From: a virus
Virus record (IMG/VR): IMGVR_UViG_3300035169_000087
Span: 1 to 64,000 of that record
DNA length: 64,000 bases
Strand: one strand, 5' to 3'
The notes under the pieces are model-generated. The model searched no databases. It was not told the DNA's origin and worked only from the letters and a program-made list of their open reading frames with translations. A program made the translations under genes and the position numbers. Positions within the stretch are counted from its first letter, which is position 1; every line of letters begins with the position of its first letter. Of this stretch, positions 1 through 64,000 are shown one piece after another.

Positions 1-2
1 CG

Positions 3-158
3 TTCACGGAGGCCAAGCCGAACTTCGGCGAGGAGGCGATCAAGTTCGACTGTGCCGGTTCGTGCGTGTTCAACAGCACGAACATCGGTACCAGCGGCGG
101 CCTGGGTCCGGCGACGGTGAGCCTGCAGAACGCGATCGCCGCAGCCACCTACCTGTAA
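3..158 (+). CDS. C-terminal end of a probable major tail (tube) protein, partial
   Basis: Open from the window edge to TAA at 156-158; the last 51 residues are visible and end in NAIAAATYL. No domain can be assigned from so short a tail. The call rests on position: in siphoviruses the gene directly before the tail assembly chaperones and tape measure encodes the tail tube subunit. The next gene starts eight bases later. Confidence 0.45.
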   Translation, partial: FTEAKPNFGEEAIKFDCAGSCVFNSTNIGTSGGLGPATVSLQNAIAAATYL

Positions 159-166
159 GGACCCGC

Positions 167-664
167 ATGAAGATCGACCTTCCGAGTGGCGCGTGTGCGG
201 ACCTGCTCGCGCCCGACAAACTCAAGGCCAAGCACCAGCGCGCCGTGATGCGGGCGATCACGAACCAGGACCAGCGCGAAGGCGGCATGGCCGTCGACCT
301 GACCGACGGCGTGATCGCCATCATCATCCAGGACTGGACCGTGACCGGCGACGACGGCGAACTGCTGCCGCTGCCCAGCGAGAAGTTCTCCTCGCTCGAT
401 GAGCTGTCGATCGAGGACTACGAGACGCTGCTGGGCCACGAGTACGTGGTGCAGGTCGCCACGCGGCTGATGAAGCTGCGCGCCGAGCGAGTGAGCCCGG
501 ACGACTGGAACGACCCGGCGTCCCCTTCCGTGCCCTCGAGCGAATCCGGGCCCGGCTCGAGGGCGGCACTATCCCCGAGCGCAAAGACGTCCGCACAGAG
601 TGGGACGAAGACGAGGTCTACGTCCACTTCGCGGAGCGCTGGCACCTCCCGCCGCAAGTCGTAG
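167..664 (+). CDS. Tail assembly chaperone, short (G-like) product
   Basis: A 165-residue frame starting at ATG 167. Residues 1 to about 118 look like a real acidic protein (start MKIDLPSGACADLL, middle EDYETLLGHEYVVQVATRLM). After about position 521 the same frame becomes Ser/Pro/Thr/Arg low-complexity sequence, typical of reading out of the true frame, and stops at 662-664. Position between the tube and tape measure genes matches the siphovirus G gene, whose product coats the tape measure during tail assembly. The better coding frame after 521 is -1, so this zero-frame tail is probably the non-shifted product. Confidence 0.65.
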   Translation: MKIDLPSGACADLLAPDKLKAKHQRAVMRAITNQDQREGGMAVDLTDGVIAIIIQDWTVTGDDGELLPLPSEKFSSLDELSIEDYETLLGHEYVVQVATRLMKLRAERVSPDDWNDPASPSVPSSESGPGSRAALSPSAKTSAQSGTKTRSTSTSRSAGTSRRKS

Positions 665-759
665 ACGAGATCCCCGTCGGCCCGTTCAACCACATGCTGC
701 CCATCGCGCAGGTATTCGACGAAGTGCGCGCCGAACGGGAGAAGACCCGGTGGGGGTGA
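167..759 (+). CDS. Tail assembly chaperone, long (GT-like) product by -1 frameshift
   Basis: From about 515 the -1 frame is open and protein-like to TGA 757-759. It reads PFRALERIRARLEGG, then VHFAERWHLPPQVVDEIP and an end EKTRWG, and has no start codon of its own near the switch. Phage chaperone pairs normally make the long form by a programmed -1 slip. A likely place is the GTCCCCTT run at 520-527, where the Pro codon CCT can re-pair as CCC; it is not a textbook X-XXY-YYZ heptamer. The exact slip site is inferred. Confidence 0.6.
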
Positions 760-763
760 GGGC

Positions 764-1255
764 ATGGCGGTGCGGCTGCTCGGCGTCCCGCAGTTCATGG
801 CCGCGATCGACGGAATGGTCACGCGAGCCGACTTCGCGGCGCGTGAAGCGACCGGCAAGGGCGCGCACCTGATCGAGGCAGCGACCAAGCAGAAACTGGC
901 CGAGTCGAGCGGCACCGTCACGCGCGGGCAGCGCGACTCCCGTGGCCGTTTCACCCGCAACCAGACCAGCCCGTCGTCGCCCGGGCAACCTCCCGCGCTG
1001 CAAACAGGACAGTTGCGCCGCTCGGTCCGCGTCGAGGGGCCGACGAGAACAGGGCCCGGGGCGTGGGAGTCGAAGACCGGGCCGACCGCAGCGTACGGGC
1101 GCATCCAGGAACTCGGCGGCGTCACGGGACGCGGCGGGGCGACAACGCTGCCCGCGCGGCCCTACCTCGGCCCGGCGCTTAAGGAACTGATTGATTCCGG
1201 GCGGCTGGCCGAGGTGTACACGCAGGCGTGGCGCAGCGCGTGGTACCGCGGCTGA
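764..1255 (+). CDS. HK97 gp10-like tail completion / minor tail protein
   Basis: 163 residues, ATG five bases after the frameshifted chaperone stop. The C-terminal part has the typical end of the HK97 gp10 family: AAYGRIQELGG followed by LPARPYLGPAL and a short helix. The middle (residues 50-75) is a Ser/Pro/Gln linker. Members of this family act at the head-tail connector or tail terminator. Its place between chaperone and tape measure, rather than upstream of the tail tube, is unusual. Confidence 0.6.
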   Translation: MAVRLLGVPQFMAAIDGMVTRADFAAREATGKGAHLIEAATKQKLAESSGTVTRGQRDSRGRFTRNQTSPSSPGQPPALQTGQLRRSVRVEGPTRTGPGAWESKTGPTAAYGRIQELGGVTGRGGATTLPARPYLGPALKELIDSGRLAEVYTQAWRSAWYRG

Positions 1256-1314
1256 CGCCGCCGATCGAGTCGAGCTCTTCCCGTCATTGACCTCTTCCGG
1301 ACGGGGGTGTGTCA

Positions 1315-4212
1315 ATGGCTGGATTTTTACCGCCAGTTATTGCCGTCCTGGGCGCCTCTATCGGCGAATTCACCGCGAAGATGGGCGAGGCCCGCGCGGA
1401 GATGCGCACCACCGAGGGCTCCTTCGCGGAGGCCGGCGCCCTGGGCAAGGGCGCGCTGCTCGGCATCGGCGCTGTCGCGCTCGGTGTCGGCTACGAGTCG
1501 GTGAAGATGGCCGCCGGGTTCGACCAGGCCATGGAAATGGTCCACACCCAGGCCGGCGCGTCACAGGCCGAGGTCGACAAACTCAAGGGCTCTGTGCTCG
1601 CGCTCGCCCCCGCGGTGGGCATGGGCCCGGAGGAACTGGCCACCGGCCTGTACCACATCGAATCGGCCGGGTTCCGCGGCGCGCAGGCCATGGACATGCT
1701 CACCGCCGCGGCGAAGCTCTCGCAGATCGGCCAGTCCGACTTCGAGACCACCGCGCAGGCCGTCGTCGGCGTGATGGCCTCCCAGATCAAGGGCGTCAAA
1801 GACGCCGCCGACGCGGGGAACCTGCTCAACACCACCGTCGGCATGGGCGACATGAAGATGCAGCAGCTCGCGCAGGCCATCGGCACCGGGATCCTGCCGA
1901 AGGCCGCCGCCGTGGGCCTCTCGTTCGAGGACGTGGGCAGCGCGCTGGCGACCCTCACCGACAACGTGACGCCCGCGAACGAGGCCGCCACCCGCCTGGG
2001 CATGACGTTTTCGCTGATGGAAACGCATACGCCTAAGGCGAATGCCGCGTTCGAGGCGATCGGGATGACGAGCGTCCAAACCGCGAACGACATGCGCGGC
2101 CCTGGCGGTCTACTCAAGGCGCTGGAAGACCTCAAAGGCCACCTCGACGCCACGTATCCGGCCGGCAAGCAGGTCAAATTGTCGCTGCAGGAGCAGCAGG
2201 CGGAGATGAAGAAGTACTCCGACTCCCTCACGGCGATGGGCGTGCCACTCGATCAGCAGACCACGATGCTGAACACCTTCAAGGGCAACCTGGAGAAGAC
2301 CGGCAGCGCGGCGGTCAAGCAGGCGAACGCGCTCTCGGCGATGTTCGGCGGCGGCAAGTCCTCCGGCACCATGCTCACGCTGCTCGGCGAGATGGACCGG
2401 TTCAAGGAAAAGACGCAGCAGTACGGCACCGCCGCGAGCCGCGCGCAGCAGGCTCAGGAGGCGTGGGCGGCGCAGCAAGCCCAGTTCTCCCAGCAGATGC
2501 ACCAGATCGGCGCCCAGCTCGACGTGTGGGGCGTCAAACTCGGCAACGTCCTGATCCCCGCGCTGCAGAAGTTCATCGGCTGGGTCCAGACCGGCGCGAA
2601 ATGGATCTCGCAACACAAGGACGTCCTCGCGATCCTCGCCGGAGTCATCGCAGGACTGGTCATCCCCGCTATCTACTCGATGGCCGTCGCGTTCGGCACA
2701 TTCACCGCAGCGCTGCTGACCAACCCGGTGTTCCTGGTGATCGCGGCGCTCGCCGCAGGCGCCTACCTGATCATCACGCACTGGGGCGCGGTCAAGCACT
2801 TCTTCGAAGACCTGTGGAAATGGCTGAAAGAAGCCGCAGGCGCGGCGTGGGACTTCATCAAATCCCACCTACACGAGGTCGAAGCCGCCCTGATCGTCGT
2901 GCTCGGGCCGATCGGCCTGATCATCACCGCGGCCATCGAAATCGTGAAGCACTGGAGCGCCGTCAAGGGCGCGCTCGGGGACGTGTGGAACTGGATGAAA
3001 CGAGAGGCCGGTGCGGTCGGCTCGTTCTTCGAAGGGATCTTCAACGGGATCGCGCAGCCCATCGAGCGGGAGTGGAACCGGATCGCTGGGGACCTCGCCT
3101 CGATCTGGGAATCGCTGACCACGATCTGGAACGCCACCGGCGGGAAACTCGTCTCGCTGATCGCCGACCACATGACGCAGATCAAGGCGGTTTTCTCACA
3201 GGCGTGGGCCTTCATCTCCGGGATCGTCCAGGCTGATCTGCGTTTCGTGGAGGGTCTGGTGCGCGCCGGGTGGGACCTGGTGCAGGGCATCTTCCATGTG
3301 GCGTGGGACGGGATCTCCGGGTATTTCAGGGCGGTCTGGGACATCATCTCGGGTGTCGTCAAGGCCGCGCTGTCGATCATCACCGGCGTCGTAAAGGCCG
3401 CGTGGGACGTGATCGCGGGCATCTTCAAAATCACCTGGACCCTCATCACGGGCACGGTGAACACCGCGCTCGATATCATCAAGGGCCTGTTGAAACTCTT
3501 CGCGGACCTGGTGACCGGCCAGTGGGGCAAGCTGTGGAGCGACGCGAAGAACCTGGTGTCGACAGTGTGGAACGACATCGCGGGCATCTTCTCCAGGGTG
3601 CTCGGCGACATCAAGAACACAGTCGTGGGCGCGGCCAAAAACATCTGGCACGGCTTCACCGGCGCGATCACGGACGCCATCAGCGGCGTGACCGGCGCGC
3701 TCAAGGCCGTGTGGGGCGCGGTCGTCGGCGCGTTCAGCGACGCGGGCAAGTGGCTGTGGAACGCCGGCGCGAGCATCATCAACGGCCTGGTCGGCGGCAT
3801 CAAGTCCGTGATCGGGGACGTGAAGAACACCCTGGGACACCTGGCTTCGGACATCGTCAGCTGGAAGGGCCCGCCGTCGAAGGACGCGGTGCTGCTGTGG
3901 GGCAACGGCCAACTGCTGATGCAGGGGCTGATGGGCGGCATCGACAGTAAGACGGGTGAGTTGCAGAGGAAACTGGCGGGTGTCAGTGCGACGATCGCTG
4001 GGGGTGTCGGCGGTTCGGGCTCGTCCGGGATGCTGTCGGGTAGCGGCCTCGGCGGCGGGGTGTCGTCGGGCAATGGCGTGATCGTCGTGGTCAACGTGCA
4101 GGGCGCGGTGCACAGTGACGCGGGCATCGCGAAGGTGGTGCGCCAGGAGGTGCTGCGCTACCAGCAGCGCAACTCCCGCAACAACCTTTCGCTGGCCGGG
4201 TTCGGCAGCTAG
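1315..4212 (+). CDS. Tail tape measure protein
   Basis: 965 residues. Start chosen at ATG 1315 because GGGGG at 1303-1307 is seven bases upstream; a GTG at 1309 is in frame but too close. The N-terminal third has the TP901-type tape measure core (FDQAMEMVHTQAGAS, YHIESAGFRGAQAMDML, TTAQAVVGVMAS). Hydrophobic segments follow near 450-500. Residues about 600-760 contain Trp-centred repeats of the AVWDIISGVVKAA type, and the end is Gly/Ser-rich. It sets tail length and passes through the membrane during DNA entry. No lytic motif was seen. Confidence 0.95.
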   Translation: MAGFLPPVIAVLGASIGEFTAKMGEARAEMRTTEGSFAEAGALGKGALLGIGAVALGVGYESVKMAAGFDQAMEMVHTQAGASQAEVDKLKGSVLALAPAVGMGPEELATGLYHIESAGFRGAQAMDMLTAAAKLSQIGQSDFETTAQAVVGVMASQIKGVKDAADAGNLLNTTVGMGDMKMQQLAQAIGTGILPKAAAVGLSFEDVGSALATLTDNVTPANEAATRLGMTFSLMETHTPKANAAFEAIGMTSVQTANDMRGPGGLLKALEDLKGHLDATYPAGKQVKLSLQEQQAEMKKYSDSLTAMGVPLDQQTTMLNTFKGNLEKTGSAAVKQANALSAMFGGGKSSGTMLTLLGEMDRFKEKTQQYGTAASRAQQAQEAWAAQQAQFSQQMHQIGAQLDVWGVKLGNVLIPALQKFIGWVQTGAKWISQHKDVLAILAGVIAGLVIPAIYSMAVAFGTFTAALLTNPVFLVIAALAAGAYLIITHWGAVKHFFEDLWKWLKEAAGAAWDFIKSHLHEVEAALIVVLGPIGLIITAAIEIVKHWSAVKGALGDVWNWMKREAGAVGSFFEGIFNGIAQPIEREWNRIAGDLASIWESLTTIWNATGGKLVSLIADHMTQIKAVFSQAWAFISGIVQADLRFVEGLVRAGWDLVQGIFHVAWDGISGYFRAVWDIISGVVKAALSIITGVVKAAWDVIAGIFKITWTLITGTVNTALDIIKGLLKLFADLVTGQWGKLWSDAKNLVSTVWNDIAGIFSRVLGDIKNTVVGAAKNIWHGFTGAITDAISGVTGALKAVWGAVVGAFSDAGKWLWNAGASIINGLVGGIKSVIGDVKNTLGHLASDIVSWKGPPSKDAVLLWGNGQLLMQGLMGGIDSKTGELQRKLAGVSATIAGGVGGSGSSGMLSGSGLGGGVSSGNGVIVVVNVQGAVHSDAGIAKVVRQEVLRYQQRNSRNNLSLAGFGS

Positions 4213-4520
4213 TTGCCGACCCGTGCTGCTGCCGTCGCGGCGGCATCTCTGCACCGGTCGGCGCTTGCGCCAAGTCCCGCGCCGTCGAGACGCTCGGCGA
4301 GATCACCAAACACCGCCATGTCGCGCAGGGCGGTGCGCCGGACGAGCTTACGGTCCAACGCCTGCGCGCCGGTACCGCGATAGATGCCCTGCCAGATGTC
4401 GGCCAGCCACCGATCGAGCGTGACGAACGGTTCATGCTCGACGAACCGGCAAGCAAGAACGAGCGCCACATCAGCCGCGATGATCCCGATCGTCAGGATG
4501 AGCGCGGCCGGCTGGCTCAC
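4209..4520 (-). CDS. Small membrane protein, leftward, inside tail region
   Basis: 103 residues, GTG start overlapping the stop of its upstream neighbour (GTGA). Residues 4-25 form one hydrophobic segment (ALILTIGIIAADVALVLA); the rest is soluble and Ala/Arg-rich. It runs against the tail genes and overlaps the end of the tape measure gene by four bases. Function unknown; co-transcribed with the next gene and probably with the lipoprotein. Confidence 0.6.
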   Translation of the reverse strand: MSQPAALILTIGIIAADVALVLACRFVEHEPFVTLDRWLADIWQGIYRGTGAQALDRKLVRRTALRDMAVFGDLAERLDGAGLGASADRCRDAAATAAARVGN

Positions 4521-4768
4521 TTCGGTGCCTCAGCGGTCTCGCCCTGCGCGAGCAGCGGCCCGAGTTGCCGCCACAGCGGCACGACGCGGGCGACCGTCGC
4601 GACCCAGATCGGTTCGATGAACTTACGGGCCGCCGCCAAGTTCGCCTCCAGTTCGGCGATCCGCGCAGCCTGGTCGCGGTGCTCAGCCAGGACCGTGCGC
4701 AGGTCTTGGAGCGGCAACTCCCCCTGGTCGGCCCAGCGCGCGAGCCGCTCCGCTGCATCACTCGTCAT
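4517..4768 (-). CDS. Small coiled-coil protein, leftward
   Basis: 83 residues from ATG. Residues 1-50 are heptad-like (LRTVLAEHRDQAARIAELEANLA), suggesting a coiled coil; residues 52-72 are hydrophobic with Trp and could touch a membrane. It lies nine bases after the lipoprotein stop and overlaps the next membrane protein by four bases, so the three form a leftward operon. Function not recognised. Confidence 0.6.
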   Translation of the reverse strand: MTSDAAERLARWADQGELPLQDLRTVLAEHRDQAARIAELEANLAAARKFIEPIWVATVARVVPLWRQLGPLLAQGETAEAPK

Positions 4769-4777
4769 GCCGTCAGG

Positions 4778-5338
4778 CTACGGCAGGTTCCACTGCGCGG
4801 TACTGTCCGCCATCCCCGAATCCGGCGTGAACTGCAACTTCACCGGCTTATCCCCGACCGGAACCTGAAACACCACCACACCGAGCACCGAATCGCCCGC
4901 CGCGAGATTCACCGACCCGAACGACTGCCCGGCCGTGACATCCGACAAGTCCGACTGGAACTGCTGCCCCGAGGAGTCCCGCAGCACGACGCAGTTGTCC
5001 GGGGAATCCGAATAGGCCTTCGACCCGGCGTTGGTGATCCGCAGCTGTACCGCGTAGAACTGCTTGCCGCTGTCCGGGCTGGTGAACTCGTCCGCGCCCT
5101 TCGCGTCCGGGAACAGCTTGACCAGTTGCACCGTCAGCTTCTCGCCGCCGAACCCGGTCACGCTAATCGAATCACCGACCCCCGCCGGTTTCACTGCAGG
5201 CTTCGACGACGACGCTACGGCCGCCACAGACGGCGCACCGCTCGCGGCGGCCGTGTTCACCGTGCTGCCCGTACTAGAGCACCCAGCCAAAGCGGCGGAC
5301 AACAAGACAACGGCCGGCCACGCGAAACGTGCGCGCAT
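4778..5338 (-). CDS. Secreted lipoprotein with DUF4352-like domain
   Basis: 186 residues. The N-terminus MRARFAWP, a hydrophobic core and lipobox LAGC (Cys about 20) mark a lipoprotein. A Ser/Ala/Thr linker is followed by a beta-rich domain (FYAVQLRITNAGSKAY, CVVLRDSSGQQF) resembling the DUF4352/telokin-like fold of actinobacterial lipoproteins. It should sit on the outer face of the host membrane. Encoded against the tail operon, it looks like a moron expressed in the lysogen, perhaps for exclusion or host fitness; that role is inference. Confidence 0.75.
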   Translation of the reverse strand: MRARFAWPAVVLLSAALAGCSSTGSTVNTAAASGAPSVAAVASSSKPAVKPAGVGDSISVTGFGGEKLTVQLVKLFPDAKGADEFTSPDSGKQFYAVQLRITNAGSKAYSDSPDNCVVLRDSSGQQFQSDLSDVTAGQSFGSVNLAAGDSVLGVVVFQVPVGDKPVKLQFTPDSGMADSTAQWNLP

Positions 5339-5445
5339 GAGGAACCCCCCTCGACGTCGGTATCAGACGTGCGCGACGGTACCCCACGCCTACGGCGCCG
5401 ACGGGACTGGTGCCCGGATCGTTACCAGCGGGGCGGGGGTACGCC

Positions 5446-8400
5446 ATGGCGATCACCACCATCCCGCCCACCTTCTACCAGGTCGCGTTCAACGCCGACC
5501 CCAACCAGGCCGTCATCCCCCCGTACTGGACCGACCAGTCCTGGCGCGTCCAGTTCCCCTGGTCCTCCGCGCGGGGACGGCAATACGAACTCGACGCCGT
5601 GGAAACCGGCGAATGGCGCCCCACCCTCGCCAACCCCGACGGCGCCCTGGACCCCTCAAACACGACCTCGCCGTACGCGCCGAACGTGCTGCCGTTCCGC
5701 CAAGCCCGCATCCAGTGCAAACCCGGCCCCAACCAGCTGACCCCAGACCAGGCCACCGCGGGAGAGGCGACCGGCTACCCGGCCGGGATCACCGCACCCG
5801 CACAGATGGCGGTCTCCAACGACTTCGGGTACACCGTCACACTCGCCGCCAGCGGCACCGCCTACCAAGGCAACCAGGTCTACCAGGTCACCGTGCCCGG
5901 CGGTGCGACACAGTTCACCACGATCCTGCTGATCAAACCCGTGCCGGTGACACCGCTAGTCACCTACAGCTTCAGCGCGCAGGTGCGCATCAACTCCGGC
6001 ACGTCCGCACCCACGAACGCGACGATCCTGTGGTACGACACCACCGGCGCGAACATCTCCTCAATCGGTGGCGCCGCGGTCACACCCACGTCCGGCTCCT
6101 CGACGTGGAACCAGATCAGCGTCTCGGGCGCAGCACCAAGCGCCGCGTACAGCGCAGTCCTGAAAATCGAGATCGCCTCCGGCGGATCCACTTCCGCCAG
6201 CACCGTGTGGCAGGCCGACGGGCTGCAACTGGAACAGAACCCCTTCGCGACCCCGTTCCAGATCCCCAACATCCTGTCCGCGAACCTGTTCCCGGGGAAC
6301 CTCGCGACCGGCGGCTACGACACTCAGGGCGCAGCCGGCTGGTGGTATCCCACTGTCGGCGCCGTCTCCTACGTCACCGGGCTCACGGCCGCGCCGACCG
6401 GGCACACCAACGCGTTCGCGTGGACCAGCCCGGCAAGCACGACCAGCGCGTCCCCGATGCTGACCGGCCCGGCGGCGTCCGGCCCCGTCGCGGACATCGT
6501 GCAGGTCGCCGGGAGCACCGCGTACAGCGCCTCGTTCTACGCGCTGCGCGCCGCCTCCGCCGACGCCACCCTCGCCGTCACGGCCACGATCACCTGGTAC
6601 GGCGCTGCGGCCACGTCACTGGGCACCAGCGTCGGCTCGCCGCTCACCCTCGCCACCGGCACCTGGGGGCGGCTCACAGTCTCGGGCACGAGCCCCGCCG
6701 GGGCACTGTGGGGCCGCGTGTCGCTCGCCGTCACCACCCCGGCGTCCACGACCGCGTCCAACACCGTGTACCTGACGGCGGGACAGTTCGAGGCCGCCGC
6801 GTCCCCGAGTTCGTGGCGCGACACCGGGCCCACGTACTCGATCATCACGCCGTTCGTTGAGCGCTGGCCGCAAACGTGGTCGGAGCAGGACGGCACCTAC
6901 GGCACGAGCAGTGTGATCGGCGACGACGCGCTCGTGGCCCTCTCGCAGTACACGCTGACCGCCCCGTTCATCGAAGAAGTCAACGCGTTAAACCCGAACT
7001 TCTTCTATCCCCTGTCCGATCCGCAGGGGTCCACCAGTTGCGCGGACGCTTCCGGCAGGCGGGTCGCCGCTCCGGTGGAGAACTCGCCGTTCGGCGCGGG
7101 TTCGCTCGTGTTCGGCGGCTCGATCACCTCGGTCACCGCGGGTTCGGCGTTCATCGGCAGCAGCGGTCCCGTCGCGACATTCGCCAACGACGCCACGCAG
7201 AACCCGCCGACGCAGGTGCAGCGCGCCGAGACGTTCGTGTCCATCCACAAGACCACGAGCAGCCCGGGGCTCCCGAACACCGGGGCGTGGACCAGGATCA
7301 TCGCTTTCCGCGCCGCCGCAGCGCCCGGCACCAACAAGGGCTACACCCTGTGGGACGCCGAACCCGCATCGTGGACAACCAACGCGTCCCTCGCCTCGTT
7401 CGCGATCAACAGCCTCGGCCAGGCGAACATCCAATGGTCCAACACCCTGGGCAACAGCGCGTGGGACTACACCGGCACGACGAACCTGTGCGACGGCAAC
7501 TGGCACCTGCTGGCCATGGGCAACGACCCGGCCGCCACCGGCACCGTGATCTGGGTCGACGGGGCGGTCGTGTCCACCAGCCCCGGGTCCACCGGGCTGC
7601 CGTCCGGGTTCGTCACCGACGCGCTGGGCTGCTCGATCAGCGCCGGCCGCCAGTACTACGACGCCGGGCACATCGGCGATTTGGCGTTCGCCGCCGAATT
7701 CCCCGCGCTGCTCACCAGCGCACAGATGAGCAACCTGTACAACTCCTGGCGCACCGCGAGCCAGGGCGAGTCCACCGGTGCCCGCATCCAGCGCATCCTC
7801 ACCTCCTGGATCGGCTGGACCGGCGCGACCGCACTGGACGCCGGCCAAACCACGAGCATGGGCCCAGCGACCGACCTCACCGGCGCGACCGCACTGGACG
7901 CGTGCAACAACGTCACGCTCACCGAGAGCGGCAACTTCTACGCCGCCGCGAACGGCACACTCACCTTCAAATCCCGCACCGCCCGCTACGGCCAACTGGT
8001 ACCGGCGTACATCTTCGGCGAGAAGACCGCGGTCGGCGAGTGGCCGTTCGAAAACCCGTTCCAGTTCGACGATGATTCCAGTCACATCGCGAACAACGTG
8101 CAGGTCACACAGTACGGCGGTTCGGTGTACACGGCGCTGGGCGCCACGTCGAGCGGCCGTTATTTCCCGCGCGTCTACCAGCGCACGATCAACACGACGA
8201 GCGCGGCCGAATGCCAGGATGCCGCGGCCTATCTGCTCTCGCAGTACAAGGACGCGCACATGCGCGTCTCGGCGCTGCGCCTGCACCCCAGCGCGGTCCC
8301 GGGCCTGTTCCAGGTGTGCCTGGCTTTGGAGCTCGGGACGCGGATCCGGGTGAACCGGCGCCCGAACGGCGCCCCGCAGATCACGTGGGACGGGTTCGTC

Positions 8401-9684
8401 GAGAAGATCGAGTGGGAGTGGGATCCGGACCAGGGCGGCGAGGTGTTCGTCAACCTCCAGTGTTCGCCGGCGGATCGCGCGTCGTACTGGGTGCTCGGGG
8501 CGTTGCATACGACGCTGAACGCGCAGGCGGCGAGCGGCCAGAACCAGGCGACGATCCGGGCGCTACCGGACTCGGCGGTCAACGCGCTCGCGTCTTCGCT
8601 GCCGCAGGGCTACCAGCTCACGTTCGATCCCGGCCTGCCGACGCAGGAGACGATGACGCTCGCGGCCACCGGGATCCCCGCGACCAACCCCGGCTACAGC
8701 ACCGCCACGCTCACGTTCACCAGCAACTTCGCGTTCACGCACGCCGCGAACGCCGTCGTGTGCGAACCGCTGCCCACCGGATACACCGACCCCACCACGT
8801 GGGATGCCGCGTCCGTCATCGGCGCCGCGTACGCCACGACCCCGGGGCAGGTCTCCGGCACGACCCTGCTACCGGTGGGCACGTTCGGGGACGCGAAAAC
8901 CAACGCCCTCGCTAGCGACCTGGCGACCGGCGACGTCATCTGGATCGGGCCCGGCACCGCCAACTTCGAGGGCTACAACCTGCTTCACCCCTCGGTTTCG
9001 ACCGCGGGCGAAGGCGCGATCCCGCTGGCGACCGGCACGTCCGGTGCGGGCCTCGGCCTGGCCAGCGACCTCGGGACACCCACCGTCACCGCCTCCGGCA
9101 CCGCGTTCCAAGGCGCCAACGTGTGGCAGGTCTCCGTCGCGGGCGGCGCCACTACCCCGAAGGGCCTGCTGTACGTCAACAAGGTGGGCGCGGCGCCGCT
9201 GCTGGCGTTCACCGTCTCGGCGTACACGCGCTCGGCGACCACCGGCGCGAACCCGGTCTGCGACATCTACGTCAAGTTCCTGGACGCCAACGGCGCGACC
9301 CTCACGCAGACCACCTCGGGCACCAGCACCCTAACCGGATCCCCCACCGCCGCATGGACGCGCCTGACCGCCACGGCCACCGCCCCGGCCGGAACCGTGT
9401 GGGTGCAGTTGGGGATCCTGCTCACCGGCACCGCACCGGCCGGCGCGTGGTCGTTCCAGACCGACGGCCTGCAGGTCGAGCAGAACGGCTCCGCGAGCGC
9501 GTATCAGACCGCGCCGCAGGTCAAGTCCGTCACGGCGGGAGCGCCCGGGTACAGCAGCGCGCAGATCGTGCTCGCCCAGAACCTGATCAACAACCACGGC
9601 GCGGGCGAATGGGTGTGCGACCCGCTGCCGCCCGGCACCACCAACCCCACCGCGGTCACCGCCACCGCGAAACTCGCGTACTAA
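5446..9684 (+). CDS. Large minor tail protein: distal tail / baseplate hub with lectin-like domains
   Basis: 1412 residues. ATG 5446 is preceded by GGGGCGGGGG; an in-frame GTG at 5410 lacks a ribosome site. Residues 1-100 resemble a distal-tail N-terminus. Two Gly/Thr-rich jelly-roll modules follow (about 110-290 and 310-470; one ends WQADGLQLEQNPFATPF), then a LamG/concanavalin-like domain (about 520-800; WHLLAMGNDPA). A hub-like domain (about 830-1030) contains TWDGFVEKIEWEWDPDQGG. A third jelly-roll ends WSFQTDGLQVEQNG. It probably fuses tail-tip structure and receptor binding. A short unit TGATALDA is duplicated near residues 803 and 822. Confidence 0.8.
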   Translation: MAITTIPPTFYQVAFNADPNQAVIPPYWTDQSWRVQFPWSSARGRQYELDAVETGEWRPTLANPDGALDPSNTTSPYAPNVLPFRQARIQCKPGPNQLTPDQATAGEATGYPAGITAPAQMAVSNDFGYTVTLAASGTAYQGNQVYQVTVPGGATQFTTILLIKPVPVTPLVTYSFSAQVRINSGTSAPTNATILWYDTTGANISSIGGAAVTPTSGSSTWNQISVSGAAPSAAYSAVLKIEIASGGSTSASTVWQADGLQLEQNPFATPFQIPNILSANLFPGNLATGGYDTQGAAGWWYPTVGAVSYVTGLTAAPTGHTNAFAWTSPASTTSASPMLTGPAASGPVADIVQVAGSTAYSASFYALRAASADATLAVTATITWYGAAATSLGTSVGSPLTLATGTWGRLTVSGTSPAGALWGRVSLAVTTPASTTASNTVYLTAGQFEAAASPSSWRDTGPTYSIITPFVERWPQTWSEQDGTYGTSSVIGDDALVALSQYTLTAPFIEEVNALNPNFFYPLSDPQGSTSCADASGRRVAAPVENSPFGAGSLVFGGSITSVTAGSAFIGSSGPVATFANDATQNPPTQVQRAETFVSIHKTTSSPGLPNTGAWTRIIAFRAAAAPGTNKGYTLWDAEPASWTTNASLASFAINSLGQANIQWSNTLGNSAWDYTGTTNLCDGNWHLLAMGNDPAATGTVIWVDGAVVSTSPGSTGLPSGFVTDALGCSISAGRQYYDAGHIGDLAFAAEFPALLTSAQMSNLYNSWRTASQGESTGARIQRILTSWIGWTGATALDAGQTTSMGPATDLTGATALDACNNVTLTESGNFYAAANGTLTFKSRTARYGQLVPAYIFGEKTAVGEWPFENPFQFDDDSSHIANNVQVTQYGGSVYTALGATSSGRYFPRVYQRTINTTSAAECQDAAAYLLSQYKDAHMRVSALRLHPSAVPGLFQVCLALELGTRIRVNRRPNGAPQITWDGFVEKIEWEWDPDQGGEVFVNLQCSPADRASYWVLGALHTTLNAQAASGQNQATIRALPDSAVNALASSLPQGYQLTFDPGLPTQETMTLAATGIPATNPGYSTATLTFTSNFAFTHAANAVVCEPLPTGYTDPTTWDAASVIGAAYATTPGQVSGTTLLPVGTFGDAKTNALASDLATGDVIWIGPGTANFEGYNLLHPSVSTAGEGAIPLATGTSGAGLGLASDLGTPTVTASGTAFQGANVWQVSVAGGATTPKGLLYVNKVGAAPLLAFTVSAYTRSATTGANPVCDIYVKFLDANGATLTQTTSGTSTLTGSPTAAWTRLTATATAPAGTVWVQLGILLTGTAPAGAWSFQTDGLQVEQNGSASAYQTAPQVKSVTAGAPGYSSAQIVLAQNLINNHGAGEWVCDPLPPGTTNPTAVTATAKLAY

Positions 9685-9737
9685 CAGCACCCTGACGTCC
9701 GGCCGCCCGGCCGCCCCTTGCCCGAAAGGAGCGGCCG

Positions 9738-10274
9738 GTGTCCGGCAACTTGCCCGTACCCATCCCGCGCACGTTCTCGGTCAGCGAAGTCGAAGTCGGC
9801 GCGTACCTCAACTCGGTCAGGGATGCGCTCAACTTCCTGGTCAACGTGCCCGCGGCGTTCGTCACCCAGTCCGCGACCCAGAACCTGACCTCCAGCACAT
9901 TCACCGCGCTCACGTTCGACCAGTCCGTGTTCGACTCCTACGGCGGCCACTCCAACGTCACCAACAACTCCAGGTACACCGCGCAGGTCGCGGGCTGGTA
10001 CATCGTGTTCGGCTGCTCGTGCTTCGCCGCCAACACCACCGGGCAGCGCGGCGCGGCCGTCGCCAAGAACGGCACGAGGATTCAAGGCGCGGCCGGGTTC
10101 ATCCAAACCACCAGCGCACTGTCCCCCGCACCCGCCTCACCGCCGACGATCGTGTTCCTCGCCGTCGGCGACTACGTGGAGATCCAGGCGTACCAGAACG
10201 GCGCGAACCCGCTCGCCACCGCGTCCGGGGCCGACTTGGACTCGTCGATGACCGTAGTGTGGATCCACGCCTGA
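9738..10274 (+). CDS. Jelly-roll (C1q-like) tail tip protein
   Basis: 178 residues from GTG 9738, preceded by GAAAGGAG. After a short N-terminal segment (SVSEVEVGAYLNSVRDALNFL) it is a beta-rich domain with C1q/TNF-like features: YTAQVAGWYIVFGC, then a late strand VGDYVEIQAYQNG. Phage proteins of this shape are often trimeric receptor-binding or fibre-tip proteins. Its place straight after the hub gene supports this. Confidence 0.6.
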   Translation: MSGNLPVPIPRTFSVSEVEVGAYLNSVRDALNFLVNVPAAFVTQSATQNLTSSTFTALTFDQSVFDSYGGHSNVTNNSRYTAQVAGWYIVFGCSCFAANTTGQRGAAVAKNGTRIQGAAGFIQTTSALSPAPASPPTIVFLAVGDYVEIQAYQNGANPLATASGADLDSSMTVVWIHA

Positions 10275-10289
10275 GCACTGGGGGACCTG

Positions 10290-11468
10290 ATGCGCCGATC
10301 CGGGTACGCGACCACTGCCGCGCTGCTGGCTGCCGGGTTGGCTGCGGCGGGGGGCGGCGCGTCTGCCGCTGTCCGTTCGACTGTGCCGCCCGCACGGGCG
10401 TCCCTCACCTGGTCCTCGACGTGGTCCGCGCCGCAGTCCACCTCGCAGGCGGAGGGTTTCGGCGCGCAGACGATCCGCATGGTCGTCAACAGCAGCCTGG
10501 GCGGCAACCAGGTGCGGCTGCGGCTCAACAACATCTACTCGACCGGCACCGCGGTGTTCGGGCACGTCACGATCGGGCTGCAGCAGTCCGGGTCGACGAC
10601 GCAGGGCACGCCGGCCACGGTCACGTTCGGCGGATCGCAGTCCGTGTCGCTCGGTCCGGGGGCGTCGGCGTGGTCGGACGCCACGCCGTTGACGGTGCCC
10701 GCGCACACGCGCCTGCTCGTCTCGCTGTTCCTGCCGCCGCAGCACTCGGGTACCGCGCCCATGCACAGCCTCGGCGACGACACCGAGTACAACTACTGGG
10801 GCAGCGCGGACATCTCCGCGTCGCCGACGTTCACGGTGTCTAACACCTTCGCGTACAGCATGTACGTGGACGACGTGGACGTGGACACGCTCGCCGCCTC
10901 CACGGTGGTCGCGGTCGGCGACTCCATCACCGACGGCGCTAACCTCGCCACCGACACGGACACCCGCTGGCCCGACTACCTGGCCGCCAGGATCGCGCCG
11001 GCTGGCCTCGCGGTCGCGAACGCGGGAGTTAACGGCGACACGGTCACCGGCTCGTCCCCCGGTATCGCGGCCCGCTGGTCACGCGACGTACTCGCCGTGC
11101 CCGGTGCGCGCGCGATCATCGACGAGGGCGGCATCAACGACCTGCGGCTCGGCGTCACCGCGACCGCGCTCGAGGCGGCACAGACCAGCCTGATCGCATC
11201 GGCGCACACGGCTGGCCTCAAGATCCTGCTGACCACGATCACACCGTGCTCCGGCGCGAGCAGCTGCACGGCCGGGTTCGAGACGCAGCGGCAGGCGTAC
11301 AACGCGTGGGTGCGCGCCGGAACCACCGCTGACGGGTTCGTGGACTTCGACCACGCCATCGGCAACGCCGCGGCCCTGGCCGCCGCGTACGACTCCGGTG
11401 ACCATCTGCACCCCAACGCCGCCGGGCAGGACATGCTGGCCAACGCGGTCGACCCGAGCCTGCTCTAA
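10290..11468 (+). CDS. Secreted SGNH/GDSL-type esterase
   Basis: 392 residues. An N-terminal signal peptide is visible (MRRSGYATTAALLAAGLAAAG then Ala-rich cleavage region). Residues 35-190 are a beta-rich jelly-roll. The SGNH catalytic domain has block I GDSITDG (Ser about 213), a GGINDL block and the C-terminal Asp-His pair in DHLHPNAAGQ. The enzyme would remove acyl groups from a carbohydrate or wall polymer outside the cell. A signal peptide is not needed for a virion part, so it may act for the lysogen or during lysis. The substrate cannot be read from sequence. Confidence 0.85.
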   Translation: MRRSGYATTAALLAAGLAAAGGGASAAVRSTVPPARASLTWSSTWSAPQSTSQAEGFGAQTIRMVVNSSLGGNQVRLRLNNIYSTGTAVFGHVTIGLQQSGSTTQGTPATVTFGGSQSVSLGPGASAWSDATPLTVPAHTRLLVSLFLPPQHSGTAPMHSLGDDTEYNYWGSADISASPTFTVSNTFAYSMYVDDVDVDTLAASTVVAVGDSITDGANLATDTDTRWPDYLAARIAPAGLAVANAGVNGDTVTGSSPGIAARWSRDVLAVPGARAIIDEGGINDLRLGVTATALEAAQTSLIASAHTAGLKILLTTITPCSGASSCTAGFETQRQAYNAWVRAGTTADGFVDFDHAIGNAAALAAAYDSGDHLHPNAAGQDMLANAVDPSLL

Positions 11469-11779
11469 CCGCCCGGCACGACGGAGCACGCGAGCAGCTG
11501 CCCGTCGGCGGTGAACTCGGTCACGCTCGGCGCGGACGTACCGGGCAGCTCGATCGTGCTCGCCCCGGCCGACTCGGCCCTCGTGACGGTGCCGCCGCCA
11601 GCGCGAACCTCGACACTACCCGGCTGCTCGAGCGTCACCGTGAGCCGCAACCGGCCAGCCGCCGCCGTGTAGCGCACTGAGCACCCGCTGCCCGCTGATC
11701 CCGTCCCGTGGCTGACGAGCAGCACGCCGACCGGAACCGCGAGCGCCAGACACGCCGCCGCGACTACACCCTTACGCAT
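11465..11779 (-). CDS. Small exported or membrane-anchored protein, leftward
   Basis: 104 residues from ATG 11779, with GGGGTGGG upstream. Residues 1-25 (MRKGVVAAACLALAVPVG) are a signal peptide or anchor; the remainder is a small beta-rich domain (LRLTVTLEQPGSVEVRAGGG). It overlaps the esterase stop tail-to-tail by four bases. It is a second leftward exported protein among virion and lysis genes, like the lipoprotein at 4778-5338. Function unknown. Confidence 0.6.
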   Translation of the reverse strand: MRKGVVAAACLALAVPVGVLLVSHGTGSAGSGCSVRYTAAAGRLRLTVTLEQPGSVEVRAGGGTVTRAESAGASTIELPGTSAPSVTEFTADGQLLACSVVPGG

Positions 11780-11874
11780 GACCCACCCCTGAATCACTGC
11801 CGGTAACGGCGGCACCCTACTGCGCGTACAAGCGCGCCGAGGCCGAATCCCGAAAACGAAGGGAGGCGGCCGCC

Positions 11875-12315
11875 ATGGCGCACGAGACGGTCGCGGCACA
11901 CGAACAGACAGAGACGCACCACTACTCGGTGCACTTCCCGCCACACCCGGCGCGCACAGACGACCCGCACTACAAGGACTTCGACCACCTGCACCGCGAG
12001 TGGAAGAAAGACCCCGAGAAGTGGCAGTGCGCGGTCGGCAAGCACCGCGGCGACTTCTCCGAATGCGACCTGACCAAGCCGCTGGAGCTGCACCACAGCC
12101 ACGTCGAGTTCTCACTGCAAAACGGCGTCGCCCTCGCCTGGCTGGAAGCCGACTACCCGGGGATCTCCAACCCGGATGAGGTGGGGGCGTGGGTGGAAAG
12201 CCCGGCGAATCTCGAGGTCCTCTGCGTCTTTCACCACCGCGGACACGGCGGCGTGCACGTGGCAGCGGCTGCGGACTACGAGGCTGAAAAGTATGTGCGG
12301 GGGCTGATCACGTGA
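11875..12315 (+). CDS. HNH-like nuclease-fold protein
   Basis: 146 residues from ATG 11875, with GGGAGG upstream. The core LELHHSHVEFSLQNG, then NLEVLCVFHHRGHGG, has the spacing of an HNH (beta-beta-alpha metal) fold with His-His and a late Asn ... His-His. The usual CxxC zinc pairs are missing (single Cys at 52 and 63). HNH genes near the packaging and lysis region often assist DNA cutting during packaging; that job is inferred only. Confidence 0.5.
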   Translation: MAHETVAAHEQTETHHYSVHFPPHPARTDDPHYKDFDHLHREWKKDPEKWQCAVGKHRGDFSECDLTKPLELHHSHVEFSLQNGVALAWLEADYPGISNPDEVGAWVESPANLEVLCVFHHRGHGGVHVAAAADYEAEKYVRGLIT

Positions 12316-12878
12316 CCGCCGAACCGCAGCCGGGAACCGCGCCGCGCACCGCGTTCGAGCACGCCGTACACCCGTGGCGCCGCGAACGCGCCCAGCGCGG
12401 CCCCGTGAAGGTCACCGACCAGCACCCGCGCGGCAACCGCGTCACCCGGTTCAACACGCGGCTCGCTCTCGCGACAACCAAGGCCGTTGGCAGCATGTGG
12501 TGCGCGTACGCGTTCGCCGCGTTCGACTGCCTGGCGCTGCCGGAGGCAATCGCGGGCGGCATGTTCGGGATGGTGCAGTGGGTTGCCAGCTTCCTGCTGC
12601 AACTAGTGCTCCTCTCGATCATCATGGTCGGTCAGGACGTGCAGGCGAAGGCAGCAGACGCGCGCGCCGAGTCCACGTTCAAGGACGCCGAGGCGATCTT
12701 GCACGCCGCCGACCAGATCGCCGAGCACCTCACCGCGCAGGACGCGCACCTGATCGAGCAGGACGGGAAGCTCACGGACCTGGTCGCCGCGCAAGGCGGC
12801 CAGTTCGCCGAGTTAACGACACTGCTCACGGCCCTGCATGACCGGCTCGGCGACCGGCCGCAAGGGGGCACGCCGTGA
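12312..12878 (+). CDS. Membrane protein, holin-cassette candidate
   Basis: 188 residues from GTG overlapping the HNH gene stop. Two hydrophobic segments (about 58-78 and 82-105; SFLLQLVLLSIIMVGQDVQ) are followed by an Ala/Asp-rich helix-forming tail (about 105-180). The endolysin GTG overlaps its stop. Tight coupling to the lysin suggests a lysis role, but two membrane spans plus a long cytoplasmic coil are also seen in unrelated phage membrane proteins. Confidence 0.55.
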   Translation: MTAEPQPGTAPRTAFEHAVHPWRRERAQRGPVKVTDQHPRGNRVTRFNTRLALATTKAVGSMWCAYAFAAFDCLALPEAIAGGMFGMVQWVASFLLQLVLLSIIMVGQDVQAKAADARAESTFKDAEAILHAADQIAEHLTAQDAHLIEQDGKLTDLVAAQGGQFAELTTLLTALHDRLGDRPQGGTP

Positions 12879-13828
12879 CCAGGCTCGGCGCAGACGCCAC
12901 CTCCACCAGCATCCCCGCGCTGCGTTCCCTCGGCGCGAGCTGGGTCAGCCGGTACCTGTCGGACTACCCGTGGAAGAACCTCACCCCCACCGAAGCCAAG
13001 GCCCTGACCGCCGCCGGATTCGACCTCGTGTCGAACTGGGAGAACGACGTCGACGACTGGGCCACCGGGCAGGGCGCGGCGTTCGCCCGCCGCGCGGCCG
13101 CCCAGCACGCCGCATGCGGCGGCCCGTCGTGGGCCCCGATCTTCTTCTCCGTGGACGAGAAGGTCGACCCCGCCGACCCCCGGCTGCACCAGTACTTCCG
13201 CGACATCAACGGCGTGCTCGGCGTATCGCGCACCGCCGCCTACGCGCAGACCAGCGTCCTGCGCGTCCTGCGTTCCCTCGGCCTGATCAGCTTCACGTGG
13301 CGTTCCATGTCCACGTTCGGGCTACCCGAGGGCCTGGGCGACCCGGGCGAGTTCGACATCGAACAGACCGGGGCGTTCAACGCGGACTACGACCGGGACG
13401 TGGCGAACAGCACCTACTTCGGGCAGTGGCGCATCGGCGCGACGGCCCCTGCGCACGCACTTCAGGAGGTCACCATGGACGCTCTCTACGCCGTCAACCC
13501 CGGACCCAACCAGGAGGCGGCCGGGATCTGGCTGCTTCTGGGCGGTCACTACACGCACGTGCCGACGATCGCCGACCGCAACACGATCGTCGCGAAGCTC
13601 GGGATCGCGGAGAAGCCGCTGGACTACGACGCGCACCTGGTGCTGCTCGCGGCGACCGGAGCCCCCGCGCCCGCGCCGGTGGACGCCAAGGCCCTCGCCG
13701 CAGCGGTCGTCACCGGCCTGACCCCGATCGTGAACGCCGCACTACAAGCCGGGCAAGCCGTCGACTACGACCACTTGGCCGTCGTCGTCGAATCACACCT
13801 CGCCGCGACACTCGCGCAGGCCAAGTAG
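12875..13828 (+). CDS. Endolysin with DUF1906 (glycoside-hydrolase-like) domain
   Basis: 317 residues from GTG 12875. Residues 1-215 match the DUF1906 / Rv2525c-like fold found in actinobacterial lysins: start LGADATSTSIPALRSLGASW, VSRYLSDYPWKNLTPTEA, FDLVSNWEN, WAPIFFSVDEKVDP and FDIEQTGAFN. The Asp/Glu residues at strand ends fit a TIM-barrel hydrolase. The C-terminal 90 residues are Ala/Val-rich and may bind wall. No signal peptide, so it needs a holin. It is followed by the coiled-coil holin candidate. Confidence 0.8.
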   Translation: MTRLGADATSTSIPALRSLGASWVSRYLSDYPWKNLTPTEAKALTAAGFDLVSNWENDVDDWATGQGAAFARRAAAQHAACGGPSWAPIFFSVDEKVDPADPRLHQYFRDINGVLGVSRTAAYAQTSVLRVLRSLGLISFTWRSMSTFGLPEGLGDPGEFDIEQTGAFNADYDRDVANSTYFGQWRIGATAPAHALQEVTMDALYAVNPGPNQEAAGIWLLLGGHYTHVPTIADRNTIVAKLGIAEKPLDYDAHLVLLAATGAPAPAPVDAKALAAAVVTGLTPIVNAALQAGQAVDYDHLAVVVESHLAATLAQAK

Positions 13829-13873
13829 CCGCCCCACCTGAACAACCGGCCCGCACATCCACAGGAGCGCGCC

Positions 13874-14284
13874 GTGGGCGACGAGCCGATGACCGACGGC
13901 GAGATCAAACGAAACTTCGCCCGCCTCGAACGCGGACAGAAAGACGGCGACGACCGGCACGCGAAACTCGCCGCCGAAATGGTCCCCACCGCACTATGGA
14001 AAGCCGAACACGAGGCACTCCAAGACGACGTACGCGAACTGCGCGACGAAGTACGCGAGACCGCGAAACGCATCGAACGAACCTCCCTGGAACGCATGGG
14101 CGTACTCACCGGGAAAATCGAGGCGGTCAGCAAACGGCAGAGCGCGCACGAGAAGTCGCACGCCGACAACACCAGCTGGTCACGCAACAAGAAACTGATC
14201 GTGGGCGTCGGGATGCTCGGCGCGGCCGCCACGATCGCCGCGGCGTGGATAGCTGCCGCGCTCGCGTCGGGAGGGCTGCACTAG
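13874..14284 (+). CDS. Holin-like protein, coiled coil plus C-terminal membrane span
   Basis: 136 residues from GTG 13874 (GGAGCGCGCC upstream). Residues 5-100 are a charged coiled coil (DDVRELRDEVRETAKRIE); residues 112-130 form one membrane segment (LIVGVGMLGAAATIAAAWIA). This matches the XhlA-type holin or holin-associated shape. It follows the endolysin and shares one base with the next start (TAGTG). Confidence 0.65.
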   Translation: MGDEPMTDGEIKRNFARLERGQKDGDDRHAKLAAEMVPTALWKAEHEALQDDVRELRDEVRETAKRIERTSLERMGVLTGKIEAVSKRQSAHEKSHADNTSWSRNKKLIVGVGMLGAAATIAAAWIAAALASGGLH

Positions 14285-15183
14285 TGTCGGCTGGACGTCG
14301 GATGCTGGCGGCCGCTTCGGCGGTGCTGCTCGTGGCACTGTTCGCGCTCGTGGTGTTCCTGCTGCTGGTGGTGGATCGCGCGGGTGGTCGTATCGACTCG
14401 CAGGCCTCAGCGATCTCGGCGCTCGCGTCGGGTGACAGTCAGTTGCGGGCGCAGGTCAGGTCGCTGGGTGGGACGCCGAACGTGCCGCCGCCGCAGGTCA
14501 TCATCTCCGGGATCCCCGGGGCGGCCGGCCCTGTGGGTCCGGGTCCGAGTGACGCGCAGGTGCAGGGCGCGGTAGACGACTACCTCGCCGCGCACCCGCC
14601 TGTCGCCGCAGTGTCTACGCAGGCTCTCACCACAGTCGTGGCCGCGTATCTCACCGAGCATCCACCCGCGCCCGGACCGCCGCCCTCGGACGCTCAGGTC
14701 GCTACCGCGGTCGCCGCGTACATGGCCGCGAACCCAGCGCCGTCCGGACCACCGGGACCACAAGGCAGTCCCGGCGTAGGCGAACAGGGACCGGCTGGGC
14801 CGGCCGGAACACCAGGCAGCGCGCCCGCGGGATGGACGTGGACCGACCCGTCGGGCACCACATACGACTGCGCGCAGGACGGCGGGACTCCCGCGCCGCA
14901 CTACGCGTGCGCGGCGCGCCCGTCCCCGTCTGCGTCACCGAGCCAGTCCCCGTCGCCGACCGATTCGACTTCCCCGGCCCCGTCCGTCTCACCGCCCGCG
15001 CCTGCCACGGCCGCACCGACCCTGGCGCCGAGCACTGCACCGCCGACCGGTTCGCCGGCCACGACCGCGGCGTCGTTCACGACCCTCACCAGCCCGGCCC
15101 CGCAGCCCGCGCCCACGACGCCCGGTCCGCGTTCGGGGCTGTGGCTGCTGAGCGTGCCGATGCTGCCCGGCCGCCGCTCCTAA
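14284..15183 (+). CDS. Membrane-anchored collagen-like protein
   Basis: 299 residues from GTG 14284. An N-terminal anchor (about 5-30, LLVALFALVVFLLLVV) is followed by a short coil and two AVAAYxxxxP-type repeats. A collagen-like Gly-X-Y tract (about 155-182, PGPQGSPGVGEQGPAG) comes next, then a small domain with two Cys and a Ser/Pro/Thr-rich tail of about 80 residues. It would project outside the cell. Position after the holin suggests a lysis or cell-surface job. The last gene before a strong terminator. Confidence 0.7.
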   Translation: MSAGRRMLAAASAVLLVALFALVVFLLLVVDRAGGRIDSQASAISALASGDSQLRAQVRSLGGTPNVPPPQVIISGIPGAAGPVGPGPSDAQVQGAVDDYLAAHPPVAAVSTQALTTVVAAYLTEHPPAPGPPPSDAQVATAVAAYMAANPAPSGPPGPQGSPGVGEQGPAGPAGTPGSAPAGWTWTDPSGTTYDCAQDGGTPAPHYACAARPSPSASPSQSPSPTDSTSPAPSVSPPAPATAAPTLAPSTAPPTGSPATTAASFTTLTSPAPQPAPTTPGPRSGLWLLSVPMLPGRRS

Positions 15184-15209
15184 CCACCGCAGTACCCGCA
15201 CACCCGCCT

Positions 15210-15257
15210 CCGCCCGCTCTCAGCCCCTCGCACGGGCTGGGGGCGGGCGGCTTTTTT
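15210..15257 (+). terminator. Intrinsic terminator of the late operon
   Basis: A 17-bp stem pairs 15210-15226 with 15234-15250 (two G-U pairs), loop of seven, then six T at 15252-15257. It ends the rightward virion/lysis transcription just before the att site. Confidence 0.9.
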
Positions 15258-15356
15258 GCGTTCCCGGAAGGGCGATCCGTGACCTGCGTGTGACCCGTGC
15301 TCAAGGGCGTCGGCCGAAGGGGGGTTAAGAACCAGGTGGGGCCTGTCAAGAAGATG

Positions 15357-15381
15357 TGTCCGAGGGGGGACTTGAACCCCA
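15357..15381 (-). other. attP core: identity to the 3' end of a tRNA gene
   Basis: On the minus strand this reads like the end of a tRNA: a T arm with GGGGTTCAAGTCCCC, then the 3' acceptor strand CTCGGAC (15358-15364) and discriminator A. No D arm or anticodon arm accompanies it, so it is not a tRNA gene. Such a fragment between terminator and integrase is the usual attP core of phages that integrate into a tRNA 3' end and rebuild it. Which host tRNA cannot be told from this piece alone. Confidence 0.75.
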
Positions 15382-15412
15382 TCTAACATGCTGGTAGCTG
15401 CGCTGATGCCAG

Positions 15413-15445
15413 TATCCCTTTCCCTCGGTATCCCTGTCTATCCTT
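15413..15445 (+). repeat. Possible integrase arm-type repeats
   Basis: TATCCCT at 15413-15419 and 15429-15435, and TATCCTT at 15439-15445, lie about 30-65 bases from the tRNA-like core. Short direct repeats in this place are typical of integrase arm sites, but three copies of seven bases are weak evidence. Confidence 0.35.
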
Positions 15446-15498
15446 GCGTTTCCCGGCGGGCCGTGACCCCGGGTCACAGCCGGTGGCATCATGGCGGC

Positions 15499-16863
15499 AT
15501 GGCGAGCCTCTCCCACCGCACCCTCAAAGACGGCGCCACCGTGTACCGGGTGACCTGGCGGCCCAAGGACCCCGACGCGGTGAAGAAGCAGACCGTGGAG
15601 ACCTTCGACCCGCGTGAGGGGCGCCACCGCGACCGCGACGCGGCGGTGGCGTTCAAGCACGCGGTGGAGGCGTTCGGGCACTGCTGGCCGCCGAACTACG
15701 CGCCCGGCCAGGGGTACCTGAACGCGGAGGCGTACGCCGAGGCGCAGAAACGCCAGGGCGCCGGCCCAGCGGAGCCGGTGCCGTTCGAGCAGTACGCGTC
15801 GCAGTGGCTGGAGACGGTCGCCAACGGCCTAGAGGACGGCACCGCAGGCCGCTACCGGCAGATCCTGGCCAACCACCTGATCCCGGCGTTCGGGCACCTG
15901 GACATCCGCGACCCGGGCGGCATCACGCCGCTGCTGATCGGCCGCTGGATCACCGCGCTACGCCACCCCGAGAGCGAGGAGGACGAGGAGCAGGTCGCCG
16001 GGCTGTCACCGAAGACGGTGCGCAACCTGCACGGGCTTCTGTCCGCGATCCTGCAGAGCGCGGTGGAGCGGGAGGTGCCGCTGCGGGAGCGCAACCCGTG
16101 CCGGGAGTCGGGCAAGCACCTGCCGCGGCTGGATGAGGGCGACGAGATGGTGTTCCTCTCCCCAGGCGAGTACGACCTGATCCGCGGTCAGATCATCGAC
16201 GGTGAGGCGCGGGATCTGGCGGACTGCCTGTACGGCACGGGGCTGCGCTACAGCGAGGCGACGGCGCTGCGCGCGATGGACTTCCATTTGGATGCGCGGC
16301 GGGCGAGCTTCCAGGTGCGCAAGGCGTGGAAGCAGGAGTCGGACGGCTCCTACAAGCTGGGTGATCCGAAGACGGAGGCGGCGAAGCGCACGGTGTATCT
16401 GACGCCGGTTCAGGTGGAGGCGTGGGGCAAGCGGCTGGCCGGTCTGCGGCGCGAGTCGCTGGTGTTCCAGGGACCGAACGGCGGCCGGTTCGTGCATGAC
16501 ACGTTTTATTCGCAGCGTTGGCGTCCGGCGGTGTACCGGGCGGCGCGGTGCGTGCAATGCCGGTCCGAGGACTATGCGGCGGGGGTGGGGCGGCGCGGGT
16601 ACCGGTATCTGCGCAGTGAGCATGTGGCGTGGTGCGGGCACGAGGGACAGCTTGAGGTGATCCCGCGGGTGCACGATCTGCGGCACAGCCACGTGGCTGC
16701 GTTGATCGGGATCGGGACGCCGCTGTTGGCGATCTCCCGGCGGCTGGGGCACAAGAGCATTCAGATCACACAGGACCGGTACGGGCATCTACTGCCGCAC
16801 GTGCACGACGATCTGCTGGATGGGCTGGACGCGCTGCTGGCGACGCTCGGGGGGCGCGTTTAG
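15499..16863 (+). CDS. int: Tyrosine integrase
   Basis: 454 residues; ATG 15499 chosen because the protein-like sequence starts at MASLSHRTLKDG. It has an N-terminal arm-binding part, SAM-like core-binding domain (about 95-215) and catalytic domain. Catalytic residues are Arg in GTGLRYSEA, Lys in GDPKTEAAKR, HxxR in HDLRHSHVA, His in LGHKS and the nucleophile Tyr in DRYGHL. Between the Lys and HxxR motifs is an insertion with CVQC and HVAWCGH, possibly a zinc site. It should insert the phage at the tRNA site next to it. The gene converges on the membrane protein at 16860. Confidence 0.95.
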   Translation: MASLSHRTLKDGATVYRVTWRPKDPDAVKKQTVETFDPREGRHRDRDAAVAFKHAVEAFGHCWPPNYAPGQGYLNAEAYAEAQKRQGAGPAEPVPFEQYASQWLETVANGLEDGTAGRYRQILANHLIPAFGHLDIRDPGGITPLLIGRWITALRHPESEEDEEQVAGLSPKTVRNLHGLLSAILQSAVEREVPLRERNPCRESGKHLPRLDEGDEMVFLSPGEYDLIRGQIIDGEARDLADCLYGTGLRYSEATALRAMDFHLDARRASFQVRKAWKQESDGSYKLGDPKTEAAKRTVYLTPVQVEAWGKRLAGLRRESLVFQGPNGGRFVHDTFYSQRWRPAVYRAARCVQCRSEDYAAGVGRRGYRYLRSEHVAWCGHEGQLEVIPRVHDLRHSHVAALIGIGTPLLAISRRLGHKSIQITQDRYGHLLPHVHDDLLDGLDALLATLGGRV

Positions 16864-17594
16864 CCGCGGCCGGAGCGCGGCTCGCTTTCCTCGTCCTGCT
16901 CGACGGGAAGCGGCGTGGTGCGCTGCGCGGGGCCGCGCACCAGGTGCAGTTCAGCGGGCGCGGCGAGATCACCCGCGCCGAGGGCGGTCAGCCGCAGCCG
17001 TGCGCGGTCCTCCCGGGCACACGCGTGCATCTCACAGGCGAGCTCGTAGAGGGTTTCACGGCGCGCCGCAGCGGTACCGGAGGCCACGATCACGGTCGTC
17101 CAGATCCCGACCGAGAGACACAGGATCAGCGTGAACATGCTCACCAGCAGTGTCACGTGGTACATGCCCCTGGCGGCCTGCCAGGTGTAGATCGCGGCCA
17201 GGACCCACGCGACGGCGGCGGCGGAACTCAGGCCCCTGCGCACCCGGGGGCGCAGCCGCCAGCGGCGCGCACCGGGGATCAGGACACTGTCCAGCCGCGG
17301 GTCCCCGATCGCCAGGCCACGGGCCAGTGCGCGGGTGACGCGCGGTTCCTCGCCATGCAGCATCGCGATCCCCAGACCCAGGCAGCCGGCGCCGATACTC
17401 CAGCAGCACAGCAGCCCGAAACGCTCGGGCAGTAGGCGAATGGTGTGGGTGGCCTGCGCGGCGATCAGCGCGCCAGACCCGCACCAGGTGGTTGCGGCCA
17501 GGAGCGCGCCAGCGCGCACGATGGCTCGATCCCCCCGCGCTTGATCTCCGCCGCCGGCCCGTGTTGGCGGGTCGTCGGGCGGCCGGTCGGACAT
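16860..17594 (-). CDS. Four-span membrane protein next to integrase
   Basis: 244 residues from ATG with GGAGAG upstream. Hydrophobic segments lie near 28-48, 60-80, 122-140 and 148-172; the C-terminal 70 residues are charged and probably cytoplasmic. It overlaps the integrase end by four bases, tail to tail, and lies beside the repressor, the usual place for lysogen-expressed genes. Superinfection exclusion is a reasonable guess only; no family was recognised. Confidence 0.65.
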   Translation of the reverse strand: MSDRPPDDPPTRAGGGDQARGDRAIVRAGALLAATTWCGSGALIAAQATHTIRLLPERFGLLCCWSIGAGCLGLGIAMLHGEEPRVTRALARGLAIGDPRLDSVLIPGARRWRLRPRVRRGLSSAAAVAWVLAAIYTWQAARGMYHVTLLVSMFTLILCLSVGIWTTVIVASGTAAARRETLYELACEMHACAREDRARLRLTALGAGDLAAPAELHLVRGPAQRTTPLPVEQDEESEPRSGRG

Positions 17595-17774
17595 GTGCTC
17601 TCCCCTGCGTGTCCGTCACCCTTGTGGCCCGAATCACCAGGGCGTGCCTGTGTTTGTGACCGGTAAACCGGAGTGTAGTGCGCATACCCCGGACTTTTCA
17701 GCTTATGGAGCGTGCGCCCCGGCGCGCAGCGATTTCACCCGATCGAGTTACAGTGCTTTGTTTCGTGGGGAGTT
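17595..17774 (-). promoter_or_regulatory. Leader/promoter region of the membrane protein
   Basis: A gap of 180 bases without a gene. Reading leftward, CTGAAA is followed 18 bases later by TACACT, a possible -35/-10 pair. CCGGT-AA-ACCGG (17661-17672) is a small palindrome downstream of it and could be an operator. No direct proof. Confidence 0.35.
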
Positions 17775-18269
17775 TCAGAGCATTGCCCTGGTTTCGTCGC
17801 CGTCGGTTTCGCCGCTCTTGCTGCGGGTGCGCCCGTCGTGTTCGGTGCGGTAGCGGCGCTGGGCTTCGGCGAGGCGCAGTTCGAAGTAGTGGATGGTTTC
17901 GGCTTGGGTGCGGCGGAATTCGGCTTCGAGCTGGTCGCGCTGAGCGGCCGTCAGGACGCGTTCGTTGCGGATGCGCGCGATCATCGGGTGTTCTTCCGCG
18001 TTGTCGATCTCGGCGCGGATGAGCGCGGCGGCGCGGGCCATGCCGGCGGCTTCGAGGGCTTCGGTGGCGTCGCTTTGCCGTAGTGCGTGGGCGACGGCGA
18101 TGACGTCTTCGATGCGGCGGGGGGCGTAGCCCTTGCCGGTGTACCACTTGGAGATGTTGCCGGTGGTCATGCCGAGGATGTCGGCGATTTCGGCTTGGCT
18201 GATTCCGCTGGCGTCGAGCGCTGCGCGAAACCATGCCGACCAGGTGTGTGCGGGGTCGGCGTCCGGCAT
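17775..18269 (-). CDS. Immunity repressor (HTH, cI-like)
   Basis: 164 residues. ATG 18269 has GGAGGA at good spacing, better than the longer frame. Residues 15-60 form an XRE-type helix-turn-helix (SQAEIADILGMTTGNISKW); the rest is helical with a basic tail. No protease/LexA-like Ser-Lys domain is seen, so it is the short repressor type. It is transcribed away from the early genes across an operator-rich gap, the standard immunity switch layout. Confidence 0.8.
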   Translation of the reverse strand: MPDADPAHTWSAWFRAALDASGISQAEIADILGMTTGNISKWYTGKGYAPRRIEDVIAVAHALRQSDATEALEAAGMARAAALIRAEIDNAEEHPMIARIRNERVLTAAQRDQLEAEFRRTQAETIHYFELRLAEAQRRYRTEHDGRTRSKSGETDGDETRAML

Positions 18270-18298
18270 GGCGCGTCCTCCGGTACTCGGTGGGGGGT

Positions 18299-18328
18299 CC
18301 TTCATTTTTGAAGGAAGCGTACCGCTTC
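18299..18328. promoter_or_regulatory. Repressor-side operators
   Basis: CCTTC-N6-GAAGG (18299-18314) and GAAGCG-TAC-CGCTTC (18314-18328) are adjacent inverted repeats sharing the GAAG/CTTC core found again at the early promoter. Confidence 0.6.
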
Positions 18329-18468
18329 TCAGTGTATGCGGCGGGTTACCCGTGCGTAAGTAGCGTGACGCAAAGTCGCAGCGCCCGAACACATTCCTGA
18401 CTTAGCCGCAGGTCATCCCACGACTGCGTGGAAGTTGCGCAACCTGCCCGTGACCTGCGGCGAATGGG

Positions 18469-18523
18469 TTGCGCTTCCTGCCGGAAGCGTGTAGCTTCCT
18501 ACATACAGGAAGGAACTTCCTTC
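18469..18523 (+). promoter_or_regulatory. Early promoter overlapped by operator palindromes
   Basis: TTGCGC (18469-18474) and TAGCTT (18492-18497) are spaced by 17 and suit an actinobacterial promoter. Within and after it lie GCTTCC-TGCC-GGAAGC (18473-18488), GGAAGC-GTGTA-GCTTCC (18483-18499) and the perfect 15-base palindrome at 18509-18523 centred on C516. The half-sites match those beside the repressor, so repressor bound here would block the promoter. Confidence 0.65.
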
Positions 18524-18545
18524 TTTTCTTGATCGAGGAGCCAGA

Positions 18546-18884
18546 ATGGCCCGACTCCGCAGCGGCGTGCGCTACCGCCTCAAGCGCGCACCGCAGGACG
18601 GCCCGGCGACCCCGTCCAACGACGCACTGATATGGCTCGCCGCCCTGAACCCCGCATGGACCCGCGGCCCGCAGATGGTGCCCAACATCGAGGCCATCGC
18701 CCGCGCCGCACACATCAACCCCGTGTCCCTGCTGCGCGCCGCACAACGCGACAGCGAGATCTCCCAGCGCATGATGGCCAGCCTCGTGTGCGCCTGCGTC
18801 GAGCACGGCGAGAAGCACGACCGGGCGTTCAGCGCACTGTTCGAACTCGTGCGCGACAGCGACTACGCCGGAGCCGCCGCATGA
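18546..18884 (+). CDS. First early gene, Cro-like candidate
   Basis: 112 residues from ATG with GAGGAG at ideal spacing. The N-terminus is basic (ARLRSGVRYRLKR). Residues 44-65 (VPNIEAIARAAHINPVSLLRA) could form an HTH-like helical pair. It is the first gene behind the operator-covered promoter, the place of Cro. Function is inferred mainly from position; no named family recognised. Confidence 0.55.
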   Translation: MARLRSGVRYRLKRAPQDGPATPSNDALIWLAALNPAWTRGPQMVPNIEAIARAAHINPVSLLRAAQRDSEISQRMMASLVCACVEHGEKHDRAFSALFELVRDSDYAGAAA

Positions 18885-19162
18885 GCGACGAGACCCGCTG
18901 GCGCACCGTCACAGAGACCGCCGAGCACTTCAACATCAGCCGCAACGCCGTCTACGAGGGCTGCAAGAACGGCGGCTGGCCGCACCGGCGCCCCCACAAG
19001 GGCGTGCGCGCACCGATCCTGTTCGACCCAGCGCAGGACTGGCCGGTGATCGCGGAGCTGATGCGCCCGGCATCGACACGAGTCCCCGTCAACGCCGCTC
19101 CGTCCATCGCGCGGATCGACCGCGGGATGAAGCGCCGGATGCCGCAGCGCACAGCCGCCTAA
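18881..19162 (+). CDS. Excisionase-like HTH protein
   Basis: 93 residues, ATG overlapping the previous stop (ATGA). Residues 10-40 (TVTETAEHFNISRNAVYEGCKNGGWPHRR) have the winged/MerR-like helix-turn-helix of excisionases and helix_turn_helix_17 proteins; the C-terminus is Arg-rich. As second gene of the early operon it is a good candidate for the recombination directionality factor. Confidence 0.6.
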   Translation: MSDETRWRTVTETAEHFNISRNAVYEGCKNGGWPHRRPHKGVRAPILFDPAQDWPVIAELMRPASTRVPVNAAPSIARIDRGMKRRMPQRTAA

Positions 19163-19170
19163 ACGCAGAA

Positions 19171-19208
19171 AACCGCCCTGCCCGGGGGCCTCCGGGCGGG
19201 CGGCGGTT
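19171..19208 (+). terminator. Strong hairpin between early genes, possible attenuator
   Basis: AACCGCC (19171-19177) pairs with GGCGGTT (19202-19208). Inside, CTGCCCGG (19178-19185) pairs with CCGGGCGG (19192-19199), leaving a two-base bulge. No T run follows. It may limit transcription into the recombination genes or be an antitermination target. Confidence 0.5.
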
Positions 19209-19241
19209 CATCCACCAGTACAACCGATTTGAGGAGCTTTG

Positions 19242-20363
19242 GTGGCGTATCCCAGCGTAACGCAAGCCCAGCACCGCGTCAGTGACGCGAAGGTCAAGGG
19301 CAAGTCAGAGTTCGGTGAAACCTCGCGGCGGTGGTGGCAGCGCAAGGGCGAAGCGCAACCCGCGCCCGCCGAGCCCAGCACGTTCCCCAACCCGGCCGGA
19401 CGCACGCAGATCCTGCCGCTGGTCGAGCACCACAACCCGGCCCCGCCCGCCGCGCCGCAGGTTCTCTACCGGGAGCGGCCCATCGACCTCGACAAGGCCG
19501 CGTGCAACATCTCCCTCGCCGCCAACAGCTCGGTCCTGCACGGCTGGTCTGCGATCAAGTTGAGGGAGTCGCTGGAGCGGCACCTGCGGGTGGTGAACGC
19601 CCTGGCGGAGCGGGAGGTCGCCGAAGGCCTCAAGCTGATCGAGCGTCCGAAGAACGCCGGCGCGGCGACGGATTCCGCGCTGGACAGCCTGCGGGAGGTT
19701 GCCGAGGCCGAGCGTAAGGCCAACGAGTTGGCGGGCGTGCAGATCACCGCCGAGGTGGACACGAAGGTGTTCGGTTCGGATCTCGGCGCGGTGTGGACGA
19801 ACGCGCGGGCGGTGAGCGACGACACGGCGCATTTCGAGCCGATCCGGCCGGATACGCCGGACCCGCGATTGAAGGTCACTGTCAAGACGGCCGGGATCGA
19901 GACGGTTCCCGCGACTGCTTCGGCCGATCCGGCGGCGGTCCCGTCTCCGGTGCATGTGTCGTCTGACGGGTCGCTCGCCCCCATCCCCGAGCAGCCCGCC
20001 CCGCTGGCCGCGCCGTTGCCGCGCCGCGGCGAGATCACGGTGCTGCCCGCAGGCGACAACGACCCGTCCAAGAGCCTCGACCCGCTGGAGGAGTCCCTGC
20101 TGCCCGGTTCGTGGGTGCAGGACGAGGGCAGCGACACCACCGGCCGTTTCTGGTGGCGCGTGTTGCACGTGCGCAAGTCGATCGGTGACGGCGCCCCGTG
20201 GACGCGGGTCGAGTTCGCGAACGGCCAGGTCCGCAACGTGGACTCGGGCGGCACTGTGCGGGTGCTGAGCCCGGATGCTGCGGCGCGGATGCTCACCGAG
20301 CACGTCGCGCAGCTCGCCGCGAAGGCCGAGGCCGAGCAGACGGACGCGGAGGCCGCGCGGTGA
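19242..20363 (+). CDS. Unknown phage protein upstream of the recombination genes
   Basis: 373 residues. GTG 19242 is preceded by GAGGAG at five bases; the TTG at 19239 is too close. Residues 1-75 are Pro/Ala-rich; 80-180 are helical with many charged residues (LRESLERHLRVVNALAEREV). A beta-rich C-terminal domain holds WRVLHVRKS and VEFANGQVRNV. No known domain seen. It overlaps the next start by four bases, so it is translated with the RecE/RecT genes. Confidence 0.7.
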   Translation: MAYPSVTQAQHRVSDAKVKGKSEFGETSRRWWQRKGEAQPAPAEPSTFPNPAGRTQILPLVEHHNPAPPAAPQVLYRERPIDLDKAACNISLAANSSVLHGWSAIKLRESLERHLRVVNALAEREVAEGLKLIERPKNAGAATDSALDSLREVAEAERKANELAGVQITAEVDTKVFGSDLGAVWTNARAVSDDTAHFEPIRPDTPDPRLKVTVKTAGIETVPATASADPAAVPSPVHVSSDGSLAPIPEQPAPLAAPLPRRGEITVLPAGDNDPSKSLDPLEESLLPGSWVQDEGSDTTGRFWWRVLHVRKSIGDGAPWTRVEFANGQVRNVDSGGTVRVLSPDAAARMLTEHVAQLAAKAEAEQTDAEAAR

Positions 20364-20563
20364 CCGAGTCCGAGATCCACGCGGTCCTCGCCGCAGCATT
20401 CGAAAACTGCCCGGAGGATGTGGCCGACACGCTACTGCGGTGGCGGCTCGCGCAGGGCACGCCGCTGGGGTCGAAGCTGCACCAGGACTTCAAGGAAGCC
20501 CTGTCCGATCTGGCAGGGACGGTCGCGTTCTACACGCGGCAGGGCAGCGAGGTGCTCGCATGA
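20360..20563 (+). CDS. Small unknown protein in recombination operon
   Basis: 67 residues from GTG, start and stop both in four-base overlaps with neighbours. Mostly helical (EIHAVLAAAFENCPEDVADTLL). Its place directly before the exonuclease hints at a partner, but nothing in the sequence shows a function. Confidence 0.65.
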   Translation: MTESEIHAVLAAAFENCPEDVADTLLRWRLAQGTPLGSKLHQDFKEALSDLAGTVAFYTRQGSEVLA

Positions 20564-21453
20564 CCGCCGTCCTGGAAACCCCGACGCCCGCCGGACCAAT
20601 CCGCATCACCCAGCCCGGCGTCTACGACATCCCCGCCGACACCTACCACCGCGACCCCGTCCCGGCCGGCTCCCTCTCCTCAACCGGCGCCCGCAAGCTA
20701 CTCACCCCGTCATGCCCCGCGAAATTCCGCTGGGACCAGACACACCCGCAACCCCCGAAAGACGAGTTCGACCTCGGCACCGCGGCACACAAACTCGTAC
20801 TCGGCAACGGCCCGAACATCGTCAAAGTCGACGCCGACTCGTGGCGCACGAACGCCGCCAAAGACAAGGCGATGGAGATCCGCGACGAGGGCGGCGTCCC
20901 ACTGCTGCCGCGCGAATACGAGCAGGTGCACGCCATGGCCGCCGCGCTACACAAGGTGCCGCTCGCCGCAGCGCTGCTCGCCGCGCACACAGGCCAAGCC
21001 GAGCAGTCCCTGTTCTGGATCGACCAGGAAACCGGGGTGTGGTGCCGGGCCCGGCCGGACTGGCTGCCCACATACGTCGGCGACCGCGTGATCGTCGCCG
21101 ACTACAAGAGCGCGCACTCCGCCGAACCGGAGAAGTTCTCCCGCTCGGTCCTCGACTTCGGCTACCACCAGCAGGCGGACTGGTACCTCGGCGGGATGCG
21201 GGCGCTGGGCCTCGGCTCGGAACGCAACGCGTTCCTGTTCATCGTCCAGGAGAAAACCCCGCCGTACGTCGTCTCGGTGATCGGCCTCGCGGAGATCGCA
21301 CTGATGGTGGGCCGCTCCCGCAACCGCAAGGCGCTCGAGTTGTACCGCGACTGCTCCCGCTCCGGCGTGTGGCCGGGCTACACGGACGACGAACCGGTGT
21401 ACGTGTCGCTGCCGCCGTGGGCGGAGCGCGAGGCCTGGGACGAGCTGGCATGA
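20560..21453 (+). CDS. RecE-like PD-(D/E)XK exonuclease
   Basis: 297 residues from ATG. The core is typical of the RecE/DUF3799 group: YHRDPVPAGSLSSTGARKLL, FDLGTAAHKLVLG, a PDW turn in VWCRARPDWLP and the D-x-K motif VIVADYKSA, then YHQQADWYLGGM. It degrades the 5' strand of double-stranded DNA ends to expose single strands for RecT-type annealing. The annealase gene follows after a 17-codon mini-ORF. Confidence 0.85.
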   Translation: MTAVLETPTPAGPIRITQPGVYDIPADTYHRDPVPAGSLSSTGARKLLTPSCPAKFRWDQTHPQPPKDEFDLGTAAHKLVLGNGPNIVKVDADSWRTNAAKDKAMEIRDEGGVPLLPREYEQVHAMAAALHKVPLAAALLAAHTGQAEQSLFWIDQETGVWCRARPDWLPTYVGDRVIVADYKSAHSAEPEKFSRSVLDFGYHQQADWYLGGMRALGLGSERNAFLFIVQEKTPPYVVSVIGLAEIALMVGRSRNRKALELYRDCSRSGVWPGYTDDEPVYVSLPPWAEREAWDELA

Positions 21454-21503
21454 CCGCCGTCCGAACCATCCCGATCCACCTGCTTGAGGGGGAAACATCA
21501 TGA
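21450..21503 (+). CDS. 17-residue mini-ORF bridging exonuclease and RecT genes
   Basis: ATG overlaps the exonuclease stop (ATGA) and its stop overlaps the RecT ATG (ATGA). It encodes MTAVRTIPIHLLEGETS. The first four codons repeat those of the exonuclease gene. It contains the RecT ribosome site (GAGGGGG at 21485-21491). It is more likely a translation-coupling device than a working peptide. Confidence 0.35.
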   Translation: MTAVRTIPIHLLEGETS

Positions 21504-22366
21504 CCGAACTGGCAGTACACGAAGACATCGACCACACCAACGGCGCCCAGGTCGCGGTGCGCGACAACACGGCCCCGGCCGTCCTGGAGGACGTCGCGGT
21601 CAGCCCGCTGATGCTGTGGGCGTACGAGGCCAAGCAGGCGTCACAGATCGCCGGTTCGCTCGCCCGCACCTCGTTCGTGCCCGCGTCACTGCGCAGCAGG
21701 CGCCCGAACCCGGAGGAGGCGCGCGCGGAGGAGACCGCGAACATCACCGCCGCGATCCTCGCCGGCATGGAGTTGGGTCTGCGGCCGATGGCGACGATGC
21801 GTTCGATTGACATCGTGCAGGGCACGCCGGCGTTGCGGGCGCACGCGATGCGCGGGCTGGTGCAGTCCCGCGGGCACGAGGTGGAACTGGTCGAGTCGAC
21901 GCCGAAGCAGTGTGTGATGCGCGGCCGGCGTAAGGGTTCGGATCAGTGGCAGGAGGTGACGTGGACGTTTGATCGGGCGGCGGCGCTGGGTCTGACGTCG
22001 CGGGAGCAGTGGCGTAAGCAGCCGCAGACGATGCTGATCGCGCGGGCGACTGGCGAGGTGTGCCGTCTGATCGCGTCGGATGTGCTGCATGCGATGCCGT
22101 ATGCGGCCGAGGAGTTGGCGCAGGACGGTCGGCAGCAGGATGGCCGACTGACTGCTCCGGCTCGGGTGACTGCGGCGGAGATCATGCGTAACGCGCAGCA
22201 GGCGACGCAGGGCGCGGCTGAGATGCCGGAGATGCCGCAGATAGGGCTGCCCGTCACGGATCCGGCGTCTTCCTGCGGGTGGTGTGAGCAGCCGGGCCAT
22301 CACGAGGACGAGTGCCCGCAGCGTGAGGACGGCGACTACGCCGACACCGAAACGCCGGACGAGTGA
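21500..22366 (+). CDS. recT: RecT-family single-strand annealing protein with C-terminal zinc knuckle
   Basis: 288 residues. The RecT core spans about 30-215: VAAILAGMELGLRPMATMRSI-type motif (ITAAILAGMELGLRP), DIVQGTPALRAHAMRGL, EEVTWTFDRAAA-like strand and QTMLIARATGEVCRL. The tail carries CGWCEQPGHHEDEC, a C-X2-C-X4-H-X4-C knuckle like those of retroviral nucleocapsids. RecT anneals strands prepared by the exonuclease. The knuckle is not part of classical RecT and may add DNA or RNA binding. Confidence 0.9.
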   Translation: MTELAVHEDIDHTNGAQVAVRDNTAPAVLEDVAVSPLMLWAYEAKQASQIAGSLARTSFVPASLRSRRPNPEEARAEETANITAAILAGMELGLRPMATMRSIDIVQGTPALRAHAMRGLVQSRGHEVELVESTPKQCVMRGRRKGSDQWQEVTWTFDRAAALGLTSREQWRKQPQTMLIARATGEVCRLIASDVLHAMPYAAEELAQDGRQQDGRLTAPARVTAAEIMRNAQQATQGAAEMPEMPQIGLPVTDPASSCGWCEQPGHHEDECPQREDGDYADTETPDE

Positions 22367-22704
22367 TGGCCACCGTGTCGCACGCCTGGCAGGTGCTGCT
22401 CTCGCTGCCGCTGCCCGCGCGGGCCGGGATCGCGCTGTTCGCCGCGGTGGTGCCGTTGGGTATCTGGTCGCTGTCGAAGGCCGCCGCGGTGGTCCTGGTG
22501 GGCGCGGCCGGTGTTGCCGTGTCGTTCGCTCACCGCCTCGCCGGCCGGTTCAAGCCGCGCACGCCCGAGCTGGTGGTCACCGGCCCGATCCCGGTGCGGC
22601 CCGACGAGCCCGCGTGGCGCCGCGACGACGTGATCGAGGCGTGGGTGTCGGCGTGGGTGAACGGTGACGCGAGCCCCGACCGACGTAAGGACGCCGAGCG
22701 GTGA
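22366..22704 (+). CDS. Small membrane protein
   Basis: 112 residues from ATG in a TGATG overlap. Two hydrophobic segments (about 8-32 and 36-58) are followed by a Pro/Arg-rich soluble tail ending in DRRKDAER. No family recognised; co-translated with RecT upstream and a 36-residue membrane peptide downstream. Confidence 0.6.
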   Translation: MATVSHAWQVLLSLPLPARAGIALFAAVVPLGIWSLSKAAAVVLVGAAGVAVSFAHRLAGRFKPRTPELVVTGPIPVRPDEPAWRRDDVIEAWVSAWVNGDASPDRRKDAER

Positions 22705-22811
22705 GGGGCGCTGACGCCGTAGCCGCTTCGCTCGGCGCGCTGTTCTTCCTGGCCTACCTGCTTACGGGCGAGTTCATGGTCCGGCGTCGGCGCAAACCGG
22801 CCCGCTGGTAG
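22701..22811 (+). CDS. 36-residue membrane peptide
   Basis: GTG overlaps the previous stop. One hydrophobic span (AASLGALFFLAYLLTGEFMV) is followed by a basic end RRRRKPARW, giving a single-span protein with a cytoplasmic Arg cluster. Short, but the overlap and amphipathic pattern argue it is real. Confidence 0.5.
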   Translation: MRGADAVAASLGALFFLAYLLTGEFMVRRRRKPARW

Positions 22812-22871
22812 CCGCCTAGTTCCCTGCCTCCGATCCGCGCCCTCCCCCTCGGCGCTGCGAGGCAGGCGCGT

Positions 22872-22929
22872 CGCCCGTGGCCACGGGCGGCAACCGGTCC
22901 CGGTGTCACCCACCCGACACCGGGACCGG
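22872..22929 (+). terminator. Two consecutive perfect hairpins without U-tract
   Basis: 22872-22889 is an 18-base perfect palindrome around GTGGCCAC. It is followed by a 14-bp stem pairing 22894-22907 with 22916-22929, loop of eight. They sit in a 161-base gap before the clamp-like gene. Either a terminator of the actinobacterial type lacking T residues, or an RNA processing site. Confidence 0.5.
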
Positions 22930-22972
22930 CGAGGAGGGGACCTCAACCACTTCTGACCCCGAGGGGGCCTCG

Positions 22973-23716
22973 ATGTCCGAGTACCAGGCCGTATCCAGCC
23001 GCACACTCGCTCACCTCATCCGCGCCGTCATCGACCACGCCGGGACCGACGAGCGCAGCGACCTGCACGCCGTCCGCCTCGAATCCGACGGCACGTACCT
23101 GCACGCCGTAGCCACCGACCGGCTCACCCTCGCCGTGGCGCGCGAACTACTCGACCCGCAGCTGAACCCGGACCCGAAGCCGTTCACTGCCCTGATCGCC
23201 CCGCGTGACGCCGCGCACCTCGCGCAGATCGCCGACGGCGACGAGAACTTCGACGACGGTTTGCAGTTCACTGCCCCGCCGGACTTCCACACGCGGCTGC
23301 TGGTCAGTGATGGTCGGCCGCCGATCCTCGCCGCGCAGGTGCTGGTCCGCAAGGAAGGGGACGAGGAGTACCGCGACGACGCGTGCGCGAAGTTCGTGCT
23401 CGGCCCCGACGTCATCCCCTACGACTGGCGCGAGCTGGTACGCAGCTGCCTCAAGTCCGAGTTGGACGGTTCGGCGGGCGAGCGGACTATCGCCATCAAC
23501 CCGCACCTGCTTGCGCGTTGGAGTGGCTGCGAGGCCAGGCCGCTGCACTTCCGGATCACGGGCCCGTTCAATCCGGTGATCGTCACCGGCCCGGATTTCC
23601 TCGGCGTGCAGATGCCGGTCAAGCCTGCCGACGGCGAGTCGTTCGCGGCGCGCTACACGCCGTGGATCGACGACCTGCGCGGCGGGCTCAAGGACACGTC
23701 GGCGGCGACGGTCTGA
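22973..23716 (+). CDS. Sliding-clamp-like (DnaN-fold) protein
   Basis: 247 residues from ATG. Two stretches resemble beta-clamp domains: LHAVRLESDGTYLHAVATDRLTLAVAR (clamp motif of 'ATDgHRLA') split here as LHAVATDRLTLAV near residue 45, and the end FNPVIVTGPDFLGVQMPVKP, like the clamp C-terminal 'yllMPvr'. It is shorter than bacterial clamps (about 370). It may load on phage DNA as a processivity factor or interfere with the host clamp. Identity is inferred from motif order only. Confidence 0.5.
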   Translation: MSEYQAVSSRTLAHLIRAVIDHAGTDERSDLHAVRLESDGTYLHAVATDRLTLAVARELLDPQLNPDPKPFTALIAPRDAAHLAQIADGDENFDDGLQFTAPPDFHTRLLVSDGRPPILAAQVLVRKEGDEEYRDDACAKFVLGPDVIPYDWRELVRSCLKSELDGSAGERTIAINPHLLARWSGCEARPLHFRITGPFNPVIVTGPDFLGVQMPVKPADGESFAARYTPWIDDLRGGLKDTSAATV

Positions 23717-24102
23717 TGGACGACTTCGACACCTGCTTCGCCCGTGCGAAGGACGAGCCCGCGTTCAGTAACGGCACCGAGGGCTACGGCTGGATCGGCG
23801 CGAACTGTGAGACCTGCATCCACGACAAGGCCGCGCGGCAGGGCGACGTGGGCGGCTGCCCGCTGATCCTCGTGGCGCTGATGGGGCGCACCCCGCAGGA
23901 GTGGCTGGAAGGCGACCGCGACACGATCGTGCGCCGGTACACGTGCGTGATGTTCCGGCATGAGGACGACGGGGGCGACCCGGAGCCGAGGCCGATCCCC
24001 GACCCGCCGGGGCAGCTCACGCTGTTCCCGCGTGACGGGCTGGAGGGCGTTCGGATGCTCAAGTCGCTGCCCGAGCCGGTCTGGGCGGAGGTGGCCTCGT
24101 GA
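23716..24102 (+). CDS. Unknown cysteine-containing protein
   Basis: 128 residues, ATG in TGATG overlap. CETC near residue 35, a Cys at 51 and one near 80 (YTCVMF) could bind a metal. Ends in a Pro-rich stretch (PRPIPDPPGQLTLFP); QLTLFP resembles clamp-binding peptides (QLxLF), which is striking directly after a clamp-like gene. Function otherwise unknown. Confidence 0.6.
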   Translation: MDDFDTCFARAKDEPAFSNGTEGYGWIGANCETCIHDKAARQGDVGGCPLILVALMGRTPQEWLEGDRDTIVRRYTCVMFRHEDDGGDPEPRPIPDPPGQLTLFPRDGLEGVRMLKSLPEPVWAEVAS

Positions 24103-24716
24103 GTTTCGCTGCCGCTTTCTGGCTTCCCTCGCGCGACGAGGTGACGACCGCCGAGCCGCGCCCGCGTGACTTGCCGGACGACGACCTGCTCGCCGCGCTG
24201 GGCCGGGGCCTGGCTGAAGCGCCCGAGGCCGAACTGCTCGCCGCCGCCGACACCCTCACAGCCATCCACGGACCGGCACCCGCAGGCACCGCCGCCGCCT
24301 ACGACTGGCGTGCCCTGAGCGTCCGCCAACCCTGGGCGAACGCCATCCTCCGCGGCCCGAAGGACGTCGAAAACCGGGCGACCAAAACCAACCGGCGCGG
24401 CCCGATCCTCATCCACTCCAGCCAGCACTACGACCACAGCCGCGGCCCGGCGCCCGCGCTCGACCGGTGGATGCGTTCCGGTGGGGCGCCGTGCGACTGG
24501 ACGTTCGGCGCGATCCTCGGCGTCGCCACGGTTGAGGACTGTCACCGCTGTGACGGCTCCTGCTCCGAGTGGGCCGAACCCGAGTCGTGGCACTGGGTCC
24601 TCGGTGGCCGCCAGCTGCTGCCTGAGCCGGTGCTGTGTCGTGGCGCGCTAGGGTTCTGGCGCCCTACGCCAGACGTGCTCGCCGCGGTCCTCAAGCAGAT
24701 CGGCGGCGCGCCGTGA
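24099..24716 (+). CDS. ASCH-domain protein
   Basis: 205 residues from GTG overlap. After an acidic N-terminus the ASCH (PUA-like) signature is clear: LSVRQPWANAILRGPKDVENR, GPILIHSS and GAILGVATVEDC, ending with a GALGFWRP motif. ASCH proteins bind RNA or modified nucleosides; some are N4-acetylcytidine hydrolases. In phages they are common near replication genes. Exact substrate unknown. Confidence 0.8.
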   Translation: MSFAAAFWLPSRDEVTTAEPRPRDLPDDDLLAALGRGLAEAPEAELLAAADTLTAIHGPAPAGTAAAYDWRALSVRQPWANAILRGPKDVENRATKTNRRGPILIHSSQHYDHSRGPAPALDRWMRSGGAPCDWTFGAILGVATVEDCHRCDGSCSEWAEPESWHWVLGGRQLLPEPVLCRGALGFWRPTPDVLAAVLKQIGGAP

Positions 24717-25231
24717 TCGAGCAGACCGCGCTACGCATCGACACCTGTCACGACCTGAACCAGGCCGCCCAGACCCCCGCTGCGGCCCACGCCTCCGCCG
24801 CAGCGGGCCAGCCTCCCCTCGCGTCCACCGGCCCGCACGCCGACGCGCGAGGGGAGGGCACCACCTACACCGTCGCGCTCCCCGCCGGACTGCCGCTACT
24901 CAACGCCAACGACCGGATGCACTGGCGGCGGCGCAACGACATGACACAGGTCATCGTCGACGCCGCGATCGTCATGACCCGGAAGGCCAAAGTCCCCCGG
25001 CTGGAGCGGATCGCCATCAAGGCGGTCCTGCACCCCACCGACAAGCGGCGCCGCGACCCTCACAACTGGTATCCGTCGATCAAAGCGGCGATCGACGGCG
25101 TCGTACGGTCCCGCGCGGTCATTCCCGACGACGACTCCACGCATCTCGTCGATGTCTCCGTCGCACTCGGCGAACCGGTCAAGGGCGGCCAGCTGATTCT
25201 GTTGATCACGCCTCTCGGCGGTGCCTCATGA
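24713..25231 (+). CDS. rusA: RusA-like Holliday junction resolvase
   Basis: 172 residues from GTG overlap. The N-terminal 45 residues are an Ala-rich extension. RusA motifs follow: LLNANDRMHWRRR, then KRRRDPHNWYPSIKAAIDGVV and IPDDDSTHLVDV with the catalytic Asp residues (R-D-x-x-N ... K ... D, then DDD). It resolves branched DNA made by phage recombination. Confidence 0.85.
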   Translation: MIEQTALRIDTCHDLNQAAQTPAAAHASAAAGQPPLASTGPHADARGEGTTYTVALPAGLPLLNANDRMHWRRRNDMTQVIVDAAIVMTRKAKVPRLERIAIKAVLHPTDKRRRDPHNWYPSIKAAIDGVVRSRAVIPDDDSTHLVDVSVALGEPVKGGQLILLITPLGGAS

Positions 25232-26745
25232 CGCTGCGGACCGCGAGCCTCTGCTCTGGCGTAGGCATGATCGACCTTGCCGTCGAGTCCGTGTTCCCCG
25301 GCGCGCAACTCGCCTGGTACGCCCAGTACGAGCCGCCCGACAAGGACGGCAAGATCGACCGGCACCAGTACGCCGCGCGCATCATGGCGCACCACTGGCC
25401 CGGTGTCCCCAACCACGGCGACATCACCGCCATCGACTACGCCGGCGTCGAGCCCGTGGACCTGCTCACCGCCGGGTTTCCGTGCACGGACCTGTCCCTG
25501 GCCGGTAAGCGCGCGGGCCTCATGCCGGGCACGCGCTCGGGCGTTTGGTCGCACGTCGCCCGCGCCATCGGCGCACTGCGCCCCTCGCTCGTGCTCATTG
25601 AGAACGTCAGGAGCCTGACCAGTGCGAAAGCCCATTGCGACGTGGAATCCTGCCCGCGGTGTATGGGAGATCCCGGAGACGGCGACACCCCTGTTCCGTA
25701 CCTGCGAGCACTCGGCTGTGTTCTCGGCGACCTGGCCGATCTCGGGTTCGATGCGGAGTGGACGTGCCTACCCGCCTCGGGCGTCGGAGCCCCGCACAGG
25801 CGCGAGCGGGTCTTCGTCCTCGCGTGGCCTGCTGCCGACGCCGCGAACCTCGGACACGAACGGCGCGGGCTCACATGGGGACGGCGGCCCGGACCTTCGC
25901 ACGGCGGTGTCGCTGCTTCCGACGCCCAGGGCGTCGGACGGGGAGAAGGGCGGCCCGAACCAGCGCGGCTCGTTGGGGGACCTGATGCTGCCGAGCGCCG
26001 TAGCGCACCTGCTGCCGACGCCGAACGCCTCGGATCACAAGGGCAGCGGAGCGACGCAGGGCCGCATGAGGGGCAGACGTCTGCGGACGTCTGCGGACGT
26101 GGACCTACCGGAGGCCGTAGCGCTCCTACCGACCCCGAGGGCGAGCGACACGGGCACGCCGGGGCGACGGGCCTCGGAGGGCTTCCGGCCGCCGCTCTCG
26201 CAGGTGCTCCTGCCGACCCCGATGGCGGCCGACGGGCAGCGGGCGAGCCTGACGATGCCCAGGGGCAACCCGACGCTCGCTGGCGCACTACTGCCGACCC
26301 CGACGACGCAGCACTCGGCGCGCAACGCGACCGCGAACCGCAAGGACCCGAAGCCGACCACGGACGTCACCGGCTGGACCCTTCAGGACGTTTTCTGGGC
26401 TGGGGACCATACGAGCCCGCCATCCGGCGCTGGGAACACATCCTCGGACGCCCCGCGCCCAGTCCAGTTGACGATCGAGGACGCCTGAACCCGCCGCTTC
26501 CCGAATGGATGATGGGCCTGCCCGACGGGTGGGTCACCGCCGTGCCCGGGATCCCGCGCAACCCTCAACTGCACGCGCTCGGCAACGGGTGCGTGGTACA
26601 GCAGGCCGCGCACGCGCTGCGGCTCCTGCTGCCCGCGTACCTCGCTGCATGTCAACCAGCTGACGGTTTCGGTGTTATCCGGAACGGTATCCGTCAACAG
26701 GCTACTACCGGCGCGGCCTGCGGCGATCCGGGACGTGCGGCGTGA
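25228..26745 (+). CDS. DNA (cytosine-5) methyltransferase
   Basis: 505 residues, ATG in ATGA overlap. Motif I SLCSGVGMIDLAVE, motif IV with catalytic Cys GFPCTDLSLAG, motif VI LIENVRSL, motif VIII APHRRERVFVL, then a long variable region (about 205-385) of Asp/Gly/Arg/Pro repeats of the ADPDGGRR type. The end GPYEPAIRRWEHILGRP ... EWMMGLPDGWVT ... LGNGCVVQQAAHAL holds the target-recognition end and motif X. It likely protects phage DNA from host restriction. The variable region is also read in a second frame. Confidence 0.9.
   Translation: MTLRTASLCSGVGMIDLAVESVFPGAQLAWYAQYEPPDKDGKIDRHQYAARIMAHHWPGVPNHGDITAIDYAGVEPVDLLTAGFPCTDLSLAGKRAGLMPGTRSGVWSHVARAIGALRPSLVLIENVRSLTSAKAHCDVESCPRCMGDPGDGDTPVPYLRALGCVLGDLADLGFDAEWTCLPASGVGAPHRRERVFVLAWPAADAANLGHERRGLTWGRRPGPSHGGVAASDAQGVGRGEGRPEPARLVGGPDAAERRSAPAADAERLGSQGQRSDAGPHEGQTSADVCGRGPTGGRSAPTDPEGERHGHAGATGLGGLPAAALAGAPADPDGGRRAAGEPDDAQGQPDARWRTTADPDDAALGAQRDREPQGPEADHGRHRLDPSGRFLGWGPYEPAIRRWEHILGRPAPSPVDDRGRLNPPLPEWMMGLPDGWVTAVPGIPRNPQLHALGNGCVVQQAAHALRLLLPAYLAACQPADGFGVIRNGIRQQATTGAACGDPGRAA
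25622..26488 (+). CDS. Nested protein in the +1 frame of the methyltransferase gene
   Basis: 288 residues from GTG 25622, fully inside the methyltransferase gene. The N-terminal 70 residues look like a real domain (ATWNPARGVWEIPETATPL, FSATWPISGSMRSGRAY). Five spaced copies of LLPTPRxSD-like units follow (LLPTPRTSD, LLPTPRASD, LLPTPNASD, LLPTPRASD, LLPTPMAAD), then LLPTPTTQ. I know similar LLPTPxASDG proteins as hypothetical actinobacterial and phage proteins. Function unknown. Each unit reads as Asp/Gly/Arg repeats in the methyltransferase frame. Confidence 0.5.
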   Translation: MRKPIATWNPARGVWEIPETATPLFRTCEHSAVFSATWPISGSMRSGRAYPPRASEPRTGASGSSSSRGLLPTPRTSDTNGAGSHGDGGPDLRTAVSLLPTPRASDGEKGGPNQRGSLGDLMLPSAVAHLLPTPNASDHKGSGATQGRMRGRRLRTSADVDLPEAVALLPTPRASDTGTPGRRASEGFRPPLSQVLLPTPMAADGQRASLTMPRGNPTLAGALLPTPTTQHSARNATANRKDPKPTTDVTGWTLQDVFWAGDHTSPPSGAGNTSSDAPRPVQLTIEDA

Positions 26746-27371
26746 CCGGCCGAGGAACGCGACACGGCACGCTCGCTGGCTACCACCTCGACGGCTGCCG
26801 CTGCGAGCTGTGCACCGCCGAAGCCACCCGCTACGAGAAACGCCGCCTCCTCGACGCGATCGAGGGGCGCCCGCGCGCGGTGGACGCCACCGGTTCCCGC
26901 CGCCGCATACAGGCGCTCGCAGTCGCCGGGTTCCCGATCCGCGTGATCGCCGAACAGCTGGGCACGCAGATCGGCCCCCTGCACCGTGCGGTCAACGGCA
27001 AACGCCTGGCCGCGGTGAAGGCGCGGGAGATCGCGCGGGTGTACCGCCGGTTGAGGTTCGCGGACCCGGCGCGCTACGGAGTCGACCTGCGGCAGTCCGC
27101 TCGGGTCGCGCGGATGGCGCGCGCGAAGGGCTGGAGCGGCCCGGAGGCGTGGGAAACCGCAGACATGGACGACCCGGGGGCGCTGCCCACAGAACCTGAC
27201 CCGTACCGGCCGTTGGCGTCGTACGAGGCGATCGCCGAGGACGCGTTGTGGGTGCTGGCCACGGCCGGGCCGGACACGCCGCCGGCTGAGGTCGCCGCGC
27301 GTCTCGGCGTCGGGGAGCGGCGCCTGTTCCGTGCGCTGGCGTATGCGCGCTCGGCGAGTGAGTCCGCGTGA
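26742..27371 (+). CDS. HTH DNA-binding protein with N-terminal Cys/His motif
   Basis: 209 residues from GTG overlap. Begins HGTLAGYHLDGCRCELCTAEA, a short Cys/His motif common at the start of actinophage DNA-binding proteins. Next is an HTH (RRRIQALAVAGFPIRVIAEQLG) and a second HTH-like segment near the end (PPAEVAARLGVGERRLFRALAYA). It probably regulates phage genes. Confidence 0.65.
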   Translation: MTGRGTRHGTLAGYHLDGCRCELCTAEATRYEKRRLLDAIEGRPRAVDATGSRRRIQALAVAGFPIRVIAEQLGTQIGPLHRAVNGKRLAAVKAREIARVYRRLRFADPARYGVDLRQSARVARMARAKGWSGPEAWETADMDDPGALPTEPDPYRPLASYEAIAEDALWVLATAGPDTPPAEVAARLGVGERRLFRALAYARSASESA

Positions 27372-27415
27372 ACGATCCGCCGCGAATAGAAGCCGACGAA
27401 CAACCCTACCTGTAG
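27368..27415 (+). CDS. 15-residue mini-ORF
   Basis: GTG overlaps the HTH gene stop and encodes MNDPPRIEADEQPYL. Only the overlap supports it; it may serve reinitiation or be chance. Confidence 0.2.
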   Translation: MNDPPRIEADEQPYL

Positions 27416-27466
27416 CCGTTGACCTGCTGTTTCATTCGAAAACTAGCCAAGAAAGTAAGCGCCCGC

Positions 27467-27751
27467 ATGGACACACTGGAAGACCCGTCGGGCCGCGTGC
27501 AGACGCTGCGCGCCGCCGTGCACGACGTCATCGCGAACCTCACCAACGAACGCGACGCCGCGTTGGCGACCGCGGTACGGGAGCACGCGGAGAACGACCA
27601 GCTGACCGCGCAATGCCGGATGCTGCGGGAGCGGGTGGCCCGCCAGCACGAGACGATCATCCGTTTGCAGCGTTACCAGCGGCCCACGGCCACGGCTGCC
27701 GCACGGGGTCTGGTGCGCGCCGCTCTGTCCCGGTTGGCGTGGTCCCGGTGA
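27467..27751 (+). CDS. Small coiled-coil protein
   Basis: 94 residues from ATG 27467. Residues 10-70 are heptad-rich (LRAAVHDVIANLTNERDAALA, LRERVARQHETIIRLQRY). The 51 bases before it are AT-richer than the surroundings and contain TTGACC at 27419-27424, a possible -35 box, but no good -10. A longer frame from TTG 27419 is possible. Function unknown. Confidence 0.6.
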   Translation: MDTLEDPSGRVQTLRAAVHDVIANLTNERDAALATAVREHAENDQLTAQCRMLRERVARQHETIIRLQRYQRPTATAAARGLVRAALSRLAWSR

Positions 27752-28023
27752 TCGCGTTGCGGGCCGGTCAGGCGCTCGTCGCGTCCTCGCCGCTGCTGGT
27801 CCTCGGGTGTGCGCTCGGGGCGAAGTTGCACGCCGCTGCGGTGGTGTTCGGGTGTGCCGGTGGCGCGCTCGGGGCGTTGCTGCTGGGGATCGTGCTGTGC
27901 GCGATCGGCGGTCCGGCGGCGGGCGAGCTGGCCGCTGAGGCTTCCCGCCCGTCGCTGGCGGACCTGCCGTGCGGTGGCTGTGGTCAGTGCGACGGCTGCG
28001 ACCTGCGGTGGGCGGACGTATGA
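27748..28023 (+). CDS. Membrane protein with C-terminal CxxCxxCxxC cluster
   Basis: 91 residues from GTG overlap. Two hydrophobic segments (about 9-30 and 30-58) are followed by a tail with CGGCGQCDGC. Four Cys spaced by two residues resemble a ferredoxin-type or zinc cluster. A membrane protein with such an end could sense redox or metal; this is a guess. Confidence 0.6.
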   Translation: MIALRAGQALVASSPLLVLGCALGAKLHAAAVVFGCAGGALGALLLGIVLCAIGGPAAGELAAEASRPSLADLPCGGCGQCDGCDLRWADV

Positions 28024-28415
28024 GCGCGCCCGAGACGTCCGCGGTGTGCCTCAAGGGCCGGCGGGAGGAGTTCGGCTCATCCCTGCAACTGCCCGCCGCC
28101 GAGGACGTGGTGTACGTGGGCCGGGCGATGCACCAGGGCGGGTGGCGGCTGGCCCGCTCGCCGTTCGCGAACCCGTTCCGGGCTCAACGGGTCGGCGGCG
28201 CGGCGAAGGCCGTCGAACTGTACTTCATGCACCTGCGCGCGCATCACGAGCTGGTGGCGCGGGCTAGGCGTGAGTTGGCCGGGAAGCGACTGGGCTGCTG
28301 GTGTCCGACGGATGACCCGCAGCTGTGCCATGCCGCACTGCTCGCTGCCGTTGTGGCCATGGATGCCGAGGCCCTGGCGCGGCTCCTCGGCGGGCCGATC
28401 GGAGCGGCACTGTGA
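28020..28415 (+). CDS. DUF4326 protein
   Basis: 131 residues, ATG in ATGA overlap. DUF4326 signature is clear: VVYVGRAMHQGGWRL, SPFANPF, ELVARARRELAGKRLGCWC and CHAALL. The family is widespread in actinophages; its Cys/His residues suggest metal binding. Biochemical role unknown. Confidence 0.8.
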   Translation: MSAPETSAVCLKGRREEFGSSLQLPAAEDVVYVGRAMHQGGWRLARSPFANPFRAQRVGGAAKAVELYFMHLRAHHELVARARRELAGKRLGCWCPTDDPQLCHAALLAAVVAMDAEALARLLGGPIGAAL

Positions 28416-28765
28416 AGCCCACGATGCCCGCTGACGCGGTTGACGGCTACGGGCCATCCCGCGAGTTCCTGCGCCGCACGCTGCACCTCCAGCGCGTGCG
28501 CAACCTGCCATCGCACACCTACGCCGCCCTGCTGAAGGAGCGCGGGTTCCCGATCACCCCGGCGAAGATCCGGCTCCAGAACACCAGCATCACGCAGGCG
28601 CAGTGCACGCGGGTGAAGCTGGAGCAGGTTGTCGCGGCGTCACTCGTGTTCGGCGTCTCCATCGAGTTCCTGGTGGGCCTGACGCCGTGCGACCTGTGCG
28701 GCGATAAGCCGCCAGCCGGATTCTCGTGCACACGCTGCGGCAAGCCTGGCGGTGATCCGTCGTGA
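28412..28765 (+). CDS. XRE-like HTH protein with zinc ribbon end
   Basis: 117 residues from GTG overlap. Residues 30-85 have an XRE-type layout (TYAALLKERGFPITPAKIRL, LVFGVSIEFLVGL), followed by CDLCG ... CTRCG, a zinc ribbon. Likely DNA-binding. Confidence 0.6.
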   Translation: MKPTMPADAVDGYGPSREFLRRTLHLQRVRNLPSHTYAALLKERGFPITPAKIRLQNTSITQAQCTRVKLEQVVAASLVFGVSIEFLVGLTPCDLCGDKPPAGFSCTRCGKPGGDPS

Positions 28766-29094
28766 CCTCAACGGATCTGGGTCGTTCGTGGCTGTCCAGT
28801 ACCCCGGACGGCGCGGTCGTCATCGAGCGGGTGGTGCGGGCGTGCACGGTCACCGCGGTGTACGACGACGACTTCTCGGCGCACACCACGGGGCAGCGCA
28901 GGCGGGTCTATCACCCGCTCAGCCTGGTGTCGGACGCGGACCGGCCGCTGGTGAAGCCGGGCGCAAGGTTCTGGCTAGTGGTCGAGCGGCTGCGTAGTCA
29001 CCCGGTGCAGATCTGTTCGGCTATCGCGTTCCGCCGTCCTGGCGCGCTCAGTCCGCAGCGGGCGTTCGCCGACCGGGCGGGAGTCGCTTCGTGA
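28762..29094 (+). CDS. Unknown small protein
   Basis: 110 residues from GTG overlap. Probably beta-rich (AVVIERVVRACTVTAVYDDD, ARFWLVVERL). No motif recognised; sits in an unbroken chain of overlapping genes. Confidence 0.6.
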   Translation: MTSTDLGRSWLSSTPDGAVVIERVVRACTVTAVYDDDFSAHTTGQRRRVYHPLSLVSDADRPLVKPGARFWLVVERLRSHPVQICSAIAFRRPGALSPQRAFADRAGVAS

Positions 29095-29990
29095 CCGACA
29101 TCCGGGCGGTGGACGTACCAGAGGTCCGGGCTGAGCTGATCGACTACATGCGTAGTGATCTCGGCGCCGGAGTGTTCGGGATCTTCAAGAGCATGGGCCT
29201 GCTACCGGTCGGCGGCACCGCGCAGGAGATCGCCGACGCAGAGGCCAAACGCCTCGGCGGGGATCTCTACTTCGTCGGCGCGGACATGGTGGAGCTCTCA
29301 CGGCACGCCGTCAAAAGCCTGCCCGAGTTCAAACTGGCACCCGAGGACCTGCCGTCCAAGTCCGGGTTCATCGTGTTCGAGACACCGATCGGGACTGTGA
29401 AGCAGGACCTGATCGCGGCGCCCGTCCCGAAGGAATACTCGATCGGCGCCGCGGCGTGGGGGCACTTCAGCACGGGACACGGGAACACGGGCGCATGGAT
29501 CAGTTGGTATTCCGACCAGCGCGCGACCGCACAGCCGGCGGCATGGCCGACACGGTATGTGTTCGACCACGAATTCATCGTGCCGTTCGAGGTGCAGCAC
29601 ACCTCGTTCGTCGACCCGTTCCACGGGGAAGTGCTCGACGGCGTCCCGCAGCTGCTCGACATGCTGCGGGTCACGTGGCTGCTCATGCAGCAGCCGATCG
29701 CGACCGATGAGCGGGTGGAGACGTACCGGGCGGCGCGCAGGCGCTTGGAGCGGGCCGGGCACGAGCCTGCGGCGGTCCGGGTGATCCGGCTGCGCCGCGC
29801 CGCGCATGCCCCCGGTTCGGGCGAGTCAGAGCACGAATATCATCACACGTGGATCGTGCGGGGTCATTGGCGTCAGCAGTGGTATCCGAGTCGTGAGGTC
29901 CACCGGCCGGTGTGGATCGCGCCGCATGTCAAGGGGCCGGAAGGCGCTCCCCTGATCGGTGGGGAGAAGGTCCATGCCTGGGTTCGGTGA
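29091..29990 (+). CDS. Conserved-looking phage protein of unknown function
   Basis: 299 residues from GTG overlap. The last 50 residues hold a striking conserved-looking block (HHTWIVRGHWRQQWYPS, WIAPHVKGPEG) that I associate with actinobacterial phage and plasmid proteins without known function. The middle is alpha/beta (GFIVFETPIGTVKQDLI, WISWYSDQRA). Last gene of the long early operon. Confidence 0.7.
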   Translation: MTDIRAVDVPEVRAELIDYMRSDLGAGVFGIFKSMGLLPVGGTAQEIADAEAKRLGGDLYFVGADMVELSRHAVKSLPEFKLAPEDLPSKSGFIVFETPIGTVKQDLIAAPVPKEYSIGAAAWGHFSTGHGNTGAWISWYSDQRATAQPAAWPTRYVFDHEFIVPFEVQHTSFVDPFHGEVLDGVPQLLDMLRVTWLLMQQPIATDERVETYRAARRRLERAGHEPAAVRVIRLRRAAHAPGSGESEHEYHHTWIVRGHWRQQWYPSREVHRPVWIAPHVKGPEGAPLIGGEKVHAWVR

Positions 29991-29994
29991 CGGG

Positions 29995-30084
29995 GTGACC
30001 TGTTGTCCTCGCTGCGGTTGCCGTGTCCACGCGACGGGCGCGGGCCTGCTCGAGCAGGACACGCACCGCCTCGGCGTGCTCGGG
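29995..30084 (+). pseudogene. Start of a zinc-ribbon gene, probably truncated
   Basis: GTG 29995 opens MTCCPRCGCRVHATG then GLLEQDTHRLGVL, like the beginning of a small zinc-ribbon phage protein. From 30085 the same frame only reads the reverse side of the antitoxin gene. The antitoxin cassette therefore seems to have replaced its end. Confidence 0.3.
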
Positions 30085-30315
30085 TCAGCCGGCCCTCGGC
30101 GCCTCGTCCGCCTCGATCAACTCCAGCACGGCGCTGGCGTTCTTCTCGATCCACTCAGCAACCCACGCGGGCACGATCGCGGCGGCGCGGTCCTTGCGGT
30201 TCATGACGTAGGCGATCGGAAGCTCGCCCAGTTCGAAGCGGGCAGCGCGCGCGGCCTGGGTGATTTGGCCGAGCTGCTTGTAGACGTCGCCAGTGGCGAT
30301 CTCGGTCTTGGTCAC
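30085..30315 (-). CDS. Phd/YefM-like antitoxin, no toxin next to it
   Basis: 76 residues. GTG 30315 is chosen: AAGGA lies seven bases upstream, and the ATG at 30363 overlaps the predicted -10. The sequence (VYKQLGQITQAARAARFELGELPIAYVMNRKDRAAAIVPAWVA, broken here by motif) has the Phd-fold pattern of helix, strand and AAIVP strand. No Doc, RelE or other toxin gene lies beside it. It may neutralise a host toxin or regulate its own promoter. Confidence 0.55.
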   Translation of the reverse strand: MTKTEIATGDVYKQLGQITQAARAARFELGELPIAYVMNRKDRAAAIVPAWVAEWIEKNASAVLELIEADEAPRAG

Positions 30316-30361
30316 TTTGGCTTCCTTGGTCACGCTGGGAGTGTACCCAGTCTTCGACAAC

Positions 30362-30398
30362 ATGCTAATTCACTCTGTAGTCCAAAACAAGCACTACA
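30362..30398 (-). promoter_or_regulatory. Promoter and operator of the antitoxin
   Basis: Reading leftward, TTGTTT (30385-30390) and TAGCAT (30362-30367) are spaced by 17. TGTAGT (30376-30381) and ACTACA (30393-30398) form an inverted repeat around the -35, fitting autorepression. The direct repeat GAACTTC at 30409-30415 and 30418-30424 lies just beyond. The stretch is clearly AT-richer than its surroundings. Confidence 0.55.
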
Positions 30399-30472
30399 AG
30401 GACTTCCAGAACTTCTTGAACTTCAGTATGGTGGACCCACCGGCACAGCACAAGAGCCAGAGGAGTCCCCCC

Positions 30473-30838
30473 ATGACGGACCTTGCCGACCTGCTCGAAC
30501 TCACCAAGCTCGGCGCCGAGGAATCCTTCGGACGCTACGCGAGTTGCTTCGCCGGCTGCGGCGGACATGCCGACCCCTCCACCAGGCACTCACACTCCAC
30601 GCCGCTGGAGTTCTTCGGCGAGTTCGGAGTCACGGTGGCCCAATTCGACGGCCAGCCCGCACGGGTCAAGCACGTCGACCAGCCCACCCCCGAAGCCACG
30701 TACACCCCGGACGAGGCGCGGCTGGTCGCCTACCAGTTCTTGCTCGCCGCGGACTTCGCCGACCGGCTCAACGTGACCACGACCACCGCCGAACTCGCGC
30801 TTCGGCTCGGCGAGAAGTTGGCCGCGATCAAGGGCTAG
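30473..30838 (+). CDS. Unknown protein divergent from the antitoxin
   Basis: 121 residues from ATG with GAGGAG upstream. Starts with a helical segment (DLADLLELTKLGAEESF), a Cys/His patch (CFAGCGGHADPSTRHSH) and ends helical. No toxin family could be recognised, though its divergent position leaves a functional link with the antitoxin open. Confidence 0.65.
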   Translation: MTDLADLLELTKLGAEESFGRYASCFAGCGGHADPSTRHSHSTPLEFFGEFGVTVAQFDGQPARVKHVDQPTPEATYTPDEARLVAYQFLLAADFADRLNVTTTTAELALRLGEKLAAIKG

Positions 30839-30919
30839 GGCCGCGACATACCCAACCGGAGACCGCTCCGGGACGCAGCCCACCCATCCACCCTCTCGGG
30901 GAAAGCGAAGCAACAGCAC

Positions 30920-31423
30920 ATGGCCAACACCAAGCAGCGTCAAGCGCAACGACGCGGCTGGCTCGTCCGGATGGACCCGGACTTCTACGTCGATATGAGC
31001 TTCGGGCGTCACTGCGACCGCCGAGCGCGATTCGCCTACATCGACAGCCTGTTCTACCTGGCGTCCACCGACGGACCTGACGGCATCTACCCATTCGTCG
31101 AGCTCGCCCGCGAGTTCTCGATCGGCGCCGAGTCCGTGGCCGCGCAACTCGTCTCGATCGGCGCATGGGATGACCTCGCGCTGGGGTTCCGCGTCCACCC
31201 ACGCGCCGGCTGCCGTGTAGTGGCCGACGGACGCATCCCCGTCCCCTCCTGGCTACGGCAGGCGGTCTTCGATCGCGACGGCCACGCCTGCGTGGAGTGC
31301 GGCGCGACAAAGGATCTCGCTCTCGACCACATCTATCCCTGGTCGCTCGGCGGTCCGGACACCTTCGAAAATCTGCGCGTGCTGTGCAAGCCGTGCAACA
31401 GCAGCAAGGGGGCGACGGTCTAA
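30920..31423 (+). CDS. HNH endonuclease
   Basis: 167 residues. Residues 1-90 are a helical DNA-binding-like part (YIDSLFYLASTDGPDGIYP). HNH domain about 105-165: VFDRDGHACVECGATKDLALDHIYP split by motif, then GGPDTFENLRVLCKPCNSSKG, with two CxxC pairs and the H-N-H residues. The initiator gene starts on its stop (TAATG). Its N-terminus resembles that of the initiator next door, so it may be a homing-type nuclease acting at the replication region. Confidence 0.8.
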   Translation: MANTKQRQAQRRGWLVRMDPDFYVDMSFGRHCDRRARFAYIDSLFYLASTDGPDGIYPFVELAREFSIGAESVAAQLVSIGAWDDLALGFRVHPRAGCRVVADGRIPVPSWLRQAVFDRDGHACVECGATKDLALDHIYPWSLGGPDTFENLRVLCKPCNSSKGATV

Positions 31424-32544
31424 TGGCCCGCGCATTCGGCAAGATCTTCGCCAGCCAGTGGGACGATGAGGACTTCCTCACCCTCGGAGCGGACGCCAAG
31501 TACGTCTACGACTTCCTGGTCGCGCAATCAGACCTCGGCCACTCCGGCATCATCACGCTGCGCGTCGCGCCCTGGGCCCGACGGCTGAGCAAGGCCATCG
31601 GCGAGGTTGAGGCCGCGCTCCGTGAGCTGCACCAGCGCCGGTACATCGTCGCGGACGACGACGAAATGCTCCTGCTCGTCCGTTCGCTGATCCGACGCGA
31701 CGACGTGTACAAGCAACCGAACGTCTTCAAGTCCGCCGCCAGCCAGATCTACGCGTGCCCGTCGAAGCCCATCCGCGCGGTGTTGCTGTCCGAACTCGAG
31801 CGGCTTGACGAGTCGGCGATGAAAGGCGACACCGTACAGGTCTGCGCAGACCTGATCGCGTGGCTCAGGAAGACTTGCGGGAACCCTTCCCCGAACCCTT
31901 CCGGTGGGGGTAGCCGGAACCCTCAAGGCGACGCATCGCCTGATATCTCCGAATACGGACACGCTCCCGGTATTCCCACAGGTGGGGAGGGTTCCGTTAA
32001 CCCTTCCGGGAACCCTCTCCCGCGTGCGCCCGCGTGCGCGGGCGTTCCCCTACCCCTACCCCTGCCCCTGGCTCCTTCCGAGAACCCTTCCGCGGCTGAC
32101 GCCGCGGCGCCGGAGTCGGATGCGTTGTTCGACGCTCCCATTGCCGAGGTCTGCGTCGGCGAAGACGAGCCGGAGTCGAACGCCGGGACTCTCGTCGCCG
32201 AGTGGATCGAGTCGAGACCCGGAAACCGGCCGCCCGGCCGGATCATCGGGCGCGTCGGCAAGGAACTGCGGGTCCTGCTCGAAGAGGACCGCATCCCGTA
32301 CGAGACCGTCCGCGACGGTTTCATGGCCTGGGACCGCAAGGGCGCCGACCCCTCGGCGATCTCTTCGTTCGTCAACCAGACGCAGGCCGCTCGCGCCCGC
32401 GGTCTCCTGCCAGGGCAGCGCCCTTCGACGACGACCCGGATCGTGGACCAGGGCGTCGACCTGATCCGCAAGATGGCGCAGGAAGACGGCGTCGACCTCG
32501 CCGACGTGCTGCCCTTCGCCCGGCGCGGGGAGTTGACGGCGTGA
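31423..32544 (+). CDS. Replication initiator, lambda O-like organisation
   Basis: 373 residues. Residues 1-145 form a winged-helix-type DNA-binding domain (KYVYDFLVAQSDLGHSGIITL, GEVEAALRELHQRRYIVAD). Residues 148-225 are a Pro/Gly/Asn-rich linker, and 235-373 a DnaD-like helical domain (VRDGFMAWDRKGADPSAISSF). The DNA of the linker contains seven iterons, as in phage initiators whose gene houses the origin. Directly upstream of a small zinc protein and DnaB helicase. Confidence 0.7.
   Translation: MARAFGKIFASQWDDEDFLTLGADAKYVYDFLVAQSDLGHSGIITLRVAPWARRLSKAIGEVEAALRELHQRRYIVADDDEMLLLVRSLIRRDDVYKQPNVFKSAASQIYACPSKPIRAVLLSELERLDESAMKGDTVQVCADLIAWLRKTCGNPSPNPSGGGSRNPQGDASPDISEYGHAPGIPTGGEGSVNPSGNPLPRAPACAGVPLPLPLPLAPSENPSAADAAAPESDALFDAPIAEVCVGEDEPESNAGTLVAEWIESRPGNRPPGRIIGRVGKELRVLLEEDRIPYETVRDGFMAWDRKGADPSAISSFVNQTQAARARGLLPGQRPSTTTRIVDQGVDLIRKMAQEDGVDLADVLPFARRGELTA
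31880..32091 (+). repeat. Replication origin iterons inside the initiator gene
   Basis: Consensus GGAACCCTTCC. Copies: 31880-31890, 31892-31902, 31916-31924 (partial), 31986-31995 (reverse strand), 31997-32007, 32009-32017 (partial) and 32081-32091. They encode NPS/NPQ in the linker, but the inverted copy, which encodes other residues, argues that the DNA itself is conserved. Likely binding sites of the initiator's N-terminal domain. Confidence 0.65.
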
Positions 32545-32882
32545 ACCGCATCGAAGCCGGCGTGCTGCTCACGTACATCGCGCGGGTGGATCACCGCACG
32601 TGGGGTGAGGACGACGCGGCGGCGTACGCGGACCTGCTCGATGACATCTCGCTCGCTGACGCAACGTTCGCGGCCCGCGCTCACCTGCGTGAGGACAACG
32701 CGTGGCTGACCCCGGCGCTCATCCGCCGCCGCGTACTCGAAGGGCGCAAGCAGCTGCCCGCAGCGGACTGGTGCGGCCAGTGCAACGAGAACACCTGGTG
32801 GATCGAGGACCCCGACACGCGCAGACCGCTGCGCCGCTGCCCGAACTGCCACCCCCTAAGCCGGAAGGCGAGCACGCCATGA
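32541..32882 (+). CDS. Helicase-loader candidate with zinc ribbon
   Basis: 113 residues from GTG overlap. Helical N-terminus (GVLLTYIARVDHRTWGEDDAA, WLTPALIRRRVLEG) and a C-terminal ribbon CGQC ... CPNC. Placed between initiator and DnaB, with four-base overlaps on both sides, the position of helicase loaders. No ATPase motif, so it is not DnaC-like. Confidence 0.6.
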   Translation: MNRIEAGVLLTYIARVDHRTWGEDDAAAYADLLDDISLADATFAARAHLREDNAWLTPALIRRRVLEGRKQLPAADWCGQCNENTWWIEDPDTRRPLRRCPNCHPLSRKASTP

Positions 32883-34195
32883 CGGACCGCACACCCCCGC
32901 AGGACCTCGACGCCGAGATGGCCACACTCGGCGGGATGCTCGGCTACCAGCGGGCCATCGCCGAGGTCTCCGAGATCCTGATCCCCGCCGACTTTTACAA
33001 GCCCGCCAACGAATTGATCTACGCGGCGATGCTCGATCTGGACACGGCCGGGCAGCCCGTCGACTCGCTCACCGTCGTCGCGGAACTCGACCGGCGAAAC
33101 GAGCTGACCCGGGCCGGCGGCGCGCCGTACGTGCACCAGCTCGGCGCGTTCATCACCACCGCGGCGTCTGTGCTGTGGCACGCGCAGATCGTCCGTGACG
33201 TGGCCACCCGCCGGCGCATCATCGACGTCGGTACGCGCATCGCGCAGATGGGCTACGAGACCGACGACGCCTCGGATCTCGCGGAGATCGTGGACCGGGC
33301 GCAGGCCGAGGCGAACGCGATCAGCGAGCGCGCCGCCCGCGAGGATGACCCGACGGTGCGCGACGCGGCGGACGAGATCGTCGATGAACTGAAGAACGGC
33401 GTGGGGACGGGGTTGCAGACCGGGTTCCGGGATCTGGACCGGCTCACGCACGGACTGCAACCCGGACAGATGATCATCGTTGCGGCGCGGCCCGGCATGG
33501 GCAAATCAACCCTCGGACTCGACATCGTCCGGCACGTCTCCATCAAACGCGGACTGCCCTCGGTGTTCTTCTCCCTGGAGATGAACCGCAAGGAACTAGT
33601 GCGCCGCGCCATCTCGGCCGAGGGCAGCATCCCGCTGCACCACATGGCGCCCAACTGCATGAACCAGGACGACTGGCGGCGCCTGGAGCAGGTCTACGAG
33701 CGGGTCGTGCGCGCACCGATCACCGTGAACGACCGGCACGACCTGACGGTGATGCGGATGCGCTCCGAAGCCCGGCGCCTGAAGCAGACCACCGGCCTGG
33801 AACTGGCGGTCGTGGACTACGCGCAGCTCGCGCAGTCCGGCAGTTCGCGCAGGCATGAGAACCGACAGACCGAGGTCACGGAGATCTCCCGTCTGCTCAA
33901 GCTGCTCGGCAAGGAGCTGGGCATCCCGGTAGTGGTGCTCGCGCAGCTGAACCGGGGGCCGACGCAGCGCGCGGACAAGCGCCCGGTGATGAGCGACCTG
34001 CGCGAGTCCGGTTCCCTCGAGCAGGACGCCGATGTGGTTCTCCTGCTGCACCGCGAGGACGAATACGAGACCGAGTCCCCGCGTGCCGGCGAGGCGGACT
34101 TCATCGTGGACAAGCACCGCAACGGCCCGAAGGCCACGATCACGGTCGCGTTCCAAGGCCACTACAGCCGCTTCGTGGACATGGCCCAGGCATGA
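32879..34195 (+). CDS. dnaB: Replicative DNA helicase, DnaB family
   Basis: 438 residues, ATG in ATGA overlap. N-terminal domain (EMATLGGMLGYQRAIAEV, FYKPANELIYAAM), linker, then RecA-like motor. Walker A is AARPGMGKST, followed by FFSLEMNRKEL, Walker B ELAVVDYAQL, QLNRGPTQRADKRP and SDLRESGSLEQDADVV with the arginine-finger region. It unwinds phage DNA at forks. Residue order and length fit DnaB fully. Confidence 0.95.
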   Translation: MTDRTPPQDLDAEMATLGGMLGYQRAIAEVSEILIPADFYKPANELIYAAMLDLDTAGQPVDSLTVVAELDRRNELTRAGGAPYVHQLGAFITTAASVLWHAQIVRDVATRRRIIDVGTRIAQMGYETDDASDLAEIVDRAQAEANAISERAAREDDPTVRDAADEIVDELKNGVGTGLQTGFRDLDRLTHGLQPGQMIIVAARPGMGKSTLGLDIVRHVSIKRGLPSVFFSLEMNRKELVRRAISAEGSIPLHHMAPNCMNQDDWRRLEQVYERVVRAPITVNDRHDLTVMRMRSEARRLKQTTGLELAVVDYAQLAQSGSSRRHENRQTEVTEISRLLKLLGKELGIPVVVLAQLNRGPTQRADKRPVMSDLRESGSLEQDADVVLLLHREDEYETESPRAGEADFIVDKHRNGPKATITVAFQGHYSRFVDMAQA

Positions 34196-34386
34196 GCGCG
34201 CCCACGACGTGCGACGACGCACCGACCGCCGAGGACTTCCTCGAGGAGGCCGCGGCCCGGCTTGACCGGCTTGCGCAGCGCGGCATGACTCCCGGCTCGG
34301 ACATCTACGAGTTGTGGCGTGTCCTCGCCCAGCTCACCGCCGCACTACGCGCCATGGCCGGCCCGCCAACCGCGGCCGAAGCCTGA
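34192..34386 (+). CDS. Small helical protein after DnaB
   Basis: 64 residues, ATG in ATGA overlap. Acidic helical sequence (EDFLEEAAARLDRLAQRG). No function evident. A 68-base gap follows. Confidence 0.55.
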   Translation: MSAPTTCDDAPTAEDFLEEAAARLDRLAQRGMTPGSDIYELWRVLAQLTAALRAMAGPPTAAEA

Positions 34387-34454
34387 CCTCACCTGTCCCA
34401 GACGGCCGCCCCACCACACCCGCGAAACCAGCCCGCACAACACGAAGGATAGCG

Positions 34455-34790
34455 ATGACCAGCAACGATACCGCCGCAACGAAGTCCACTGAGACCCGCT
34501 CCGAGAGCGACAACGCCGACAAGGCCAACGCCCAGGGCCCGCGTACCGGGCGCTGCGCCAAATGCTCGCGGCTCCTGCCGCTGTTCGCGTTCGAGATCGT
34601 CACCTCCAGCTTCCACGCCATCGAGTCCCGCACCGTGTGGCTGTGCGTCCGCGACTGGTCCGAGGCGAAGGGCATGGACGAGCGCGACGCGGACGCCGAG
34701 GACTGGGACTACTGGCTGCCGCGCCGCCGCGAGGGCTGGAACGAGTTCGCGGCGGCCAGCACGACGATCGTCACGGCGGTGTCCCGATGA
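34455..34790 (+). CDS. Small zinc-binding-type protein
   Basis: 111 residues from ATG with GAAGGA upstream. An N-terminal Ser/Thr-rich stretch precedes CAKCSRLLPLFAF; only one CxxC pair plus a later Cys are present. The next gene starts with the same MTSN codons. Function unknown. Confidence 0.55.
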   Translation: MTSNDTAATKSTETRSESDNADKANAQGPRTGRCAKCSRLLPLFAFEIVTSSFHAIESRTVWLCVRDWSEAKGMDERDADAEDWDYWLPRRREGWNEFAAASTTIVTAVSR

Positions 34791-35482
34791 CCAGCAACGA
34801 GACCAGCCTCGCGAAGATCCTCGACGACCTCGAAGCCGACGCCGTTGAGGGCTGCACCCTCGAAACGGTCGTGCTGTACGGCACGTACACCGACGGGCGC
34901 GGCGGCTACGCAGGGAACCTTCGCCGCTCCCTCACGCCCAGCGACCTGCGCGCGATCGCCACCGGGAACGCGGAACTCCGTGCACGACTCGACCAACTCA
35001 CCGACCGCGTCGTCACTGCCGAAGAGAAGAACCAGGACGACACCGGGCTCGCCCGCGAGAACACCGAGTTGCGCCGTCAGCTCGCCGACACACCCACCAG
35101 CGAAGCCGCGGTCGCGAAGCTGCGCGAATGGGTGCCCGACTATGAGGCGGGCGCGTCGCACATCGCGATGCCGGTCGCCACCGCCCGCAAACTGCTCGAC
35201 GTCGTGGACCGCGCCGAGAACGCACGCGACCAGATCGCCGGTCAGCTCGCCGAGGCACGCAACCTGCTGGCCGCGTCGGGCCGCGCGGAAGCGATCGCGA
35301 CCGCGCTGCGCATGTACGCCGACAAGCTCGACGCCGTTCCCCTGGAGTGCACTGCGCTGACCGGTCCCGTCTGGTACGGGCAGGGCTGGCGTGACGCGGT
35401 GAACCACCTGCGGGACCTGACGGACGGGCTGAGGACGGAGCCGGTCGCGGCGCGTGGACCGGACGCCGGGAGCGCCACGTGA
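34787..35482 (+). CDS. Coiled-coil protein of unknown function
   Basis: 231 residues, ATG in ATGA overlap. Residues 60-110 and 145-170 are heptad-like (NAELRARLDQLTDRVV, RAENARDQIAGQLAEARN). The C-terminal part has WYGQGWRDAVNHLRDL. Possibly structural or regulatory; nothing specific recognised. Confidence 0.6.
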   Translation: MTSNETSLAKILDDLEADAVEGCTLETVVLYGTYTDGRGGYAGNLRRSLTPSDLRAIATGNAELRARLDQLTDRVVTAEEKNQDDTGLARENTELRRQLADTPTSEAAVAKLREWVPDYEAGASHIAMPVATARKLLDVVDRAENARDQIAGQLAEARNLLAASGRAEAIATALRMYADKLDAVPLECTALTGPVWYGQGWRDAVNHLRDLTDGLRTEPVAARGPDAGSAT

Positions 35483-36255
35483 CCGCGCCCTACTTCGACG
35501 ACGGCCAGGTGCAGCTGTACCTCGGCGATGTCCGCGAGATCCTGCCGCAACTCGGAATCGCCGCCGATGTGATCGTCACTGACTGCCCGTACGGCGTCAC
35601 CAGCCACAAATGGGACCGGTGGGTCGAGAACTGGCCCACCCTGGCCGCGTCCGCCGCCCCCGCCATGTGGGCGTTCGGCACCCTCGGGATGTTCATGGCC
35701 CACGCCGCCGAGTTCAAGTCAGCGGGCTGGAAGCTCTCCCACGACGTGGTCGACGTGATCTGGGAGAAGCACAACCCCTCCGGCCCGGACGCCGACCGGT
35801 TCCGGCGCATCCATGAGCAGGCCGGGCTGTTCTACCGCGGCCCGTGGTCCGGGGTGCACCACGAGCCGCAGCGCATCACCACCGGCGTCGTGGAGCGCGG
35901 CCGGGTCATCGCGAGCCACAAGGACATCGGACACCGCAGCGCGTACACCGGCAGGGCCGACTGGGAGGACGACGGCACGCGGCTGCAGGTCTCGGTGATC
36001 CGCGCGCGGTCGATGCACCGGATGGGCAATATCGCGCCAACGCAGAAGCCGACGTCCGTGCTGGAGCAGTTGATCCGGTACAGCTGCCCGCGCGGCGGGA
36101 TGGTCCTGGACTTGTTCGCGGGTTCGGCCTCGACGCTGGTCGCGGCGCGGGCGTGCGGGCGCCGTGGGGCCGGCATCGAGGGCGACGAGGCGCAGATCGA
36201 GAAGGCCGCGATGCGCCTGTCGCAGGGCGTGCTGGACCTGGGCGGTGCGGCGTGA
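35479..36255 (+). CDS. DNA methyltransferase, beta-type (N6-adenine or N4-cytosine)
   Basis: 258 residues from GTG overlap. Catalytic motif IV comes first (VIVTDCPYG, a DPPY variant with Cys). The AdoMet-binding motif I is near the end (GGMVLDLFAGSASTLVAA) after the QKPTSVLEQLI helix. The motif order IV-to-I defines the beta class. Probably anti-restriction, alongside the C5 enzyme. Confidence 0.85.
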   Translation: MTAPYFDDGQVQLYLGDVREILPQLGIAADVIVTDCPYGVTSHKWDRWVENWPTLAASAAPAMWAFGTLGMFMAHAAEFKSAGWKLSHDVVDVIWEKHNPSGPDADRFRRIHEQAGLFYRGPWSGVHHEPQRITTGVVERGRVIASHKDIGHRSAYTGRADWEDDGTRLQVSVIRARSMHRMGNIAPTQKPTSVLEQLIRYSCPRGGMVLDLFAGSASTLVAARACGRRGAGIEGDEAQIEKAAMRLSQGVLDLGGAA

Positions 36256-36434
36256 CGTACCGCCGCCCGTCCCCCACCGTCCCGGCCGTGGCCCCACGCC
36301 GCCCGGTGTTCGCGCTCAACACCCCGACCGGCCCGTGCGCCCGCTGCCGCCAGCCGCACCACCGCTACGGGCCCGGCGGGCAGCCGCTGTGCCCCACATG
36401 CCGCCCGCCCGCAGCCAAGCCGTCCGCCGCCTGA
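36252..36434 (+). CDS. Small zinc-finger protein
   Basis: 60 residues from GTG overlap. Pro/Arg-rich with CARCRQPHH and CPTC, forming one zinc ribbon. Confidence 0.55.
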   Translation: MTYRRPSPTVPAVAPRRPVFALNTPTGPCARCRQPHHRYGPGGQPLCPTCRPPAAKPSAA

Positions 36435-36471
36435 TCCACACGCTGTGCACAACGACCGACAGGAGAACCCG

Positions 36472-37197
36472 ATGAACGACACCAGCAAGGCCACCGCCAC
36501 CCAGGAGCCCGAGTGGATCGACGACGGGCACCAGGTGCGCGTCACCCTCGACTACGCCCAGTTCACCTTCGCCGTCATCTGCCCGTCAGACGGTGTCGAC
36601 CTGACCGGCAAGGGCTGGGCCGACCTCCCGGCGTGCCGCCGCGCCGGAGACGACGACGGCAACCCCGACCCCGGCAAGTCGCCCACCGCGACCTGCGGGC
36701 TGGCGATGCTCGCCACGGAGTTCGCGACCGACGAGTTCTTCGACGAGAAGGCGCCCGCGTTCGAGGTGGTCTCGCCGTTCCCGGTCGAGTACCACTTCGG
36801 CTGGGACGGCGACGCGGTGTACGTGCGGCCGAAGACCCAGCCGGAGAGCGACGAGGCTAAGCGCCTGCTGATCGCCGATGCGTCCGCGTACCTCGCCGTG
36901 ATCCACCGGCACGCGAACCGTCACGACGTGCTCGGCGTTGACCTCGGCTGCGCCGGGTGCGCGCTGCTCGACCGGATCGAAGCCGAACCCGAGCTGCCGT
37001 TCACGCCGGTGGCGCGCGATGACCGGCACTTCTCCCCCGGCTACCGGGGTGAGATCCCGAACCACCTCGGCCGCGCGGAAACCTGCGTGTTCCCGGAGTG
37101 CCGCACCGCACAGAGCCAGCACGAGGCTGTCGCGGACATTCAGGACCTCACGTACGAGCTGTTCGCCGACCGCGACAGCCGGGACGGGGACGCGTGA
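36472..37197 (+). CDS. Unknown acidic protein
   Basis: 241 residues; ATG 36472 has AGGAG upstream and is preferred over an earlier in-frame ATG. Asp/Glu-rich with scattered Cys (FAVICPSDG, ATCGLAM, LGCAGCALLD, CVFPEC). No family recognised. The WhiB gene starts on its stop (TGATG). Confidence 0.6.
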   Translation: MNDTSKATATQEPEWIDDGHQVRVTLDYAQFTFAVICPSDGVDLTGKGWADLPACRRAGDDDGNPDPGKSPTATCGLAMLATEFATDEFFDEKAPAFEVVSPFPVEYHFGWDGDAVYVRPKTQPESDEAKRLLIADASAYLAVIHRHANRHDVLGVDLGCAGCALLDRIEAEPELPFTPVARDDRHFSPGYRGEIPNHLGRAETCVFPECRTAQSQHEAVADIQDLTYELFADRDSRDGDA

Positions 37198-37568
37198 TGA
37201 CGCACACCGCGGCCGTCCCGTGGGCGAACACCCCACGCCCCCGCACCAGCCCGCCGAGCTCCGTCACCCGCGCCAAGTTCACCGACACCGAACCGGCCGG
37301 CGAGAACTGGCGACACCGTGCCGAGTGCGTGAATGAGGACCCTGAGTTGTTCTTCCCGATCGGGAACACCGGCCCAGCGCTCCTGCAGATCGAAGACGCG
37401 AAGGCCGTGTGCCGTCGCTGCGACGTGATCGACCGCTGCCTGACGTGGGCGCTGGAGTCCGGACAGGATCACGGCGTCGCGGGAGGCGCGAGCGAGGACG
37501 AGCGCCGGACCATGAAGCGCCGGGAGTCCCGCCGCCGCCAGCAAGACGCAAGGCGTGACGCCGCATGA
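37197..37568 (+). CDS. whiB: WhiB-family iron-sulfur transcription factor
   Basis: 123 residues. Four conserved Cys (44, 72, 75, 81) in WRHRAEC ... CRRCDVIDRC, followed by CLTWALE, which bind a 4Fe-4S cluster in this family. The turn normally GVWGG is GVAGG here (93-97), and the C-terminus is basic (MKRRESRRRQQ). In host WhiB proteins that Trp packs against the principal sigma factor. Phage WhiB proteins can repress host whiB genes; the role here is inferred. Confidence 0.85.
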   Translation: MTHTAAVPWANTPRPRTSPPSSVTRAKFTDTEPAGENWRHRAECVNEDPELFFPIGNTGPALLQIEDAKAVCRRCDVIDRCLTWALESGQDHGVAGGASEDERRTMKRRESRRRQQDARRDAA

Positions 37569-38071
37569 CCGCCCCGACGGACGCGCCGGCCGCGACCGAC
37601 GACCTGCACGGCAAACCCCTGACCGCCCGCGAAGTACAGATCCTGCGGCTACTCGCCGACGGACACACCGACCCGAGCATCGCCACCGCGCTGCACCTCT
37701 CGCCGAACACCGTCAAAGCCCACATGCGCCGGATCTTCATCAAGCTCGGGGCGCGGTCCCGCGCCAACGCCGTTTCGCTCGGCTACCTGCAGCGCGTCCT
37801 GCTCGTGCCGGGGCCGGTGGCGGTCAAGGCGTTCCCGCGGGTGAGCGAGCAGGCGGTGCTGGTGCGCCGCTGGGTGTCCACGGGCAAGGCGCAGATCGTG
37901 CGGCGGGGCGCGGGTTTGACGCGGGCTCAGGTGGCGGCGGACTGCGGGGTCACCGGGGCGGTGGTCGCGGGCTGGGAGACCGGTGTGGGGCGGCCGTCGG
38001 GTGAGCCGTTGGAGGCGTACTACCGGGCGCTGGTGGCGATGGCTCAGGCCGCGGAAGAGCGGGCCGCGTGA
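37565..38071 (+). CDS. LuxR-type HTH fused to a second HTH
   Basis: 168 residues, ATG in ATGA overlap. LuxR/GerE HTH at 17-75 (LTAREVQILRLLADGHTDPS, TVKAHMRRIFIKLGARSR). A C-terminal XRE-like HTH is at 115-150 (LTRAQVAADCGVTGAVVAGWE). Two DNA-binding domains in one small protein, next to WhiB, suggest a regulatory module. No receiver domain. Confidence 0.75.
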   Translation: MTAPTDAPAATDDLHGKPLTAREVQILRLLADGHTDPSIATALHLSPNTVKAHMRRIFIKLGARSRANAVSLGYLQRVLLVPGPVAVKAFPRVSEQAVLVRRWVSTGKAQIVRRGAGLTRAQVAADCGVTGAVVAGWETGVGRPSGEPLEAYYRALVAMAQAAEERAA

Positions 38072-38285
38072 GCGTGGCGGGCGGCAGTCAGGGGGCGCGG
38101 AGCTCTCACAGCCCCGTAGAGCCTCTGGCGCGAAGCCACTCAAGCCTGTTTAGGCGTAAGCGAGTCCAGGCCGCCTACGGCCCGCACAGCCCGCTTCTCG
38201 GCGGTCGAAACCGCCATTCGCTCGGTGCAGCCGCAACCCGACAGCCCCGACAAGCCCCAAATGCACACAATCCGGAAGGACCCCA
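38072..38285 (+). other. Non-coding gap with hairpins
   Basis: No convincing gene in 214 bases. It contains a perfect 6-bp stem with CGAA loop (GGCGGT 38200-38205, ACCGCC 38210-38215) and a small TGGC...GCCA hairpin upstream. May hold a promoter or processing site for the next regulator; a frame from GTG 38068 lacks protein character. Confidence 0.4.
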
Positions 38286-38369
38286 GTGACGCAACCCCTC
38301 GAAGCCGCCCCCGCCACGCTCGCCGCCGTCCAGATGGGCCACCACGAGACCGACAGGAGCGACCGGTGA
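38286..38369 (+). CDS. 27-residue mini-ORF before LuxR gene
   Basis: GTG 38286 has GGAAGGA upstream and its stop overlaps the next GTG (GTGA). Encodes MTQPLEAAPATLAAVQMGHH and seven more residues. A leader peptide or coupling ORF is likely. Confidence 0.35.
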   Translation: MTQPLEAAPATLAAVQMGHHETDRSDR

Positions 38370-38698
38370 CCAGCCTCACGCCCGACCTGCTCGCCGCGTG
38401 GCCCGCACGCCCCGGCGCACCAGTCCTGATCGCAGACGCGGTCCTGGACGCCGTCCGCCACGGACACATCCCCCCGCACACCACCCCACCCGAACCGGCC
38501 CGCGGGCCACTGACCCCGCGCCAGCACCAGGTCCTCATGCTGCTCATGCGCGGACACACCAAGGCACGGATCGGGGCCGAGCTCGGGATCGCCGAGGACA
38601 CGGTGCGCAACCTGGTGCGGCAGGCGTACGAGCGGCTGGGCGCCCACAACCGGGTGCAGGCCGCGATCGCGCTCGGGATGCTCGGAGGCGAGCGGTGA
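38366..38698 (+). CDS. LuxR-type HTH regulator
   Basis: 110 residues from GTG. HTH at about 50-105 (LTPRQHQVLMLLMRGHTKAR, EDTVRNLVRQAYERLGAHNR). The second LuxR-type protein within 1 kb; the DNA-binding domain is similar to that at 37565. Confidence 0.7.
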   Translation: MTSLTPDLLAAWPARPGAPVLIADAVLDAVRHGHIPPHTTPPEPARGPLTPRQHQVLMLLMRGHTKARIGAELGIAEDTVRNLVRQAYERLGAHNRVQAAIALGMLGGER

Positions 38699-39114
38699 CC
38701 GGCGACCTGCGCATGCGGATCGCCCGCGCCCTGGCCGACCACGCACAAGCCGACCTCGCACTGGACGCGCACCACTACGGCCCCGAGAAGTGGCTGTGCT
38801 GCGCCGACGCCGTACTCGCCGCGCTCCCGGACAGCCCCGACGACCTCGACCAGCTCATCCGCGAGCAAGCCGCCGCAGATCCGCGATTCGCAACCGGCTA
38901 CATCGAAGCCCAGTACTCGGCGCGCCTGCGTGCCCTCGATGACCTGTTGGCCGCCGTGTGGCTGTTCATCGACTGGCGGCACGTCACGGAGCGGCTGACG
39001 GCCGAGCAGAGGACGTTGTTCGCCGACGCGGTCGAGGCATCCAGCGCGCGCATCGCGCAGGCCGATCCGACGTATGGCGAGCCCGTGATGACGGACCGGT
39101 GGTGGCAGCCGTGA
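38695..39114 (+). CDS. Unknown helical protein
   Basis: 139 residues from GTG overlap. Mostly helical (IARALADHAQADLALDAHHY, LIREQAAADPRFATGYIEA). No motif recognised. Confidence 0.6.
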   Translation: MTGDLRMRIARALADHAQADLALDAHHYGPEKWLCCADAVLAALPDSPDDLDQLIREQAAADPRFATGYIEAQYSARLRALDDLLAAVWLFIDWRHVTERLTAEQRTLFADAVEASSARIAQADPTYGEPVMTDRWWQP

Positions 39115-39218
39115 CGTTGCATGTGGCCGCGCGTCTGCTGTGCGCTGTGGCGTCCGGCGTGTTCACCGGGCAAGTCGCGTGGATGCTCACCGGCGCGGCG
39201 AAAGGCGGCCGACCTTGA
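39111..39218 (+). CDS. 35-residue membrane peptide
   Basis: GTG overlaps the previous stop. One hydrophobic span (LLCAVASGVFTGQVAWML) with a basic end. Confidence 0.45.
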   Translation: MTLHVAARLLCAVASGVFTGQVAWMLTGAAKGGRP

Positions 39219-39670
39219 GCGACTACTGGCACGAGCAGCGCTACGACGACGCGTTCTTCGCGATCCACAGCCGAATGCCCGGCGAGCCCAAGCCCAAGCC
39301 GACCCGCATCCTGATCACCGGCAGTCGCGACTACACCAGCGTCCACGCCATGCGCACCGTCCTACGCGCCATCCTCGACGAACACGGCCAACACGCCGTC
39401 ATCGTCCACGGCGACGCACGCGGAGCCGACCGCCTCGCCGCCCAGATCGCCGAAGCCTTCGGCATGAAAACCGAGCCGTGGCCGGCCGACTGGGACCGGC
39501 GCGGCAAAGCCGCCGGGTTCATCCGCAACCAGGCGATGGTCGACGCAGGCGCGGACCTGTGCCTGGCGTTCCTCGTCGCAGGACTGCCGTGCAAGGGCAC
39601 GCGGGACTGTGCTCACCGCGCGGAAAAGGCAGGCATCCCGGTTCGCTGGCACACGCAGGGTGCGCGGTGA
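39215..39670 (+). CDS. SLOG/YspA-like nucleotide-binding protein (DUF2493)
   Basis: 151 residues from TTG overlap (TTGA). Signature of the YspA SLOG group: RILITGSRDYTS, VIVHGDARGADRLAAQIA, WPADWDRRGKAAGFIRNQAM. SLOG domains bind nucleotide-derived ligands; some serve in phage-defence systems. In phages the function is unknown. Confidence 0.8.
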   Translation: MSDYWHEQRYDDAFFAIHSRMPGEPKPKPTRILITGSRDYTSVHAMRTVLRAILDEHGQHAVIVHGDARGADRLAAQIAEAFGMKTEPWPADWDRRGKAAGFIRNQAMVDAGADLCLAFLVAGLPCKGTRDCAHRAEKAGIPVRWHTQGAR

Positions 39671-39789
39671 CGCGCCGCAAGCGTTGGCGTCCGCCCTGGC
39701 CGGTGCAGCTCGCCGGGGTGTTCGCCGCGTGCGCGGCAGCGGCGCTCACGTGGACCGAGGCGCTACGGCTACTGGGGATGCGGCGGTGA
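39667..39789 (+). CDS. 40-residue membrane peptide
   Basis: GTG overlaps the SLOG stop. Basic N-terminus (TRRKRWRPPW) and one span (VQLAGVFAACAAAALTWTEA). Confidence 0.45.
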   Translation: MTRRKRWRPPWPVQLAGVFAACAAAALTWTEALRLLGMRR

Positions 39790-39794
39790 GCGGG

Positions 39795-40013
39795 TCAGGA
39801 CTCGGCGCGCTTCGGGGTGCGCACGTACCGCTCGTTCGGTGGGATGCCGTGGTCGCGGGCGATGTTGCGGATCGTCGTGTACGTGTACTCGGCGCGTTTG
39901 GCCACGTCAGTTGGCCGGTCGCCGCATTGCAGGGCAGCGACGATCTCGGCTTCGAGGTCTCTGCGCGCACGGTCGAGCCGGGCGCGGGCGCGCTTGATCG
40001 GATCGTCGGTCAT
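39795..40013 (-). CDS. Small HTH regulator, divergent
   Basis: 72 residues; ATG 40013 preferred over the longer frame, whose extra N-terminus crosses the operator repeats. Coil (IKRARARLDRARRDLEAEI) followed by an HTH-like part (DVAKRAEYTYTTIRNIARDH). Transcribed away from the gene at 40154 across a repeat-bearing gap, so probably autoregulatory. Confidence 0.6.
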   Translation of the reverse strand: MTDDPIKRARARLDRARRDLEAEIVAALQCGDRPTDVAKRAEYTYTTIRNIARDHGIPPNERYVRTPKRAES

Positions 40014-40026
40014 GCAACAGAGGGTA

Positions 40027-40116
40027 GCGCAAGGAAGTGTTGCAAGAAAGGCGTGCGAAGTGGTTGCGATCAACAGGCCATCCCGCTAGTTTTAGTTGCG
40101 CAAGGAAGTTACGCAA
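40027..40116. promoter_or_regulatory. Operator repeats between divergent genes
   Basis: GCGCAAGGAAGT occurs at 40027-40038 and 40098-40109. The second copy lies in the inverted repeat TTGCG-N11-CGCAA (40096-40116). The gap (40014-40153) is AT-richer than the neighbouring genes. Probable binding sites of the regulator at 39795-40013. Confidence 0.5.
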
Positions 40117-40153
40117 TGCAACGTCGCTAAGGCGACGCGGAGGGGAACCCGAG

Positions 40154-40519
40154 ATGATCACGCTGAGCCTGCCGAAGCCCCAGGACCACCTGCCCAAGCA
40201 GCCCCACCGCACCACCGGCAAGCCCGGCACCCCCTGGCAGCGCGCAGTCGCCGCCTACCGCAACCGGTCCGTGCTCACCGCCGCTGGATACCTCGCCTCC
40301 ATCGGGGCGGACGCCGAGACGATCCGCAGGTTCGCCAGTTCCTTCGGCCGCAAGGTCGCGCAGGCCTACCGGGCCGCGACCGGCAGCGAGCCGACGCGCA
40401 ACGGACTGGCGCTCGTGCGCGGCCAGCTGATGCGGGTGTTCGCGTACGGCGACCGCGCCCTGTTGGCTTCCGTGGCCCGCGACTACCACGCCACCGCCGC
40501 ACTCGCGGAGGTCGCCTAG
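40154..40519 (+). CDS. Unknown basic protein
   Basis: 121 residues from ATG with GGAGGGGA upstream. Contains helices (IRRFASSFGRKVAQAYRAA) and may bind DNA. First gene of a new rightward operon behind the divergent operator. Confidence 0.6.
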   Translation: MITLSLPKPQDHLPKQPHRTTGKPGTPWQRAVAAYRNRSVLTAAGYLASIGADAETIRRFASSFGRKVAQAYRAATGSEPTRNGLALVRGQLMRVFAYGDRALLASVARDYHATAALAEVA

Positions 40520-40543
40520 ACCAACTTCAACGAGATCGCCGCG

Positions 40544-40879
40544 ATGCCGATGGATCAGCGACGCGAAGCCGTTGCCGCCATCGACGTGAACGCGCTTCCG
40601 GCCGAAGATCAGCAGGCGCTCGTCGCGGCCGTCATGGCTCCCGAACCGCCGAAGCCGCAGCCCGACGCTCTCCCGCACATTCGCGCCCGCATCCCACTCA
40701 AGCGCGGCAACGGCTTCTACCGGCCCACCTACGGCCCGAGCGAGAACGGTTCGCGCACTCTGTGCGGCGCGCCCGCCGGACTCGACTTCACCTTCGCCGA
40801 GGCGCGCAACCTGGGCGAGAAGCCGGTGTGCCCGGCATGCAAGACCATCCGCGCCGCAGCCAAGAACGGAGCTTCCTGA
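40544..40879 (+). CDS. Small protein with Cys pair
   Basis: 111 residues from ATG. FYRPTYGPSENGSRTLCG and a late CPACKTIRAA suggest a metal site built from three Cys. Resembles small actinophage proteins without known role. Confidence 0.6.
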   Translation: MPMDQRREAVAAIDVNALPAEDQQALVAAVMAPEPPKPQPDALPHIRARIPLKRGNGFYRPTYGPSENGSRTLCGAPAGLDFTFAEARNLGEKPVCPACKTIRAAAKNGAS

Positions 40880-41352
40880 TGACCGACCCCACGACGCCCG
40901 ACCCGCTGCACTTCGACCCGACCGAGTTCTCACACATCGTCGTGGACGGACCCAACGCCGAGGAGACCTGGACCACGGCGCAGTGGAACGACTACATCGA
41001 CCGGTGCAAGGACCCGAAGACCGGCGGCGAAATCATCTTCAAGGTCGTGCGGCTGGTACCCGCCGCGGCCACCGAACAGATCACCCTGGACGCGCTCTAC
41101 GCCGCCGACGGTATCCAGCTCGACTTCGAGGCGCTGCGCCGCTACTTCCACCGCGCCGTGACCTACGCGCTTCCGCACGCAACCGGAAGCTCCGAGGGCT
41201 GGCGCACGGCGAAGGTCGAGCACCTCGCCGAGTGGATGGCGAATTTCCTGACCGCTGGCATCGGTCCGACGTTGCACGAGGAGGCCGTGGCCGGCGGCGT
41301 GAAGGTCGCCCGCCAGTTCCTCGCCGACGAGCGCGCCAAGAACGGAGCCTGA
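40879..41352 (+). CDS. Unknown acidic protein
   Basis: 157 residues, ATG in TGATG overlap. Mixed alpha/beta (FSHIVVDGPNAEETW, FEALRRYFHRAVTYAL). No family recognised. Directly precedes the PP2C gene. Confidence 0.6.
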   Translation: MTDPTTPDPLHFDPTEFSHIVVDGPNAEETWTTAQWNDYIDRCKDPKTGGEIIFKVVRLVPAAATEQITLDALYAADGIQLDFEALRRYFHRAVTYALPHATGSSEGWRTAKVEHLAEWMANFLTAGIGPTLHEEAVAGGVKVARQFLADERAKNGA

Positions 41353-41354
41353 CC

Positions 41355-42131
41355 GTGACCACCACTACCGTCCCGGACCTGATGCTCGCGCATGTCGAGT
41401 CGCGCACCCTGAAAGGCGACCGCTCCTACCAACAGGACGCCGCCGACTGGTCGCGGGCTGTGGACCCGGACACAGGCCTGCCGGTGATCGTGGCGGCAGT
41501 CGCGGACGGCTGCGGGTCCGGCTCGGGCTCGGGCCGGATCGCACGGGCCGCAGTGAGCCTCGCGGTACAGATCGCCGCCTGCTATGGCGCCGAACACCTC
41601 GACCGGGCGATCGACGCCGCACGCGAGATCATCGACGCCCGGTTCCCTCGCCGCGGCCGCAACGACAACTCGACGCTCGTGCTCGCCTACTACGACGCCG
41701 CGCGCCTGCGGGTGGCGTGGATCGGGGACTCGCGCGCCTACGCCCTCGCCGCCGACGGGCAGTTGCATCAGCTGACGAAGGACCACAACCTCGCGCCGCA
41801 CGCCCCTAACGTGCTCACCCGCGCACTACTCGCGGACGGCAACCACCGGCACGGGGACGCGTGGGAGGGCTGCGAGTCGCACACCCCGCAGGTCGCCGAT
41901 CCGCTGCTCGGCCGTCCGTTCGCGCCGCCGCCCGCGCGGATCCTGTTGTGCACGGACGGGGCGTGCGGGCCACTGGCGGACGAGGAGATCGCGAGCACCC
42001 TGGCGAGCACGTCGGACGCTTCGTCGGCGGCGCGGCGGCTCGCGGCACGCGCCGTGCGTACCGCCAGGGCCGCGGGCGAGAAGGCGGACAACGCGACCGC
42101 GTTCGTCATCGACCTGGGCGGGGTGGACTGA
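41355..42131 (+). CDS. PP2C-type Ser/Thr protein phosphatase
   Basis: 258 residues from GTG, three bases after the previous stop. Metal-binding and core motifs are in order: RSYQQDAADW (Asp 28), AAVADGCGSGSG (Asp 51), LRVAWIGDSRAYAL, ILLCTDGACGPLADEEI and EKADNATAFVIDL (Asp of the DN pair). All key Asp residues are present, so it should be active on phosphoproteins, using Mn/Mg. Phage-borne PP2C is unusual; possible targets are host kinases or anti-sigma pathways (inference). Confidence 0.85.
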   Translation: MTTTTVPDLMLAHVESRTLKGDRSYQQDAADWSRAVDPDTGLPVIVAAVADGCGSGSGSGRIARAAVSLAVQIAACYGAEHLDRAIDAAREIIDARFPRRGRNDNSTLVLAYYDAARLRVAWIGDSRAYALAADGQLHQLTKDHNLAPHAPNVLTRALLADGNHRHGDAWEGCESHTPQVADPLLGRPFAPPPARILLCTDGACGPLADEEIASTLASTSDASSAARRLAARAVRTARAAGEKADNATAFVIDLGGVD

Positions 42132-42403
42132 TGCCCGTCTCCCCGCCGCAGTCGCGCTTGTCGCGTCGTGAGGTTCTGTCGCTGGTCGAGCGCGGCGAGG
42201 TGTACCGGTACACGGACCCGCTCTCCCACTGGTCCGCGCCGGGCCGACGCGGTTACCGCGTCATCGTGACCGCGCATGTGCGTTCGCTGATCGCGGACGG
42301 CCTGGTCGTGGAGGGCGTGGCGCGCGGCCAGGTCGTGTACGCCGCCCCGTCCGACACGGGCCGCACCCAGCTCGCCACCCTCACGGAAGGCTCCCCGTCG
42401 TGA
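42131..42403 (+). CDS. Small winged-helix-like protein
   Basis: 90 residues, ATG in TGATG overlap. LSRREVLSLVERGEVYRYTD and YRVIVTAHVRSLIADGLV look like a small wHTH or protein-binding fold. Coupled to the phosphatase gene. Confidence 0.5.
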   Translation: MPVSPPQSRLSRREVLSLVERGEVYRYTDPLSHWSAPGRRGYRVIVTAHVRSLIADGLVVEGVARGQVVYAAPSDTGRTQLATLTEGSPS

Positions 42404-42735
42404 CGATCTCCGACGTTCAGCATCTCGCGCTCGTCGCCGCAGCCGCCGGCGAGGAATGGCGCGCCGGCCAGCCGTACATCGGGCGTTTCGCCCGCGGCAT
42501 GCAGGACGCACAGACCGCGCTGCGCAAGATCCTCGAAGCGCACGCCGAAGACCGCGACGGCCTCGAAACCGCGCTGCGCGCCTACCTCGCCGAGGGTCCC
42601 GCGTTGGACAGCGACGACTACGACCGGGGCGGCGAGTGCGTGCACAGCGACGTCGAGTACGTGCTCGACGGCGACCGGTACACGATCGCGGACCTGCTCG
42701 CCACTATCACCGACACCACGGAAGGCCAGTCATGA
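42400..42735 (+). CDS. Unknown acidic protein
   Basis: 111 residues from GTG overlap. Helical first half (RGMQDAQTALRKILEAHAED), then DSDDYDRGGECVHSDVEY. Nothing recognised. Confidence 0.55.
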   Translation: MTISDVQHLALVAAAAGEEWRAGQPYIGRFARGMQDAQTALRKILEAHAEDRDGLETALRAYLAEGPALDSDDYDRGGECVHSDVEYVLDGDRYTIADLLATITDTTEGQS

Positions 42736-42884
42736 TCGCGAACACCGAGCCGACGACGCGCGTCCGGTTGGACCCGCTGGCCGAGTTCGAGTTGATGCTC
42801 GGGCAGCTCGCGGCCGAGGGCTTGTCGATCCCGGCTGCTGAGGCGCTGCGCCTGTTCCGGCTCGCGATGGCCGCACGCACCTGA
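42732..42884 (+). CDS. 50-residue helical protein
   Basis: ATG in ATGA overlap. One amphipathic helix pair (LAEFELMLGQLAAEGLSIP). Last gene before a strong hairpin. Confidence 0.5.
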   Translation: MIANTEPTTRVRLDPLAEFELMLGQLAAEGLSIPAAEALRLFRLAMAART

Positions 42885-42889
42885 CCCCC

Positions 42890-42920
42890 GTGCCGGTCCC
42901 GACCCCACGCGGACCGGCAC
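42890..42920 (+). terminator. Perfect 10-bp hairpin without T run
   Basis: GTGCCGGTCC (42890-42899) pairs with GGACCGGCAC (42911-42920), loop of eleven. Shares the CCGGTCC/GGACCGG core with the hairpin at 22894-22929. Confidence 0.5.
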
Positions 42921-42963
42921 CCGAACACCAACCACCCGCCGCCACAACCAAGGAGGACCGCCC

Positions 42964-43350
42964 GTGTCCTACAGCAACCGCTTCACCGGCGAGATCACCA
43001 TCACGCCGCCGCTGACCGCCGCAGAGATCCGCCGCGCACCCGACCTCGACCAGGAATGGGACGTGCACCTGCGGGTCACCGAAACCACCGAACAGACCCC
43101 GGATGGCGAGATCACCCGCTACAGCGCGGACGCGATCGTCGGCCCCGACGAGCCATGCAACGGCTACGACGCGGAAGACCAGATCCGTGGCCTCGTCGCG
43201 TTGTTCGCGGACGGGCACGAGTTCTCCGGGCACATCCAGGTGGACTGGGATCCGGGCTTTGGCGACCCGCCGGACCGGTACGTCGTGCGCGGCCGTGAGG
43301 TCGTCAAGGTCAGCCCCGTGATCGTGTGGCCGGACGAGGCGGGCGCGTAA
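42964..43350 (+). CDS. Unknown protein resembling DUF6205
   Basis: 128 residues from GTG with AAGGAGG upstream. The start SYSNRFTGEITITPPLTAAEI, split as FTGEITITPPLT, recalls the streptomycete DUF6205 family (FTGEI.I.PPL...). Acidic, beta-rich. Family call from memory of the N-terminal pattern only. Confidence 0.55.
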   Translation: MSYSNRFTGEITITPPLTAAEIRRAPDLDQEWDVHLRVTETTEQTPDGEITRYSADAIVGPDEPCNGYDAEDQIRGLVALFADGHEFSGHIQVDWDPGFGDPPDRYVVRGREVVKVSPVIVWPDEAGA

Positions 43351-43547
43351 TGCCTGACGCCGTTTCCACTTTCGAGCAGGTCCAGGCGTACGAGGCTGAG
43401 CGCGCCGAGATCATGGCCCGCTACACGCCCCGCCTCAAGGCCATGGCGAGCAACGACCCGCTGTACCCGCACGTGTGGAACGAGCGCGCCGCAGCCCTCG
43501 CCGCGTGCGCCCGCAAACATCGGATGCCCAGCGACGGGAGAGCGTGA
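43350..43547 (+). CDS. Small helical protein
   Basis: 65 residues, ATG in TAATG overlap. EQVQAYEAERAEIMARYTP suggests a coil. Unknown. Confidence 0.5.
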   Translation: MPDAVSTFEQVQAYEAERAEIMARYTPRLKAMASNDPLYPHVWNERAAALAACARKHRMPSDGRA

Positions 43548-44110
43548 TGCCCGAGCCCCGCACCCCCGAAGACCTGGAACTGCTGTCCGCGCACTCCGGT
43601 TTCACCGCGGTCCAGGACGGCATCGAATGGCTCGAGGGCACCGGTTGCATTCCCGAGTCGGCGTCCGCGATCCGGTTGCTGGACATGCAGAACGACGCGC
43701 GCGGCCGGGAGATCGACCGCGCCAACGCGGTGATCGCCACCGTGCGCGACGAGCTCGCGGACCGGATCCGGTACGCCGAGGAAATGGTGCGGCTCAGCGA
43801 GTCCGTCCCCAACGCGCGGGCCGAGTCGTGGTGGGACGAGCGCCGCCGTACGTTCGCTGACGCGCTCGCGCTGGTCGAGAAGCAGCTCGCCGTGTTCTAC
43901 GGGGAAGCGTCCCGCTACTGGGCTGTGTGGTCCGAGGACGAGCGGCTGCTGGAACTGCTGGAGTACGACGACCGGCCGCGTACTGAGGCTGAGGCGCGAG
44001 CCGACCTGCGTGAGCCCGTCGTGCCGCTCACCGGCCGGCTGGAACTGATCGACCGGGCGCGGCTGACGCAGCTGCGCGAGACCTTCGAGAGCAACAACAA
44101 GGAGCAGTGA
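43547..44110 (+). CDS. Unknown coiled-coil protein
   Basis: 187 residues, ATG in TGATG overlap. Helical with coil-like parts (EIDRANAVIATVRDELADRI, ADALALVEKQLAVFY). No recognised domain. Confidence 0.55.
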   Translation: MPEPRTPEDLELLSAHSGFTAVQDGIEWLEGTGCIPESASAIRLLDMQNDARGREIDRANAVIATVRDELADRIRYAEEMVRLSESVPNARAESWWDERRRTFADALALVEKQLAVFYGEASRYWAVWSEDERLLELLEYDDRPRTEAEARADLREPVVPLTGRLELIDRARLTQLRETFESNNKEQ

Positions 44111-44574
44111 TGGGCCAGTCCACGAACGCGATGCTGATGTACGGCTACGACCTGGACACCGCCGACGGCTGGAAGTTCGTCGAAGCCGGGGAGTGGGGGC
44201 AACTCGCCGCGCCCTGGTACGACGAGGACAGCGACCTCGAGTCCGTCGAGCAGGCCGTCAAAGTCCTCTATGACGCCATTCCCGGTGCGCCCGAAGCCGA
44301 CGACGACTGGGATCGGCAGGAGGCTGTCAAGGAGCACTACGGCGTGTGGTTCGAAGGCCACTGTTCCGACGCCTACACCATGTACGCGCTGGTCGCGTTC
44401 GAGAACACGGCGCGGCGCGGCTACCCCGAACTGATCGACTGGCGGGAGTTGGAGCAGCGGCGGGAGCGGGAGGGCTGGGACGCGAAGCTCGCCCGAGCGT
44501 TCGAAGTCCTGGGGATCACACCGAAGCAGGAGCGGCCTGGCTGGCTGCTCGCGTCGTATGCGGACTCGATGTGA
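44110..44574 (+). CDS. Unknown acidic protein
   Basis: 154 residues, ATG in TGATG overlap. Aromatic and acidic (LMYGYDLDTADGWKFVEAGE, YGVWFEGHCSDAYTMYAL). Similar looking small proteins occur in actinophages; function unknown. Confidence 0.55.
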   Translation: MGQSTNAMLMYGYDLDTADGWKFVEAGEWGQLAAPWYDEDSDLESVEQAVKVLYDAIPGAPEADDDWDRQEAVKEHYGVWFEGHCSDAYTMYALVAFENTARRGYPELIDWRELEQRREREGWDAKLARAFEVLGITPKQERPGWLLASYADSM

Positions 44575-45074
44575 TGGCCGGGCCGGTGCGCGGCAGCAAC
44601 CAGGACGGCGGCGCGATCCCCACGGGCGGCCGTATGGACCTTGTTCGCTTGCTGGACGGCGACGACGAGAAGCTTGTGGGCGACCTCCTCGACTGGCAGT
44701 ACGCCGCGGTCGCCCGGTTCCTCGCGGAGGCTGGTGCCGTACACCCGAAGGTGCACACGCCGACGCGCATCATCAACTACCTCGAACGGCACGGTTGGCG
44801 GCGCATCGAGTCGCCGAAGCCGCCGCCGGGGGTGCTGGCGTCCTGGCCGTGGTGGTCGCCGCCGGATCCGGGCGACATGCGCTGGGCGCATCCGTCCGGC
44901 ATCGAACTGGACGCGCCCCTGTGTGACGACGTGCCGCGTTACGCGGAGGCCGTGCTGGACGCCGTGGACCGCATCGTCTGGGCCGCGACCGGGCGGCCGC
45001 TCGCGCCACCGCCTGCGGCCGTCACGGAAGTCCTGTTGGAGATCGCGCAGCAGCCGGACGAGGTGGCATGGTGA
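44574..45074 (+). CDS. Unknown protein
   Basis: 166 residues, ATG in TGATG overlap. Contains THTPTRIINYLERHGWRR-like segment and a Pro/Trp-rich middle (VLASWPWWSPPDPGDMRW). Nothing recognised. Confidence 0.55.
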   Translation: MAGPVRGSNQDGGAIPTGGRMDLVRLLDGDDEKLVGDLLDWQYAAVARFLAEAGAVHPKVHTPTRIINYLERHGWRRIESPKPPPGVLASWPWWSPPDPGDMRWAHPSGIELDAPLCDDVPRYAEAVLDAVDRIVWAATGRPLAPPPAAVTEVLLEIAQQPDEVAW

Positions 45075-45244
45075 CTGATCTGGCCAACTACCGCGCCCTG
45101 GCTGCTACTGCGCGCGACGACACCAGCGACGGGCTGACCGCTCGCGAACCGCTGCCGGGTCGCCGAACTGTGGCGCCTGGTCTGGAGTTCGGCGGTCACT
45201 TGCTGGCCGTGAACCGGACGGACGCGCGGGAGGACGAGTGGTGA
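45068..45244 (+). CDS. 58-residue protein
   Basis: ATG 45068 (or GTG 45071) overlaps the previous stop, and its own stop overlaps the next GTG. Encodes MVTDLANYRALAATARDD at the start and ends in DAREDEW. Short, soluble, unknown. Confidence 0.5.
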   Translation: MVTDLANYRALAATARDDTSDGLTAREPLPGRRTVAPGLEFGGHLLAVNRTDAREDEW

Positions 45245-46053
45245 GCGGCTGGCGGTCCCTGTTCGCGGCGATGAGCCCTCGGATGCGTCGCCTGGTGCGC
45301 TGGTCGCTCGCACTGATGGCCGGGCAGCTGCTCGCGGTCGTGGCGCGGGTGGTGGAGTTTGTTCTCTCCGCTCCCGTCTCGGTGTGGGTGCCAACGTCGG
45401 TGCTGATGTTCGGTCTCGGCGGCCCGTGTATCGGGTTGTCGCTGCGGATGCGGGCGGTGCGGCTGGCCGAGGACGCCGAGGCGCAGGCTGAACGTGTGCG
45501 TCGCGCGGAGTTCCTGCGGTTGCGCGCACCCGACCCGCTGCCCGGTCAGTGCCCGGTGTGCGCGTACGACGACCTTGGCGTGCTGGGCGAGCGGGACCGT
45601 GATCTGGGGGTGGAAGGCACGGAGTTGGCCCGCGTGGTGGCGTACGGCCCACACCGGGCGCACAGCGAGTGCGCTGCCGTCGTGCCGTACGTGCCGCCGC
45701 CGCGCTCCACGTCGGGCGGTATGACGCTGGGGCATGCCGTGCTCGCGCTGGACGGTAGGCCGCATCTGTGTCGGTGCCCGCAGTGCGAACGCGCCCGGCC
45801 GAGGTCAACGAGGGGCGGCTACGCGGCGGGCGACGTGCCCGTGAGCCAGATGGGGCCGCTACCCGAGGTGCTGACGCGGCCCGCGCTCAAGCCGCCGCTC
45901 GTCAACGGCACACTGCGAGACTCCATCAAGGTCACGGGCACGTATTGGGCCCGGTGCGGTCGCTGCCCGTGGATCGGTTCGGCCGGGACGCAGGATGCCA
46001 CCGAGGGCCTGCTGCGAGTGCACGCCCAGACGTGCCGCAAGCGCAAGCGCTGA
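45241..46053 (+). CDS. Membrane protein with zinc-ribbon-like domains
   Basis: 270 residues from GTG overlap. Two membrane spans (about 18-40 and 48-68) lead into a cytoplasmic region with CPVCAYDD, CRCPQCERARP and CGRCPW pairs. Residues about 200-217 carry VPVSQMGPLPEVLTRP, nearly repeated in the leftward gene at 51881. Last gene of the operon; a G-rich hairpin follows. Confidence 0.6.
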   Translation: MSGWRSLFAAMSPRMRRLVRWSLALMAGQLLAVVARVVEFVLSAPVSVWVPTSVLMFGLGGPCIGLSLRMRAVRLAEDAEAQAERVRRAEFLRLRAPDPLPGQCPVCAYDDLGVLGERDRDLGVEGTELARVVAYGPHRAHSECAAVVPYVPPPRSTSGGMTLGHAVLALDGRPHLCRCPQCERARPRSTRGGYAAGDVPVSQMGPLPEVLTRPALKPPLVNGTLRDSIKVTGTYWARCGRCPWIGSAGTQDATEGLLRVHAQTCRKRKR

Positions 46054-46059
46054 CGCGTC

Positions 46060-46092
46060 CGCCCCGGCGCGGGGGGGGGTGCGACCGGGGCG
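46060..46092 (+). terminator. G-rich hairpin after the membrane protein gene
   Basis: CGCCCCGG (46060-46067) pairs with CCGGGGCG (46085-46092); the loop contains a run of nine G. No T tract. A possible terminator; the 160-base gap otherwise holds nothing recognisable. Confidence 0.4.
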
Positions 46093-46213
46093 GGTTCCCG
46101 CTGTCGAGTGCGGGCGGGCACACCAGGTCGGGGGGCCGGGCCGGGCGCGCAGGTCGAGCGTAACCCGCAGATGCGGCAGACGTACTGCGTTTGTCGCAGG
46201 AGTGCGCTTCACT

Positions 46214-46432
46214 ATGGGCGTGACGGATGCCGCGCCGTGGGATCTACTCGACCGCCTGGACGCGGCCGCCCTGAATGCGGGGAACATTCACGACGACCTG
46301 TGCGCCCAGTTCACTGAGGGCGAAGTGTTGCCGTGCTCGTGCGGGATCCCGGCGCTGTTGACGGACGCGGCGGAGTTCGTGCGTTCCCTCGCGGTTGAGG
46401 ACGCAGTCACGCAGGCGCAGCGGGCGGCCTGA
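46214..46432 (+). CDS. Small protein at the end of the rightward block
   Basis: 72 residues from ATG, no clear ribosome site. Contains NIHDDLCAQFTEGEVLPCSC. Its end overlaps the leftward gene at 46407 by 26 bases. Confidence 0.45.
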   Translation: MGVTDAAPWDLLDRLDAAALNAGNIHDDLCAQFTEGEVLPCSCGIPALLTDAAEFVRSLAVEDAVTQAQRAA

Positions 46433-46703
46433 GCAGGGTTGACGGCCCGCAGACCATGCACGCGATCCCGTCCGGCCCCGCCACCCACCACGACTGGTCG
46501 TGGCCGCATGCCGGCACGTCCGCTCCGCCGAAGTGTTTCTCGTCGAGATGCGCACGCGCACGCTGGGCGAGTTGCGCCAGCGTCTCACCGCCGACGAAAC
46601 CGGAGAACCAGCCCGGTCCGCCCTTCGTCGTGTCGCACACGGGGCAGCACAGGACCGCGCCGCCCTCGATCTCGCCGACTGCGAACTGAATCGGGGCGAT
46701 CAA
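46407..46703 (-). CDS. Small zinc-binding-type protein
   Basis: 98 residues from TTG overlapping the upstream stop (TTGA). CPVCDTT ... HLDEKHFGG ... ACGHDQSW ... CMVCGP give several Cys/His ligands. Confidence 0.5.
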   Translation of the reverse strand: MIAPIQFAVGEIEGGAVLCCPVCDTTKGGPGWFSGFVGGETLAQLAQRARAHLDEKHFGGADVPACGHDQSWWVAGPDGIACMVCGPSTLLRPPAAPA

Positions 46704-46906
46704 GGCAGTAGTCCTTCGCGTTGCATGGCCTGCTCAAGTTGCCGGCGGATCCCCGGGTCCAGGTCGGGCGGCAGCTCCCCGTACAACAGGACATGCCCGG
46801 CGACGCGGCTGATCTCGTCGGCGACGAGCCGTTGTACCGGGTTGAGTTTCGCCCGTTCCCGTTCGACCGCCGTACTCACGGCCGCGAACACACCCGGCTC
46901 AGTCAT
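46700..46906 (-). CDS. 68-residue helical protein
   Basis: From ATG, overlapping the upstream gene by eight bases. Helical (VFAAVSTAVERERAKLNPVQ). Unknown. Confidence 0.5.
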   Translation of the reverse strand: MTEPGVFAAVSTAVERERAKLNPVQRLVADEISRVAGHVLLYGELPPDLDPGIRRQLEQAMQREGLLP

Positions 46907-47294
46907 GCGCTTTCCCGGTGAGTAGTTCCCGTGCCCTGGCGATCAGCGCGCCGCCAGCGTCGTTGGGGTGTGCGGCGAGCCACCGGTCGAGTAGCGCGAC
47001 CGCTCCCGGCCTGGTGCTGCGTACGTCGCTGGTTTCGCCGCTGTGCGTCTCGATGGAGGTGTCGCGTACGAGCGTGAGCCGGTCGTCCGGGGCCATGGGT
47101 AGGCGCAGCGTGACCTCGACCGTGGGTTTCGGCAGCGCCTCGATCCGGGTGGGCAGCGACATGCCGGGCGTGTGATCAACGGGTAGTCCGCGCTGAATCG
47201 AGCAGCCGACCAGTTCCCCGAACAGGTCCGATTCCTGCCCGTCCACGGTCAGCAGGCCACGGCCGCCGACCAGAGACACCACGAAGTCAGGCAC
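46899..47294 (-). CDS. Unknown protein
   Basis: 131 residues from GTG overlapping the upstream stop. Beta-rich first half (VPDFVVSLVGGRGLLTVDG), helical end (VALLDRWLAAHPNDAGGALI). Confidence 0.5.
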   Translation of the reverse strand: MPDFVVSLVGGRGLLTVDGQESDLFGELVGCSIQRGLPVDHTPGMSLPTRIEALPKPTVEVTLRLPMAPDDRLTLVRDTSIETHSGETSDVRSTRPGAVALLDRWLAAHPNDAGGALIARARELLTGKAHD

Positions 47295-47697
47295 CGGTTG
47301 CCTCCCGGATCGCGGTGTACGTGCCACACGGCCACGCGACGGGCACCGTGTCATCCAGGTCGCTCTCGCAGCACTCCGAGCACACGACCCGCGTATCGCC
47401 CTCTACCGGCAGGTGAACGCCCAGCGCGGCCAGCGCGGCGGTATTGCCCTCCAGGGAGGCGCAGGTCGCGTTGTAGTCGGCGGCGGCTTCCTCGTAGGCT
47501 GCGGCGATCTCGCGGCGTCGTTGCGCCCGCTGCTGGCGCTGGTTGAGTTCGTGCGCGGACCGCTCGGCCGGGCTGAGGCCGACGCTCAGCGGGCCCGCGT
47601 ACTTCGCTTGGCGGGCGATCTCTGCGGCGAGGTTGCGTAGCGGCGCGGCCAGGTCGTACGCCTGGATGCCGGTCGGTACCGGCGTGGGCTCGGTCAC
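47287..47697 (-). CDS. Coiled-coil protein with Cys pair
   Basis: 136 residues from GTG overlap. Coil at 50-85 (ELNQRQQRAQRRREIAAAYE), then VVCSECCESD. Unknown. Confidence 0.5.
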   Translation of the reverse strand: MTEPTPVPTGIQAYDLAAPLRNLAAEIARQAKYAGPLSVGLSPAERSAHELNQRQQRAQRRREIAAAYEEAAADYNATCASLEGNTAALAALGVHLPVEGDTRVVCSECCESDLDDTVPVAWPCGTYTAIREATGA

Positions 47698-48299
47698 GGC
47701 GCGTCCAGGACGTATCCGACGCGGATCACAGCCCAGCACTCGCGCTCGGACCACGCGGTGAGCAGTGCGTGCATGTCGGCCGAGCCGCGCCGGGTGGTGC
47801 GGTTTTCGCCGCCGACGTAGGCGCCGTGCTCGCCGAACCAGCGCACCGACACCGGGACGGTATCGGCAGCGCCGTGTTCAGCGACCGCTGCGGCCGTGGA
47901 CTCGTCCCATACGGCCTGGCATACGGTGCAGCGCCGGGCCAGCCACTCGGGCGGGTACGCGATCGGGCCGATGCCACCGTAGGGGCTGGCCGTGCGGCGC
48001 GTGTACTTGGTTTCCACGGCCTTCGACCCGCATTTGCGGCACGTCGCGTGCTCCCCGGAGTAGGGCGGTAGCGTGACGGGTTTCGGGATGCCGGGGGTCG
48101 CGCAGCAGTCGTTGATCTGTTCGTCGATGCCGTACGCCGGCATGTCGGCGGGCGCGTAGCCGGGTCTCTTGCAGCACACGGTTTTGCCGCGGTACGCGTA
48201 GCCGTCTGGTGCGGGTCCGTAGCGGTGGGTCCAGGTGCCGTCGCCGGTGCGTTCGAAGATGACCGGCTCAAGTGCGGCGTCAGGCGTTTCGTTCGGCAC
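47694..48299 (-). CDS. Unknown Cys-rich protein, first gene of leftward block
   Basis: 201 residues; GTG 48299 chosen as the first start with a plausible upstream GGCGAGG. Cys pairs VCCKRPG, CCATPG, CRKCGSKAVETKYT and CTVCQAVW suggest two zinc ribbons. Transcribed divergently from the Y RNA array. Confidence 0.55.
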   Translation of the reverse strand: MPNETPDAALEPVIFERTGDGTWTHRYGPAPDGYAYRGKTVCCKRPGYAPADMPAYGIDEQINDCCATPGIPKPVTLPPYSGEHATCRKCGSKAVETKYTRRTASPYGGIGPIAYPPEWLARRCTVCQAVWDESTAAAVAEHGAADTVPVSVRWFGEHGAYVGGENRTTRRGSADMHALLTAWSERECWAVIRVGYVLDAP

Positions 48300-48421
48300 G
48301 CGCCTAGTGTGCCTCGCCGGGCGGTGTTTCGTTGCGCGGAATCCGGATCGACGCAACGGATCGTAGGTGGCGATCGTCAAACGATTCGCCCGCGACACCC
48401 GGCAGCGCTACGGTAGGGCTC
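48300..48421 (+). promoter_or_regulatory. Divergent region upstream of the Y RNA array
   Basis: Holds a long hairpin, GGCGATCGT-CAA-ACGATTCGCC (48369-48390, one bulge), and a GTTGCG...CGCAAC hairpin before it. TACGGT at 48409-48414 would start transcription at about 48421, just where the first RNA begins; no clear -35 box. The same TACGGT box occurs before the Nudix operon. Confidence 0.4.
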
Positions 48422-48493
48422 GCCCCGGTGCGCACGGTACGGGTTACTTCTTTCATGCAGAAACAACACCCGCACCGGACCTGATCTCGGGGC
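48422..48493 (+). ncRNA. Y RNA-like RNA 0: minimal stem without tRNA-like module
   Basis: Same frame as the three larger RNAs. Outer stem GCCCCG (48422-48427) pairs with CGGGGC (48488-48493), enclosing GTGCG (48428-48432) and GATCT (48483-48487). Inside, CGGT-AC-GGGT pairs with ACCC-GC-ACCG. The tip is a simple hairpin (TTTC-ATGCA-GAAA). CTTC follows GTGCG as in the others, one base further on. It would bind Ro60 like a short Y RNA but has no tRNA mimic. Confidence 0.7.
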
Positions 48494-48520
48494 ACACAAC
48501 TGAACAATGACTGCGAACGC

Positions 48521-48655
48521 CCGTCAGGTGCGCAGGAGAGGGCTACTTCACTCTGTAAAAGTGGCAGTCCGGGTTCGAGTCCCGGCAGGCCCGTAACAGG
48601 GCCCGTAGTGTAACGGCAGCACGCTCGTCGCCTTCCCCGACTCGATCTCTGGCGG
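48521..48655 (+). ncRNA. Y RNA-like (YrlA-type) RNA 1 with permuted tRNA-like module
   Basis: Outer stem CCGTCAG (48521-48527) pairs with CTGGCGG (48649-48655), flanking GTGCG (48528-48532) and GATCT (48644-48648). The tip is a permuted tRNA: a hairpin with loop CTGTAAA (48553-48559), a T arm (CCGGG-TTCGAGT-CCCGG, 48569-48585), acceptor strands CAGGCCC (48586-48592) and GGGCCCG (48599-48605) closed by six bases, and a D arm GTGT-AACGGCA-GCAC (48608-48622). Not a normal tRNA gene: 3' elements come before 5' elements. Likely bound by the Ro60 protein encoded downstream. Confidence 0.8.
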
Positions 48656-48673
48656 CACTCGCAGTGGACAGCA

Positions 48674-48796
48674 CCTCCCGGTGCGTAGGCGACGCGTACT
48701 TCTCGCTAGGGATATCGGTTCGAATCCGAGAGCCGCTTCGGCGGCGACGGCGTGACGGTAACCGCCATTTCGCGTAGCCGCCCTGATCTCGGGAGG
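48674..48796 (+). ncRNA. Y RNA-like (YrlA-type) RNA 2 with permuted tRNA-like module
   Basis: Outer stem CCTCCCG (48674-48680) pairs perfectly with CGGGAGG (48790-48796), flanking GTGCG (48681-48685) and GATCT (48785-48789). The inner helix pairs GGCG and ACGCG with CGCC and CGCGT. Tip: T arm TCGG-TTCGAAT-CCGA (48715-48729), acceptor-like stem GCCGC/GCGGC closed by a TTCG tetraloop (48732-48745), and D arm GGCG-N10-CGCC (48749-48766). The tetraloop makes the closed acceptor end explicit. Confidence 0.8.
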
Positions 48797-48808
48797 AGCA
48801 AGCATCGG

Positions 48809-56509: not shown

Positions 56510-56952
56510 GGCGCGATCCCCCGGTCCCACGTGTACAGCGGCTCGCCGTCCCCGTCCTCGCTCTCGTACTCGGTCACGAACGCGTCGTAGCCCTCGCCGG
56601 CCAGGATCCGTACCGTCTGGTCAATGACCCACGCCTTGTGGTGGTCGCCGTCGGTCTGGCCGTCGCCCGCGAGTAGTTCCAGGGCGAGTTGCACGCGCTC
56701 CGTGTCGGTCTCGGCCTGCTGGCGTTCGAACACGCCCCATACGCGCTTGCCGCCGCTGTGTGCGTCGTCGAGCAGCCAGCCGCGGTTGTCGTCGTCGCGG
56801 TGCGGCACGGGAAGCCAGTGGGCTTCCTCGTCGCTCGCGGGCCCCGTCTGGACGGCTCGCGCGATGGCGGACTGCTTCGTGGCGAACCCGTAGGTGACCT
56901 CGGCGCAGGCGTCGGGGTGGTCCCAGTGGTACAGGTCGAACACGGTCCTCAT
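56506..56952 (-). CDS. Unknown acidic protein
   Basis: 148 residues from ATG 56952. VFDLYHWDHPDACAEVTYG and DAFVTEYESEDGDGE; soluble, acidic. The longer frame lacks protein character. A 50-base gap lies upstream. Confidence 0.5.
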   Translation of the reverse strand: MRTVFDLYHWDHPDACAEVTYGFATKQSAIARAVQTGPASDEEAHWLPVPHRDDDNRGWLLDDAHSGGKRVWGVFERQQAETDTERVQLALELLAGDGQTDGDHHKAWVIDQTVRILAGEGYDAFVTEYESEDGDGEPLYTWDRGIAP

Positions 56953-57002
56953 GCTGGCACTCCGAGCTGGGCGTCGTGGTTGTCGGCGGGGTGCGTTCTG
57001 TG

Positions 57003-57263
57003 CTACCACCAGGAGTCGAGCACGTCCCCGTTGTATGTCGCCGCCTCGTAGTATCCGATCTCGCCGCAGTACTCGGACAGGCACGCGAGCGCCCGGTGCA
57101 CTTGGCACTGGTGCAGGGGCTCACCGGTGGCGCGCTCGGGGTCGGTGTGGGCGAGGACGAAGCGTTCCCGGTCCGTCCAGGCGAGGTGCCCGGTGATGGT
57201 TAGTTCGCGTTGGCGGGCTTTGACGGTGTCGATCGACGGGCAGCCGTCTGCGGTGTCGGTCAC
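57003..57263 (-). CDS. Small protein
   Basis: 86 residues from GTG overlap. ARQRELTITGHLAWTDRERF and CQVHRALACLSEYCGE. Unknown. Confidence 0.5.
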   Translation of the reverse strand: MTDTADGCPSIDTVKARQRELTITGHLAWTDRERFVLAHTDPERATGEPLHQCQVHRALACLSEYCGEIGYYEAATYNGDVLDSWW

Positions 57264-57673
57264 GGCGCGGTCCTCTCGCTCTCGGCGGTGTCGAGGGCGT
57301 CGTCGGTGCGCCACCGATGCGAACAGCGTCCGCACGTGCGGTGGAAGTGCCCGGTGTCGCGGTTCTCCGGCGCGATCGAGCCCCAGTCGCCGGAGCAGTA
57401 TTCGATCGCGACGTCGGGGCTGCCGCACTTGCGGCACGGCAGGTCGGGCACCTGGGGCGGCGGGTTGCCGGTCCACGGGTCCTCGTTGAGCGCGGCGGTG
57501 AGTTGTGTGCTGGCGTCGGTGAATGCGGCTTGGGCGAACTTCACGCGCTGTGCGTCGTCGGGCCCGTAGGTGGTGGGTGCGTAGGTGGCCCAGTGTTCGG
57601 CGAGTGCGCGGGCGCGGGTGAGGTGGGCTTCGGCGGTTAGGGCGCGGCGGCGCCAGTCCTCGGTGTCGGTCAT
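57260..57673 (-). CDS. Zinc-ribbon protein
   Basis: 137 residues from ATG. Coil (ALTAEAHLTRARALAEHWAT) and C-terminal ribbon CRKCGSPDVAIEYC ... CGRCSHRWR. First gene of a leftward operon, divergent from the Nudix pair. Confidence 0.55.
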   Translation of the reverse strand: MTDTEDWRRRALTAEAHLTRARALAEHWATYAPTTYGPDDAQRVKFAQAAFTDASTQLTAALNEDPWTGNPPPQVPDLPCRKCGSPDVAIEYCSGDWGSIAPENRDTGHFHRTCGRCSHRWRTDDALDTAESERTAP

Positions 57674-57708
57674 GGCCGTGTTCCTGTCTGGGTGCATCGG
57701 GCTGGCAA

Positions 57709-57737
57709 GTGACTCAGCGCTCTGGCGCTTGTACGGT
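57709..57737 (+). promoter_or_regulatory. Promoter of the Nudix operon
   Basis: GTGACT (57709-57714) and TACGGT (57732-57737) are spaced by exactly 17, a fair actinobacterial promoter. Confidence 0.5.
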
Positions 57738-57765
57738 ACGAGGCGGGCGAGCGGAGGACGGTCGC

Positions 57766-58422
57766 GTGGTCGTGGTCGAGCGGTGGACCGGCGGGCGGGC
57801 GTGCCTGCTGCAGGCCGCACTGCGCCACACCAACGCCGGGTTCGCGCAGGATCTGGGTGTCGGGGTGCGCACTGTGGCCGGGTGGCATGAGATGCCGAGT
57901 CTGGTGCCGCGCACGGAGGTGCAGCAGCTCCTCGATATCGCGTTGGAGCGGGCGTCCGGGGCGGCGCAGGAGCGTTTCGCGCGGCTGCAGGCTGAGGCTG
58001 CCCCGGCTGGTGGCGCGCAGGCCCTGACGGTGGCTGTCGCGGTCGTACAGCGCGCGGACAGCGTGCTGCTGGTGTGTCGGCGCGACGAGTCCGCGTCGGG
58101 GCTGCGCTGGCAATTCCCCGCGGGGGTCGTCAAGCCTGGCGCGGATCCGGGTGCGGTGGCCGTGTCCGAGACGCTGGGTGAGACCGGCGTGCATGCTGCG
58201 GTACGGGCCCACCTCGGCCGGCGCGTGCACCCGCTGACCGGCGTGGTCTGCGAGTACGTGCTGTGCGACTACCTGACCGGGCAGGCCCGTAACGCCGACA
58301 CGCTGGAGAACCTGGATGCGACGTGGGTACCGATCGCTAGCCTGGCCAGGTTCGTTCCCCTGGACGCCGTGTACCCGCCGATCCTGACCGCACTGGAGAG
58401 CGACCGTGACGCAGCCGACTGA
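57766..58422 (+). CDS. HTH-Nudix fusion with degenerate Nudix box
   Basis: 218 residues from GTG with GGAGGAC upstream. Residues 10-45 look like an XRE-type HTH (LLQAALRHTNAGFAQDLGVG, VRTVAGW). The Nudix domain (about 85-215) has LRWQFPAGVVKPGADPGAVA, then SETLGETGV, where the box REUxEE has lost its Arg and one Glu. It probably binds a nucleotide ligand without hydrolysing it and regulates transcription, like NrtR-type sensors. This function is inferred. Confidence 0.65.
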   Translation: MVVVERWTGGRACLLQAALRHTNAGFAQDLGVGVRTVAGWHEMPSLVPRTEVQQLLDIALERASGAAQERFARLQAEAAPAGGAQALTVAVAVVQRADSVLLVCRRDESASGLRWQFPAGVVKPGADPGAVAVSETLGETGVHAAVRAHLGRRVHPLTGVVCEYVLCDYLTGQARNADTLENLDATWVPIASLARFVPLDAVYPPILTALESDRDAAD

Positions 58423-58822
58423 GGCCGACGCCAAGCCGCCGATCGCCGCTGCGGTGGTTGTGCAGGACGGGACGGTGCTGCTGGTGCGCCGCCGGGTCGC
58501 GGAGGGCACGCTGCTGTGGCAGCTGCCTGCGGGGGCGGTGGAGGACGGTGAGAGCCCGGAAGACGCTGCGGTGCGGGAAACCCTCGAGGAGACCGGCCTG
58601 AGCGTCGAGGCGGTGCGGATGCTCGGCCAGCGCACGCACCCGGCCACCGGCCGCGAAATGTCGTACTGGGCGTGCGAGGTCGTCGCGGGGCTGGCTACGG
58701 TCGCTGACCGCGACGAGTTGGACGCGGTCGCGTGGGTCGCGCTGGACGGGCTCGAGGCGCACGTCCCGGGCGGGTTCTTCGAGCCCGTACAGGAGTACCT
58801 GATCGCGGCACTGAAGCACTGA
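58406..58822 (+). CDS. Nudix hydrolase
   Basis: 138 residues from GTG inside the end of the previous gene. Complete Nudix box: GAVEDGESPEDAAVRE, followed by TLEETGL. It should cleave a nucleoside diphosphate derivative (for example an oxidised nucleotide or NAD-related compound). Paralogue of the domain in the gene before it. Confidence 0.85.
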   Translation: MTQPTEADAKPPIAAAVVVQDGTVLLVRRRVAEGTLLWQLPAGAVEDGESPEDAAVRETLEETGLSVEAVRMLGQRTHPATGREMSYWACEVVAGLATVADRDELDAVAWVALDGLEAHVPGGFFEPVQEYLIAALKH

Positions 58823-58850
58823 GCCGCGCCGTGCTCGCCGCCTGACCCGA

Positions 58851-59213
58851 TCACAGGGCGCTGCGTCCCTCGGCCTCGCCCGAGCAGCCCAGGCAGGGCG
58901 TCTGGTCGTAGCCGGTGGCGCGGCAGTTGTGGCAGCCCTTGCCGGGCACGTCGGGTGCGGGCGAGCACACGACGCACACGTGCGAGCGTCCGCACGGGAA
59001 CTCCACTACGCGCGGGTCCTTCGCGTAGGGCCATACGCCACTGGCCTTCTCGGCGGCGCGCTTCTCGTGCAGCCGCTCCAGGTAGTCGATGACGCGTCCG
59101 ACGCGGCGGTGTTCCGCGCGGGCGTCCTTGAGCATGGCGGCGATGGCGTCGGGCGACGCGTGGATCTCGAAACGCTCCCGGCCGCGACTCTGTACGTCCC
59201 AGTGTGCGGGCAT
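58851..59213 (-). CDS. Protein with DnaJ-like zinc cluster
   Basis: 120 residues from ATG in TGATG overlap. Helical start (IAAMLKDARAEHRRVGRVID) and a C-terminal cluster CVVC ... GKGCHNCRATGYDQTPC, LGCSG, like the CxxCxGxG repeats of DnaJ zinc fingers. Confidence 0.55.
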   Translation of the reverse strand: MPAHWDVQSRGRERFEIHASPDAIAAMLKDARAEHRRVGRVIDYLERLHEKRAAEKASGVWPYAKDPRVVEFPCGRSHVCVVCSPAPDVPGKGCHNCRATGYDQTPCLGCSGEAEGRSAL

Positions 59214-59656
59214 CACGCACCGTCCTCGTGCGGGTAGGTGCCGGGTGTCGGCGGCATGAGTTTCGGGGTGGACAGGCCGTGGAACACGGCGTCCAAGCTG
59301 TCCTTCGGCTCCCGGTATTCCTCGGTGACGCTCCAGCCGTGCTGGTCGAGCCAGGTGACCCACTCGTACAGCTGCGCGACCGCGCCGGGTCCGTGGCCGA
59401 GGACGGCCATGCAGTCGTGTTTGTGGTAGGCGTCTTCGGGGGTCCACGGCCAGGGGTCGGGTTGCGGGTCGAGGTCGTAGATGTGGCTGTAGTCGAGGTA
59501 GTTGCTGCCGAGGGTGATGCCGACGCAGTCGCGCCCGATGCCGCAGGTTCCGGCGAATTGGGCGGTCGCGCCGTGGCGTGCGGCCCAGGCGGTGATGGCG
59601 AGGACGTGTTGGGGGTCGACTCCGGCGAGCGGGTCGGTGGTTTCTTCGGTGGTCAC
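59213..59656 (-). CDS. Unknown acidic protein
   Basis: 147 residues from GTG 59656 with AGGAGG upstream. DPQHVLAITAWAARHGATA, CGIGRDCVGITLG, WVTWLDQHGWSV. Shares its leader with the gene at 61523. Confidence 0.55.
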   Translation of the reverse strand: MTTEETTDPLAGVDPQHVLAITAWAARHGATAQFAGTCGIGRDCVGITLGSNYLDYSHIYDLDPQPDPWPWTPEDAYHKHDCMAVLGHGPGAVAQLYEWVTWLDQHGWSVTEEYREPKDSLDAVFHGLSTPKLMPPTPGTYPHEDGA

Positions 59657-59690
59657 GGGTTCCTCCTGGGGGTCGTTCGATGGTTGCACC
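59652..59690 (-). repeat. Leader repeat, copy 1 (other copy 61935-61973)
   Basis: The 39 bases ending in GTGAC of each gene start are identical at 34 positions in both places, including ATCGA, CGAC and AGGAGGAACC. A shared translation leader or regulatory element for two separate leftward operons. Confidence 0.6.
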
Positions 59691-59802
59691 GGGACGCAGC
59701 CAGGCGCGCACGGTTTGCGCGGCTGGTCACGGTCGCGTCACGGCTGGGGCAGTGCACTGACAGCGGCGCTACGGTGCGTGGACCGGCATCGAGGGGTGGG
59801 GT

Positions 59803-60315
59803 ATGGCTGACAGCGGTCCGAAGCGGGGCGTGGGGTATTGGCTGCTCAAGCACGGCACGTTCACGGTGCTGGTGTCGATCGGGTTGTTGTTCCTGGCGGC
59901 GTTCGGGCTGATCAAGGCGACGGGGTTCCGGCAGTATCACGCGCCGGCGGATAGCGGGGCCGGGGTGGTGGTGTCGAGTGGTCCGGCCGCGGTGGGCAGC
60001 ACGCAGGCCGCTGCCCCGCCAGCCAGTGCCGCAGCGTCCCCGGCGCAGATGCTCGCGGACCTGGACGGTGACACGCAGCCTGTCGCGGACTATCAGGCCG
60101 CACTGGACGCGCTGGGTCCGAAGTGCACGCAGGATGAGGCGCACGTCGCCGCCCTGGGTAACGCCGGGTACGAGGACCTGATCAAGAACGGGGTGAACGA
60201 CGAGACGCGGCTGTCGGTGCTCAAGCACCTGTCGGATTCGATCCCGGCGAGTCTCGGGCGCACGGACTGCGTGGGCATCCTCTCGGGCTACCTCGTGCTG
60301 CGCGAACAAGGCTGA
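59803..60315 (+). CDS. Single-span exported protein
   Basis: 170 residues from ATG with GGGGTGGGG upstream. Membrane anchor at about 18-40 (TVLVSIGLLFLAAFGLI), Ala/Ser-rich stalk, then a small helical domain with two Cys (CTQDEAHVAALG, DCVGILSGYL) that could form a disulfide outside the cell. An isolated rightward gene among leftward ones; moron-like. Confidence 0.6.
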   Translation: MADSGPKRGVGYWLLKHGTFTVLVSIGLLFLAAFGLIKATGFRQYHAPADSGAGVVVSSGPAAVGSTQAAAPPASAAASPAQMLADLDGDTQPVADYQAALDALGPKCTQDEAHVAALGNAGYEDLIKNGVNDETRLSVLKHLSDSIPASLGRTDCVGILSGYLVLREQG

Positions 60316-60341
60316 GACGGCTCGCCGAACACAGGCGCCGG

Positions 60342-60410
60342 TTACAGGCCCGCGCACTCCCGGACCCACGCGATGGCCCGGCGTTCCCAGCCCATCAGCG
60401 CAGGGAACAC
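60342..60410 (-). pseudogene. Possible gene remnant after the toxin
   Basis: 22 codons from GTG reading FPALMGWERRAIAWVRECAGL before TAA. This looks like a genuine protein end but has no body; the toxin gene stops 16 bases upstream. Weak. Confidence 0.25.
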
Positions 60411-60425
60411 CGGGCCATAGAAGCG

Positions 60426-60746
60426 CTAGAGCGCCAGCGCCGAACGCAGTCCGGCCGCTACGCGCAGCATCGTGCCCGGCGTGAGCGCACCGCCGTCGCG
60501 TTTGACCTCGTCCGCGTACATGACGGCGATGTTGTCGCACAGGACCCGGCCGACCAGCGGGTCCTGCGGCGCGAGTTCGATGATGCTGTCGAGACGCGGC
60601 TTGGTCGTGGTCGTGATCCGTACCACTAGCGCGCTGCCCAGCCGGGCATTGCGCCCGTTGTTGCTCACAACCAGGTACGGCTTGTCGCCGCGCCCCAGGT
60701 CGGCGTAGTAGATCCTGCCTCGGGTCAGTCCGGGGACTGCTGGCAA
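60426..60746 (-). CDS. MazF/PemK-type toxin
   Basis: 106 residues from TTG, three bases after the antitoxin stop. LTRGRIYYADLGRGDKPYLV, then VVSNNGRNARLG and VVRITTTTKPR have the MazF beta-barrel order (RGxI...DLG...RP.LVVSN...). MazF cleaves RNA at short sites. The basic loop and the late GRVLCDNI strand are present, so it is probably active. Confidence 0.8.
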   Translation of the reverse strand: MPAVPGLTRGRIYYADLGRGDKPYLVVSNNGRNARLGSALVVRITTTTKPRLDSIIELAPQDPLVGRVLCDNIAVMYADEVKRDGGALTPGTMLRVAAGLRSALAL

Positions 60747-60749
60747 GGC

Positions 60750-61046
60750 TCAGTCCTCCGTGTCGCGCACGCGCTTGCGCATGGCGGCTTCGTAGGCGCG
60801 GTCCTCGTCGTCCTGCATGGCTGCCAGTGCCGCGTAGCCGTGGTCCTGTACGCGTTCCTTGACGGCGGTCAGGCCGAGGTGCAGGAGTGCCTGGAGGGTG
60901 GCTGCTTCGGAGCGGGTGGCGTCGGGGCCGGCGAGTTCGGTCAGGGCGTCGTGGACGGGCGTGCCGTCGGTGCGGGCTTGGGTGAGCGCGGCTTGTTCGT
61001 CGGGGGTGAGGGGGACGCTCTTGCGGATCGTTTCGGCGGCGGTCAT
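60750..61046 (-). CDS. Antitoxin of the MazF pair
   Basis: 98 residues from ATG, overlapping palindromic operator DNA upstream. AAETIRKSVPLTPDEQAAL is a ribbon-helix-helix-like start; the acidic C-terminus (AAMQDDEDRAYEAA) would wrap the toxin. Upstream of and coupled to the toxin gene. Confidence 0.7.
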   Translation of the reverse strand: MTAAETIRKSVPLTPDEQAALTQARTDGTPVHDALTELAGPDATRSEAATLQALLHLGLTAVKERVQDHGYAALAAMQDDEDRAYEAAMRKRVRDTED

Positions 61047-61082
61047 GCATCAGATGATGCTGCAATTCGTGCTGCAATTCAA
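61047..61082 (-). promoter_or_regulatory. Promoter and operator of the toxin-antitoxin pair
   Basis: Leftward TTGAAT (61077-61082) and CATCAT (61054-61059), spacing 17. The palindrome GCATCA-GA-TGATGC (61047-61060) covers the -10, and CTGCAATTC is repeated at 61060-61068 and 61072-61080. Fits autorepression by the antitoxin. Confidence 0.6.
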
Positions 61083-61097
61083 CCGGGTTGGTGGCGG

Positions 61098-61526
61098 TCA
61101 TTCGGCGAGCCGTTCCAGTGCGCGCTCGTTGCGGTTCATGGTGTCGCGCAGTCGGGCGGCGAACTCGGGGTCCTCACGCCGCTGCGCGATCCGCTCGTCA
61201 AGGTCGGGCTCCTCGCAGTCGCCGGGTTCGATGACGATCGACGCCCCGGTGAGGTCGGGTGTGCCGTCCGGGTGTAGCGGCGAGGTGGGTTCGGGTGGTG
61301 GTGCGAGGCGTTGGGCGCGGCGTGCTTTCATGCGGGCGAGCCGTTGCGCGTCGGTGGGCTTGGTCCACTGGTGCCAGCTGGCCGAGGCGCGGTATCGCAG
61401 GTAGTGGCCGTACTGCGGGATGCCGCACCATCGGCAGCCGTCAGGTGTGGGTGTCTCGCCGGTCTTGGTCCAGTGTGTGGGCGAGTACCGCAGGCCCGTG
61501 GCCTGGTCGATCGTAACGAGGGTCAC
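61098..61526 (-). CDS. Unknown basic protein
   Basis: 142 residues from GTG overlap. CRWCGIPQYGHYLRYRAS and DAQRLARMKARRAQRL; a later segment DLTGASIVIEPGD is shared with the gene at 55318. Function unknown. Confidence 0.55.
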   Translation of the reverse strand: MTLVTIDQATGLRYSPTHWTKTGETPTPDGCRWCGIPQYGHYLRYRASASWHQWTKPTDAQRLARMKARRAQRLAPPPEPTSPLHPDGTPDLTGASIVIEPGDCEEPDLDERIAQRREDPEFAARLRDTMNRNERALERLAE

Positions 61527-61939
61527 GGCTCAGTCCTCCTGGTGGCCGGTCCGGCCGCCCGTGCCCGCGAGTGGGGGCGTGGGATCGGCAGCGGGCAGCC
61601 TGCGGCGTGCCACGCCAGCACGTCGGCCGCGGTCATGCCGTTCACGATGACGTCCGGGGCGGCTTTCTTGGCGAGTTCCAGCGCCTCCTCCAGCGGGAAG
61701 CGGTGCTCGGCGAGCCATTCGTCCTCGCGCTCGGAGGGGATGTGCTCGTAGTCCCATTCGCCGTTGCGGCTGAGGCAGTTGGACCAGCGTTTGATGGCCC
61801 ACAGTCCGCGGCCGCGGTATTCGACGGTCAGTTCCCAGCTGTTGGCGTCGGGGGTCTCGTCGGGTAGGCAGGTGACGGTGTAGGCGGTCGGGTAGGCGGC
61901 GGGGTGTTCGGGGCTTGCTGATGGCCGCAGGTGTGTCAC
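61523..61939 (-). CDS. Unknown protein
   Basis: 138 residues from GTG with AGGAGGAACCA upstream. WELTVEYRGRGLWAIKRWSN and DEWLAEHRFPLEEALELAKK. First gene of its operon, next to the repeat-rich gap. Confidence 0.55.
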   Translation of the reverse strand: MTHLRPSASPEHPAAYPTAYTVTCLPDETPDANSWELTVEYRGRGLWAIKRWSNCLSRNGEWDYEHIPSEREDEWLAEHRFPLEEALELAKKAAPDVIVNGMTAADVLAWHAAGCPLPIPRPHSRARAAGPATRRTEP

Positions 61940-61982
61940 TGGTTCCTCCTGAGAGTCGATCGATGGTCGCACCGGCGGCGGG

Positions 61983-62160
61983 CGTATGCGCAGCGTTTCC
62001 GCAGGTCAGCGAGCCGTGTACCCCTGCCGCCGTATTTCCGCAGGTCAGAGGCGGTGTGTACCCCTGTGTAGGCTTTTCCGAAACTCCCACGTATGCGCAT
62101 GGGTGGAGAAAACCGGAAACCCCTACACAGGGGTACACTCCCGCAGGTCACAGCGTTTCC
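61983..62160. repeat. Repeat-rich intergenic region, candidate second origin or control region
   Basis: Motifs: CGTATGCGCA (61983-61992, 62090-62099). TTTCCGCAGGTCAG (61996-62009, 62035-62048), with a shorter CCGCAGGTCA (62141-62150). GTGTACCCCTG (62016-62026, 62056-62066) and its inverse (62128-62138). CAGCGTTTCC (61991-62000, 62151-62160). The array stops at the end of the SF3 helicase gene. Confidence 0.6.
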
Positions 62161-63611
62161 CCCGTGTCCCCGCCAGCCAGCATCAGACCGGGATAGACGT
62201 AGCCGGCACTCGTGCGCTTCTTGGTGAACTCGCGCGCCGCCATCGACTCAGCGAAAGCGTTCTCAGTGCCCGGCTCCTCGCCGTTGTGCAGGCACCACGA
62301 CTTCCACGCCTCGAACAGCACCCGCGAGCGCCCGGCCGCAGTCGGATTCTTCACCGTCCGCTCCTCCAGGAACCGGCCCAGCGCGTCACTCGCCGCCTGG
62401 TACGCAGCAGTACGCGCCCTCACTGCTTCCGGCGGGTTCAGCCCTTCCTTGCAATAGGCCAGCCAGCCCTGATGCGCCCACGCGATCACCTCGGACGCGG
62501 CCAGTTTCAGCCGCTCCGGCAGGCTCCCGTCGCGCTCCTCCTCGGGGATCACCACGTCGAACGGCACGACGAGGATGCGCCGCCACACCGCCGGGTCGTC
62601 ACCGGACACCCTGGGCAGGTGGTTAGTCATCATGATCAGTGCGTGGGACGGGTCGAACGTGATCGGGTTGCGGTGCATCAGGTTCGCCTCGATCGGGTCG
62701 CCGCCCGTCAGCCGCTTCATCGTCGACTCGGAGAACCGGCGCTCCTTCTCCGTCTCCGAGCAGAACACCAGCCGCGCACCGCGCAGCCGCATCTTGAACG
62801 CGCCGTGCCGTTCGTGCTTGGACTCCATCAGCAGCGCGGGATCGACCTCGATCGCGTAGTCCCCGAACGCGGCGAGCAGCGCGTCGCGCAGCGTGCCCTT
62901 CCCGTTCGCTCCGGTCCCGGTGAAGATCGGCATGATGTGCTCGGTGACCTTCCCGGACATGCAGTAGCCAACCAGCCGTTGCACGAACGCGCGGATCTGC
63001 TCGTCGGGCAGGATGCGCTCCAGGAATGTGTGCCACTCGTGGCATCGGTCGCCGTTAAGCGCGCCGCCCGCGACCTTGGTGATCAGGTCCGTGCGGCCGT
63101 GCTTGCGGGTCTCCCCCGTGTGCAGGTCGAGCGTGCCGGCTGCGGTGTTGAACACGTACGGGTCGGCGTCCAGCCACTTCGGCGAGGTGGAGATCGGATG
63201 GAGGGCGGCTGCGATGCGGGCGATGCCCTCCATCGCCGATGCGCTCTCCATGCGCCGCAGCTCCTTGAACAGCGCGTTGCGCTGCTCCTTGTCCGCGACC
63301 GCCACGGCGTCTTGCAGTGCGCGCTGGATGGTGGCCTTGACGCTGCGGACCTCGACGCGCATGTCGTCTCTTAGCCAGCGGCATCCGTCCCAGGTGTGCC
63401 AGCCGAGGTCGTGCACGTGTCGTAGCGCGAGGGCGTGTTCGCTGGCGAAGCGTTCGGCCATGCGCAATTGCCCGCGGTGCTCGACGGGTTTCGTGGGTGG
63501 CTGGCCGGGATCTTCGGGCATCTCGGGTGCAGCGCCGTACTGCGCTTCGGCGGTTTCCCGCTCGAAAGCGCGCCATGCGGCGAACGCCTTGTTGTCGGCC
63601 AGTTCCGTCAC
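62148..63611 (-). CDS. SF3 helicase of the P4/D5 primase-helicase type
   Basis: 487 residues from GTG overlap. D5_N-like domain (about 100-215; WHTWDGCRWLRDD, YVFNTAAGTLDL) and SF3 motor: Walker A FTGTGANGKGTLRDALL, Walker B RLVFCSETEKERRFSES, motif C ALIMMTNHLPRV. The C-terminal wHTH-like part ends RTSAGYVYPGLM. No primase domain, so it must be encoded separately upstream (off the window). It would unwind DNA at an origin such as the adjoining repeats. Confidence 0.85.
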   Translation of the reverse strand: MTELADNKAFAAWRAFERETAEAQYGAAPEMPEDPGQPPTKPVEHRGQLRMAERFASEHALALRHVHDLGWHTWDGCRWLRDDMRVEVRSVKATIQRALQDAVAVADKEQRNALFKELRRMESASAMEGIARIAAALHPISTSPKWLDADPYVFNTAAGTLDLHTGETRKHGRTDLITKVAGGALNGDRCHEWHTFLERILPDEQIRAFVQRLVGYCMSGKVTEHIMPIFTGTGANGKGTLRDALLAAFGDYAIEVDPALLMESKHERHGAFKMRLRGARLVFCSETEKERRFSESTMKRLTGGDPIEANLMHRNPITFDPSHALIMMTNHLPRVSGDDPAVWRRILVVPFDVVIPEEERDGSLPERLKLAASEVIAWAHQGWLAYCKEGLNPPEAVRARTAAYQAASDALGRFLEERTVKNPTAAGRSRVLFEAWKSWCLHNGEEPGTENAFAESMAAREFTKKRTSAGYVYPGLMLAGGDTGETL

Positions 63612-63937
63612 TGTCCACCGTCCAGGATTTCGAGTTCGGCGGGCGTGAACCAGTCGCGCCAGGTGATGCCGTCGTGGTGGCCGCTACTGCGATCGATCGG
63701 TTCGGGGACGGTTCCTCGTAGCCGGTCGGCGTCACGGCGGATCGAGCGGGCGAGTTGAGCCCACCACTGCGCCACCTCGCGGTGCGCTGCGGCGTAACCG
63801 GCATCTAGTCCGTCCGCGTAGCCCATGGCGTACTGCTCGGCTTCGTTCAGCGCGTTGACACGCAACCGCCCGAGCTCAGCCGCGACGTCCGTCGCCTCGA
63901 CCACAACGCGCGGGCGATCGTCCAGTGCGGTCACCAT
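63608..63937 (-). CDS. Unknown protein
   Basis: 109 residues; ATG 63937 has GGAGGGGAGG directly upstream. Helical (ELGRLRVNALNEAEQYAMGY) with W-rich end (ITWRDWFTPAELEIL). Unknown. Confidence 0.55.
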   Translation of the reverse strand: MVTALDDRPRVVVEATDVAAELGRLRVNALNEAEQYAMGYADGLDAGYAAAHREVAQWWAQLARSIRRDADRLRGTVPEPIDRSSGHHDGITWRDWFTPAELEILDGGQ

Positions 63938-63999
63938 CCTCCCCTCCACCAGTAGCGCTGATCGAGACCCGCAGACTCCCGGATGTGCCCGCGCGCCAA
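63931..63999 (-). CDS. C-terminal end of an upstream gene, partial
   Basis: Open from the window edge, ending LARGHIRESAGLDQRYWWRG before TGA, with an ATGGTGA overlap onto the next gene. Could be the end of the primase partner of the SF3 helicase, judged only from position. Confidence 0.4.
   Translation of the reverse strand: MARGHIRESAGLDQRYWWRGGW

Positions 64000-64000: not shown

Follow-up and report, generated by a model that had tools for sequence, protein, structure and literature searches.

Does a reading frame that stays open inside a phage cytosine methyltransferase gene encode a second protein, and if so, what does that protein contribute to the enzyme? The locus comes from a 99-kb IMG/VR virus record (IMGVR_UViG_3300035169_000087), of which the first 64,000 nucleotides, here called the window, were analysed; the methyltransferase gene is designated A and the nested frame B. 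A first-pass annotation had described a +1 open reading frame of 288 codons inside the methyltransferase, at 25622–26488, which proved exactly right, and had proposed that this frame is under selection. Two features of known enzymes frame the question. M.EaeI is a C5 methyltransferase of two polypeptides, as is M.EcoHK31I, whose small chain is read from another frame within the large-chain gene. Multispecific phage C5 methyltransferases of the SPbeta, phi3T, rho11s and H2 type have several recognition modules arranged one after another in the interval from motif VIII to motif IX.

Organization of the locus

The features of the locus, in window coordinates, are:

25228–26745, plus strand: gene A, C5-cytosine DNA methyltransferase, 505 aa (PF00145, phrog_363, ordered motifs)
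25246–25281, plus strand: motif I of A
25477–25512, plus strand: motif IV of A
25600–25617, plus strand: motif VI of A
25609–25613, plus strand: Shine–Dalgarno sequence AGGAG, 8 nt upstream of B's GTG, in the A codons right after motif VI (ENV-R-S)
25622–26488, plus strand: gene B, nested in the +1 frame, 288 aa, inferred partner or target-recognition subunit (open reading frame, phrog_1008, dual-coding tests)
25622–25828, plus strand: B N-domain (BN; PIATWNP...FSATWPISGSMRSGRAY...), by comparative evidence truly dual-coded with A from just after motif VI through motif VIII
25786–25824, plus strand: motif VIII of A, GAPHRRERVFVLA, inside the overlap with B
25829–26412, plus strand: six LPTP cassettes in B's frame, read by A as an ADPDG-type linker (substitution pattern, shared cassette types)
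26401–26466, plus strand: pre-IX helix of A, WGPYEPAIRRWE..., inside the overlap with B
26401–26488, plus strand: C-terminal tail of B, ...PVQLTIEDA, overlapping A's pre-IX helix WGPYEPAIRRWEHILGRPAPSP
26479–26535, plus strand: motif IX of A
26569–26619, plus strand: motif X of A

A was identified as a C5-cytosine DNA methyltransferase by its Pfam match (PF00145, E=3.8e-23, residues 4–199) together with the ordered motifs I, IV (PC), VI (ENV), VIII, IX and X. It also matches phrog_363 (PHROG search, E=6.3e-53), and against TIGR00675 it scores 80.5 bits, under the cut-off of 100.65. Motifs I, IV and VI precede the overlap with B and motif X follows it, as expected from the initial claim that the conserved motifs lie outside; that claim does not hold, however, for motif VIII and the pre-IX helix, both of which fall inside. 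Directly upstream of A lies a RusA-like resolvase gene (phrog_34), and the flanking genes include one for an ASCH-domain-like protein whose match is just under the Pfam cut-off; the surroundings are an ordinary phage replication neighbourhood. A DUF4326-domain protein (E=2.5e-17) is encoded a short way downstream of the methyltransferase, at 27969–28415.

B is contained wholly within A's open reading frame, begins with GTG and ends at a TGA overlapping the LN codons with which motif IX of A opens. The window belongs to a group of loci termed class I below, in most of which 7 codons separate the end of B from the WMMG of motif IX; the last residues of B frequently form a Q-L-x-[LI] tail. B residues 4–151 align with positions 72–215 of the phrog_1008 profile, named "DNA methyltransferase" (E=4.7e-36), the C-terminal third of which matches A rather than B in the window; Pfam, NCBIfam and PDB sequence searches with B returned no match. 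Six LLPTP units start at 25829, 25913, 26009, 26123, 26207 and 26288. They do not form a tandem repeat at the DNA level: a repeat finder reported only a 10-bp repeat in this region, at 26076–26100, and a tandem-repeat origin was rejected.

The composition of the overlap changes with the frame. Before the overlap, the GC content of A's codons is 0.67/0.50/0.92 at positions 1/2/3; in the LPTP array it is 0.89/0.69/0.63, so that the high-GC 'third position' there belongs to B. Across B's stretch the third frame contains six stops and B's frame only its terminal one. Openness of B in the window alone is nonetheless weak evidence, since the locus is 71% GC and only ~1.2 stops would be expected under synonymous shuffling (p0=0.24). 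An antisense open frame of 283 codons (25437–26288, minus strand) also overlaps the LPTP array and is probably a composition effect of the high-GC array.

Many class I and class III B proteins end in QLTIEDA, QLNLLDA, QPTLWDD or PAQLALFG, which resemble sliding-clamp-binding peptides (QL[SD]LF); such tails are seen in the window (26460–26488) and in loci L004, L007, L087, L093, L137, L152 and L188. A C-terminus of this kind could recruit the enzyme to replicating DNA.

Selection on the nested frame

Homologues were collected with A and, separately, with B as query; the resulting loci are not mutually independent and the tallies are not exhaustive. Of the 156 loci in which profile searches matched the B N-domain, 154 have it in the +1 frame relative to A's catalytic domain (frame 0), over a range of ~44% to 74% GC. 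Four-fold degenerate sites of A are conserved only under the B overlap, with a mean column identity of 0.54 inside versus 0.34 outside (Mann–Whitney, p=1.4e-9). Among the closest, high-GC relatives of the window the direction is unchanged and the effect smaller (0.60 inside versus 0.48–0.51 outside).

A cross-GC shuffle test was performed in which a profile of the +1 peptide was trained only on loci with GC>0.6 and scored on loci with GC<0.55, with synonymous shuffles of A serving as controls. Real sequences scored 76 bits versus 30 for shuffled ones, and all 38 loci (38/38) exceeded every one of their own shuffles, whereas in two control stretches of A the real and shuffled scores were nearly equal (37 vs 36 and 49 vs 46 bits). 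The low-GC loci of this test contained 0 stops in +1, compared with 3.6 per locus in +2. An earlier count of overlaps with zero stops was circular because the overlap had itself been bounded by stops, and only the HMM shuffle part of that analysis is used here.

The start of B carries a signature of its own. A Shine–Dalgarno sequence of at least 4 nt precedes the B start in 65% of start windows versus 11% of matched control windows. The arginine that follows the ENV of motif VI, whose codon forms this sequence, is AGR in 65/93 cases versus 188/1203 for A's other arginines, and the bias persists above 58% GC (29/52 versus 74/808). A further line of evidence comes from class III relatives of an E. 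coli prophage enzyme fetched by A alone (n=80, GC 0.46–0.63): in 80/80 the +1 frame stays open over almost the full length of the gene, with a median of 263 of 268 codons, as against median open lengths of 47 codons in +2 and 117 codons in shuffles.

These comparisons, which are of sequence alone, establish B as coding, conserved and under selection, with a start signal that is its own and also conserved; as far as alignments can tell, the part in which two conserved sequences are truly dual-coded is the B N-domain, from 25622 to about 25830. The proposal that the second frame is under selection is thus borne out by the cross-GC shuffle test, the four-fold sites, the start signal, the array substitutions described below and class III openness. 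The finding that would have refuted it, a nested frame broken in homologues with an intact methyltransferase, did not appear: the N-domain is open in essentially all loci fetched by A, and the class III relatives are open without exception.

Coding of the LPTP array

Which frame owns the array was addressed by comparing cassettes of the same type between loci. In class I, substitutions amount to 0.18/0.14/0.46 at B codon positions 1/2/3, a pattern like that of loci where B alone is coding. Stops in B's frame of the class I array number 1 in 4900 codons, versus 105 (21 per 1000) in the third frame. A's frame has 0 stops in 4900 codons there, versus 10 in 424 (4 loci) in class II, whose A terminates before the array. 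The B-type substitution pattern and the frame-specific stop counts together indicate that B carries the sequence and that A is merely kept open; on this comparative evidence, A's ADPDGxGR reading is a by-product kept only free of stops. The earlier idea that one repeat shapes two proteins needs refining, as the two are not shaped equally: amino-acid selection in the array acts on B.

Relative to A, LPTP sequences lie in +1 in 592 cases, in 0 in 62 and in +2 in 24. Among 663 LPTP units, 42 cassette types recur in at least three loci at ≥65% identity, some of them at this level between carriers whose A proteins are only 25–45% identical. Twelve cassette types were found in more than one frame relative to A, so it is the peptide, not the DNA register, that is the unit kept. 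L131 and L014 are single-chain relatives; there A's own frame encodes these same cassettes, in the stretch that separates motif VIII from motif IX. Genomes were scanned with a single sequence because a broad B alignment offered no stretch conserved enough, and the pattern used, DGEKGGPN, over-represents that cassette type in the counts.

In six loci, L162 (DLane), L163 (Babsiella), L180, L013, L097 and L109, the LPTP array begins in B's frame and continues in A's, the cassettes switching chains along the array.

Distribution of motifs between the two frames

Relatives fall into several architectures, although the counts per class depend in part on matches to short motif patterns and many loci lack a clear IX or X match. 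Class I, which comprises the window and the Streptomyces phages Darolandstone and Raleigh, retains IX–X in A's frame. In class II (e.g. L022–L080, and mycobacteriophage Phanphagia gp65/gp66), A stops after VIII and B, which also matches phrog_1008, runs on into IX–X. Class III, about 26 loci, has IX in B and X in A; its members come from Pseudomonadota, Leptospira, Acinetobacter, Paenibacillus phage Lily, cyanophage S-H1 and E. coli prophages. Mixed or single-chain loci (DLane, Babsiella, L014, L131) carry later cassettes in A's own frame. By these alignments the cassettes are demonstrably modular and move between frames, and the methyltransferase motifs are distributed across both frames in relatives.

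The second protein is left unannotated in most RefSeq and phage records examined. Babsiella gp55 is annotated inside gp54, and Lily gp63, annotated as 'g62 internal gene', matches phrog_1008. In E. coli (L215:1500–2253), Leptospira (L206:1303–2088) and Acinetobacter (L207:1273–1986), an open +1 frame spans almost the full methyltransferase gene and contains LPTP-like units and/or motif IX, the Acinetobacter IX-like segment being divergent; the annotation shown has no second gene. In E. coli PCP07014 (L214:1500–2261), the methyltransferase is marked as a pseudogene with an internal stop, and the nested frame also has a stop in the region. The single-chain methyltransferase frame of L131 (3561–5139) stays open far past motif X into an unrelated long open frame.

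An AlphaFold model of the single-chain L131 protein matches M.HhaI, with the cassettes not folded confidently (pLDDT 30–50), and a class II B modelled alone gave a poor model (pTM 0.33); no TRD fold was thus seen.

A proposed two-chain enzyme in overlapping frames

The best explanation, to which we assign a probability of roughly 0.75, is that overlapping frames here encode the two chains of one C5 methyltransferase, with B as the partner subunit responsible for target recognition; the complex, the recognition and the anti-restriction role are all inferred, without expression, binding or methylation data. A would carry the catalytic and cofactor motifs I–VIII, plus IX and X in the window's lineage. 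B, started from its own predicted Shine–Dalgarno/GTG just past motif VI, would consist of a small N-domain followed by six exchangeable LPTP cassettes. The two chains are inferred to assemble, with B supplying the recognition part normally sited between VIII and IX. A's ADPDG stretch would be a linker whose frame is maintained open to let A extend to motifs IX–X. By analogy with multispecific phage methyltransferases, each cassette may account for one recognition specificity, and such a set would shield phage DNA from several of the host's restriction enzymes. In Bacillus phages, a single polypeptide holds an array of several recognition domains, by which many restriction systems are evaded (PMC12707154). 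As to origin, an ordinary single-chain enzyme may have had its recognition region shifted into another frame by indels; this region may then have been rescued as a separately started protein, its N-domain overprinted on the region up to VIII.

The placement of IX or IX–X in B's frame in other lineages makes B probably a partner subunit of the same enzyme rather than an unrelated passenger, a judgement that again relies on sequence data. A in the window has all motifs I–X and could be active without B. The modular cassettes occupy the VIII–IX position and in the window lie on a second chain; no confident fold was predicted for the cassettes, and recognition is an inference only.

The alternatives differ in how much of this evidence they can accommodate. 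The one that retains some weight, though we consider it unlikely, accepts B as a genuine nested protein with the methyltransferase or the replication machinery as its binding partner, but not as the recognition part; B could, for example, be a regulator or a recruiter acting through its QLxL-type tail. B's fold is unknown, class I A has every conserved motif, and many B proteins end in peptides like those that bind the sliding clamp (QLTIEDA, QLNLLDA, QLALFG), all of which would suit such a role; it does not readily account for the presence of these same cassettes on A itself, from VIII to IX, in relatives with a single chain, or for the IX or IX–X carried by B in other classes, which ties B to the catalytic fold. 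Much less probable is that A alone is the complete enzyme, with the ADPDG stretch as its recognition domain and B a relict of an ancestral split enzyme. The uninterrupted motifs I–X of the window's A are compatible with this, but array substitutions follow B's codons, not A's, and B's frame is almost free of stops where the third frame is not.

Programmed frameshifting from A into B's frame, yielding an A–B fusion chain with no start of its own, appears similarly improbable. Class II frames are in register for a +1 shift near A's end, just after motif VIII; the N-domain, however, is conserved in B's frame upstream of any shift point and would be missing from a fusion product, and B has its own Shine–Dalgarno sequence and start codon under selection. 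That B is a chance open frame produced by high GC and A's codon bias can be dismissed for practical purposes. Long open frames are indeed common at the GC content of the window, where B's openness is not significant by itself, but the frame is kept with sequence conservation at GC 0.44–0.55 and is open through nearly the whole gene in the class III relatives at GC 0.46–0.63; the cross-GC shuffle test and four-fold sites contradict chance as well.

With the partner-subunit reading extended to all relatives, we lean, by little more than even odds, towards a large superfamily, so far undescribed, of C5 methyltransferases with dual coding, spread over phages, prophages and plasmids of Actinomycetota, Pseudomonadota, Bacillota, Bacteroidota and Spirochaetota and in cyanophages. 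Its recognition subunit would lie in +1 inside the catalytic gene, IX and X would migrate between frames, and a library of ~30-residue cassettes shuffled between phages and frames would set specificity. In bacteria and phages, few long genes nested on the same strand are backed by strong comparative evidence; B recurs across phyla and in class III spans nearly the entire gene. Cloning and annotation of phage methyltransferases would be affected, as the annotated gene, once recoded for expression in another host, would no longer encode the second subunit. Should the cassettes set specificity, they would form a ready natural library with which methyltransferase targets could be read from sequence and the restriction systems that a phage evades could be predicted.

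Comparison with known systems

Literature searches, with most subscription papers outside their scope, found no paper describing such nested or overlapping phage cytosine methyltransferases. The PHROG name of phrog_1008 is silent on nesting. Among two-polypeptide enzymes, M.AquI has motifs I–VIII in one chain and IX–X in the other, and M.EcoHK31I has IX in the small chain and X in the large one (PMC3404938). The M.AquI division, I–VIII and IX–X over two chains, is matched only by class II relatives; unlike it, the window keeps IX–X in the large chain, and its nested chain starts upstream of VIII and has an extra N-domain. M.EcoHK31I (YGGCCR) is similar to the window in having its second chain in another frame inside the large-chain gene, and class III relatives are like it in layout, with IX in the small chain and I–VIII plus X in the large. 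Unlike M.EcoHK31I, the window encodes both IX and X in the large chain and has an LPTP cassette array in the nested one. The SPbeta-type multispecific enzymes are a possible parallel, the modular cassettes falling at the VIII–IX position with a recognition function that is only inferred; in those enzymes the modules belong to one polypeptide, whereas here they are encoded in a nested frame, on a second chain.
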